Shown: positions 1 through 41,943 of the stretch, piece after piece
How positions within the stretch are numbered: position 1 is the first letter of the stretch
Layout: each line of letters starts with the position of its first letter
Assembly (NCBI GenBank): GCA_027619595.1
Contig: JAQCHP010000029.1
Location: 1-41,943, forward strand
Origin: Planctomycetota bacterium
GTDB lineage: Bacteria > Planctomycetota > Planctomycetia > Pirellulales > Pirellulaceae
Direction of reading: 5' to 3'
Length of the DNA stretch: 41,943 nucleotides
Translations under genes and position numbers: made by a program
The notes under the pieces: generated by a model
What the model saw: the letters and a program-made list of their open reading frames with translations, nothing else
The model's database searches: none
Told to the model about the DNA's origin: nothing

Positions 1-2
1 TT

Positions 3-1106
3 GACACAATTTCACCCGATAGCTGGGAAGAAAACGGCATAGGAAGTGGAAAAATCACGGAGTTCGAAGGAAACCTAAGTCTGGTCGTCCGGCAAACCGA
101 GGACGTTCACGCGGAAATCGCGGATCTTCTCGACCAGTTGCGTCGTCTGCAGGATCTTCAGGTGACAATCGAGGTGCGCTTTATTACCTTGAATGACAAC
201 TTCTTCGAACGAATTGGCGTCGACTTTGACTTTAATATCGACGACAACGTGACGCGACTCCCGCTGGAAGACGACGGGCCAGCGGTGACTGTCGGTATCG
301 ACAACGCTGGAAATCTTACACCCGACCTGGACCTGCAGTTCACACAAGGGAGCTTTGCTTCCGCGGTTCCAGCCTTTGGCCAATTCGACCCGAACTCCGC
401 CGCAAACTTCGGCTTTGCCGTCTTGAGTGACATCGAAGCATTCTTCGTCATACAAGCCGCGCAAGGAGATACGCGGACGAACGTACTGCAAGCGCCCAAA
501 GTAACCCTGTTCAACGGCCAGCAGGCATCCATCCAAGATCAGGCTCAGCGCCCCTTCGTGATCAGCGTAGTACCGGTGGTAGGCGATTTTGCCGCGGCAC
601 ACCAGCCGATCATTGCTGTTCTATCCGAAGGCACAGCTCTCAATGTGCAAGCCGTGGTGTCCCAGGACCGTAGGTTCGTACGACTCACACTCAATCCGTT
701 CTTTAGCACTATAGACGACGTCGAGGAATTCACCTTCGAAGGGACACGTCGGTCGAGGACCGGTACCACTGCAGTCGATCCTACTGATCCAGATAATAAT
801 GTCGAGAACGACAGGGAGGAAGAAATCGAAGGCACGACAGTCCAATTGCCGACACTGGCGTTTACCACCGTCAACACCACGGTCAGCGTGCCAGACGGGG
901 GTACGATTTTGCTCGGCGGAATCAAACGCCTACGGGAAGGTCGCAGCGAATCGGGCGTACCGTTCCTCAACAAGATACCGTTTGTCAACCGGTTGTTCAA
1001 CAATGTGGGAATCGGACGTGAGGCTTCCAGTTTGATGATGATGGTAACTCCTCGCATCATCATTCAAGAAGAATTTGAAGAGGAATTGGGAACTGCAGGG
1101 ACATAA
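3..1106 (+). CDS. Secretin (type II/III secretion or type IV pilus family), C-terminal part
   Basis: The reading frame is open from the left edge, so this is the 3' part of a longer gene. Secretins form the outer-membrane gated ring of type II secretion, type III secretion and type IV pilus machines. The visible part has the end of a ring-building N domain (a stretch like LRRLQDLQVTIEVRFI) and then the secretin beta-barrel core. Near the end is the family signature VPDGGTILLGGI, followed by SGVPFLNKIPFVNRLF and a final beta strand with MMMVTPRII. An acidic insert (VDPTDPDNNVENDREEE) lies in the barrel region. The next gene is convergent. The type of secretion system cannot be told from this fragment. 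The family is well supported; the specific role is open. Confidence 0.9.
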   Translation, partial: DTISPDSWEENGIGSGKITEFEGNLSLVVRQTEDVHAEIADLLDQLRRLQDLQVTIEVRFITLNDNFFERIGVDFDFNIDDNVTRLPLEDDGPAVTVGIDNAGNLTPDLDLQFTQGSFASAVPAFGQFDPNSAANFGFAVLSDIEAFFVIQAAQGDTRTNVLQAPKVTLFNGQQASIQDQAQRPFVISVVPVVGDFAAAHQPIIAVLSEGTALNVQAVVSQDRRFVRLTLNPFFSTIDDVEEFTFEGTRRSRTGTTAVDPTDPDNNVENDREEEIEGTTVQLPTLAFTTVNTTVSVPDGGTILLGGIKRLREGRSESGVPFLNKIPFVNRLFNNVGIGREASSLMMMVTPRIIIQEEFEEELGTAGT

Positions 1107-1142
1107 GTAACCTCGTAGCTCGCAACATGGCTGACCGATGAT

Positions 1143-1169
1143 GGCCGCCGCTTCTCGCCACCGGCGGTC
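1143..1169. terminator. Possible hairpin between convergent genes
   Basis: CCGCCG (1145-1150) pairs with CGGCGG (1162-1167), extended by one G-U and one G-C pair, with an 11-base loop. It lies between the secretin stop (1106) and the convergent valS stop (1223). No U-run follows on either strand, so an intrinsic terminator is only a guess from position. Confidence 0.3.
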
Positions 1170-1222
1170 TGAAAGACAAGCCTCTTAACAACAAGTCGCT
1201 CAACCTCGGTGGCCGGACAGCT

Positions 1223-4200
1223 TTAACCTTTGTTTAGATTCGCCAATGCCGCTTGGGCTGATGCAAGTTGTTCTTGCATTTGCGTCAGTGACTCACGCTC
1301 CTTAGCCACCACTTCGGCTGGTGCCCGACCTACGAAGTTTTGGTTGGACAACTTGGATTCTTTGGCAGAGATCAAGCCAGTCAGTTGTTCCACTTGTTTT
1401 TTGTGCCTGACCATTTCTGCCTCGATGTCGATACAGCCGTACAGGTCCAAATAAAGTTCCATTGCGTCGTTCGGTAGAGGAACGTGAGCATGGGTCGCGG
1501 GTGGCTCAGCATCTGGCCCCCAGGCTGTGCCCTTGGCCCTTGCCATCTGTTGAAAATAGGGTGCCATGGGCCGCAAAAGGTCGGCTGTTTCAAGATCACA
1601 GCGCACGGCAAACTGCACTTCCTGCTTAGGCGGGATATTCTGCCGACTGCGAATCTCTCGTAGGGCAGCCAATATCGCCAAGAACTTGGCAAAGCGTCGT
1701 TCCAGGAGTGGGTCTTGATGCTCAATCTGCGTAATCGGCCAAGCGGCAACGACGATACTGTCCGACGCTGGCCGCGGATCGGACAATCCGCGCTCCGGCG
1801 CGAATCCCATCAATAGCTGCCAAATCTCTTCTGTCAAGAACGGAATAATCGGGTGCAGCAAACGTAGTAACGTGTCGAGTACGTGAGCGAGCATACGCTG
1901 CGCCACCGGCCGTGTCGATTCATCGTCTACACGACGCTTTGTAATTTCAACATACACGCTGCAGAAGTCATTCCAGGCGAAATCGTACAACCATCGCGCT
2001 GCATCGGCGTACTGGTAACTCTGCAAGCTCTCCGTTACGCCCTGGGTGACTGTCGCGAGTCGACTCAATATCCATTGGTCTTCCACACGGAGGTCTTCTA
2101 CGGCAACGGGTGCCGGAGTATATTCGCGCAGGTTCATGATCGTGAATCTTGCAGCATTCCACAGCTTGTTGCAAAAGTTCCGTGCCAATTCAAATCGTTC
2201 GCTAACCACAGCGCCTCGTGGCAACTCTTTGTCGTCATCTGTCCTCGCCCATTGGGTAGCGAACGGCTTGTGGCACGCTTCACAGGTAACTTTCGGCAGT
2301 TCACGGTTCTGCTTGGTTTGGTCCATTAGCTTTTCGCAGTGTGGGCATTCAAACTGCACCGGCATGCGCAGCCGCTGCGGTCCGGTGGTGAGAAACGCCA
2401 AACCGAAACGTAATGCATCCGCCCCAAACTTCTCAATGACGTCCAGTGGGTCTACGCCATTCCCCTTAGACTTCGACATCGTCTCGCCGTAACCGTCCAA
2501 TATTTTGGGATGAATAAAGACCTCTCGAAACGGTACTTCACCGAGGTTATTCAGCCCGGCAAGCACCATCCGCGCCACCCATAAGGTGATGATGTCTCGG
2601 CTAGTGATAAGGGTGCTCGTCGGATAGTAGTAGGCAAGTTCCGGCGTCTTGTCGGGCCAACCGAGTGTGGAATGTGGCCACAATGCTGAGCTAAACCACG
2701 TATCTAAAACGTCTTCTTCTCGGACGAAGCCAGCCCGTTCGATGTGTGATTCCAATTCGCTCTCCCCGGGCGCGACACATAGAAACAGTGTGCGCATCCC
2801 TTCCGCATCGACTTCCCCAAAGCAAGCCGCGATGCGATCCTGAAACTCGGCCGGAACCACTATGGAATCTTGTCCAACATCAATTTTCGGAACTCCTGGC
2901 AGGCGTAGCGATTGCCAAAAAGAGTCGTCGGACTTGCGACCACGCAATGACCAGACCGGAATCTGGTGGCCCCACCACAACTGACGACTCACGGGCCAGT
3001 CGCGTTTTTCGCTCAGCCAATCCAAATAACCTTTGGCATAACGGGAGGGAAAAATCTGAACGCGTTCGTCCGAAACGGCGTCCATTGCCGATTGAGCCAA
3101 TTCCTCCATACGAACAAACCACTGGTCGGCTAAGAAAGGCTCAATGGGCGTTTTGCTGCGGTCGGAATGTGCGAGATCAATTTCCCGGTCCTCCACCTTT
3201 TCCATCAGTCCGAGATTCTCTAGGTCGTGTACAACGCGCTGACGTGCTTGCGAGACTGTAAGACCCGAATAGCCGCCAGCATTCGCATTGAGCGAACCAT
3301 CTGAATTGAGGATATTGATCATCGGCAGCCCACAGCGCAAGCCGACTTCGTAGTCGTTGGGATCGTGAGCGGGAGTTATCTTGACACAACCTGTACCTAA
3401 TTCAGGCTTGGCCCAAGTATCTAACACGAGGGGAATGGGCCGATTCAATAGTGGCAGCAGGAGACTTCGGCCATCGCGTGCCATGTCTCGGAGCAGTTCG
3501 AGTGCCGGCAGTACTTCCGCTCGGCGCGCATCCACCGAATCCCACTGATTCTGCAACAGTTCGCGGTCCCTTGCCGAAGCTGACGCCATCTTATGGCGCA
3601 AATCGCTCAATACTTGATCCAACGCCGCGCGGGGGTCAGGATGCACCGCAACCGCAGTATCTCCCAACATCGTTTCCGGCCGAGTGGTGGCAATCGTTAC
3701 GAAGGCGGGTTCTCCAGGTTGCGGATCGATGACCGGGTACCGAAAGTGCCAAAAGAACCCCTGCACAACTTCGTGAGACACTTCATCGTCGCTGACCGCC
3801 GTCTGTAAGAAGGTGTCCCAATTGACAAGTCGCTTACCACGATAAATCTTTCGCTGACGGAAGAGGCTAAAGAACGTCTGCCGCACTGCCTTGGCACAAA
3901 CGTCATCCAGCGTAAACCGTGTGCGTTTCCAATCACAGCTACAACCCATCTTCTTGAGTTGTTCCAAGATCCGGCGCTCATAGGCGTCCTTCCAGGCCCA
4001 GATTCGTTCCACCAGGGCGGTCCGACCGAGGTCATGACGCGACTTGTTTTCTTCTTCGCGAATTCGACGCTCCACAACGGCCTGCGTGGCAATCCCAGCG
4101 TGATCGGTGCCGGGCATCCACAGAACGTTAAAGCCTTGCATGCGTTTCTGTCGCACCAAGATATCCTGCAACGTGTTATTCAAGGCATGACCGAGGTGCA

Positions 4201-4366
4201 AAGCGCCGGTCACATTGGGAGGAGGAATAACGACGGTAAACGGTCGGCGATTTGGATCGGGGACGCTATGAAAATATCCCCGTTCTTCCCACAGGGCATA
4301 CCAGCGAGCTTGTGATCCCGCGGCGTCAAATCGTTTTGGCAATTCGTCAAACTGGGGTGAATTCAT
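1223..4366 (-). CDS. valS: Valyl-tRNA synthetase
   Basis: Charges tRNA-Val with valine in the cytoplasm. At 1047 residues it is longer than the usual ~880-950. Class I signatures are clear: PPPNVTGALHLGH (res. 48-60, HIGH motif) and TMSKS (629-633, a KMSKS variant with Thr first). The editing (CP1) domain lies between them with TTRPETMLGDTAVAVHP (228-243). A C-terminal coiled-coil tRNA arm covers the last ~80 residues. Two additions stand out: a ~60-residue charged helical insert in the CP1 region (about 245-305), and a zinc-ribbon-like insert with C674, C677, C695 and C698 between KMSKS and the anticodon-binding domain. The ATG overlaps the stop of the upstream citramalate synthase by one base (TGATG), suggesting translational coupling. 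Identity is very secure. Confidence 0.97.
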   Translation of the reverse strand: MNSPQFDELPKRFDAAGSQARWYALWEERGYFHSVPDPNRRPFTVVIPPPNVTGALHLGHALNNTLQDILVRQKRMQGFNVLWMPGTDHAGIATQAVVERRIREEENKSRHDLGRTALVERIWAWKDAYERRILEQLKKMGCSCDWKRTRFTLDDVCAKAVRQTFFSLFRQRKIYRGKRLVNWDTFLQTAVSDDEVSHEVVQGFFWHFRYPVIDPQPGEPAFVTIATTRPETMLGDTAVAVHPDPRAALDQVLSDLRHKMASASARDRELLQNQWDSVDARRAEVLPALELLRDMARDGRSLLLPLLNRPIPLVLDTWAKPELGTGCVKITPAHDPNDYEVGLRCGLPMINILNSDGSLNANAGGYSGLTVSQARQRVVHDLENLGLMEKVEDREIDLAHSDRSKTPIEPFLADQWFVRMEELAQSAMDAVSDERVQIFPSRYAKGYLDWLSEKRDWPVSRQLWWGHQIPVWSLRGRKSDDSFWQSLRLPGVPKIDVGQDSIVVPAEFQDRIAACFGEVDAEGMRTLFLCVAPGESELESHIERAGFVREEDVLDTWFSSALWPHSTLGWPDKTPELAYYYPTSTLITSRDIITLWVARMVLAGLNNLGEVPFREVFIHPKILDGYGETMSKSKGNGVDPLDVIEKFGADALRFGLAFLTTGPQRLRMPVQFECPHCEKLMDQTKQNRELPKVTCEACHKPFATQWARTDDDKELPRGAVVSERFELARNFCNKLWNAARFTIMNLREYTPAPVAVEDLRVEDQWILSRLATVTQGVTESLQSYQYADAARWLYDFAWNDFCSVYVEITKRRVDDESTRPVAQRMLAHVLDTLLRLLHPIIPFLTEEIWQLLMGFAPERGLSDPRPASDSIVVAAWPITQIEHQDPLLERRFAKFLAILAALREIRSRQNIPPKQEVQFAVRCDLETADLLRPMAPYFQQMARAKGTAWGPDAEPPATHAHVPLPNDAMELYLDLYGCIDIEAEMVRHKKQVEQLTGLISAKESKLSNQNFVGRAPAEVVAKERESLTQMQEQLASAQAALANLNKG

Positions 4367-5964
4367 CAGTGGTCGATTCCTGAAACGGAAGGTACGCTTT
4401 TCGCAGACTCGTCCTTGGCTAACTTGTACTCTATGGCATCCACCAAGGCCTTCCAGCTTGCTTCAATAATATTTTCGCTGACACCGACGGTCCCCCACGT
4501 ATCGTGGCCGTCGCTGCTTTCAATCACCACACGAATCCGTGCGGCGGTACCAGCCTCGGAATTGACGACTCGCACTTTGTAATCCACCAGTTGCATCTCG
4601 GATAGGGCGGGGTAGCTCCCCAACAACGACTTTCGTAGTGCGGCGTCAAGTGCATTGACAGGGCCATCACCTTCGGCAACTTCGTGGCGGAGATCGTTTC
4701 CGATACGAACCTTGACGGTCGCTTCCGTAACAACGTCGTCTTGTGAATCCCCCGCCACTTCCACATGGTATTTAATGCATTCAAAGTGGGGCGTAAACGA
4801 CCCAGCACAGCGTTTCACCAACAGATCAAATGAGGCACCCGCAGACTCGAACTGATACCCGCGATTTTCCAATGCGACCACCTGGGCCAAGATACGGTCC
4901 ATTAATTCACGGTCCTCTTGTAACTTAGGCTGGTTCGTGAGCGCCATGATGTTTGATCGTCCAGACAATTCGCTCACCAAAATACGCCGCTCGTTACCAA
5001 CGGCTTCCGGACAAACGTGCTCATAGCTGGCAGCAGCCCGGTTAACCGCATGCACATGCATTCCCCCTTTGTGAGCAAACGCGCTGGGGCCGACAAAGGG
5101 TTGATTGTTTCGATGAACAAGATTGGCGGTCTCGTAAACAAATCGGGCGATTTCCGTGAGGTGCTGTAAGGACCCGGGCTGTAGTAGGTCGTACCCCTTC
5201 TTCTTCAGGGCCAAGTTCGCGATGATGGAAATCAGGTCAGCGTTACCGCATCGTTCGCCTAAACCGTTAATCGTCCCCTGAATTTGAACGGCACCGACGT
5301 CCACGGCAGCCAACGAGTTGGCCACGGCAAGTTCACAATCATTGTGGCAGTGGATTCCAACTGGCACATCGCAGCCGGCTTGCACTTGCCGTATGAGGTC
5401 GGCTACTTCTTCCGGCATACTGCCGCCATTCGTATCACAACAAACGACCAGTGATGCACCGGCGTGCGCGGCGGCCCGCACGGTCTGCAATGCATACTCA
5501 GGATTCTCTTTCCATCCATCGAAAAAGTGTTCGGCGTCGTAAATTACATGCCGACCCTCTGACACCAAGTACGCCACGCTTTCGCCAATCATGGCAAGGT
5601 TCTCATCACGTGATACGCGCAGAACTTCGTCTACGTGAAACGCCGAGGTCTTACCTACCAGAGTGATGACCGGCGCGTACGAGGCGAGGAGTGCTTTCAT
5701 ACCAGGATCTTCGGCCGCCGCAAGTCCTCGACGGCGGGTCATTCCAAACGCACAGACGCGCGCGTGCATCAGTTGCATATCCCGCACGCGAGCAAAGAAT
5801 TCAGCGTCTTTTTCGTTAGAAAGAGGATAACCCCCTTCGATAAAGTCGACGCCCAATTCATCCAAGCGTTGGCAGATCACTAGCTTGTCGCGAAGCGAGA
5901 AACTAACACCTTCTCCTTGAGCACCGTCCCGGAGTGTCGTATCGTAAATCTCAATTCGCCGCAT
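4366..5964 (-). CDS. cimA: (R)-citramalate synthase
   Basis: Condenses pyruvate and acetyl-CoA to citramalate, the first step of the threonine-independent route to isoleucine. The protein opens with RRIEIYDTTLRDGAQGEG, the catalytic/metal motif of the isopropylmalate/homocitrate/citramalate synthase family. GIHCHND carries the metal-binding histidines, and a C-terminal LeuA-type allosteric domain covers roughly the last 130 residues. About 532 residues fits citramalate synthase better than short LeuA. I chose the ATG at 5964 because AAGGGA lies just upstream and the protein then begins at the conserved core; an in-frame GTG at 6000 would add 12 residues. The gene is directly upstream of valS with a one-base overlap, pairing a branched-chain biosynthetic enzyme with a branched-chain tRNA synthetase. 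Homocitrate or 2-isopropylmalate synthase activity is less likely. Confidence 0.9.
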   Translation of the reverse strand: MRRIEIYDTTLRDGAQGEGVSFSLRDKLVICQRLDELGVDFIEGGYPLSNEKDAEFFARVRDMQLMHARVCAFGMTRRRGLAAAEDPGMKALLASYAPVITLVGKTSAFHVDEVLRVSRDENLAMIGESVAYLVSEGRHVIYDAEHFFDGWKENPEYALQTVRAAAHAGASLVVCCDTNGGSMPEEVADLIRQVQAGCDVPVGIHCHNDCELAVANSLAAVDVGAVQIQGTINGLGERCGNADLISIIANLALKKKGYDLLQPGSLQHLTEIARFVYETANLVHRNNQPFVGPSAFAHKGGMHVHAVNRAAASYEHVCPEAVGNERRILVSELSGRSNIMALTNQPKLQEDRELMDRILAQVVALENRGYQFESAGASFDLLVKRCAGSFTPHFECIKYHVEVAGDSQDDVVTEATVKVRIGNDLRHEVAEGDGPVNALDAALRKSLLGSYPALSEMQLVDYKVRVVNSEAGTAARIRVVIESSDGHDTWGTVGVSENIIEASWKALVDAIEYKLAKDESAKSVPSVSGIDH

Positions 5965-6130
5965 GGTCGATCCCTTCGCATTTACCTGTGGAACGAACAC
6001 GGTGCGACTTGGTCAGTTAAGGCACGTGCGCCGAAGGATTAAATGATCAAGCCCGTTGACTCCACAGAGTCCGGAATCTTAAGACGTGGAGCTTCCATTG
6101 TCAAACGCCGAGGTTTCAACTGCGGACGGC

Positions 6131-6970
6131 TCATTCCAGAAAGAAATCAGGGATTAACTCGGTACCGGGAGACACGGAATAGGAAGAAAAATCGTCGCAA
6201 CCGACTCCTCGCAATACATCTTCATCAACGTAGAAATTTCCGGAGGCGATCCGGGAATCTTGTGTCAGGATCAGGTGGGCAGCATCCGCCATAATTTCCG
6301 GGCGACGACATCCCTGGAGTGCAGCGGGACCACCTAGCAGGTTCTCAATCGCGGCTGTGGCAATCGCCGTCTTGGGCCAAAGCGCATTGACGGCAATCCC
6401 CTCGGAGCGTAGTTCCTCGGCCATTCCCAAAACACACATGCTCATGCCGTATTTCGACATGGTGTAGGCAACATGGCCAGCGAACCACCGTTTGTCCAAA
6501 TTGAGCGGTGGCGAGATGTTGAGAATATGCGGATTGCCGGCCTGGATGAGGAAGGGCAGGCAGAGTTGGGAGGCCATAAACGTCGCACGAACATTCACGG
6601 CATGCATCAAATCAAACCTTTTCATTGGTGTTTGCCGCGTCCCGGCAAGAAAAATTGCACTCGCATTGTTCACGAGCATGTCGATTCCACCAAACCGCTC
6701 CGCCGTAGACGCAACGGCTCGGCGCAGTTGCTCTTCGTCCCGAATATCGCAGATGCAAGGGAGCGCGCGGCCACCCGCCGCGTCAATTTCCGCGGCGACT
6801 GAATAGACCGTGCCTGGCAGGCGCGGGTGAGGCTCGGCCGTCTTGGCCACCACGGCGATCGAGGCACCGTCACGAGCCGCACGCAACGCGATCGCTCGGC
6901 CGATCCCCCGACTGGCTCCCGTGATGAAAAGTGTCTTGTCAGTCAGTGTCTTGCCACTCTGGGACGTCAT
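6131..6970 (-). CDS. HSDL2-like short-chain dehydrogenase/reductase
   Basis: NAD(P)-dependent oxidoreductase of the classical SDR fold, 279 residues from the ATG at 6970. The cofactor site is TGASRGIGRA near the N-terminus, NNASA follows, and the active-site pair is in YTMSK. The middle and C-terminal segments (ILNISPPLNLDKRWF, KYGMSMCVLGMAEE, VNALWPKTAIATAA and the ending PDFFLE) match my memory of the SDR part of HSDL2 proteins. The SCP2 lipid-transfer domain that HSDL2 carries is absent. The substrate is unknown; fatty-acyl or steroid-like compounds are suggested only by the family name. Its ATG overlaps the stop of the upstream chelatase gene by four bases (ATGA), so the two are probably co-translated. 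Family call is sure, substrate is not. Confidence 0.88.
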   Translation of the reverse strand: MTSQSGKTLTDKTLFITGASRGIGRAIALRAARDGASIAVVAKTAEPHPRLPGTVYSVAAEIDAAGGRALPCICDIRDEEQLRRAVASTAERFGGIDMLVNNASAIFLAGTRQTPMKRFDLMHAVNVRATFMASQLCLPFLIQAGNPHILNISPPLNLDKRWFAGHVAYTMSKYGMSMCVLGMAEELRSEGIAVNALWPKTAIATAAIENLLGGPAALQGCRRPEIMADAAHLILTQDSRIASGNFYVDEDVLRGVGCDDFSSYSVSPGTELIPDFFLE

Positions 6971-7509
6971 GCGAATGGTTCTTTTCCGGGAAGATCGAGA
7001 GGAGGGGTATGCCAACGGCAGGTAGCGGGAGGTCCGCATACGGTGCAATCCTGGACGCCCAATGTGGCACTTCTCAGGCAATCAGCGATCCGATCCTCCA
7101 TTACACGAATCATGCCCACATGAAGACCGAGTGGAGCTGCTACCAGAAATTGCGTCTGCGGATGATTCACTGCTGCTTCGCGGGCCAAGCGGGGGATATC
7201 CTCGTGCCAATGCCGACCCGGCCCTAGGAAGTAGGGGTAGACCACTAAGAACTCCGCTCCACGCTCAACGCACCGGTCATAGGCCTGCGCAATGGTTGGT
7301 TCGGCAATCTCCATATGAGCCGGTTCAACCCGCGTCAGTCCCGTTTCCCGCTGAAAGAGTTCGACAACCTGTAATAGGAGCGAGTTGCTTTCGGCACGCC
7401 GCGAACCGTGGTCAACCACGATGAATCCCATTCGGGACCGATCCAGCCCCAAATCATGAAGGCGGTCGGGCAAAGTAGGAACCGGTTTGAGCGGGGAGGT
7501 CAATGGCAT
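6967..7509 (-). CDS. CbiX/SirB-type sirohydrochlorin chelatase
   Basis: Predicted to insert Co2+ or Fe2+ into sirohydrochlorin for cobalamin or siroheme synthesis. From the ATG at 7509 the protein has 180 residues, about the size of one chelatase half-domain plus extensions. FIVVDHGSRRAESN carries the first conserved histidine. PAHMEIAEPTIAQAY and VYPYFLGPGRHWHEDIPR give the metal-binding histidine region and the family's FL-x2-G-x-H-x3-DI signature. The frame extends upstream to 7716, but that would overlap cysK, and AGGGA precedes the ATG at 7509. It is divergent from cysK (152-base gap) and coupled to the SDR downstream. Proximity to cysK favours a siroheme role in sulfite reduction, but metal choice cannot be read from sequence. 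Confidence 0.82.
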   Translation of the reverse strand: MPLTSPLKPVPTLPDRLHDLGLDRSRMGFIVVDHGSRRAESNSLLLQVVELFQRETGLTRVEPAHMEIAEPTIAQAYDRCVERGAEFLVVYPYFLGPGRHWHEDIPRLAREAAVNHPQTQFLVAAPLGLHVGMIRVMEDRIADCLRSATLGVQDCTVCGPPATCRWHTPPLDLPGKEPFA

Positions 7510-7661
7510 GCGGAGATGTCCCTTCGCTGTTGTTCCGTGAAAAAATGGATCGAGGTTGCCGCACGGATCACGAAGCATTACGATCGTACCGTGGGCCAGA
7601 ATTGTCAACTGGCCGAGAATAACCTCGCCGTTGAAGCCATCCAGCGAAAGGAAGTCGGAGT

Positions 7662-8603
7662 ATGCCACGCGGAAAGACATTCGCCAACGTAACCAAGACG
7701 ATTGGTGATACGCCAATGATTCAGATTAATCAGCTGATCCCTGCAGGACAGGCTACCGTCTTCGCGAAGTGTGAGTTTTTTCAGCCCCTCAATAGCGTCA
7801 AGGACCGCATTGGAGTGGCCATGATCGAAGCAGGCGAGCGAGACGGAAAGATCGGGCCAGGTACGCATATCATCGAGCCAACCAGCGGCAACACCGGGAT
7901 CGCGCTCGCATTCGTGTGCGCCGCAAAAGGTTACCGCCTGACTCTGACGATGCCAGAGTCCATGTCACTTGAGCGGCGTGCTTTGTTACGTGGCTTAGGA
8001 GCCAATCTCGTGCTGACTCCGGCTGCCAACGGCATGAAAGGTGCCATTGAAACAGCAGCCGAGATGGTGGCCAACGAATCCTCCGCCTGGATGCCCCAAC
8101 AATTTGAGAATCCCGCGAATCCATTAATTCATGAGACGACCACTGGTCCCGAAATCTGGGAGGACTCGGGGGGACAAATTGATGCAATCGTGGCCGGTGT
8201 CGGAACAGGCGGGACGATTACCGGAGTCGCTCGGTTCCTGAAGCAGAAGAATCCCAACTTTCGGGCGATCGCCGTGGAACCAATCGCTTCGCCCGTCATC
8301 AGCGGCGGGGCTCCCGGAAAGCATCGTATCCAGGGGATCGGAGCCGGATTTGTCCCCCGTAACTTGGACACGTCCATTGTGGATGAAGTGATCCAGGTGG
8401 ACGATAACGATGCGTTCGAATGGGCCCGAATGCTTGCGCAGAAAGAAGGGATCTGTGCCGGGATCAGCAGCGGAGCCAATATGTGGGCCGCCGCTCAAGT
8501 AGCTGCACGTCCGGAATATCGCGGAAAACGGATCGTGACAATCATGTGCAGCTTAGGCGAGCGATACCTGTCAACTCCGTTATTCGGCGGACTCACCGGA
8601 TAA
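7662..8603 (+). CDS. cysK: Cysteine synthase (O-acetylserine sulfhydrylase)
   Basis: Makes cysteine from O-acetylserine and sulfide with pyridoxal phosphate. The PLP lysine is K47 in NSVKDR. TSGNTG (74-79) is the substrate/cofactor loop and GTGGT (181-185) binds the PLP phosphate. Length (313 residues) and the start GDTPMIQINQL are typical of the CysK/CysM group. No CBS domain is present, so a cystathionine beta-synthase is unlikely. The ATG has a good ribosome site (GGAAGTCGGAG). The next gene begins 7 bases after the stop. The divergent neighbour is a probable siroheme-type chelatase, so this intergenic region may serve sulfur assimilation. CysK versus CysM cannot be settled by eye. Confidence 0.93.
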   Translation: MPRGKTFANVTKTIGDTPMIQINQLIPAGQATVFAKCEFFQPLNSVKDRIGVAMIEAGERDGKIGPGTHIIEPTSGNTGIALAFVCAAKGYRLTLTMPESMSLERRALLRGLGANLVLTPAANGMKGAIETAAEMVANESSAWMPQQFENPANPLIHETTTGPEIWEDSGGQIDAIVAGVGTGGTITGVARFLKQKNPNFRAIAVEPIASPVISGGAPGKHRIQGIGAGFVPRNLDTSIVDEVIQVDDNDAFEWARMLAQKEGICAGISSGANMWAAAQVAARPEYRGKRIVTIMCSLGERYLSTPLFGGLTG

Positions 8604-8610
8604 CTTCAGC

Positions 8611-9867
8611 ATGCGTTTCCTGTTAGCTCCGGTAGGTAGTGCCGGTGACGTCTATCCATTTCTGGGGCTAGGAGTCGCACTGCAACAACGTGGCCACCAA
8701 GTTACGTTAATGACATCGGGCTATTTCCGCGACGCGGCAGACCGTGCCGATTTGCCGTTCGTTGATTGCCTGCCGGCCCAAGAATTCCTGGCGAGTATAG
8801 CCCATCCCGATTTGTGGCACCCCCTTCGGGGTTTCCGGCATGTCTTTCGGCGATGCATCGCCCCACACCTACAACGCCACTATGAGTTGACGCTCCAGCA
8901 CAGCGATGCAAACACGGTGCTCGTCTCGTCCTGCCTCGGCATGGGTATTCGGGTGGCTCAGGAAACACACGCACGACGACTTGTCACAATCCATTTGCAA
9001 CCAGCCGTTTTATGGAGCAAATTCGCATCTCCGCAACTACCGAACATGCCGTCGAGCCGGTGGACACCCACGTGGCTCAAACAAGCCCTGTTCACGTGGG
9101 GATGCAAGCAGTTTGTCGACGGCGTCGCGCTGCCGGACCTCAATCATTTTCGCAGCCAATTTGGCCTGACACCCATCAAATCGTTGATGCATTGGTGGAA
9201 TTCTCCGGACGCCGTAATCGGCTTTTTCCCAGAATGGTATGCGCCGCCGCAGCCTGACTGGCCCGTCCATGTCCAACTCGCGGTGTTTCCGCGTTGGACG
9301 GACAACGAATCTCTGGGGATATCTACAGAGCTGCACGAATTCTTGCAAAATGGCTCCCCACCCATTCTCTTCACCCCGGGGAGTGCGATGGCGTTTGGAC
9401 GGCGATTCTTCGAAGTATCCGCCGCTGCTTGCGTTCGATTGAATCGACGTGGCCTGTTGGTGACGCAGTTTCCACAACAAATTCCTCATAATCTCCCGCC
9501 CACAATCCAACATGTGGACTACGCTCCTTTCGGCTTGCTGTTGGATCGAGTCGCCGCGATCGTGCACCATGGTGGGATCGGAACCACGTCTCAGGCGCTG
9601 GCCGCGGGAATCCCGCAACTGATAATGCCGATGAGTCACGACCAGCCAGACAATGCAGCACGACTCCGACGTCTTGGGGTAGGGGACTCGATTCAGCCAC
9701 GCCGCTTTACCTCACGTCGAGTTGCAGCGAAGCTGGCAAGGTTACTGAACGATCCGCACGTCGCCCTGGCCTGCCAACAAACAGCCCACAAGATGCATCT
9801 CGACACACCTTTTGATATCATCTGCCAGCAATTAGAAACAACGGCCAGTGCGTGGAAAATCGAATAA
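8611..9867 (+). CDS. GT1-family glycosyltransferase (UDP-glucuronosyl/sterol glucosyltransferase type)
   Basis: Predicted to transfer a sugar from a nucleotide-sugar donor to a lipid or small hydrophobic acceptor. The 418-residue protein starts with RFLLAPVGSAGDVYPFLGLG, the N-terminal Rossmann motif of GT1/GT28 enzymes. Its C-terminal donor-binding domain has VHHGGIGTTSQALAAG (about 317-332) followed by PMSHDQPDNAARL, both highly typical. It follows cysK by seven bases on the same strand. The last ~20 codons also occur, diverged and frameshifted, near 13409-13475 (see the duplication). Acceptor is unknown: sterol, hopanoid or macrolide-like substrates are all possible for this family. Confidence 0.9.
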   Translation: MRFLLAPVGSAGDVYPFLGLGVALQQRGHQVTLMTSGYFRDAADRADLPFVDCLPAQEFLASIAHPDLWHPLRGFRHVFRRCIAPHLQRHYELTLQHSDANTVLVSSCLGMGIRVAQETHARRLVTIHLQPAVLWSKFASPQLPNMPSSRWTPTWLKQALFTWGCKQFVDGVALPDLNHFRSQFGLTPIKSLMHWWNSPDAVIGFFPEWYAPPQPDWPVHVQLAVFPRWTDNESLGISTELHEFLQNGSPPILFTPGSAMAFGRRFFEVSAAACVRLNRRGLLVTQFPQQIPHNLPPTIQHVDYAPFGLLLDRVAAIVHHGGIGTTSQALAAGIPQLIMPMSHDQPDNAARLRRLGVGDSIQPRRFTSRRVAAKLARLLNDPHVALACQQTAHKMHLDTPFDIICQQLETTASAWKIE

Positions 9868-9908
9868 CACTTCACGAACGCACAACCGTCGCACTCCAAA
9901 TTTCCCCC

Positions 9909-9968
9909 ATGTCGCAAGTGATTGACGGTACAGCGGGAGAACTTTACGATGCGAGAACCGGCCAATGA
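9909..9968 (+). CDS. Possible 19-codon micro-ORF upstream of the small membrane gene (left copy)
   Basis: An ATG at 9909 opens a 19-codon frame containing SQVIDGTAGELYDARTG, ending at TGA 9966. The same frame occurs in the right copy (13517-13579), where the ATG is GCG and a GTG two codons further in could start it. Within 17 shared codons both base differences are at third positions and are synonymous (CTT/CTC, ACC/ACA). The frame is also in phase with the downstream MEPWERIERK start, so it may be the cut-off N-terminus of a once longer protein. No ribosome site is obvious. It is a candidate only. Confidence 0.35.
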   Translation: MSQVIDGTAGELYDARTGQ

Positions 9969-9995
9969 AAGGCAGTGCCGACGAAAGGCTGCGGA

Positions 9996-10080
9996 ATGGA
10001 ACCGTGGGAACGGATCGAACGCAAGATGGATCGACTCACTTGACTGTTTGTTGCCTGCGTACCGGACAATTGGCTTCATC
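9996..10080 (+). pseudogene. Broken copy of the 84-residue small membrane protein gene
   Basis: The frame starts MEPWERIERKMDRLT and then hits TGA at 10041, where the intact paralogue at 13607 has TGG (Trp16). After the stop, similarity continues for about 35 bases (LFVA) and then fades in a small indel. The upstream region is also duplicated. This is the remnant left in the left copy of the direct duplication. Confidence 0.8.
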
Positions 10081-10117
10081 GGCGCGTTTTGGTCTGGGAT
10101 TCACAGCGGTGTAACAT

Positions 10118-10143
10118 GAGTCAATATCCCGAAACAATGACTC
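10118..10143. promoter_or_regulatory. Short inverted repeat upstream of the sialidase gene
   Basis: GAGTCA (10118-10123) and TGACTC (10138-10143) form a perfect 6-bp inverted repeat with a 14-base spacer, about 65 bases before the predicted sialidase start. It could be an operator or a small hairpin; nothing else supports a function. The rest of the 10081-10206 spacer shows no clear promoter. Confidence 0.25.
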
Positions 10144-10206
10144 CTGACACCTTTGTTTTCTCCCCTCGCCTCAACTTATTGTAACGCAAAGAAAGCACAG
10201 GAATCC

Positions 10207-11295
10207 ATGACCCAAAACTCGACGATAGGTTCGACGGCCGTCGTAGCAATTCTCGCCGCGGCGCTTATTTCCGTCTCGCTGCCGCGCAGCGCACAGGCTG
10301 CCGACGACGGCGTTTTCCGGATGACGATCGCAGCTGCAACCTCTCAGAACTCGCGGAACAGCGAGTCTGACATTATTGCTCTTAAGGATGGGCGTCTCCT
10401 GTTGGGTTGGACCGAGTTTTACGCCGGCAATGGGGCTGACGACGGCGCCGCGCGGATCGTTGGTCGGGTTTCCGCCGACGGCGGGCGTACCTGGGGAGAG
10501 AAGTATACGCTCGTCGAAAATGACGGCGGATGCAATGTCATGGAGGTCAACTTCCTACGGCTGAAAAAAGGCGATATCGCGCTTTTTCACTGCCAGAAGA
10601 ATGTAGAGGCTTCTGAAACTACAGTTGGCGATTGTCGGGTGATCATGCGCGTCTCGAAGGACGAGGGAAAGACTTTTGGTTCACCCAAGGAGTTGACTGG
10701 GGCAAATCGCTACGTGCAGACTGCTTCCGGACGGAGCCTGATGCTCCGTAGCGGTCGAATCGTCATCGAATGCGATAACCTCAGCCCCGCGTTCTGCCTT
10801 CTATCGGACGATGACGGTGTTACCTGGCGCGAGGGCCAGACCGTCAGTCCTCCCGGTGGCGAATGCCACGAGCCGGCGGCCTTCGAACTCAAGGACGGAC
10901 GCGTGCTGATGTTCCTTCGAACCGGCTTAGGTGGCCAATACCAAGCGATTTCTGCGGATGGCGGCGAGACCTGGAGCGAAGCGACGCTCTCGGCGCTCCG
11001 CGGAACCGCAGCGCCTATCGCCATCGAACGGATTCCGAAGACGGGGGACCTGCTGGCGATTTGGAACCACGATGTGGGAAGTCCTCGTTCAAGGACGCCA
11101 CTGACGGCAGCAATTTCGCGCGACGATGGAACGACTTGGGAGCACTTCCGCAATATTGAGGACGCCGACGACGACGGCTGGGCCTACCCATCGTGCACCT
11201 GGGTTGGGGACCGCGCACTGGTGACGTACTTCAACTACCAAGGAGGGAATTCCCTATTTCTTAAGGGGATCCCTCTCGAGTGGTTCTACAAGTGA
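10207..11295 (+). CDS. Secreted sialidase-family (Asp-box/BNR repeat) protein
   Basis: Predicted exported six-bladed beta-propeller of the sialidase superfamily (GH33-like). The N-terminus has a signal peptide: a polar start, hydrophobic AVVAILAAALISVSL, and a cleavage site around AQAA. Five Asp-box repeats (S-x-D-x-G-x-T-W pattern) are visible: SADGGRTWGE, SKDEGKTFGS, SDDDGVTWRE, SADGGETWSE and SRDDGTTWEH. I chose the ATG at 10207 because AGGAATCC precedes it and the signal peptide then sits at the start; an upstream in-frame ATG at 10153 would add 18 residues. Planctomycetes often encode many such proteins for marine polysaccharides, so true sialic-acid cleavage is not assured. It lies in the island bounded by duplicated flanks and is convergent with the next gene. 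Confidence 0.85.
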   Translation: MTQNSTIGSTAVVAILAAALISVSLPRSAQAADDGVFRMTIAAATSQNSRNSESDIIALKDGRLLLGWTEFYAGNGADDGAARIVGRVSADGGRTWGEKYTLVENDGGCNVMEVNFLRLKKGDIALFHCQKNVEASETTVGDCRVIMRVSKDEGKTFGSPKELTGANRYVQTASGRSLMLRSGRIVIECDNLSPAFCLLSDDDGVTWREGQTVSPPGGECHEPAAFELKDGRVLMFLRTGLGGQYQAISADGGETWSEATLSALRGTAAPIAIERIPKTGDLLAIWNHDVGSPRSRTPLTAAISRDDGTTWEHFRNIEDADDDGWAYPSCTWVGDRALVTYFNYQGGNSLFLKGIPLEWFYK

Positions 11296-11427
11296 CAAGT
11301 CTTTGCGGTGCGACACTTCCAACGCGAATAATGGGAATGTCGTCTTTCCGTGAAAAAGATACGGCAAGGGAATTGCCAATGGTGCCGTCACCGCCAACAG
11401 CTATGCAGCGAAGGCACGACATGCTCA

Positions 11428-12549
11428 CTAACGTTGGTAAATGGGCAACAATTCGAATAAAGCGGCCAAGGCTAAAACGTACATTGCCGTAGTATAGTTC
11501 GGACCATATTGCAAACCGTACTGACTTGTCAACCAGGTTCCATCGGACCTTTGGCGCTGCAGTACTTGGCTTAAGATGGGAGAGGAGATCGAAGACCAAA
11601 AGGGTTCGCCCAATTGCATGGCCGCTTGCATACAGTAATAGGCGGTATACTCTCCATCGCTGTCTTCTGACGGCACACGACCCATCCTCCAGGGATGCTC
11701 CGCCAGCCATGCAGCGCCTTCTTTTAACGGCTGGGAATCATGTTGGCCGCCTAACGATAGCATGACAATCCCGACCCCAGTCATACTACGAGTAACCTGG
11801 CGGTGATGCTCTTCGGTGGCGTAGAAAAAACCTCCTTCCTGCGGATCGTAGCGTCGAACCACATAGTCCATCGCGTATTTAACTGCTTCCTGCGGTACGT
11901 CGAACCCACAATTCTTTGCAGCGCGCAGGAACATGATTTGCCACGAGACAACCGATAGGTCCGACCGATGCTGGGAATGGGGCGGCGTGTAACCCCAGCC
12001 GCCGGCGTCTTGGCCCTGCTGTTGGTCGAATTGGGTATTCAAGGAATATTGTATAGCTAGACTGATGGCCACGCGCAACTTGGGCTCCTGCTCGGCGCGA
12101 GTAACGCCGTACACCTCTGCCAGGGTGAGTCCCGCGATGGCGTGATTGTAGACAGTATGCGGACGACGTTCGTCGTCACTCGAGTCTTTAGCCGCCAAGA
12201 CGCCGTTACTCTGCTGGCACTCCATGATGTAATCGATGGCCCTTGACAGTTGTTTACCATAGGGACCAACATCTGGCAGGTGTCCTCGGGCGAGAAAGGC
12301 CATTACGCACAGTCCCGTCATCGCCGGCTGGACGTCGACCGTATTGGCGTGAAAACTGCCGTCCGACTCTTGTGTACCTGCCATTTGCTTGAGGGACCGA
12401 TCGATTGCCGCTTGCACTCGATCGAATTCTGCGTCATCCAGCAAGGGAGGGGCCGCCGTGCCGGCGGCAACGGCACGTGTCGCTAGAACCACAACCAAAT
12501 TCGCTGCGATCAGGCAGCAGTAAGCAAGTAACCTGCCAAATGGGTGCAA
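11428..12549 (-). CDS. Secreted terpene-cyclase/prenyltransferase-fold (alpha-alpha toroid) protein
   Basis: The 373-residue protein has an N-terminal signal peptide (LLAYCCLIAANLVVVLA, cleavage near AVAAG). It then has repeated helical-hairpin units of the squalene-cyclase/prenyltransferase fold, for example QESDGSF, GGWGYTPPHSQHRSDLSVVS, EGGFFYATEE and QRSDGTW, ending ATMYVLALAALFELLPIYQR-like. Such secreted toroid proteins with an LPIYQR end are common in planctomycetes and have no known enzyme activity; the DxDD motif of hopene cyclases is not seen. The start is a TTG at 12549, backed by AAAGGACACGAAA upstream and no in-frame ATG. Convergent with the sialidase gene, 132 bases apart. Fold is likely; function unknown. 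Confidence 0.82.
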   Translation of the reverse strand: MHPFGRLLAYCCLIAANLVVVLATRAVAAGTAAPPLLDDAEFDRVQAAIDRSLKQMAGTQESDGSFHANTVDVQPAMTGLCVMAFLARGHLPDVGPYGKQLSRAIDYIMECQQSNGVLAAKDSSDDERRPHTVYNHAIAGLTLAEVYGVTRAEQEPKLRVAISLAIQYSLNTQFDQQQGQDAGGWGYTPPHSQHRSDLSVVSWQIMFLRAAKNCGFDVPQEAVKYAMDYVVRRYDPQEGGFFYATEEHHRQVTRSMTGVGIVMLSLGGQHDSQPLKEGAAWLAEHPWRMGRVPSEDSDGEYTAYYCMQAAMQLGEPFWSSISSPILSQVLQRQRSDGTWLTSQYGLQYGPNYTTAMYVLALAALFELLPIYQR

Positions 12550-12680
12550 TTTCGTGTCCTTTTTCTGTTCGTCACATTGATGGCTACGGCATTGCCCCTG
12601 CCGTACGGCGTTGCTCGGCCCGGCATCCTGAAGTCAATCTTAAGCGTAGTCGGAGCACGAGTCGATATCGTGGCCCCGCA

Positions 12681-13034
12681 GGGCAACGCCGTAGTTGATT
12701 TATCATGCGCAAAAACGCGGTTTTGTTGAAATTGCAACAACGAAAAACGAGCATTCCTCTAGCCCGGAGGGCGATACAAGGTTATGCACTTCGAATTGGT
12801 GGCGATTTCAAGCACGCGCACTTCATGATGAGTACTTGCAACTTCTTGCAGACCATGACACTGCGTGTGACCTCAAGTATCACTGGGAATAACGCGATGC
12901 ATGTGCCGCCCTCCGGGCTTTTGAAATTCGCCCCGACTCAGTGTTTCCGATGAGAATTTCTCTTTTCTCACTTTACCAATCCGGCTCAGGCCCGATCCTT
13001 TCGTACGCAAAATAAATCAACTACGGCGTTGCCC
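12681..13034. repeat. Nested inverted repeats (outer 22 bp, inner 12 bp)
   Basis: Bases 12681-12702 are the exact reverse complement of 13013-13034 (22 bases, ending in CTACGGCGTTGCCC on the right arm). Inside lies a second perfect pair: GCCCGGAGGGCG (12762-12773) and CGCCCTCCGGGC (12907-12918). Related copies of the outer motif lie at 12584-12597 and 12603-12616. The layout resembles a small non-coding element or several dispersed repeats; no transposase is encoded. Confidence 0.6.
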
Positions 13035-13379
13035 GCAGGGATTAGGTCGCTTGAGCCCGCAGAATCACGCAGGGAAAAAGCAAAGATTTCTTGAGAAAGA
13101 TTTGCTTCGAGTGGCAAGGAAGAGGCTTCGCCGGAGTCAGACGCGGGATTCGGCATTGACGAGCATCTGCCTATCGTGCTTCTTGGACGGCTGACGAAAG
13201 CGGCAAACCTGGAGCTGTCATGCCTCGCCTACCGCGACTGCAGTAACTAATAGGAAATTGGATTCCGCCTGAGTCTACCACCCAACCCCTGCCGATTTCT
13301 GGCGAAGGTGAGGTTTAATTGAGGCCTGTCGAACACAAAATGCGCGTCGAACCCACCGAAGGTGCGCAGCGTCCTCGTA

Positions 13380-13393
13380 CCGACCCGGGTCGG
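13380..13393. repeat. 14-bp perfect palindrome next to the duplication boundary
   Basis: CCGACCCGGGTCGG is its own reverse complement. It ends 15 bases before the point where similarity to the glycosyltransferase tail begins. Chance occurrence is possible in GC-rich sequence. Confidence 0.45.
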
Positions 13394-13408
13394 AGGTGAA
13401 TTAGTTTT

Positions 13409-13690
13409 CACACGCTTTTGATATCATCGGCAGCAATTGGAAACAACGGCCAGTGCTTGGACAATCGAATGGCACGTCACGAACGCACAACCGCTGCACA
13501 CCAAACATTCCCCGCGTCGCAAGTGATTGACGGTACAGCGGGAGAACTCTACGATGCGAGAACAGGCCGATGCCGATGAAAGGCCGTGCAGACGAAAGGC
13601 TCCTGAATGGAACCGTGGGAACGGATCGAACGCAAGATTGATCGACTAACTTGGCTGTTTGTCGCCTACGTACTGGCGCACGTTGGTTAC
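13409..13690 (+). repeat. Right copy of the direct duplication
   Basis: Matches 9804-10080. Its first ~65 bases are the glycosyltransferase 3' end in degraded form: a one-base loss after TTTGATATCATC breaks the frame, and the stop region is changed. It then contains the micro-ORF region and the intact small membrane gene. The intact/broken pattern is the mirror of the left copy. Confidence 0.88.
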
Positions 13691-13861
13691 CAGATGGTCA
13701 GCTGGTGGAGCACCATCTTTTGGAGCACGGTCTTTGTACTGGTGATCTATGTGTTGCTCCTTACCCCTTTCGTGCGGGCTTTATTTCCTGGGCTCGGACG
13801 CCGGGTCTTGGCGTTCAACCGCTGGTTCCTCCGCAAGGCATGGAACATGATGGAAAAATGA
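13607..13861 (+). CDS. Small two-helix membrane protein (84 aa)
   Basis: Unrecognised family. The protein begins MEPWERIERKIDRLTW, an amphipathic charged segment. Two hydrophobic stretches follow, about residues 16-32 (LFVAYVLAHVGYQMVSW) and 37-60 (STIFWSTVFVLVIYVLLL), and it ends in a basic tail (RRVLAFNRWFLRKAW). It is probably an inner-membrane protein. A paralogous copy at 9996 is broken by a stop at the Trp16 position, which suggests this copy is the retained functional one. The upstream region carries a conserved micro-ORF in the same phase. Convergent with ribBA 40 bases downstream. Real coding is likely but function cannot be inferred. Confidence 0.65.
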   Translation: MEPWERIERKIDRLTWLFVAYVLAHVGYQMVSWWSTIFWSTVFVLVIYVLLLTPFVRALFPGLGRRVLAFNRWFLRKAWNMMEK

Positions 13862-13900
13862 CACCCAAACAACTGTCGATAGCAAGAACTGTTGCGTCGG

Positions 13901-15199
13901 TCAGGTCGAAGTCTTGTCAGGATTACCCAAGTCCATCGATGGAGCATGAGACCCATCGCGGGGAATCGAGCTCGTATTCACTGGTCCAGAACTTAGATTG
14001 AATTGATGACCAAGCTTGTCCTGTTTGGTCTTGAGGTATTGCCGATTGTGTTCGTTACTCGGCACGCTGATGGGGACTTGTCCTACAACCTCCAATTCGA
14101 AGCCACCGTAGATAAACGCGTCGGTTTTCTTGGGGTTATTGGTGAGTAGACGGACGCGTGAAAGCCCAAGATCCTTGAGAATTTGAATGCCAACTCCATA
14201 GTCCCGCATATCAGCTTTATGACCGAGCGCGAGATTCGCCTCCACGGTATCCAGCCCCTGGTCCTGTAACGCATAGGCTTTGATTTTTTGTGTCAGCCCG
14301 ATGCCGCGACCCTCCTGTGGCAAGTAGACCAAAACACCCACCCCTTCATCACTGATCATTTGCATGGCCATGTGCAATTGATCGCCACAGTCACACCGCA
14401 AGGAGGCCAGAAGGTCCCCGGTAAAGCAGGACGAATGCAGTCTCACCAATGGCGCATCGACGGACGATAAATTTCCCATCACCAAAACGACCGGCTGTTG
14501 CGATTCATATTGAACGCTATACGCGATTACGTGACAGGGACCGTACTGCGTGGGAAGTTTTGCTTCGGCATCACGTTGCACGAGCCGTTCGTGCCGACGG
14601 CGATAGCGAATCAGTTCTTCGATCGTGATGATGGCCAAATTCTTCCGTCGGGCGATTTCGAGCAACAGTTCTCGCGACGCCCGGTCCCCCTCTTCGTCCA
14701 AAATCTCGCAGACCACGCCACACGGCTCAAGCCCCGCCATTCGAATGAGGTCAATTGAGGCTTCCGTGTGCCCGGCGCGGCGGAGCACTCCACCTGGCTT
14801 GGCGACCAGCGCGTGGACATGGCCTCCCAAGACAAAGTCGCTTGGCTGAGTATGCGGGTCCGCCAGGGCACGGATCGTCGTGGCGCGTTCCATGGCGGTA
14901 ATTCCGGTACGCGCGGTACGGTGGTCTACCGTAACCGTGAACGCGGTACGGTGAACATCGGTCCGCTGGAGGGTCATGGGGGGAAGTTTGAGCCGTTCGG
15001 CAGTCTCCGGCAAGATCGTGGCACACACCAAACCGCGCCCATCACGAATCATGATGTTGATCTGCTCCGGCGTTACCGAACCCGCCGCACAGACGAAGTC
15101 CCCTTCGTTCTCACGATCCTCATCATCGAGTACGATCACCAGTTCGCCGCGTGCGATCGCGTCAACAGCTTCTTCAATTGTCGAAAAAGTACCGGACAT
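13901..15199 (-). CDS. ribBA: Bifunctional 3,4-dihydroxy-2-butanone-4-phosphate synthase / GTP cyclohydrolase II
   Basis: Supplies both precursors of riboflavin: dihydroxybutanone phosphate from ribulose 5-phosphate and the pyrimidine from GTP. The N-terminal RibB domain (about 1-205) has DDEDRENEGDFV, GITAMERATTIRALADP and GGVLRRAGHTEAS. The C-terminal RibA domain (about 210-405) has the zinc cysteines in SSCFTGDLLASLRCDCGDQ and the GTP-binding EGRGIGL. A ~30-residue polar tail follows. Length (432) is normal for the fusion. No FMN riboswitch is visible in the 77 bases before the start. Divergent from the gene at 15277. Confidence 0.97.
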   Translation of the reverse strand: MSGTFSTIEEAVDAIARGELVIVLDDEDRENEGDFVCAAGSVTPEQINIMIRDGRGLVCATILPETAERLKLPPMTLQRTDVHRTAFTVTVDHRTARTGITAMERATTIRALADPHTQPSDFVLGGHVHALVAKPGGVLRRAGHTEASIDLIRMAGLEPCGVVCEILDEEGDRASRELLLEIARRKNLAIITIEELIRYRRRHERLVQRDAEAKLPTQYGPCHVIAYSVQYESQQPVVLVMGNLSSVDAPLVRLHSSCFTGDLLASLRCDCGDQLHMAMQMISDEGVGVLVYLPQEGRGIGLTQKIKAYALQDQGLDTVEANLALGHKADMRDYGVGIQILKDLGLSRVRLLTNNPKKTDAFIYGGFELEVVGQVPISVPSNEHNRQYLKTKQDKLGHQFNLSSGPVNTSSIPRDGSHAPSMDLGNPDKTST

Positions 15200-15276
15200 G
15201 CCGATGCCTCACTAGTTTCCACAGCAAATTGACGCCAAACGAACACCCTCAGACCCTTGGTAGTATAGGGATATGC

Positions 15277-16104
15277 ATGTTGGATCGCGAAGAGTATGTC
15301 GAGCAGGTTCATCTTTTCCGTGCGATGGGAGAGCGCATGGTAAGCAACATGCCGTTGCAGGAATTATTGGCTTCGGTGCGGGAGGAACTGCTGGCGAGCA
15401 CCCGACTACCGATGGCGATCGACTTTATGCTGGGGGAACTGCGGCACAGCGGCGTAATCGGAACTGCCATGGAACGATTGGGGCATTATTTTTCCCCATT
15501 TCAGACCTATGTCATCCACGCTGCGGAACAAGATGAGGGCGGTTTTGATATGCGCGTGGCCCTCAAGATTCTCGAACGGGAGGCCCAATATCGTGCCGAC
15601 CAAGGGACCCGACAAGGGCTCTTCCTGTTCCAGTTGGAGGCAGTTTGCCGCAATCGACTCAGGTACGATCCGGCACTTAAGGCCATGGCGGATGACCCTG
15701 CGTACGACGCCGACTGGCACGAATGGATCCTGACCGTTCGCCGCCAGATAGGGCTCGTCGATATGGCAGATCTGATTTATGTCCGTAGCGCCCACTACCG
15801 GGCGGCATCCCCGGCCGACCCCGCAGTGCCCGTCCCAGTCGCGTTATTTGGCGAAAAAGAGGGCCGAATCGCAGTATCCAATCGTCAAAAGGACCCACTC
15901 TACCTTTTCGGAGCACTTCAAAGGCACCTGGGCTACCCGAGCGTACCACGACCCGCTCCCATCGACGAAAACCCGCAGCTGATTCCGCAATTATTGAGAA
16001 GGATCGAACGGATGGAAGCCAGAATGAAATTCATGGAGGACGAACAACGGAAAGGGAGCATCGATCTCCCGTCGTTCTATTCTCCCCCCCCCGCGACGCC
16101 GTAA
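15277..16104 (+). CDS. Uncharacterised cytosolic protein (275 aa)
   Basis: I do not recognise this family. The start is an ATG at 15277 with AGGGAT upstream, since a longer frame would run into the divergent ribBA gene. The protein is soluble and largely helical, with no signal peptide or membrane segment. Features include MPLQELLASVREELLASTRLP, an aromatic/charged core (FSPFQTYVIHAAEQDEGGFD), DADWHEWILTVRRQIGLVDM, and a C-terminal amphipathic helix rich in R, E and M (LLRRIERMEARMKFMEDEQR) likely to form a coiled coil, then a Pro-rich tail. It is probably transcribed alone. Coding is well supported by length, start context and codon pattern; function is unknown. Confidence 0.75.
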   Translation: MLDREEYVEQVHLFRAMGERMVSNMPLQELLASVREELLASTRLPMAIDFMLGELRHSGVIGTAMERLGHYFSPFQTYVIHAAEQDEGGFDMRVALKILEREAQYRADQGTRQGLFLFQLEAVCRNRLRYDPALKAMADDPAYDADWHEWILTVRRQIGLVDMADLIYVRSAHYRAASPADPAVPVPVALFGEKEGRIAVSNRQKDPLYLFGALQRHLGYPSVPRPAPIDENPQLIPQLLRRIERMEARMKFMEDEQRKGSIDLPSFYSPPPATP

Positions 16105-16471
16105 CTCGGTCGCGGTCCGCCTCGTTGATAGAAAAGCGACCAAAAATCTTTGGTTGACGTGATTTCTTAGAGGGGTTTCCGCTTCCACCCTACCGACGAG
16201 CGTGGTACAGTTTGGTGAGTTTGACCACCGGAATATTCGAAGGATGCCTCATAGAAGGACAACCTTGTCCGCGACAACCGGTAGACCGGTCACCTTTGGC
16301 TTTCAACTGAGGGATCGGTTCCCGCCCCTGTTTTCCGGTTGCGAGTTGCCAAACGAACCGACGCCAAAAACCGACCAAAGATCGAGATGTTTGCAGCGAT
16401 TGATTTGAACTCAATGAGAATCTGTACAGCAGCAAGGCGCCTCACGGCGTCGACCGAAGGAAATAGTAACC
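16105..16471. other. Intergenic region upstream of the first CBS gene
   Basis: 367 bases without a convincing gene. A small hairpin ACCAAA-AATC-TTTGGT lies at 16139-16154, 35 bases after the preceding stop, but lacks a U-run. ACCGGT occurs twice near 16277-16290. An 81-codon minus-strand frame (16190-16435) has no recognisable content and is judged spurious. Confidence 0.5.
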
Positions 16472-16942
16472 GTGGTCTTTGAACTTAATCTTGGAACCGA
16501 CTCGGTGACTCATGCTCACCCTCAGACGCCTTCGTGTGTTGAGTCCGAGACCTCGATTCGAGGCGTGCTAGCACAGCTACAGAGTGAGCAGCGTGGATGC
16601 TGCTTGATTTGTCGGGAAGGTCTGCTCGTAGGTATCTTTACTGAGCGGGACGCGATTCGGCTCATGGCGTCAGGCACGAAAGTGAATCTGGACCAACCGA
16701 TCGAAACCGCAATGACGAAAACTCCCGTGGCGATAACGAACGCCGAATCAGTAGCCTCGGCCATTGCTACGATGTCGCGTCGTGGGTTCCGGCAATTGCC
16801 CGTTGTTGACGATCAGGGCCGTCCGGTAGGCATTGTCAAAGCGGCCGGCATTTTACACTATCTTGTCGAACATTTCCCACATTATGTCTACAACTTACCT
16901 CCGGCTCCCCACCACACGCCCCAGCAGCGGGAAGGTGCTTGA
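16472..16942 (+). CDS. Tandem CBS-domain protein
   Basis: 156 residues with two CBS motifs forming one Bateman module, usually a sensor of AMP, ATP, NAD(H) or SAM. The first repeat includes CCLICREGLLVGIFTERDAIRLMA and the second FRQLPVVDDQGRPVGIVKAAGIL. No other domain is attached, so it probably acts on a partner protein. The start is GTG at 16472 with GAAGGAAATAG upstream. It lies ~95 bases before korA, and a second CBS protein follows korB, which suggests the pair monitors or regulates the ferredoxin oxidoreductase. Ligand and partner are inferred from context only. Confidence 0.88.
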   Translation: MVFELNLGTDSVTHAHPQTPSCVESETSIRGVLAQLQSEQRGCCLICREGLLVGIFTERDAIRLMASGTKVNLDQPIETAMTKTPVAITNAESVASAIATMSRRGFRQLPVVDDQGRPVGIVKAAGILHYLVEHFPHYVYNLPPAPHHTPQQREGA

Positions 16943-17036
16943 GCGAATAACCCGCCGATGAACGATGAGTCGTCGGCAAAATACGATTGCTTTTGATTAA
17001 GTTGTTGCGAATAATCCCTAACTAATCCTCCCCCCC

Positions 17037-18917
17037 ATGAGACCGGTTCGAGTAGCTATGGCAACTTCGACTGAAGGAATTTCAAAGAACAAACAAGTCA
17101 TCAAGCTTGAGGGCGCAACGGTGCGGTTTGCCGGAGACTCCGGCGACGGCATGCAGTTGGCGGGCACTCAGCTGACAAACACGTCGGCCCTCGCGGGCAA
17201 CGACGTGGCGACTTTTCCCGACTTTCCGGCCGAGATTCGTGCACCACGCGGAACTCTAGCGGGGGTCAGCGGGTTTCAGATTCACTTTGCGTCGAGTGAG
17301 ATCTTTACGCCCGGCGATTCGCTCGACGCACTCGTCGCGATGAATCCAGCCGCGTTAAAAACTAATCTCTCCGACTTGCGAGCGGGCGGTATCCTGATCG
17401 TCGACAAGGACTCGTTCGACAAGAAGGGCTTGGAACAAGCAGGTTATGCCAAGAACCCCTTGGACGACGGCAGCCTTGACAGCTACCAGCTCTTCCAAGT
17501 TGAGTTGACCAAGAACACGCGGAACGCGGTAGAAAGCCTCGGCCTAGGCCTGAAGGCCGCCGATCGCTGCCGAAATTTCTATGCGATGGGCCTTGTGTTT
17601 TGGCTCTACGGCCGCAGTCTGGAACCGACACGACGATACGTTCAAACAAAATTCAAAGGCGAAGTCGCTGATGCGAACCTTCGATCACTCGAAGCGGGAC
17701 GAAACTACGGCGAAACCACCGACGCGTTCTACAGCAGTTTCCAGGTCGACCGCGCCGAATTGAAGGCGGGCAAATACCGAAATATTATTGGGAATCAAGC
17801 CTTGGCCTGGGGCGTCGTCGCTGCCGCTAAATTGAGCAAATGCGAATTGTTTTTGGGTTCCTATCCAATTACACCCGCCAGTGATATTTTGCATTATCTC
17901 AGTGAATTTAAGCACCATGGCGTGAAGACATTTCAGGCAGAAGACGAAATCGCTGCGATGACGGCTACGATCGGAGCTGCGTTTGGTGGAGATATGGCTA
18001 TCACCACGTCCAGTGGTCCAGGTATTGCGCTCAAAGGTGAAGCCATCGGATTGGGGGTGATGTTAGAACTCCCCATGCTGGTCATCAACGTCCAGCGTGG
18101 TGGTCCCAGCACGGGCCTTCCAACCAAAACGGAACAATCTGACTTGTTTCAAGCCGTATTTGGCCGCAATGGCGAATGCCCAATGCCGGTGATCGCAGCG
18201 CGCAGTCCGTCCGATTGTTTTAATACTGCGATTGAAGCTTGGCAAATTGCCGTCCGCTATATGACTCCCGTCATGCTACTGTCGGATGGATATATTGCTA
18301 ATGGAGCAGAGCCCTGGGAAATCCCCACAATGTCGGCCCTCCCCGACATCCCCGTCGAACATCCCGGACCTCGGTCAGAAGACGACCCGCCGTTCATGCC
18401 CTATAAACGAGACGAGCGTCTCGCTCGACCCTGGGCGCTCCCCGGCACCGTTGGCCTGACCCACCGGATTGGCGGTCTCGAAAAACAGGACGTGACCGGG
18501 AACATCAGCTACGATCCCGCTAACCATCAGCATATGGTCAATACCCGTGCTCAGAAAGTAAATAACGTCGCCAATGACTATCCCGCCACTCAAATCGAAG
18601 GGGCCGACCAAGGAGAACTCTTGGTGATCAGCTGGGGTGGCACCTACGGGTCCTGCTTGACTGCCGTTCGGCGTATGCAGGCACTAGGTCATTCGGTGTC
18701 GCACATTCATCTGCGATATATCAATCCGCTTCCCAATGACTTGCACGGCATCATGCAACGCTTCCAGCATATTCTCGTACCAGAATTGAACATGGGACAG
18801 TTGCTGACCCTCATCCGCTCAAAGTATGTCATCGACGCGAAAGGTTTTAATAAGGTTCAAGGTCGCCCCTTTGGCGTCGGCGAATTAATGGACAAGATTG
18901 GCGAGTACTTTTCCTAA
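17037..18917 (+). CDS. korA: 2-oxoacid:ferredoxin oxidoreductase, alpha subunit (fused gamma-alpha)
   Basis: Together with korB it oxidatively decarboxylates a 2-oxoacid, most likely 2-oxoglutarate, to acyl-CoA and reduces ferredoxin. The 626-residue protein joins a gamma domain (about 20-210, starting RFAGDSGDGMQLAGTQ) to the alpha/pyrimidine domain (about 240-600, with SYPITPASDILHYLSE, TTSSGPGIALKGEAIGL and INVQRGGPSTGLPTKTEQ). This arrangement is typical of KorA. A pyruvate or branched-chain oxoacid substrate cannot be excluded. Start uncertain: the ATG at 17037 follows a C-run with no Shine-Dalgarno, while an ATG seven codons later (17058) is possible. No ferredoxin-type cluster domain is in the chain. 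Confidence 0.93.
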   Translation: MRPVRVAMATSTEGISKNKQVIKLEGATVRFAGDSGDGMQLAGTQLTNTSALAGNDVATFPDFPAEIRAPRGTLAGVSGFQIHFASSEIFTPGDSLDALVAMNPAALKTNLSDLRAGGILIVDKDSFDKKGLEQAGYAKNPLDDGSLDSYQLFQVELTKNTRNAVESLGLGLKAADRCRNFYAMGLVFWLYGRSLEPTRRYVQTKFKGEVADANLRSLEAGRNYGETTDAFYSSFQVDRAELKAGKYRNIIGNQALAWGVVAAAKLSKCELFLGSYPITPASDILHYLSEFKHHGVKTFQAEDEIAAMTATIGAAFGGDMAITTSSGPGIALKGEAIGLGVMLELPMLVINVQRGGPSTGLPTKTEQSDLFQAVFGRNGECPMPVIAARSPSDCFNTAIEAWQIAVRYMTPVMLLSDGYIANGAEPWEIPTMSALPDIPVEHPGPRSEDDPPFMPYKRDERLARPWALPGTVGLTHRIGGLEKQDVTGNISYDPANHQHMVNTRAQKVNNVANDYPATQIEGADQGELLVISWGGTYGSCLTAVRRMQALGHSVSHIHLRYINPLPNDLHGIMQRFQHILVPELNMGQLLTLIRSKYVIDAKGFNKVQGRPFGVGELMDKIGEYFS

Positions 18918-19020
18918 CTTGAAATCCACGACGTAAATTTTTCGGAAACCGACGATTGTTGGTTTGTTAATCCATCGAACTGTTTCAACAGAAATCCCTC
19001 ACGAGCGAATTTAGCGAATT

Positions 19021-20037
19021 ATGGCTATCGAATTACCAGTGCTAAAACCAAGTGACTTCGCGAGCGACCAAGACGTACGTTGGTGCCCTGGCTGCGGCGA
19101 CTATTCGATCTTAGCGCAAATGAAGAAAGTACTTCCAACTCTGGGCGTACCGCGCGAAAAGATGGTTTTTGTGTCGGGAATTGGCTGCTCAAGCCGATTT
19201 CCCTACTACGTCAACACCTACGGACTCCACAGTATCCATGGTCGGGCACCCGCCATTGCCACCGGCCTCAAGTGCGCTCGACCCGACTTGATGGTGTGGG
19301 TCGTGACCGGGGACGGCGATGGATTGAGCATCGGCGGCAACCACTTGATGCATTGCATCCGGCGGAACCTTGACATCAATATTGTCATGTTCAACAACCG
19401 CATTTATGGTCTAACCAAAGGACAGTACAGTCCCACTTCGCCTTTGGGCAAAGTCACCAAGAGCACTCCCATGGGAGCCATAGATAACCCGTTACATCCG
19501 TTGTCGATCGCGATCGGATGCGAAGCAACCTTTGTGGCTCGGTCGATCGATACCAATATCAAGCATCTCGAAATGACACTCAAACGAGCCGCCGAGCATC
19601 GGGGTACATCGTTTGTCGAAGTCTATCAGAATTGCAATGTCTTCAACGACGGGGCCTTTGAGTATGCCACCGACAAGGCTTCGAAAGCAGATACTGTGAT
19701 CGAGCTTGAACATGGAAAACCGCTCGTCTTCGGCAAGAATCGTGAAAAAGGAATTCGGTTACACGGCATGAACCCGGAAATCGTCGAAATCGGCAAGGGG
19801 GTCAATGAAGACGACTTGTTATTCCACGACGAAAAGGCCGACGAACCCAGTCTCGCGTACCTGCTCAGTCGCATGCGTTACCCAGAATTTCCTGAACCGA
19901 TCGGCGTGTTTCGGGCCGTAGATCGTCCCAGATACGATGAGGAAATGGTCTCGCAAATTGCCAAAGAACGCCAGACTCGAGGTGACGCAGATCTTGACAA
20001 GCTTTTCAATTCCGGTGAAACCTGGACGGTAACATAA
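19021..20037 (+). CDS. korB: 2-oxoacid:ferredoxin oxidoreductase, beta subunit
   Basis: Thiamine-diphosphate and iron-sulfur subunit of the complex with KorA. WCPGCGDYSIL (res. 21-31) and GIGCSS give three conserved cysteines of the 4Fe-4S cluster, with the fourth probably in EVYQNCNVFNDG. The TPP-binding region is GDGDGLSIGGNHLMHCIRRN followed by MFNNRIYGLTKGQYSPT, matching KorB. The 338-residue length is usual. It lies 103 bases after korA. Its stop TAA shares a base with the next ATG (TAATG), so the following CBS protein is translationally coupled. Ferredoxin partners are not in this window. Confidence 0.95.
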   Translation: MAIELPVLKPSDFASDQDVRWCPGCGDYSILAQMKKVLPTLGVPREKMVFVSGIGCSSRFPYYVNTYGLHSIHGRAPAIATGLKCARPDLMVWVVTGDGDGLSIGGNHLMHCIRRNLDINIVMFNNRIYGLTKGQYSPTSPLGKVTKSTPMGAIDNPLHPLSIAIGCEATFVARSIDTNIKHLEMTLKRAAEHRGTSFVEVYQNCNVFNDGAFEYATDKASKADTVIELEHGKPLVFGKNREKGIRLHGMNPEIVEIGKGVNEDDLLFHDEKADEPSLAYLLSRMRYPEFPEPIGVFRAVDRPRYDEEMVSQIAKERQTRGDADLDKLFNSGETWTVT

Positions 20038-20561
20038 TGGAATGCCCGTTTTGCGCACACGCAAACATCGAAGGAGCGGACGAGTGTCAACAATGCGGTC
20101 AACCGCTTGGTGACATGCATTTGTCCGCGCCACGCACGTTCGTCGAACGTGGGTTGCTGACCGACCGCGTTAGTGAACTCAATCCGCGGAAGTTGTTCGC
20201 AGTCGGGCATCGAACCACCGTACAACAGGTGCTTCAGTTGCTCGTCGAAAAACGAATTGGCTGTGTCACGGTTGTCGATGATGATCAGAAGACGATCGGG
20301 ATCTTTAGCGAACGGGACTGCGTGGTTCGGCTCGGCCCAACATTTTGCGATCATCTATCACGCCCCATCTCCGAGTTCATGACAACCGATCCACAGACGC
20401 TGCCCGCAGATGCAAAGGTTGCCTTCGCACTGCAAAGAATGGACGTGGGTGGCTATCGGCATATCCCTTTGGTCGCTAGTAACGGTGCTGTCACGGAAAT
20501 TGTCTCGGTGCGTGATATCTTACAGTACCTGACTGACCGTATGCCGATGTCGCCGAGCTAA
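20037..20561 (+). CDS. Zinc-ribbon plus CBS-domain protein coupled to korB
   Basis: 174 residues. The N-terminus is a short zinc ribbon (C3, C6, C17, C20 in two CxxC pairs). A linker and a CBS pair follow: first repeat IGCVTVVDDDQKTIGIFSERD, second YRHIPLVASNGAVTEIVSVRD. The ribbon may bind metal, a partner or RNA; the CBS pair may bind adenine nucleotides. The one-base overlap with korB and the separate CBS gene before korA suggest a nucleotide-responsive control of the ferredoxin oxidoreductase, which is an inference. Convergent with the next gene 26 bases away. Confidence 0.88.
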   Translation: MECPFCAHANIEGADECQQCGQPLGDMHLSAPRTFVERGLLTDRVSELNPRKLFAVGHRTTVQQVLQLLVEKRIGCVTVVDDDQKTIGIFSERDCVVRLGPTFCDHLSRPISEFMTTDPQTLPADAKVAFALQRMDVGGYRHIPLVASNGAVTEIVSVRDILQYLTDRMPMSPS

Positions 20562-20587
20562 TACGCTTCTACGGCGGCGCATCGACT

Positions 20588-20965
20588 CTATCTAGCCGGC
20601 ACCTGCATCAGCACTGCTAGATAAATCGCGAACGGCACCAGACTACTTACTACCGCCGCGGCAACCATCCCTTGTGGCGGCGAATGCCGACGCAGTCTCT
20701 GAACGAGAATACTAAGCACGAGCGAAATCAGACCGCAGAGCAGGCTCGCCAATAAGATCAACTGCGCCAAAATCAGGATGCGTTCGCTGCGGACACCAAA
20801 CGCCAACAGTGTCCCCATAACAATCAGTCCGAGGTTGCCGGTCAGCGTAAATATGCAACTGACGAGCCAGGCTACGGTAATCGCTTCGACCGAAGGCGAT
20901 TCCTCAGGAAGGCTATCTTGGAGTTGCTTGTCGTTACGGAATTTCTTGCGTAATTTCTTGGACAT
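20588..20965 (-). CDS. Small membrane protein (125 aa), unknown function
   Basis: From the ATG at 20965 the protein starts with a very basic stretch (MSKKLRKKFRNDK), then an acidic linker, then three or four hydrophobic segments: AITVAWLVSCIFTLTGNLGL, IVMGTLLAFGV, ILAQLILLASLLCGLISLVL, and AAAVVSSLVPFAIYLAVLM. A longer frame begins at 21046, but the basic start with GGAG upstream is preferred. No family is recognised. It is divergent from asnS and convergent with the CBS gene, so it is probably monocistronic. Confidence 0.65.
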   Translation of the reverse strand: MSKKLRKKFRNDKQLQDSLPEESPSVEAITVAWLVSCIFTLTGNLGLIVMGTLLAFGVRSERILILAQLILLASLLCGLISLVLSILVQRLRRHSPPQGMVAAAVVSSLVPFAIYLAVLMQVPAR

Positions 20966-21209
20966 CGACCGACATTCTCCGGGCGTGGCAAAAGGGTACA
21001 TCCCTTTCCGCAAGAAATCGACCACTCCATTGGGTGTTTCCTTCACGTGGTGTTAGTGTAGCGAACCGCGACGGAAGTAGGCATGGAGCGGACCTCGGTC
21101 CCCAACCGGAGGCCGATCCCACGTTGCCAAAAAGTGAATCATGGTCCACAATTGCGCCCGGTCTGGCGTGCCAAAAAAAATTGCAAGAAACTCAATGGAC
21201 TTGTCGCTC

Positions 21210-22604
21210 ATGGCTGAAGTGCTGTTAGTTGTTGATGCCCGCTGCCCCACGAAAATTGGCACGCAAGCCCTCGTAGGGGGCTGGGTACGAACGCGACGTG
21301 ATTCTAAGGGCGGATTTAGCTTCCTGGAACTCAACGATGGTTCCTCCCAGGGGAGCCTGCAGATCGTGTGTGACAGCACACTGCCGAACTATATCGATGA
21401 AATCCAAAAGTTGAGCGCTGGCTGCAGTGTCCGCTGCCGAGGCGAAATCAAGGCTTCGGCCGGGCAAGGACAGGCTACCGAACTGCATGCCAGCGATGTC
21501 ACGGTACTGGGTTGGGCCGACCCCTTGGAATATCCCCTCCAGAAGAAGCGGCACTCGTTTGAAAAACTGAGGGAATGGGCGCATCTACGCCCCCGCACGA
21601 ATTCGTTTAGCGCAGTGACTCGGGTCCGCAATTGTATCAGTCGCTCGATCCATCAATTTTTTCAGGAACGAAAGTTCCTCTATATCCAAACCCCGATTAT
21701 CACTTCCAGCGATTGTGAAGGGGCTGGAGAAATGTTTAAAGTGACCACGCTGGACCTGGAAAAACTGTCCAAATCAGGCCGGCCGGTCGATTATTCGCAA
21801 GACTTTTTCGAGCGCCCGGCATTCCTTACCGTGAGTGGTCAGCTCGAAGGGGAAACTTTTGCCTGCGGTATGGGTCGCATCTACACCTTTGGTCCTACGT
21901 TTCGTGCAGAAAATTCGAACACGTCCCGGCACTTGGCCGAATTCTGGATGGTCGAGCCGGAAATGGCATTTTTCGAACTGACAGATAATATGGACTTGGC
22001 AGAGGCATTTCTCAAACGAATTTCGCTCGACGTGCTCCAAAACTGCCTCGAGGACTTGGAGTTTTTTGTCGAACGGATCGACAAAGAAGTCATTCAATCG
22101 TTGCACAAGTTGGTGAACGATGATTTTGTCCGCATGAGTTACACCGAAGCAATCCAGGTTCTAGAAACAAGTGGCCACACTTTCGAGTATCCGATCGCTT
22201 GGGGCTCGGACTTACAATCCGAACACGAAAGATACCTGACGGAAGTACATTGTCATGCACCGGTGATCCTATACAACTATCCCCGATCGATTAAACCGTT
22301 CTACATGCACGTCAATGACGACGAGAAGACTGTGCGTGCCATGGATGTGCTGGTCCCCCGCGTAGGCGAGATTATTGGCGGGAGCCAACGAGAGGCACGC
22401 TTGGACGTGCTCGAACAGCGGATGCGAGAGCAGCGTCTTGATCCTCAAGCGTATTGGTGGTACCTCGACCTGAGGCGTTACGGTACGGTACCCCATTCTG
22501 GATTTGGACTCGGGCTCGAACGTGCCGTGCAGTTTGTGTCGGGCATGGCGAATATTCGGGACGTGATCCCCTTCCCGCGAACCCCAGGAAACGCTGAGTT
22601 TTAG
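21210..22604 (+). CDS. asnS: Asparaginyl-tRNA synthetase
   Basis: Class IIb synthetase charging tRNA-Asn. The OB-fold anticodon domain begins [23 protein letters not shown]. The catalytic domain has class II motif 2 [21 protein letters not shown] and motif 3 [15 protein letters not shown], ending [13 protein letters not shown], nearly as in E. coli AsnS. I chose the ATG at 21210 because it gives 464 residues and places GWV 23 residues in, as in E. coli; in-frame ATGs at 21141 and 21195 are alternatives. The 244-base divergent spacer shows no T-box. Confidence 0.97.
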
Positions 22605-22660
22605 CATCGTGTCGTAGTCAATCAAGAGACCTTAGAATTTGAAAAGAAGAGCCTGCCGAT

Positions 22661-23404
22661 ATGAATGCACCAGTCGATTTGGCGACGTTGAGAGTCTTGG
22701 TGACAGGCGGTGGAACGGGAATGGGATTGGCCATCGCACAGGCAATGGCGGCCGATGGCTCACACGTTGTGATCGCCGGACGGCGTGGCGACGTGCTGCA
22801 AGAAGCGGCTGAGTCATGGACTGGGAAAGTCCCGCTGCGATATCAAACGGTGGACGTCTCGGACCGCGTGAGTGTCCACTTTCTGGTCGACTGGACATTG
22901 GCTACCTTGGGCGGTCTTGACGTCCTTGTCAACGCGGCTGGCGTAAATGTTCCCAATCGCAGCATGGCTACCACGCGTCCCGCAGAATGGGACCAACTCA
23001 TGGCAATCAATGCGACGGGAGCCTTCAACTGTATCTATGCCGTCCTGCCGCATTTTCGAACACAACAAAATGGTTTGATCTTCAACATTTCTTCGACTGC
23101 CGGGAAGCGAGCATCCGAGGTGGGAGGTATCGCGTATTCGGCCAGCAAGTTTGCTATGACCGGGTTAGGTACCGCCGTTTCATTGGAGGAATCGCAGCAC
23201 GGAATTCGCGTCACGAATATTTACCCGGGCGAGGTAGACACTCCACTGCTCCGCTTCCGACCGGCACCCGTCGATGCCGCCCACCGGGCTCGAATGTTGC
23301 AACCCGATGATGTGGGAATGTTGGTGGCTGCCCTAGCACGCCTTCCGCCACACGTCCACGTACCCGAGATGGTGATCAAGCCGATTACCCAACCGTACGC
23401 GTGA
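22661..23404 (+). CDS. Short-chain dehydrogenase/reductase
   Basis: 247-residue classical SDR. The cofactor motif is TGGGTGMGLAIAQ near residue 15, with NAAGVN in the middle, the catalytic Ser in NISSTAGK and the Tyr/Lys pair in YSASKFAMTG. IYPGEVDTPLL follows, as in many SDRs. The AGRR after the second strand suggests NADP(H) preference. Substrate is unknown. It follows asnS by 56 bases on the same strand and AAGAAGAG precedes the ATG; co-transcription is possible but not required. Confidence 0.9.
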   Translation: MNAPVDLATLRVLVTGGGTGMGLAIAQAMAADGSHVVIAGRRGDVLQEAAESWTGKVPLRYQTVDVSDRVSVHFLVDWTLATLGGLDVLVNAAGVNVPNRSMATTRPAEWDQLMAINATGAFNCIYAVLPHFRTQQNGLIFNISSTAGKRASEVGGIAYSASKFAMTGLGTAVSLEESQHGIRVTNIYPGEVDTPLLRFRPAPVDAAHRARMLQPDDVGMLVAALARLPPHVHVPEMVIKPITQPYA

Positions 23405-23571
23405 CCGATCGCGACGGGCCTGTCGCCAACAAGTAGATAACGACAAACAGATAGCAATAAGTAGATATTGACGCACCCCGGTAAGCAAGGGATGGCCAGC
23501 AAGCCAGTGATTGCAGTAATATGTGGGGGCGGCTCGAAGTCGGTTGAACGGGAATAATTCGGGAGAAACCG

Positions 23572-24432
23572 GTGAAACACAAACAGCGAATATTCGGCGA
23601 CTCAAACGCCGGTTCGCTCGATACCGTTGCCGACATCCCCACTCCGGAAAACGTATCTTTTCGATATGAACTTGCGGGGCCGTTTCGGCGGTTGCCGGCA
23701 TTCCTGATCGATTTCCTCTTGCGAATTTCGATCGTTCTTTTGGGTTTTTTCTTCGCTACAATTACTGGCTGGGTGTCGGCTGATTTTGCAATGACCACAG
23801 TAACTCCGCTGGTTTTGCTGCTCTGGTTTGCCTTGGAATGGTTCTATGGCGCTATCTTGGAGAGTCTATGGAACGGTCAAACTATAGGGAAACGGATCAT
23901 GCGTCTCCGAGTCGTTTCCGTGGATGGGCGACCGATCGACGGCATGCAGGCAACTCTCAGAAATCTATTGCGGTACTTGGACCTGATGCCATTCGTGCCG
24001 CTGGCAAATGAATCAGGTTCAATCATTGCCGTTCACACGTTTGGCCTCGGACTCATCGCGACAAGTCTGTCGCCACGATTTCAGCGAATTGGTGACCTCG
24101 TCGCGGGGACGATGGTCGTGGCGGAATCGACGGGGGCATTGCGTCGATTTGCGCTGAACACGGACGAGAGAATGCTAGAAGTAGCCCGCGCGCTGCCAAC
24201 GTCTCTTTCGGCATCGCCAGCCGAGGCCAAAGCGATACTTGCCTACTGTGAGCGACATCAGGGTATCAGTCCCAGCCAGCGAGATGAACTATTGAGTCCT
24301 TTAGCGCGCAATTGGCGTCAACGTTTTTCACTTCCATTGGATACCGATAGTGTCTTGTTGGTCCATGCCATGTATTACCGCCTGTTTATCTCTGATCACG
24401 TGGAACCCGCCAAGACAGAAAGTGTAACCTAG
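23572..24432 (+). CDS. RDD-family membrane protein, first gene of a MoxR/DUF58 operon
   Basis: 286 residues. An N-terminal soluble stretch leads to the RDD domain: FRRLPAFLIDFLLRISIVLLG (with the R and first D), a second membrane helix, and GQTIGKRIMRLRVVSVDGRPI, the typical inter-helix segment. A further hydrophobic segment and QRIGDLVAGTMVV (final D) follow. A soluble C-terminal region (~90 residues) is attached. The start is GTG at 23572 with GGGAG seven bases upstream. Its stop overlaps the GTG of the next gene by one base. RDD proteins are membrane proteins of mostly unknown role; here it opens a seven-gene cluster. Confidence 0.87.
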   Translation: MKHKQRIFGDSNAGSLDTVADIPTPENVSFRYELAGPFRRLPAFLIDFLLRISIVLLGFFFATITGWVSADFAMTTVTPLVLLLWFALEWFYGAILESLWNGQTIGKRIMRLRVVSVDGRPIDGMQATLRNLLRYLDLMPFVPLANESGSIIAVHTFGLGLIATSLSPRFQRIGDLVAGTMVVAESTGALRRFALNTDERMLEVARALPTSLSASPAEAKAILAYCERHQGISPSQRDELLSPLARNWRQRFSLPLDTDSVLLVHAMYYRLFISDHVEPAKTESVT

Positions 24433-25409
24433 TGGCTAAGGCCTCCCGAATTCTGGAACGGCGTCAGCAGGACTGGTCGGAGTTAGCCAGTCTGTGCGAT
24501 TCATTGGAGTCACGTCAGTCGTCGGTAAAGGCACACCAGCGGACTCGTTTCGCATTACTCTATCGAGGTGCTTGTGCCGATTTGGCGCTGGCAGACCGCC
24601 ATCAGATACCACCGCGGACCGTATCGTACTTGCATCAATTGGTAAGCCGAGCGCACAATCAGTTGTATCGCAGTCGTAGGTTCGCCTACCGAGAATGGAT
24701 TCAAAAACTATTGCACGACGTTCCATTCCGGGTTGTGCACGACCGTTGCGTTTGGATATCCTTTGCTCTATTTTGGGGCCTCTTTCTTCTGTCGGGTTAT
24801 TTCGCCTGGAACGAGACGATTTGGCCTGGTTTTGCGCAGTCCATTTTGACGGACGCCATGATTGACCAGATTGAGGAGAGCTTTTCATCTCCTATTTCTG
24901 CGGATCGCGCCATGGCGAACCCCTTCATGGCATCTTTTTATTTCAAGCACAATACCGGAATCGGCCTACAGTGTTTCGTTGGCGGGGCGCTCATACTGCC
25001 AGGTCTGACGATTGAAGCCTCGAACGCCGTTCAGCTTGGTACGATATTTGGCCATATGTTACGTCCCGATGTGGCCGCCCGCAACAATTTTGTCACGTTT
25101 GTAACAGCTCACGGACCGTTTGAACTCACGGCGATCGTCGTTGCCGCGGGGGCCGGGTTGAGAATGGGATGGGGATGGATCGCCAGTCAAGGCATGCAGC
25201 GACTGGCTTCATTGCGTGCTACGGCAGTTCAGTCGATGCCGATCATGGGATCGGCCATCGTAATGTTTTTTTTAGCTGGCATGATAGAATCCTTTGTCTC
25301 AGGCTCCGCGCTCCCCTACAGATTTAAGCTGGCAATCGCTTGTCTCTCCGGACTCCTGCTGGTGATCTACTTTTTCGTATTGGGCAGGTACAAGAGGGTT
25401 ATCGCTTGA
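24432..25409 (+). CDS. SpoIIM/DUF95-type integral membrane protein
   Basis: 325 residues from GTG at 24432. A soluble N-terminal part has paired helices (LERRQQDWSELASLCDSLE and HQLVSRAHNQLYRSRR). Several membrane segments follow, including CVWISFALFWGLFLLSGYFAW and a block with ASFYFKHNTGIGLQCFVGGALIL, and TAHGPFELTAIVVAAGAGLRMG, which is the family hallmark (HGxxE). SpoIIM is needed for engulfment in Bacillus, but members in non-spore-formers sit in MoxR/DUF58 clusters as here. Stop/start overlaps on both sides. A sporulation role is not implied. Confidence 0.88.
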   Translation: MAKASRILERRQQDWSELASLCDSLESRQSSVKAHQRTRFALLYRGACADLALADRHQIPPRTVSYLHQLVSRAHNQLYRSRRFAYREWIQKLLHDVPFRVVHDRCVWISFALFWGLFLLSGYFAWNETIWPGFAQSILTDAMIDQIEESFSSPISADRAMANPFMASFYFKHNTGIGLQCFVGGALILPGLTIEASNAVQLGTIFGHMLRPDVAARNNFVTFVTAHGPFELTAIVVAAGAGLRMGWGWIASQGMQRLASLRATAVQSMPIMGSAIVMFFLAGMIESFVSGSALPYRFKLAIACLSGLLLVIYFFVLGRYKRVIA

Positions 25410-26290
25410 AACAAAACGCGACCCACATACCGGTCCGACCTCGCTCCTTCGCGGAGCTATTGGATCTTAGTTTGCACGTGATGGTGCGACATTTAGCAGC
25501 TTTGACTTGGATCTGCTTAATTTTCGTCGGACCTTTTCTTGCTTTCGATCTATATCTCTGCCACACGGTTATCGCTGCGGAAAGCCTCGGCGAAGGCGGA
25601 ACCGTGTTTTTGATCCTGCCACAACTTGTCTTCCTGCAAGCTCCACTAGCAACGTCAGCCGTCACACTGTACATGGGACGCGTGATGTTCTTGCAGCAAA
25701 CGAATCCTCGGACCATCGTGTCAGAACTTTGGCGAGTCTCGGGAACACTCATTCTGATCCACGGCATCTCTCGACTTGCACTCGTAGGAACCGGCGTCGC
25801 CCTCGCGGGCTGCCTGAGTTCCGCACCAGATGCTTACTTTGGATTTCTTAGCATCATGACTTTTTTTGTCGCGATCGTGAGGGGACTACGCCCGTTCGTG
25901 AACGAGTTAGTGCTACTCGAACGCTGTACGTTGCGTTCTCGCGCAAATTCAGAAAATTCCACAGTCTCGCATCGCAATCGATCACTGCATGCCAGCAACA
26001 GCGGGACGATCGCTTGGCGTTCCTTCATCTCAATACCGGCGGCCATTCTATTGTTGCACATCGTCAACTCAAGCGGTTCATACGTAATGTCGCAAATGGT
26101 TGGCCGACAAATCGCGAACCCCTACATTCTTGCAATATGGATGTCGCTCTGCTTTTGGTTTGTGGCCGTCATATTTTCCATCGTACGGTTCCTCAACTAT
26201 CTAGACATTCGAATTCGGAACGAAGGCTGGGACGTACAGCTTCTCGTTCTTACCGCAAGTCAAACTCCCAAACTGGGTGTGCGTGCATGA
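25406..26290 (+). CDS. Polytopic membrane protein of the MoxR/DUF58 operon, unrecognised family
   Basis: I choose a TTG at 25406 overlapping the previous stop (TTGA), with AAGAGGG about eight bases upstream; a longer frame from 25340 would lie inside the SpoIIM gene. The 294-residue protein begins with a polar segment (PRSFAELLDLSLHVMVRHL) and has five or six hydrophobic segments: ALTWICLIFVGPFLAFDLYL, one around VFLILPQLVFLQAPLATSAV, one near 140-160, FLSIMTFFVAIVRGL, IPAAILLLHIVNSSGSYV, and ILAIWMSLCFWFVAVIFSIV. The position between SpoIIM-type and DUF4129 genes is usual for a 'glycerophosphoryl diester phosphodiesterase membrane domain'-like protein, but likeness is not clear. Ends in an ATGA overlap. 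Confidence 0.75.
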   Translation: MKQNATHIPVRPRSFAELLDLSLHVMVRHLAALTWICLIFVGPFLAFDLYLCHTVIAAESLGEGGTVFLILPQLVFLQAPLATSAVTLYMGRVMFLQQTNPRTIVSELWRVSGTLILIHGISRLALVGTGVALAGCLSSAPDAYFGFLSIMTFFVAIVRGLRPFVNELVLLERCTLRSRANSENSTVSHRNRSLHASNSGTIAWRSFISIPAAILLLHIVNSSGSYVMSQMVGRQIANPYILAIWMSLCFWFVAVIFSIVRFLNYLDIRIRNEGWDVQLLVLTASQTPKLGVRA

Positions 26291-27069
26291 AGTCAGTTGC
26301 CTTCCTCACCGTCTTTGTTCGGTCACACGCGATGGTCGTCACCGCGTTATTTTCAATGCATCTATTTTCGACTCCCAGTTTAGCCAACGAGATTGACTGG
26401 CATTCAGTACCACCCACCCTAAAGAAGGTCCCTTGGTACGACGCGGAACGCGATGAAATTAGGGCGATCCAGATTCCCTCGCCAGACACGCCGCAGCCAG
26501 TCGGATCTTGGACCCACGAAATAAATCCCGACGAGTCACCGAGGGTAGCCCTATCCTGGCTAAACACGCTGATTCAAGTCATTGGCTGGACGCTATTGGG
26601 GATTTGTGTGATTGGTATCGTTGTCACGATGGTAAAGTACTTGCGCCAGTCGCGTGCTTTGTCGTCAACTCGCAAGACGACAATTGCAGCCGAACTACAA
26701 ATAGACGCGCTGCCACAACACATTCCTCGCACGAAGAAAGGGCTGTGGGAGGAAGCGCAAGCCTGTTACGAGCGGGGTGATCTCGGCTGGGCCATCGTAT
26801 TCCTTTATGGATACCAACTTGTCGAACTCGATCGATGTGGCCACTTGCGCTTATCCAAAGGAAAAACGAATCGGCAGTACGTGCGAGACCTTGTTAGAAC
26901 GCCGCCGATACAGGATCTGTTACGGCGTACTAGTCGCTTGTCGGAAGCCTTTTACTTTGGGAAACATGTGCCGCCGATCGATCAGTTCCAAGTCTGCTGG
27001 CAGGAAATCGAAGGTTTTCGAGCCTGGACAACATCAGGACAACTCAAGTCGCTTGTGAAACAAGTATGA
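26287..27069 (+). CDS. DUF4129-domain membrane protein
   Basis: 260 residues from the ATG at 26287, overlapping the upstream stop (ATGA). The N-terminus is signal-like (VTALFSMHLFSTPSLANE). A soluble periplasmic stretch follows, then one membrane helix around 98-118 (LIQVIGWTLLGICVIGIVVT), then a cytoplasmic DUF4129 domain. The latter shows LWEEAQACYERGDLGWAIVF, LVELDRCGHLRLSKGKTNRQYVRDL, a helical-repeat pattern also found next to transglutaminase and MoxR genes. It ends in another ATGA overlap. Function is unknown; it probably forms part of a membrane complex with its neighbours. Confidence 0.85.
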   Translation: MKSVAFLTVFVRSHAMVVTALFSMHLFSTPSLANEIDWHSVPPTLKKVPWYDAERDEIRAIQIPSPDTPQPVGSWTHEINPDESPRVALSWLNTLIQVIGWTLLGICVIGIVVTMVKYLRQSRALSSTRKTTIAAELQIDALPQHIPRTKKGLWEEAQACYERGDLGWAIVFLYGYQLVELDRCGHLRLSKGKTNRQYVRDLVRTPPIQDLLRRTSRLSEAFYFGKHVPPIDQFQVCWQEIEGFRAWTTSGQLKSLVKQV

Positions 27070-28241
27070 AATTGTGTAAGAGTTTCACCCGCAATTCAGC
27101 CGTAATGTTCGCGGTCATGGCAGGCCTTACTTGCGGATGTGGCGGCTCGGACGAATTGGAAGTCCACTATGGAGTCAGTCGAGGTCGGCTTGGCCGGGAT
27201 AGCATCAGCGGCACGGGCGTCCTCGTGAAATTATTCCGCGACTCCGGACATCAAGTCGTATCGACCTCGCGGTTATCTTCACGACTAGAAGGCCAAGATA
27301 CGATCATTTGGTTTCCGCAACGAGGCGCACCAACGGATGAGGCGATCGAGTTCTTTGACGCTTGGCTTTCCAGTCAGCCGCACCGGACACTCATCTTTGT
27401 TAATCGGGGATTTGATGCACAGCACCTATATTGGCGACGTGCCGCTCGAATGGCTGACAATAAGGAATTAGAGGCTTCTTTACGGCGACGCGGTGCAGAA
27501 GCGCTCGTTGAAGAAATCGCCAAGCGTCGCGACATGGACAAGGTTGAATCGTGTGCCTGGTTCACCATGCGACACGACAGGGGTTTTCCGTCGGTCTGCA
27601 CCGATCTACGCGGACCGATGCTGACTGGCGCAGACCACACGCTAGCCGACCTCCATTGGGCCGAAAAGGTTGAATTTTCTCCTTCACACTACGAACGTGC
27701 AACGCTTCTCGCGAACGGCAATATTCCTATCGTTACGCGATTGTCTCGGCCAGATTGGTACGACAGCAAAATCATTTTGGTAACGCAGAGCTCGTTCCTA
27801 CTCAATCTCGGCCTCACAAACCGGCAAAATCGACTGCTGGCCAAGAACCTGATTGAAAACTGCGAAAGCCCGACAGGGATAGGCCGAGTAGCTTTCTTGG
27901 AAACCGATTCCGCTGCCGTTCGTGAATCGACCGATGCTCCACAGCATTCGCCCTTAAGCCTCTTTTTTCACTGGCCACTTTCGCTGCCGTTTTGGCATGC
28001 CTTGGTGGCGGGATTTATTGCCTGTTCGGCTTATTTTCCAGGTTTGGGCCGACCGCGGCCAGCACCTCGTGCCCCGTTGGCCGACTTTGGCCGTCACGTG
28101 GATGCGCTGGGGCAATTGCTGGCAGAAACTCGTGATGAGGACTATGCGCGAGCTCGCCTGGATGAGTACCTTAACTATTCACAAAACGAGTCCAAATCCC
28201 ACAAAGGCATTACCCGCCTGCGGAAAGGCAGTCCTCAATGA
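27066..28241 (+). CDS. DUF4350-domain protein
   Basis: 391 residues. The N-terminus resembles a lipoprotein or signal peptide (VMFAVMAGLTCGCGG, with Cys at a plausible lipobox). It then has the DUF4350 pattern: LEVHYGVSRGRLGRDSISGT, GVLVKLFRDSGHQV, DTIIWFPQRGAP and FDAWLSSQPHRTLIFVNRGFD, the fold related to glutamine-amidotransferase-like/GldG domains. A C-terminal membrane helix (LPFWHALVAGFIACSAYF) precedes a cytoplasmic tail. This is the usual DUF4350 placement between DUF4129 and MoxR genes. ATGA overlaps at both ends. No catalytic residues are evident. Confidence 0.83.
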   Translation: MKLCKSFTRNSAVMFAVMAGLTCGCGGSDELEVHYGVSRGRLGRDSISGTGVLVKLFRDSGHQVVSTSRLSSRLEGQDTIIWFPQRGAPTDEAIEFFDAWLSSQPHRTLIFVNRGFDAQHLYWRRAARMADNKELEASLRRRGAEALVEEIAKRRDMDKVESCAWFTMRHDRGFPSVCTDLRGPMLTGADHTLADLHWAEKVEFSPSHYERATLLANGNIPIVTRLSRPDWYDSKIILVTQSSFLLNLGLTNRQNRLLAKNLIENCESPTGIGRVAFLETDSAAVRESTDAPQHSPLSLFFHWPLSLPFWHALVAGFIACSAYFPGLGRPRPAPRAPLADFGRHVDALGQLLAETRDEDYARARLDEYLNYSQNESKSHKGITRLRKGSPQ

Positions 28242-29248
28242 CCGATTCCCTCGTGCCCGAGCACCACCATGATCCCCTGGCGCAACCACCGTTGGATGAC
28301 CTGAAATCAGTGTTCGATCGACTACGAGCCGAGATCAATAAGGTGTTCGTTGGACAGGACGAGTTAGTTTTAGGAACCTTAGTGGCCCTCCTTTCGGGCG
28401 GGCATGTACTGATTGAGAGCGTGCCCGGCCTAGGAAAAACGCTTTTTGTAAGGACGCTTGGTCGAGTCCTCGGCTGCCAATTTGGTCGGATACAGTTCAC
28501 GCCTGATCTGATGCCGTCGGATATTACCGGTGCGCCCGTCTACGATATGAAGCAACAAGAATTTCGCTTTCACGCGGGTCCGGTCTTCACGCAACTTCTA
28601 CTAGCCGATGAAATCAATCGTTCACCGGCCAAAACGCACGCGGCACTCTTGGAGATCATGCAAGAATACCGTGTCACGGTCGATGGAAAAACTTACTCCT
28701 TGGCTCGTCCCTTTTTCGTGCTAGCCACGCAAAACCCGATTGAGTCCGAGGGGACGTATAACCTTCCGGAAGCCCAACTCGATCGATTCATGTTCAAACT
28801 TGTCGCAAACTACCCTCAAGAATCGGACGAGGCACGAATCCTGGAACTCCACAGCCGACAACAGGACCCTGGATTGCTGCTGGAATCCGAAGTTGAGGTT
28901 GTGACGTCGCCCAACGAGCTCTTGCGGTACGCGGCGGATGCTGAGAAGGTTCGTATTGACGACAAGCTGCTGCACTACATCAATCGATTGGTGCGCAAGA
29001 CGCGGGAGTGGCCGCAATTCTACTTGGGCGCCTCCCCCCGCGCAGGAATTGCTCTGATGCGGGGCGCGCGAGTACTTGCTGCGTTTGATGGGCGAGATTT
29101 TGCAACGCCCGATGACGTCGTCGACTTGGTCCGGCCGGTGTTACGGCATCGCGTTATACTCACCGCGGAAACAGAAGTCGAAGGACACGCAGTTGACCAA
29201 TTGTTGGACGATGTCGTCCGTTCCGTAGAAGTGCCACGCATGTCGTAA
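28238..29248 (+). CDS. MoxR-family AAA+ ATPase
   Basis: 336 residues, cytosolic. VFVGQDELVLGTLVALLSGG leads to the Walker A site ESVPGLGKT (about 69-77). Walker B is LLADEINRSPAKTHAALLE, sensor I lies in ATQNPIESEGTYNLPEAQLD, and sensor II in SPRAGIALMRGARVLA. These match the MRP subgroup of MoxR ATPases, which act as chaperone-like partners of VWA or DUF58 proteins. The next gene is a DUF58 protein, 14 bases on, the standard partner. The target process in planctomycetes is unknown. Identification is secure. Confidence 0.95.
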   Translation: MTDSLVPEHHHDPLAQPPLDDLKSVFDRLRAEINKVFVGQDELVLGTLVALLSGGHVLIESVPGLGKTLFVRTLGRVLGCQFGRIQFTPDLMPSDITGAPVYDMKQQEFRFHAGPVFTQLLLADEINRSPAKTHAALLEIMQEYRVTVDGKTYSLARPFFVLATQNPIESEGTYNLPEAQLDRFMFKLVANYPQESDEARILELHSRQQDPGLLLESEVEVVTSPNELLRYAADAEKVRIDDKLLHYINRLVRKTREWPQFYLGASPRAGIALMRGARVLAAFDGRDFATPDDVVDLVRPVLRHRVILTAETEVEGHAVDQLLDDVVRSVEVPRMS

Positions 29249-29262
29249 GCCCACCAGCCAAT

Positions 29263-30723
29263 ATGCAAACACCTCTACAAGGACAAGAGATTCTGGCGTG
29301 GTTCGGCCTCCTGGCAATTCCGTTGATTGCGATCGTTTTCCTCGCCTCGCGCCGGCGTGCGTTCCCCACCCGAAAATTGGCCTGGCTCGTGTTTCTCCCG
29401 GTGATACTTTCGACGGGGCTTGTGGCGGCTGCGCCCTGGATCGCTACAAATTCAATGTCCAATTTATTCGTCGTACCTTTGACGACGGGAGCAATGATTC
29501 TCCTACTCCTGGCAGACGCGGCTTTGCTGCTTATGTTCGCAGTCGACCTGGGCCTGATAGCTTCCCCAGCGAATCTGCAGGTCGAACGGGACATTGCTCG
29601 TATTCAATCACTCGGCAAGAAAACAACTGTAACTTTGCGTCTCGCAAACCTTGGCCAACGAACGCTGTCGATCGATTTGAAAGATGATGTTCCCTTGGAA
29701 GCCGAATCCGTACCAAACAAGTTGCAACTGAAACTTCCGGGCCTCAGTCGAGCTACACTACGGTACACACTACGGTCCACCATGCGTGGCCGATATACCT
29801 TCGAATACGTCTACATGACAATTGGTAGCCCTGGCGGGCTATGGCGGGCATACCATCGCTATCCCCTAGCGCAAGAAACCCAAGTCTACCCCAACTTACA
29901 ACAACTGCGAGAATATGCGCTCTTGTCGCGGACCAATCGACTTTCTTTGATGGGACTCCGCAAGGCCCGGCGGGTTGGCCAAGACCATGACTTCGAGCGA
30001 CTGCGAGATTTCACACGTGATGACAATTACAAGCTGATCGATTGGCGTTCGACCGCGCGCCGACAGCGTTTGATCGTCAAGGATTTTCAGGCAACTCGCA
30101 GCCAAAGATTGATGCTGATGTTGGACTGCGGGCGCATGATGACCAACGAATCCGCCGGGCAGACGCTATTCGATCACAGTATCAACGCGAACCTCATGTT
30201 AGCTCACGTTGCTTTGTCCCAGGGTGACGCGGTCGGCATGCTGGTCTTCTCCGACGGTGTCCATAGCTATGTGCCACCACGGAGTGGAATGGGCCAGATG
30301 AACCGCTTTCTGCACGTGCTCTTCGACCGCTTCCCCCAGATGGTAGAGTCACGTTATGACGAGGCCTTCCTGTACCTGTCATCGCATTGCCGTCGCCGAT
30401 CACTTGTCGTGTTAACCAGTAACATCATCGACGAAATCAACGGCAATCAGATCCAGGCATATTTAGCCTCGCTCGCAGGAAAACATCTACCGCTGGGGGT
30501 ACTTTTGCGGGACCGGCGAATTTTTCAGCACCTGGCAGACCCGCACCCGGTGGGGCAAGAGTTGTACCTCGCTGCTGCGGCCGCTGACATTGTCCATTGG
30601 CGACTGCAGGTCCTCGCATCGCTCCGGCGAAAAGGAGTCCTCATGCTCGACGTATTTCCGGAACAGATCACGGCACCTTTGATCAACCAGTACTTGGAGG
30701 TCAAAGCCCGTCATTTGCTATGA
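29263..30723 (+). CDS. DUF58-domain protein, last gene of the operon
   Basis: 486 residues. Two or three hydrophobic N-terminal segments (LAWLVFLPVILSTGLVAAAP; VPLTTGAMILLLLADAALLL) anchor it in the membrane. A beta-rich region follows (VERDIARIQSLGKKTTVTLR ... LRYTLRSTMRGRYTFEYVYM), then the DUF58 signature RLRDFTRDDNYKLIDWRSTA and the VWA-like domain starting LMLMLDCGRMM. Partner of the MoxR ATPase upstream. Its stop region overlaps the convergent aminotransferase stop by 6 bp. The physiological role is unknown. Confidence 0.92.
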   Translation: MQTPLQGQEILAWFGLLAIPLIAIVFLASRRRAFPTRKLAWLVFLPVILSTGLVAAAPWIATNSMSNLFVVPLTTGAMILLLLADAALLLMFAVDLGLIASPANLQVERDIARIQSLGKKTTVTLRLANLGQRTLSIDLKDDVPLEAESVPNKLQLKLPGLSRATLRYTLRSTMRGRYTFEYVYMTIGSPGGLWRAYHRYPLAQETQVYPNLQQLREYALLSRTNRLSLMGLRKARRVGQDHDFERLRDFTRDDNYKLIDWRSTARRQRLIVKDFQATRSQRLMLMLDCGRMMTNESAGQTLFDHSINANLMLAHVALSQGDAVGMLVFSDGVHSYVPPRSGMGQMNRFLHVLFDRFPQMVESRYDEAFLYLSSHCRRRSLVVLTSNIIDEINGNQIQAYLASLAGKHLPLGVLLRDRRIFQHLADPHPVGQELYLAAAAADIVHWRLQVLASLRRKGVLMLDVFPEQITAPLINQYLEVKARHLL

Positions 30724-31953
30724 CGGAATCAAATTGAGTTGCCGCAATCGAGATTCGGTTTCTTGCATCAGTGCATCTTCGTCGGCTGGCGTGTCAGCGA
30801 CATAGGTCACCGAAAACCGCAAAAACGGTCCCGCGTCATCCCAAGGCACGGTCACGATCGATTGTTCACGGATCAGATATTGCGATGCTGCTTCTGCCGA
30901 AGCGAATGTAGGACCATTGGCCACACCCTTGGGTGCGGCTGAGTAGAGAAAGTACGTTCCGCCGGGCATGGAGCATGTAAAACCACAGCGGGATAAAGTT
31001 GTTACAAGTTTCTTGAGACGGCGTTCGTACTTTTCTCGCGTGCGACGGGGAATTTCCGGGTCATCGAGCGCCGCGGCGCCGGCTTTTTGAATGGCCGCGA
31101 ACTGCCCCGAGTCACAATTATCCTTCACATCCGCGAAGGCACTCACGATTTTTGGGTGACCACATACCCAACCCAATCGCCATCCAATCATGTCGTACCC
31201 TTTCGATAGCGAATGAATCTCCACTCCAACGTCCCGCGCCCCGGGCACCGACAAGAAACTCAAGGGTTTTTCGCCGTAAGTCAACATGATGTGGGCAGCG
31301 TCCTGAACGACGACAATTTGCTTTTGCTGCGCGAACTCAATAACACGCTTATAAAAGTCAACCGTTGCTAGTTTCCCGGTCGGGCTATTCGGGTAGTTAA
31401 TCACCAACAGCTTCGCACGATTAGCGATGTCGGCAGGAATGGCCGACAAATCGGGTAAGAAGTCATTCTCCGCCAAGAGAGGCAATGCATAAACTTGTCC
31501 GCCATAGTAGCGAGTGTGCGTGCCGGCGACCGGATAGCCGGGGGTCGTCATTAACGTCACATCACCCGAGTTAATGAAAGCAGCGGGCAGCATCGCCAGC
31601 GCCGTCTTCGATCCAATGCAGTGGTTGACCTCCGACTTGGGATCGAGATCCACTTGAAATTCGCGTTGCATAAGCCGAACGACGGCCTGTTTGAATTCTG
31701 GCACACCGTTATCGGGATATCCGCGGTTCTCCGGTCGATTGATCTCCTGCGCCATCCGCAAGCGGACCGATTCCGGCGCCATACCGTCATTTTCGCCGAT
31801 CCCAAAATCGACCAACTTCCGGTGCGGAAACTCTTCCAACGCCGCACGCTTGGCACGTTTGATTTTCTCAAATTTGTAGATATCTGTGCCTTTGCCATAG
31901 TTCACGCCGCCAATTCGGTCAGCGAATAGCTTTTGAAAATAGGGGTCGCTCAT
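30718..31953 (-). CDS. dapL: LL-diaminopimelate aminotransferase-like class I/II aminotransferase
   Basis: PLP enzyme of fold type I, 411 residues from the ATG at 31953. LVDFGIGENDGMAP resembles the DapL start. NYPNSPTGKLA is the PLP/substrate Asn region, VVQDAAHIMLTYG holds the Asp, and SLSKGYDMIGWRLGW the PLP lysine and WRLG motif. DapL converts tetrahydrodipicolinate directly to LL-diaminopimelate for lysine and peptidoglycan. The SLSKxYxMxGWR pattern supports DapL, but closely related aspartate or other aminotransferases share it. A longer frame to 32061 has no support. It is convergent with and overlaps the DUF58 gene by 6 bp. Confidence 0.75.
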   Translation of the reverse strand: MSDPYFQKLFADRIGGVNYGKGTDIYKFEKIKRAKRAALEEFPHRKLVDFGIGENDGMAPESVRLRMAQEINRPENRGYPDNGVPEFKQAVVRLMQREFQVDLDPKSEVNHCIGSKTALAMLPAAFINSGDVTLMTTPGYPVAGTHTRYYGGQVYALPLLAENDFLPDLSAIPADIANRAKLLVINYPNSPTGKLATVDFYKRVIEFAQQKQIVVVQDAAHIMLTYGEKPLSFLSVPGARDVGVEIHSLSKGYDMIGWRLGWVCGHPKIVSAFADVKDNCDSGQFAAIQKAGAAALDDPEIPRRTREKYERRLKKLVTTLSRCGFTCSMPGGTYFLYSAAPKGVANGPTFASAEAASQYLIREQSIVTVPWDDAGPFLRFSVTYVADTPADEDALMQETESRLRQLNLIPS

Positions 31954-32497
31954 TGCAATCGTCCAGGTGAAAAGGTCGTGGTAACTAGTGTTTGTTATGG
32001 ACTCGTGTCGGCGTCGGCCGCCGCCGAATTTACCATGATAGTGGCTGATCGCGTCGCGCAAACTGGTACCGCAGCGATTTACGCAACTTTTGAACCATCC
32101 CGTGGGGGATTTTGTCCAATGCCGTGCAGTTGCACGTGGTCAACAAGCCGATCTTTTCAGCCGACTACACCGGCTGGCAGCGCGCCTACAATCTCATTTA
32201 GCTCGGCGACGCCACCGCCGAGTCCACAGCCGACCGGGAAGTGATTTCGTTTTTCGAAACCGAAGTACTCTCGATCTTCGTTCGTCGGTGCTATGGGTGC
32301 CATTCGGATATGGCGAACGAGCCCAAGTGAGGACTCTGGCTGTGGGAAAGCGCCCAAGACAGTCTTTGTTGGGCGGAACCTTGGGTAGCCAAGGTGGGAT
32401 AGAGAAGGCTATCTCGCCCATTTCCACCAACTCCCCGAGAAATAAAGACTGCCTCCTTGTCTTCGCTTATAACGCTCGGCAAACCTACGTTGGCCAG
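31954..32497. other. Intergenic region with a gene remnant
   Basis: 544 bases between the dapL-like gene and the J-domain gene. The right half holds the cytochrome-domain remnant described separately. The left half (31954-32230) shows no recognisable feature; open frames there have no likeness to known proteins. Confidence 0.6.
32235..32480 (+). pseudogene. Decayed planctomycete cytochrome-type (PSCyt1-like) domain
   Basis: The frame from 32235 reads REVISFFETEVLSIFVRRCY then GCHSDMANEPK and a TGA at 32328, followed by GLWLWESAQ. A shift into the next frame gives GGTLGSQGG and later SPRNKDCLLVFAYNAR. This follows the PSCyt1 pattern I know (FFE-x-RP-x-L-x-RCY-x-CHS-x-KGGL-x-L-x-S ... GG-x-SGP-x-I-x-PG-x-P-x-SLLI-x-A-x-Y), with a CxxCH heme site at 32289-32303. 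No start, no full length, an internal stop and at least one frameshift point to a remnant. The family match is from memory. Confidence 0.5.
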
Positions 32498-32893
32498 TTA
32501 CGACAAGCCAGAATTCGAACGAACATGCTCCAAAGCGTGCTCCAGATGCTCCCGCAATGCAAGAAAGCGTTTACGATCGCCGCCCCGATCGGGGTGCAAT
32601 TGTTCTGCTAAGCGTCGATAAGCGTGCTTGATCTCTTCCTCACTGGCGGAAGCACGAACCCCCAAGGCACGGAAGTACGGGGGATCCTGATGTTTGGCCC
32701 ATTCTGGCACAATATATTGCGGCGCTTGCGATATAACGACCAGGGCTCGCTGTAGTGCACGCAGGTAGGCCCGGAAGTCAACGTACATGAACCAATAGCC
32801 AACGAACGGGAGCATCACGAAGCACAAGAATAAGAGCAGGCTCGCTGTATTGATCAGTACGACAAAACTTGCACTGGGTTCTGCTGGATTCAT
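32498..32893 (-). CDS. Membrane-anchored J-domain protein
   Basis: 131 residues. Two hydrophobic segments lie at the N-terminus (about 10-33 SFVVLINTASLLLFLCFVML and on into FVGYWFMYV), then a cytosolic linker and a C-terminal J domain: YFRALGVRASASEEEIKHAY with the HPD triad in LHPDRGGD. No glycine-rich or zinc region is present, so it is a type III J protein that probably recruits DnaK to the membrane. Its ATG overlaps the lptB stop by four bases (ATGA), a strong sign of co-translation with the LPS transport ATPase. Role in envelope assembly is inferred from that coupling. Confidence 0.85.
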   Translation of the reverse strand: MNPAEPSASFVVLINTASLLLFLCFVMLPFVGYWFMYVDFRAYLRALQRALVVISQAPQYIVPEWAKHQDPPYFRALGVRASASEEEIKHAYRRLAEQLHPDRGGDRKRFLALREHLEHALEHVRSNSGLS

Positions 32894-33768
32894 GTCAATC
32901 GACGTGATTTGGGATCCGTGGATTTCGAATGGGGAGTATTCGGCCGAATCCCGGCGGCTAACTTAGTACCCGCAGGTTGAGTTGCCATTTGCGCAGATAG
33001 GTGCATACCAGTCGGCAGCGAACCCGGTGCTCCACCGACGGAATCGGCATCGATTCCTTCGCCAAAATAGTATTTACGTGCGTCCGGATTCGATAGCACC
33101 TCACGGGGCGTCCCGTGACACAGTACTTGGCCTTGGCGAATCACATAACTACGATCGGTAATTTCCAGCGTTTCGCGGACCTGATGGTCGGTAATCAAAA
33201 TCGATATCCCTTCGTCCCGTAATTCTCGGATAATCATCTGGATGCTGTCGATCGTCACCGGATCGATACCGGTAAAGGGCTCGTCCAGCAGTATGATTTG
33301 AGGTTCAGAAATAAGACACCGGGCGATTTCCAACCTTCGCCGTTCGCCTCCAGACAACGATGCGGCGCGTGATTTTCGAATATGGTCGATTTTAAACCTC
33401 TGCAGCAATTCGTCGCACCGCCGGCGTCTCTTGGCTCGATCCATGCCTAGCATTTCCATCATAGCGAGAAGGTTCTGCTGCACCGTCAGTTTGCGAAAAA
33501 CGCTCGATTCTTGCGCTAAATACCCCATATTGCCGTCCCTTGCTCGTTGGAACATGGGCCAGTTCGTTACGTCTTTGCCTTGCAAGATCACAACGCCGGC
33601 GTCGGGCTCCACCATGCCACAGGTCATGCGAAAACAAGTTGTCTTACCGGCACCGTTGGGACCCAAGAGCCCTACAATTTCCCCCTTATCGACTTCAAAG
33701 TCGACGCCATCCACGACGCGTCTTCGGCCATAGTTTTTCACCAACCCACTCACCGATAAAATCGACAT
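32890..33768 (-). CDS. lptB: LPS export ABC transporter ATP-binding protein
   Basis: ATPase of the LptB2FG complex that extracts LPS from the inner membrane. From the ATG at 33768 (GAGGA upstream) it has 292 residues; the earlier ATG at 33783 is less well placed. Walker A is GPNGAGKTT (about 37-45), the ABC signature LSGGERRRLEIARCL, Walker B IILLDEPFTGIDP and H-loop ITDHQVRETLEITDR, the last typical of LptB. The C-terminus is about 50 residues longer than usual: a polar, low-complexity tail after YYFGEGID. It is followed by the coupled J-domain gene; lptFG are not in the window. The reading as LptB rather than LivF-type is favoured by ITDHQVRETL. Confidence 0.9.
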   Translation of the reverse strand: MSILSVSGLVKNYGRRRVVDGVDFEVDKGEIVGLLGPNGAGKTTCFRMTCGMVEPDAGVVILQGKDVTNWPMFQRARDGNMGYLAQESSVFRKLTVQQNLLAMMEMLGMDRAKRRRRCDELLQRFKIDHIRKSRAASLSGGERRRLEIARCLISEPQIILLDEPFTGIDPVTIDSIQMIIRELRDEGISILITDHQVRETLEITDRSYVIRQGQVLCHGTPREVLSNPDARKYYFGEGIDADSVGGAPGSLPTGMHLSAQMATQPAGTKLAAGIRPNTPHSKSTDPKSRRLT

Positions 33769-33879
33769 TGCGTCATCCTCCATGCCATCGGTTTCGGTCG
33801 ATCCAAGACGTCCGTTGATATAATTCTACGACCGCGTATTTTGTACTTTGACGATTTTTGAGACCTCAGCACCATCCAA

Positions 33880-35784
33880 CTAGCGAATCAATCCCATTCG
33901 CATAAAGTCCGGTGGAAGAGCGTTAATCACGGGGTATTTTTCCATTTCGGTCCGACCAGGAAAGCCGGAAATTTGCCCTTGAGGATAATAAATCATGAAC
34001 GCTTTTCCCAACAATAATTCCCGTTCCACGTAACTGGGTCCCTCCCAAAGCCGCGCGTCCTTGCTCGAGGGACTGTTGTCGCCCATGGGAAAAAACTGGT
34101 CTGCTTTCAGCGAGAACTCTTCCGATTGTCGCCGGTCGAACAGGTCCCCCTCGCGCCAAACTTCCGGAAAGCGGAAATAATCATCGAGCGTGCATATGCC
34201 GTTAAAATCGAGTCCGTTTCGGTTGCGCAGCCATGTCGCCAAATGGCTGAGTTCGTCATGAATGGCAATGTCTGGATATTCAATGATCGACCCCTGCCGT
34301 GTACGCGGATTCACGGCCACGTAATAAACATCGCGGTGAACTTGGAGGCGTGCGATGCTGCCGGTAACCCCTTGAATTCCGATGCCGATCGGAGATAAGT
34401 CGCCGGCATTGGTGGTACTCCACTGAGGCCGTTGTCGAGCAGGAACGCTATACGTGGTGGGACCGCTGAATTCCACCAGCTTTCCGTCAACCCAGACCAA
34501 TATCTGGTTGTCGACGTTGGAAAATTTGATGTTGTGCTTACCGGCGCCACGTACGTTCGTACGGGCTTGTCGGTCGGCCGCATCACTCTCTTCCCCATCG
34601 AAGGCAATTGAGTCACCCGCGTTGGAGTCACCCGCGATGACGAGACGGGCGTCACCCGTTTTGATATCAAAATGACATTGGAAGCGGTGCGTTGATTCGA
34701 CCAGTTCCATTACGAACTCGCCTTCGGCCGAATCGACTTGCAGGTCACAAGTAACCGCCAAATCGCCCACCCAATGTCCACCACATGTGCCGCTGGGGGC
34801 CGACATTCGGTTTCGGTCTTGATGAACTTTCGCATTGTACGAATAAAAATCGGTAATTAGCGACGGTCTCGGACGCAACACATCGTCGGTGGGCACTGGC
34901 TCACCATTATCGATCATTTCCCAATGATCCTGGGACGGGACCATATGTTGATATCGTAGCCAATGAAGTTGGGAAGATGCATTCGTACCGATCTGAAACG
35001 AACTTCCGCCATCGGGGGACTTCCAAGTCGACGCGTCGGACTCGCTGATCGGCCGCCAACGGGCTGGCCACCCTGCCTTTGTGAGTTCCTCGGCTACGAA
35101 TCGTGTATCGTGCACCGGTTGCAGCATCGCTAGAACTTTGGCCGGGGGCTTTCTTTGAATCACAAAATCCGCTTGCTGTGAGGCAAGGGTGTAGACATCT
35201 CCTTGCACGATCCGCAAAGTTTCATTGGGTAGCCCCACCAAGCGTTTGATAAAATTCTGCTTTGCGTTAGCCGGGAACTTGAAAACAATGACATCCCAGC
35301 GTTTGGGATCCGCGATGTCGTACGCGAACTTATTGACAAGGATCCGATCCCCATTGAGTCCGGGGTAGGACGGAACTTCGCGTCGTCCTTGGGTTTCTAC
35401 AGTCGAATTCGGATACTGACACATGGGGCAAATAGTTTGCACAATGTGCCCCTGCCCTCGGACTTCGTCGATACTAGCACCTACCTGGTGCCAATTGCCA
35501 CATTTTTCGCATTGAACGCTGAGGTAACGGCCACGCAGGGTTGGCGCCATCGAACCGGTGGGAATGACGAACGCTTCTGCCTCGAAAGCGCGAAACAAAA
35601 ACGCCAATATGATCGCCACAACTACCGACTCAATGGCTTCGCGATTCCAGCGTGCACTGGCGGAGGCCGACACCGTCGGTTGCGAAACGTAATCCGTGAC
35701 GCTACGGGCACGTGGCGTTCTCACGCTCGGCTTCGCATCGCCGGGAGTACTGAAGGCCCGATCTCGCTTCTTTTTCTGGCTCAT
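33880..35784 (-). CDS. lepB: Signal peptidase I with zinc-ribbon and large inserted domain
   Basis: Cleaves signal peptides of exported proteins at the outer face of the inner membrane. At 634 residues it is twice the usual size. One membrane helix (about 51-66) precedes box B FVIPTGSMAPTLRG with catalytic Ser78. The catalytic Lys is K180 in NFIKRLVGLPNE, and box E is FPMGDNSPSSKDAR (565-578). Between boxes B and C is a zinc-ribbon-like insert (C92, C95, C119, C122). Between the Lys region and box E lies a ~350-residue insert, part of which (about 345-490: GEFVMELVES, HRFQCHFDIKTGDARLVI, KFSNVDNQILVWVDGKLVEF) looks like a concanavalin/LamG-like beta sandwich. Its ATG overlaps the lepA stop (ATGA). 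Confidence 0.92.
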   Translation of the reverse strand: MSQKKKRDRAFSTPGDAKPSVRTPRARSVTDYVSQPTVSASASARWNREAIESVVVAIILAFLFRAFEAEAFVIPTGSMAPTLRGRYLSVQCEKCGNWHQVGASIDEVRGQGHIVQTICPMCQYPNSTVETQGRREVPSYPGLNGDRILVNKFAYDIADPKRWDVIVFKFPANAKQNFIKRLVGLPNETLRIVQGDVYTLASQQADFVIQRKPPAKVLAMLQPVHDTRFVAEELTKAGWPARWRPISESDASTWKSPDGGSSFQIGTNASSQLHWLRYQHMVPSQDHWEMIDNGEPVPTDDVLRPRPSLITDFYSYNAKVHQDRNRMSAPSGTCGGHWVGDLAVTCDLQVDSAEGEFVMELVESTHRFQCHFDIKTGDARLVIAGDSNAGDSIAFDGEESDAADRQARTNVRGAGKHNIKFSNVDNQILVWVDGKLVEFSGPTTYSVPARQRPQWSTTNAGDLSPIGIGIQGVTGSIARLQVHRDVYYVAVNPRTRQGSIIEYPDIAIHDELSHLATWLRNRNGLDFNGICTLDDYFRFPEVWREGDLFDRRQSEEFSLKADQFFPMGDNSPSSKDARLWEGPSYVERELLLGKAFMIYYPQGQISGFPGRTEMEKYPVINALPPDFMRMGLIR

Positions 35785-37592
35785 TTCGTTTCACCCGTTT
35801 CCAATACGGCCATAAACGCCTTCTGAGGGATGTCGACCTGACCGATCGACTTCATCCGCTTCTTGCCCTCTCGCTGTTTGGCCCACAGTTTGCGTTTGCG
35901 CGTGATGTCGCCACCATAACACTTCGCCGTCACGTTCTTGCGCATGGCGGGCACGGTTTCGCGAGCAATCACGCGGGAGCCAATCGCAGCCTGGACAGCA
36001 ATCTCAAACATATGCCGTTCGATTTCTGCCTTAAGTTTCTTCACCACTGCACGTCCTCGTCGGTCCGCGTCGCGCCGATCGCAGATGATGGCAAGTGCGT
36101 CCACTTTGTTGCCGTTGACGAGCATATCAAGTCGCACCAAGTCCGCAGGTTCGTAACCAATCACTTCGTAGTCCATTGTGCCAAATCCACGCGTGACGCT
36201 CTTCAGTTTGTCATGCAGATCGTAGATGACCTCGGCCAGCGGCAGGTGATACGACAACATCGCTCGTGTAGGAGATAGATATTCGGTCTTGGTAAGCGAG
36301 CCACGTCGGTCCTGGCAAAGCTTCATGGCGGCGCCAATATATTCGGTTGGAAGCACCAGGTTCACTTTGACAATTGGTTGTCGAAACTCTTCGATGTCCC
36401 CAGCGTCAGGCACCTCTTGCGGGCGGTGAATGTCGATGGTCTCTCCGCTGCGTGTGAGCACCTCGTAGGTGACATTCGGAGCAGTCTGCACCAAATCAAT
36501 ATCCGATTCCTGCTCCAAGCGCTGCTGGACGATCTCCATATGGAGCAGCCCCAAGAATCCACAACGAAACCCGAACCCCAGAGCTTCGCTGGATTCGGGT
36601 TGAAATTCGAAACTCGGGTCATTGATCGAAAGTTTATTGAGCGCATCCCGTAATTCATCGAAGTCTTGACCATCCGAGGGGTACAACCCGCAATAAACCA
36701 TTCTTTTCGGCTGTTGGTAGCCCGGGAGTGGGGTTGAAACCCCTTCGCGAATGTCACCCACCGTCTCCCCGATGTGGACTTCGTCCAGTGATTTAATATT
36801 GCAAATCAGGTATCCCACCTGCCCTGCATGCAAAACGGTACATGGTTTCCGTTGTGGCACAAACTGTCCAAGCTCAACGACTTCGTACGTTTTATTACTC
36901 CGCAGCATGCGAATTTTTTGGCCAAGTCGCACCTGTCCAGTCATCATCCGCACGTAAGTGATGGCACCGCGAAACGAGTCGTAGTGCGAATCGAAAATCA
37001 TCGCCTGCAGCGGCGCGTCGACATCACCGGTTGGAGGTGGGATGCGTTCGATCACCGCCGATAATAGTTCTTCAATACCGATTCCTGACTTGGCGCTAGC
37101 GCGCACAACGTCGGCGGGATCGATGGCAAGTGATTGCTCCATTTCCACCAACACTTCATCGGGACGGGCATGCAAAAGATCAATCTTGTTGATAACCGGT
37201 ACAATTAACAGATCATGTTCCATAGCGGCGTACGCATTGGCTACCGTTTGCGCCTCAACACCTTGAAATGCATCCACGAGCAATAGCGCGCCTTCACAGC
37301 AAGAAAATGACCGGGAAACTTCGTAGTGGAAGTCAACGTGTCCAGGCGTATCGATTAAGTTGAGCTCGTACTCTTGGCCCTTGTAGGTATATTTCATGGC
37401 TACGCTGCGGGCCTTGATGGTGATGCCACGGGCGCGTTCCAGCTCCATGTCGTCCAGCACCTGTTCCTTCATCTGGCGCTTGTCCACGGTTCCGGTAAAC
37501 TCCAACAATCGATCAGCGAGCGTGCTCTTTCCGTGATCGATGTGGGCGATAATGCAGAAATTACGAATATACTTTAGTTCCATTGCGGTCAT
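35781..37592 (-). CDS. lepA: Elongation factor 4 (LepA), ribosome-associated GTPase
   Basis: Translational GTPase implicated in back-translocation or initiation quality. From the ATG at 37592 (CGGAG seven bases upstream) it is 603 residues, the normal size. G1 is AHIDHGKST, G3 DTPGHVDF and G4 NKID. Domain II and the EF-G-like domains follow, and the C-terminal LepA-specific domain ends GDITRKRKLWAKQREGKKRM, which is diagnostic. An ATG at 37583 would also serve. It overlaps lepB by four bases; lepA-lepB is a classic arrangement, here with lepA first. Confidence 0.98.
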   Translation of the reverse strand: MTAMELKYIRNFCIIAHIDHGKSTLADRLLEFTGTVDKRQMKEQVLDDMELERARGITIKARSVAMKYTYKGQEYELNLIDTPGHVDFHYEVSRSFSCCEGALLLVDAFQGVEAQTVANAYAAMEHDLLIVPVINKIDLLHARPDEVLVEMEQSLAIDPADVVRASAKSGIGIEELLSAVIERIPPPTGDVDAPLQAMIFDSHYDSFRGAITYVRMMTGQVRLGQKIRMLRSNKTYEVVELGQFVPQRKPCTVLHAGQVGYLICNIKSLDEVHIGETVGDIREGVSTPLPGYQQPKRMVYCGLYPSDGQDFDELRDALNKLSINDPSFEFQPESSEALGFGFRCGFLGLLHMEIVQQRLEQESDIDLVQTAPNVTYEVLTRSGETIDIHRPQEVPDAGDIEEFRQPIVKVNLVLPTEYIGAAMKLCQDRRGSLTKTEYLSPTRAMLSYHLPLAEVIYDLHDKLKSVTRGFGTMDYEVIGYEPADLVRLDMLVNGNKVDALAIICDRRDADRRGRAVVKKLKAEIERHMFEIAVQAAIGSRVIARETVPAMRKNVTAKCYGGDITRKRKLWAKQREGKKRMKSIGQVDIPQKAFMAVLETGETK

Positions 37593-37694
37593 GTTATGCT
37601 CCGGCGTTAATACAGTGCTAAAAGTTGAGGGCCGCAAGGGTTGCGATTGCCTCAGGCAAAAAGCAACAATATTGTCCGCCGTGTGAAAAATGAA

Positions 37695-38729
37695 TTAGAT
37701 TTGGTCCCGTAATGCTCGAGTTCTCGCCACCCCGGCTGCACCGATATATCCCGCGTCGCTACCCAAGCTGGCAAATTCGATTCTTGAACGTTGGACTAAC
37801 GTTGGAAACGCACGGGCGCGAACTTCTTCCCGCACGCGTTGCAGGAATTGATTGCCGAGCGCACTCGCGGCTCCGCCAAACGTCATCGCCCCTCCCAGTA
37901 CGACCACGGCGGGGTCGATGGTGTGTAAAAGGTTGACGACGCCAACACCCAAATACCGTCCTGTTTCCAGCACAATTTGCTGCGATAAGGGGTCCCCTTG
38001 AGCAGCGTACTCCGCCACCATTCGGGGTGTCAGCGTCTCACCCCGTTCGATCGCCAATCGAAGGGGGCTCGCTGCCCCTGCTTGCAATGCCTCTCGGGTT
38101 CGTTCCACGACGGCTTTGGCAGATACATACGCTTCCAAATGACCAAGTTGCCCACAACCGCACCGTCGCGCCGATTCATTGTAGTCGATGATGATATGCC
38201 CGCATTCAGCTCCGTGACTGTGCTCACCGTCCACGAGCAACTCGTTCACAATAATCCCGCACCCCAATCCGGTCCCCAAGGTAAACATCACAAGGCTGGA
38301 AAATTTTTCACCAGTCCCCACCCAAAACTCGCCGAAGGCAGCCGCGTTGGCGTCGTTTTCGAACGCAACCGGCTTTCCGCTGCAGTGTGCCAGTTCATCC
38401 CGCAGGGGAAAATCCCACCAATGCGGCAGATTATGCGGTTGGAGCAGCAAGCCGCCAGGAATGTCCATGGAACCCGGAGCAGCTAATCCGATTGCCCGGA
38501 CCGCCGACCAAGTATGGCCCGCTGCCGACACGATCTCCTGGGCTACCAAAGCCGCCTGTGCCATCGCCGACTCAGGCCCACGCTCCTCCTGGGTATCGAT
38601 GGACCGTTTCCCCTGAGTCTGGCCACGAGAATCCACCAAGCCAATCTTGATGCTCGTGCCACCAACGTCCACCCCGACATACAACGGCAGTTCAGCGGAC
38701 CCGGCAGTGTCGTGGGAAGGGACGGTCAT
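37695..38729 (-). CDS. ROK-family sugar kinase (probable glucokinase)
   Basis: Predicted ATP-dependent kinase of glucose or a related hexose, 344 residues from the ATG at 38729. YVGVDVGGTSIKIGLVD is the phosphate-binding motif, FENDANAAAFGEFW has the catalytic Asp, and LGTGLGCGIIVNEL is the second phosphate motif. HGAECGHI and CGCGQLGHLEAYVS form the zinc-binding ROK signature, with His at the place of the usual last Cys (CxCGxxGCxE). No N-terminal helix-turn-helix is present, so this is a kinase rather than a ROK repressor. AAGG precedes the start. A longer frame to 38795 lacks support. The sugar is not certain. Confidence 0.88.
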   Translation of the reverse strand: MTVPSHDTAGSAELPLYVGVDVGGTSIKIGLVDSRGQTQGKRSIDTQEERGPESAMAQAALVAQEIVSAAGHTWSAVRAIGLAAPGSMDIPGGLLLQPHNLPHWWDFPLRDELAHCSGKPVAFENDANAAAFGEFWVGTGEKFSSLVMFTLGTGLGCGIIVNELLVDGEHSHGAECGHIIIDYNESARRCGCGQLGHLEAYVSAKAVVERTREALQAGAASPLRLAIERGETLTPRMVAEYAAQGDPLSQQIVLETGRYLGVGVVNLLHTIDPAVVVLGGAMTFGGAASALGNQFLQRVREEVRARAFPTLVQRSRIEFASLGSDAGYIGAAGVARTRALRDQI

Positions 38730-38878
38730 GGGCCTTGAACATAGGAAAACAATCGAAAATACCTGCCAGAGTATAAGCGAGAAGACCTGACGCAATCAAT
38801 TGTAACCCAAGAAAATCAGGTCTTCGACGCCCAAACGCTATGACGCCACGCACTCGGGAAAAGCGCCCACTCGTCCCC

Positions 38879-38942
38879 GGGGCTCCAGTCGTCCACGGGG
38901 CTCCAGTCGTCCACGGGGCTCCAGTCGTCCACGGGGCTACTG
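38879..38942. repeat. 18-bp tandem repeat
   Basis: Three perfect head-to-tail copies of GGGGCTCCAGTCGTCCAC (38879-38896, 38897-38914, 38915-38932), followed by a partial fourth (GGGGCT-ACTGG) and preceded by a degraded partial (CTCGTCCCC). The array ends only a few bases before the stop of the DUF6580 gene on the minus strand. Probably a slippage-generated minisatellite; no protein frame is implied. Confidence 0.85.
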
Positions 38943-38949
38943 GGCGGGG

Positions 38950-39525
38950 CTACCGGGCCTCCCGCACCTGAGGAGTTGTTGGAGCGACCGCGGCAACCGC
39001 AATCATCACCGTGGCGTAGGTTCCGAACAGGGCGAATGCAAATACAATGTCACCCGCCAGCGTATAGCGAAAAAACTCCAGGCCGCGGGCGAAACACAGC
39101 CAAAATCCTGGTAATGTCTTCTCATACCAAGGAGTTACGCACCAAGTCACAAAATTGGTCGAGACAAAAAACACAACCGAAGACGCACTTACGCAACTTA
39201 CCAGTCGCACGACATTTCCAATCGTTTTCACCGGCGACGAACCCTGAATCGACCAGCGAGTACTTGCCCATTTACCCCAAAACACCGGCGCCGCCAAAGC
39301 GATGTAGACGGTGGCCATCAGGAGCCCTTGATACCCACCCAAGAATTGATCGGTGATCGCCATGACGCAAAACGGTACCGCGAGTGCCCATTTCTGGTCG
39401 GAGAGTACGTAACCAGCAAATAACGCGAGCGACGCCACCGGCGCAAAGTTAGGGATAGCGACGAATGCCAAACGGGCCGCTACACCCAAGACGACTAAAA
39501 ACAAAATGATAAGTGCCGATTTCAT
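38950..39525 (-). CDS. DUF6580-type integral membrane protein (ECF S-component-like)
   Basis: 191 residues with five or six membrane segments. The N-terminus ALIILFLVVLGVAARLAFVAIPNFAPVASLALFAGYVLS carries the 'R-x-P-NF-x-P-x-ASLALF-G' pattern of this family. DQKWALAVPFCVMAITDQFLGGY and a Trp-containing loop follow, and the protein ends in a hydrophobic helix (DIVFAFALFGTYATVMIAVA). The shape and position next to a DUF4430 lipoprotein are reminiscent of substrate-binding S components of ECF vitamin transporters. Neither an ECF T protein nor an ATPase is nearby. It follows the DUF4430 gene (66-base gap) on the same strand. Substrate unknown. Confidence 0.75.
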   Translation of the reverse strand: MKSALIILFLVVLGVAARLAFVAIPNFAPVASLALFAGYVLSDQKWALAVPFCVMAITDQFLGGYQGLLMATVYIALAAPVFWGKWASTRWSIQGSSPVKTIGNVVRLVSCVSASSVVFFVSTNFVTWCVTPWYEKTLPGFWLCFARGLEFFRYTLAGDIVFAFALFGTYATVMIAVAAVAPTTPQVREAR

Positions 39526-39591
39526 GGATTCACCGTTGTAGGGCCGCTCACAAGGCGGCGCACCAATGCACCAAGCCTCACCGGCAAAATT

Positions 39592-40035
39592 CTACTGGTA
39601 GGAGTCGAATTTCCACAAGACGGTGTCGCCCGCTGAAAGCACATAAGTCGCAAATCCCTGGTCGGCAACCTTGTCATTCACGCGATATACCCAATTGAGA
39701 CCATCACTTCCGCTGTTGACGACACCATCGATTTCCACCAGGAAAGCGGTGCTCTCCTCGCCGCGCGTTTGAAACCGAATGCCCCGCCCGTGCTGACTTG
39801 CCGCCAGAAGCAAGTCGTGGACGGTCATCCCCTCAAAATACGGCAAACCGACAAAATGCTTCTGAACGCCGTCCCCATAATCGATCACCAGCCGTACAAT
39901 AATGCTGTTGTCGTTGTGGCCGCGGTCCACTTTGTTGGGGGCGGCGGGAATCGGCGTTGGCGAATCACGGCAGCCCGACACCAGGGCGATCAATAGCAAT
40001 GCGCAAGCCCAAGTTAGCTGTACCGATCGAATCAT
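39592..40035 (-). CDS. DUF4430-domain lipoprotein
   Basis: 147 residues. The lipobox LVSGC (Cys22) follows a hydrophobic signal (LTWACALLLIALVSGC). After a Pro-rich linker comes a small beta domain: VRLVIDYGDG, GMTVHDLLLAAS, GVVNSGSDGLNWVYRVNDK and AGDTVLWKF. This is the DUF4430 pattern, related to the C-terminal cobalamin-binding beta domain of transcobalamin and intrinsic factor. The protein is probably outside the cytoplasmic membrane and may capture a ligand for the downstream membrane protein. No cobalamin riboswitch is visible in the leader. Cobalamin itself is a guess from fold. Confidence 0.82.
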   Translation of the reverse strand: MIRSVQLTWACALLLIALVSGCRDSPTPIPAAPNKVDRGHNDNSIIVRLVIDYGDGVQKHFVGLPYFEGMTVHDLLLAASQHGRGIRFQTRGEESTAFLVEIDGVVNSGSDGLNWVYRVNDKVADQGFATYVLSAGDTVLWKFDSYQ

Positions 40036-40357
40036 AACGTGCAGTGACCTATTCCTCGGTAAGAAGGGATTCTAATAACGGCAAAGCGGCTCGGGCTTGG
40101 ATGCTTGCCTACGTCGATCCCTCAAAATCAGGCCCCAGTGGATTCCTGCAGCCTTTAATTCTTTTTTTCGGTTAGTGAGGTTTGACCGATCGTGTTCGCA
40201 GTAGGGCCTGAAAATTATCTCCATCTTGAATCGTCTGCCAACACGTTACTATCTACAGGGTACCCTTTCGATAGAGGATGACAAAGAGGATCGGAATAGA
40301 GTGGATTGGAACAGCGTCCGCAGTTCAACGTTGTAAGGCAAGAATGAGGAACCAGGC
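40036..40357. other. Divergent intergenic region
   Basis: 322 bases between the DUF4430 gene (minus) and the beta-oxidation gene (plus). It includes a T-tract (TTCTTTTTTTCGG near 40160) and a purine-rich stretch before the plus-strand start. I see no riboswitch, strong promoter or tRNA. Confidence 0.5.
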
Positions 40358-41943
40358 ATGGGTGGGAATCCAACCGTAAACTTGACGTTTCCTGACGTCC
40401 ATACCGCGGTCTTGACCTTGGACGCTGTTGGCACGAGCGCCAATATCTTATCGCAATCAGTGCTAGAGGAAATCTCGCATTATCTCGATGAGCTGGAAGG
40501 CCGCGTTGATCTCCAGGGCCTCGTAATACGTTCTGGCAAACCGGGGATGTTCATTGCCGGGGCCGATCTGCGCGAGTTCATGACCGCCTTGGAGGGTCCG
40601 CCCGCCAAGACGGTAGAGATGTGCCATCGTGGTCAACAGCTTTTTTCTCGGTTGTCGCGCGGGCCCTATGTGAGTGTTGCATGCATCGACGGTATTTGTG
40701 TCGGAGGTGGGACTGAATTGGCATGCTGGTGCGACCGACGCATCGCTTCCAGCCACCCGAAGACGGAGATTGGCCTGCCGGAAGTCAAACTAGGAATCTT
40801 TCCGGGATGGGGCGGGACCGTGCGACTGCCTCGCATCATCGGACTTGGCAACGCAGTGGAGATGATCACAAGTGGGGAATCGGTTACCGCCGAAGACGCG
40901 TTAAGAATGGGATTGGTGAGCATGGTGGCCGAACCGGACCACATGCTTTCGGCGGCCATCCGCCTGGTTCAACTTGAATTTGCCAATGGAGGCTTTCGTC
41001 GCGATCGCCAGCGTTGGCAGGGTCCCATCCAAATCGGGGACACGGAACTCGCGTTCCTAGGTGCAACGGCGTCGGCGGTAATTCAACAACAGACGCAGGG
41101 TCAATATCCAGCACCGTCCGCGGCGCTGGAAACGATGCTCGAATCGGCCAGTCTAGACGCCGACGCAGCCTGCCAACTGGAAGCCGCAGGGGTAGGCAAA
41201 CTGTTTGGGTCGGAGGTCAATCGATCGCTGCTGAATGTCTTTTTTATCACCGATCGTAACAAGAAAGATCAGGGTGTCGCCGTCGCATCGAGCCGACCGA
41301 CGAACCTTCAGACGGTTGGGGTGATCGGCGCCGGAATTATGGGCGCAGGAATCGCGGCCGCGAATCTCAAGCGAGAATTCTCTGTCGTCATGACCGACGC
41401 ATCATCGGACTATTTGGCCCGCGGTGCCCGCAACGTGTTGGAGGAGGTTTCCTTTGACCGTCGCACCAAATCGGCGAATGCCGGGCGAATGCTTGAGTTT
41501 GCGCCTCGGTTACGGTCGGCTAGCGACCTAGCCGAGCTGTCGTCTTGCGATCTTGTGATTGAAGCCGTTGTGGAAAACCCTCAAGTCAAACAACAGGTCT
41601 TCCAGAAATTGGAGTCGCTGGTTCGCCAGGATGCAATCCTCGCTTCCAATACATCAACCATTCCGATCACCGTTCTGTCTCAGACGCTACAGTATCCCGA
41701 GCGATTTTGCGGGATCCATTTTTTCAACCCGGTCCGCAGTATGAAATTAGTTGAGGTGATTCGCGGACCTCGTACTTCGGATGCCACGATCGCGACGGCT
41801 GTGGCACACGTCAAAAAGCTAGGAAAGTACCCCGTCGTGATTCAGGATGGTCCCGGGTTCCTAGTCAATCGACTGTTGTTCCCCTACATGAACGAAGCTT
41901 TGGTGTTATTGGCGGAGGGAGGCCCCGTCGAATCGATCGAAAA
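40358..41943 (+). CDS. Fatty-acid oxidation multienzyme (enoyl-CoA hydratase / 3-hydroxyacyl-CoA dehydrogenase), 5' part
   Basis: FadB/FadJ-type alpha subunit of beta-oxidation, cut by the right edge after 528 codons (family ~700-730). The start is ATG 40358 with GAGGAACCAGG upstream. The N-terminal hydratase has GMFIAGADLREF (oxyanion hole), GGGTELACWCDRRIA and IGLPEVKLGIFPGWGGTVRL, containing the two catalytic glutamates. A linker leads to the dehydrogenase with the NAD site VGVIGAGIMGAGIAAAN (about residue 322 onward), ASNTSTIPI, and HFFNPVRSMKLVEVIRGP with the catalytic His and Glu. Divergent from the DUF4430 gene. FadB versus FadJ cannot be told without the C-terminus. Confidence 0.93.
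   Translation, partial: MGGNPTVNLTFPDVHTAVLTLDAVGTSANILSQSVLEEISHYLDELEGRVDLQGLVIRSGKPGMFIAGADLREFMTALEGPPAKTVEMCHRGQQLFSRLSRGPYVSVACIDGICVGGGTELACWCDRRIASSHPKTEIGLPEVKLGIFPGWGGTVRLPRIIGLGNAVEMITSGESVTAEDALRMGLVSMVAEPDHMLSAAIRLVQLEFANGGFRRDRQRWQGPIQIGDTELAFLGATASAVIQQQTQGQYPAPSAALETMLESASLDADAACQLEAAGVGKLFGSEVNRSLLNVFFITDRNKKDQGVAVASSRPTNLQTVGVIGAGIMGAGIAAANLKREFSVVMTDASSDYLARGARNVLEEVSFDRRTKSANAGRMLEFAPRLRSASDLAELSSCDLVIEAVVENPQVKQQVFQKLESLVRQDAILASNTSTIPITVLSQTLQYPERFCGIHFFNPVRSMKLVEVIRGPRTSDATIATAVAHVKKLGKYPVVIQDGPGFLVNRLLFPYMNEALVLLAEGGPVESIE

Follow-up and report, generated by a model that had tools for sequence, protein, structure and literature searches.

Our sequence analyses and structural predictions suggest that lepB of a Pirellulaceae bacterium quite probably encodes the main type I signal peptidase of its cell, an enzyme that would have been remodelled in the planctomycete lineage by building a cysteine ribbon and a jelly-roll domain into it. 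Secretion depends on signal peptidase I, which is also a drug target and is usually viewed as a core that is conserved plus a domain II that varies, and planctomycetes are a phylum with unusual cell envelopes. The gene lies in a 41,943-nucleotide stretch of contig JAQCHP010000029.1 (assembly GCA_027619595.1), hereafter the window, and its features and neighbors are collected in Table 1.

Table 1. Features of lepB and its two neighboring genes in the window
Feature	Position	Strand	Basis
lepB, 634-aa type I signal peptidase with two insertions	33880..35784	minus	ORF from ATG, family models, predicted fold
Predicted membrane-anchor helix, residues 42-68, taken as single anchor	35581..35661	minus	predicted model
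Box B PTGSMAPT, residues 75-82, nucleophile Ser78	35539..35562	minus	sequence, 59-row conservation
Putative cysteine-ribbon insertion, residues 85-143, box B/box C interval, Cys92, 95, 119, 122	35356..35532	minus	
Boxes C and D, residues 144-200, general base Lys180	35185..35355	minus	sequence, conservation
Predicted concanavalin/galectin-like jelly roll, residues 213-488	34321..35148	minus	model, fold and profile searches
Variable helical linker, residues 489-553, lower confidence	34126..34320	minus	predicted model
Box E GDNSPSSKDAR, residues 568-578	34051..34083	minus	sequence, conservation
lepA (elongation factor 4)	35781..37637	minus	TIGR01393 898.6 bits
lptB-type ABC ATPase, downstream of lepB	32890..33783	minus	TIGR04406 327.4 bits, cut-off 240

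The initial annotation of this gene as a signal peptidase I with Ser78, Lys180 and box E is confirmed by the translation, in which GSM at residues 77-79 supplies Ser78 and NFIKR at 177-181 supplies Lys180, and the product scores 100.5 bits with PF10502 (cut-off 22.9), 93.9 bits with TIGR02227 (cut-off 47) and 62.9 bits with the enterobacterial equivalog NF008114, far under the 277-bit cut-off of that model. PF10502 matches the protein in three separate stretches because the two insertions interrupt the domain. For conservation we used a 59-row alignment consisting of the window protein and, for 58 of 80 loci, a single selected ORF per locus, the loci being the best 80 of at least 566 confirmed matches found by an alignment scan of genome contigs (78 of the 80 carry planctomycete taxon names and the remaining two are named just ‘bacterium’; a scan with the single LepB protein as query gave no matches). 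Across these chosen relatives residues I74 to M79 are invariant, as are Ser78, Lys180 and the box E residues G568, D569, N570, S574, D576 and R578, and the intact dyad and box E support the earlier proposal that the enzyme is probably active. There are 11 Lys/Arg but 3 Asp/Glu within residues 1-48, and because of this positive N-terminus and the single predicted helix the protein would be oriented with its N-terminus inside and its catalytic part outside the cytoplasm.

The AlphaFold model of the product (mean pLDDT 85.9, pTM 0.86, with the 59-row alignment as input) has E. coli LepB as its top solved-structure match (1t7d_A; Z 16.7, rmsd 2.9, 166 residues aligned), and it shares with that S26A enzyme (1t7d, 1b12) the box B Ser, the Lys, box E and the fold. 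In a phmmer comparison residues 64-84 pair with residues 2-22 of the E. coli chain and residues 145-189 with residues 24-80, while residues 189-559 fall between chain residues 80 and 189; the outer two of the three phmmer pieces, including that at 64-84, are individually weak. Since these pieces flank the cysteine segment, that segment is an insertion relative to E. coli LepB, with 60 residues in the planctomycete protein at a site occupied by one residue in the aligned E. coli chain. The jelly roll roughly coincides in position with the smaller domain II of E. coli LepB, and there about 370 residues stand against about 110 in the E. coli chain; considering that 166 of the 208 E. coli residues were aligned, part of domain II may persist beside the jelly roll. 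Between the Lys motif and box E the median spacing in 156 planctomycete ORFs is 334, and the window LepB has 389, compared with about 127 in E. coli numbering.

A four-cysteine ribbon just after the serine box had been proposed, and the sequence data support such a putative ribbon: Cys92, 95, 119 and 122 are present in a CxxC-x23-CxxC spacing with a CPxC knuckle and are kept together in relatives, with C92, C95 and C119 reaching 90% conservation in the 59-row alignment and C122 falling short. The protein has further cysteines at residues 334, 346, 370 and 531. Starting from 183 distinct LepB-like ORFs unselected for cysteines, of which 38 without an anchor were set aside, we scored the ribbon segment in 145 and found two CxxC in 114, three to six in 12, none in 18 and a single one in 1. 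A wider pattern applied to a larger set, with 31 ORFs set aside as unscorable, gave two CxxC in 117 of 162 scored ORFs, three to six in 13, none in 31 and one in 1. A metal site would be expected to leave hardly any half-lost states, as seen here, though the rows are related. Neither the insertion nor any CxxC is found in 12 of the 162, where the Ser-Lys distance is 47-68 vs 102 in the window LepB, and the insertion is absent from the alignment in three deep planctomycete families; three further loci (L036, L037 and L116) have no CxxC pairs and retain the loop length (Ser-Lys distance 97-99). Several lineages retain the enzyme and do without the ribbon, so catalysis in itself does not require the ribbon. 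On the LepB tree the cysteines must switch between present and absent at least 10 times and the rows cluster, in a quick tree of 160 columns and many weak forks that speaks to clustering and several changes and not to origin; two Scalindua rows are filed there as ‘ribbon’ via the alignment, the CxxC counts themselves coming from the ORF scoring.

Profile and fold comparisons of this segment point weakly in the same direction. A 38-row ribbon alignment (the window and 37 of 38 rows listed for two CxxC, L115 being left out) has one invariant glycine and four invariant cysteines, the latter through row selection, and searched against solved structures its profile finds rubredoxin first (E 0.0053), with rubredoxin, L37Ae and eS27 spanning E 0.0053-0.037 and mostly other zinc-binding proteins following rubredoxin among the 60 of 105 matches listed, all of them weak. 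In the full model the segment has a pLDDT of 83-95 by block over residues 81-140; modelled alone it has 69.2 overall and 82-87 in the knuckle blocks, and the segment-alone model finds its best structural matches in the ZitP zinc finger and in LysW, with Z of 2.8-3.2, which is low and suggestive, and no Foldseek match below E 0.93. Rubredoxin, L37Ae, eS27, LysW and ZitP share with the LepB segment a ribbon-like CxxC spacing and the CPxC knuckle, although unlike these rubredoxin and zinc-ribbon proteins the LepB segment is inserted in a membrane protease, presumably on the outer side of the membrane. Spacing, co-loss, the weak profile match and the low-scoring fold match are together suggestive of a putative zinc ribbon. 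Two variations on the theme were also observed. Six CxxC lie between box B and the Lys in two Scalindua loci (L172, L173) and in a planctomycete MAG (L171, its ORF cut by a contig end), where the sequences resemble a triplication of the ribbon, and at five loci (L053, L056, L062, L068 and L069) a further CxxC...CxxC pair occurs about 130-165 residues before box B, which by its position would place it on the cytoplasmic side.

Before box E the initial annotation had placed a LamG/concanavalin-like segment at about residues 345-490; the fold stands and the span does not, as the fold matches start near residue 213 and extend to about 488, so that an insert confined to 345-490 was rejected. Over this region the solved structures matched after LepB are mostly concanavalin-type folds, at Z 10.7-13.2, with galactocerebrosidase 3zr5 at Z 13.2 (168 aligned, rmsd 3.8), ERGIC-53 4ygb at Z 11.9, CBM66 4azz at Z 11.8 and GH16-type enzymes also matching. 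All 43 non-LepB structure matches listed have Z of at least 10.7, in a type of search where one domain can fill the match list and middling Z is common, and the first ten Foldseek matches include CBM66 and a galectin, below a levan utilisome chain and others. The concanavalin/galectin/LamG jelly rolls 4azz, 4ygb and 3zr5 thus have the same predicted fold as the insert (Z 11.8-13.2 over 152-170 residues) at 8-13% identity. The insert is predicted to be ordered, with pLDDT 79-98 per 10-residue block over residues 211-490, and on this model we rejected a disordered insert.

Sequence profiles see less of this relationship. The window insert matches no Pfam family even at E up to 1; GLEYA is weakly matched by 3 of 18 jelly-roll rows (best E 0.031), and among the 59 whole LepB proteins one weakly matches Laminin_G_3 (E 0.029) and one Gal-bind_lectin (E 0.02). 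A whole-protein LepB profile reaches galectin at E 0.012 and laminin at E 0.023, and neither is among the matches listed for the profile of the insert alone. The top non-LepB match of the whole-protein profile, USP28 (E 0.001), falls to E 0.054 with the insert alone, and we took this match as chance because the fold search gives jelly rolls. The jelly-roll rows are 17-41% identical to the window row, and the polar positions Y104, N105, D129, D213, R272, D273 and Y276 of the segment are invariant in 18 rows. In 25 genomes no confident free-standing relative of the insert was found, the confident matches being only in ORFs that are LepB-sized (438-801 aa, judged by size), and its profile also matches ORFs of 72-2177 aa at E 0.002-0.76. 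Plasmids gave no match, and a viral search returned named rows that are mostly tail, fibre, LamG-like and uncharacterised proteins, many rows being nameless, with no signal peptidase named among the 50 matches listed.

A survey of LepB architecture across planctomycetes, which had been proposed alongside the initial annotation, indicates that ribbon and jelly roll are common in the phylum and that neither is peculiar to the window genome. Of 294 genomes sampled across the phylum, 272 have a match to the window LepB as query, where a match need not include the insert, and the jelly-roll profile matches 172 of 198 LepB-like ORFs from planctomycetes, a set that contains fragments and overlapping loci, a single ribbon being present in 114 of the 145 scorable ORFs described above. 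In all 25 genomes searched, its own included, the best match of the jelly-roll profile lies in a frame of 499-801 aa, and in the window genome its one match is lepB. A PF10502 search of 12 of the 22 unmatched genomes gave matches in 9, 7 of them within frames of 543-681 aa (G009, G040, G060, G129, G144 and G174 of family f12, and G112 of family f10), and these seven long LepBs have no jelly-roll profile match; they are among the 26 ORFs that the jelly-roll profile misses, which also include fragments and the two S26 proteins C94 and C216 discussed below, some being counted twice via overlapping loci. The closest tree rows to the window LepB are Pirellulaceae, Rhodopirellula and Mariniblastus. 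With the jelly-roll form this widespread in the phylum, a peculiarity of one genome or a fusion artefact was rejected. Chlamydial LepB is also long, and in the open-access literature no paper bears on its length by title.

The gene neighborhood shows a similar breadth. In the window lepA overlaps the start of lepB by 4 bases (ATGA), and the lptB-type gene follows lepB at a distance of 97. An lptB-type gene lies at most 500 bases downstream of lepB in 70 of 128 loci with room, the window included (11 loci were set aside for lack of room, and a few duplicate one place, such as L044 = L114), and these loci range from Scalindua to Pirellulales-type genomes. A simple rule, which overlooks ORFs that overlap and contigs that are cut, places a same-strand lepA no more than 3.5 kb upstream in 31 of 141 loci. 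The order lepA-lepB, also that of E. coli, continues here into lptB, and lepA-lepB-lptB looks like an old gene order. Separately, a tandem second long lepB adjoins the main copy in 36 of 139 loci (for example L041:5984-7636) and is absent in the window; second copies often carry STGSM and not PTGSM at box B, and those aligned retain Ser, Lys and box E by eye. One copy, from another contig of its genome (L059), has Gly and Gln for Ser and Lys with the cysteine ribbon present, and at L122:3480-5225 the second copy is split into two adjacent ORFs of 281 and 299 aa, through decay or assembly error.

The position behind lepA and the wide retention fit a role as general enzyme. To see which S26 proteins accompany the long form, defined as an ORF over 400 aa that PF10502 matches only in pieces, we used 21 genomes picked for few contigs (18 single-contig, 20 at 90% completeness or better). 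In 15 of the 21, PF10502 matches (E up to 0.001, a threshold that would overlook weaker S26 proteins or other families) are found only in long, interrupted ORFs (G299, G304, G121, G313, G314, G167, G024, G048, G105, G152, G291, G283, G287, G034 and G217), which makes the long LepB the probable general enzyme of these genomes; G217 and G034 each encode one long LepB and nothing else that PF10502 matches. Six others (G127, G095, G107, G088, G258 and G155) also hold short or uninterrupted S26 matches, some of them weak. The initial annotation had also suggested unusual substrates or an envelope partner, and had mentioned planctomycete export to internal compartments; neither unusual substrates nor such export found support: two window proteins have, by eye, ordinary A-x-A signal-peptide ends, so no unusual substrate is needed, and together with the 15 long-form-only genomes this points to a general job.

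The window genome itself encodes two more S26 proteins. C94 (L094:1009-1926), of 305 aa, aligns Gly with the catalytic Ser and Gln with the Lys and is likely a pseudo-peptidase; TIGR02227 favours it (146.7 bits) over the window LepB (93.9 bits) although it is without the dyad, and it shares the window's composition, which gives no obvious sign of foreign origin. C216, of about 196-210 aa, has kept Ser and Lys and could share signal-peptidase work.

From motifs, fold, conservation and gene order, on which our view of activity, topology, metal and docking in planctomycete LepB is based, we infer the following arrangement. A single N-terminal helix would anchor LepB in the membrane, and the Ser78/Lys180 dyad, at the membrane's outer face, would cut ordinary signal peptides. 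A rubredoxin-like four-cysteine ribbon would be built in next to the substrate cleft, after the nucleophile strand and ahead of box C, where it most likely stiffens and positions the cleft edge via a bound metal, probably zinc, and the 275-residue lectin-fold jelly roll would most likely offer a surface on which an envelope partner or a glycan can dock.

The strongest rival to this docking and cleft-shaping view is that jelly roll and ribbon are structural ornament that stabilises or elongates the enzyme and recognises nothing. We regard this as a serious though less than even prospect, considering that E. coli LepB also carries about 110 residues at the jelly-roll site, that the jelly roll is divergent and the window insert has no Pfam match, and that several lineages lack the ribbon; the retention of the jelly roll in 172 of 198 ORFs and in 25 of 25 genomes, and its invariant polar positions, nevertheless suggest more than filling. 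A more specific form of docking, in which the lectin-fold domain binds LPS or surface polysaccharide and holds the peptidase at sites of envelope assembly, could draw on the many best structure matches that are lectin or glycan-binding modules (galactocerebrosidase, CBM66, ERGIC-53, galectins) and on the lptB-type gene that closely follows lepB in 70 of 128 loci. Similarity of fold does not establish a function, however, no binding residues were identified, and the lepB-lptB adjacency may merely be old gene order, so we consider glycan docking doubtful.

It is rather improbable that the long LepB is specialised for a subset of substrates while another S26 enzyme does the general work: the genome does hold two more S26 proteins, C216 with its dyad, and tandem second copies occur in 36 of 139 loci, but the long form stands alone in 15 of 21 genomes, C94 is without Ser and Lys, and the place behind lepA and wide retention fit a general enzyme. 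Somewhat more improbable still is a metal- or redox-gated protease, whose ribbon would free metal or form disulfides under stress and so regulate the cleft. The rubredoxin match of the ribbon profile and the cysteines that are kept or lost together, and multiplied in Scalindua, would agree with gating, whereas cysteine-free versions retain loop and enzyme, and the rubredoxin likeness, weak and obtained from rows chosen for CxxC pairs, shows neither iron nor redox chemistry. A joint reading, which we hold to be very improbable, is that a general peptidase was rebuilt as an envelope-sensing protease whose jelly roll tethers it to a surface glycan or LPS-export partner, in line with the neighboring lptB-type gene, and whose metal ribbon, lying outside the cytoplasm and varying by lineage from absent to multiplied, gates the active site in response to metal or redox state; if true, it would couple protein maturation to the building of the unusual planctomycete envelope.

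Within the open-access literature, with subscription papers largely outside this scope, we found no description of a lectin-fold or ribbon LepB, a silence that is weak evidence of novelty. Of the papers found, the portions available indicate that the positive control in PMC12758564 is a lepB-phoA fusion, and planctomycete LepB is not treated in the portions available of PMC1586193.

Planctomycetes carry a much larger version of the standard bacterial signal peptidase, and on the preferred reading, that of a remodelled general enzyme, this remodelling is widespread. Its two separable additions may offer direct handles, in that one could be removed and the dyad retained, on how envelope biology shapes export in these organisms, the anammox bacteria included.
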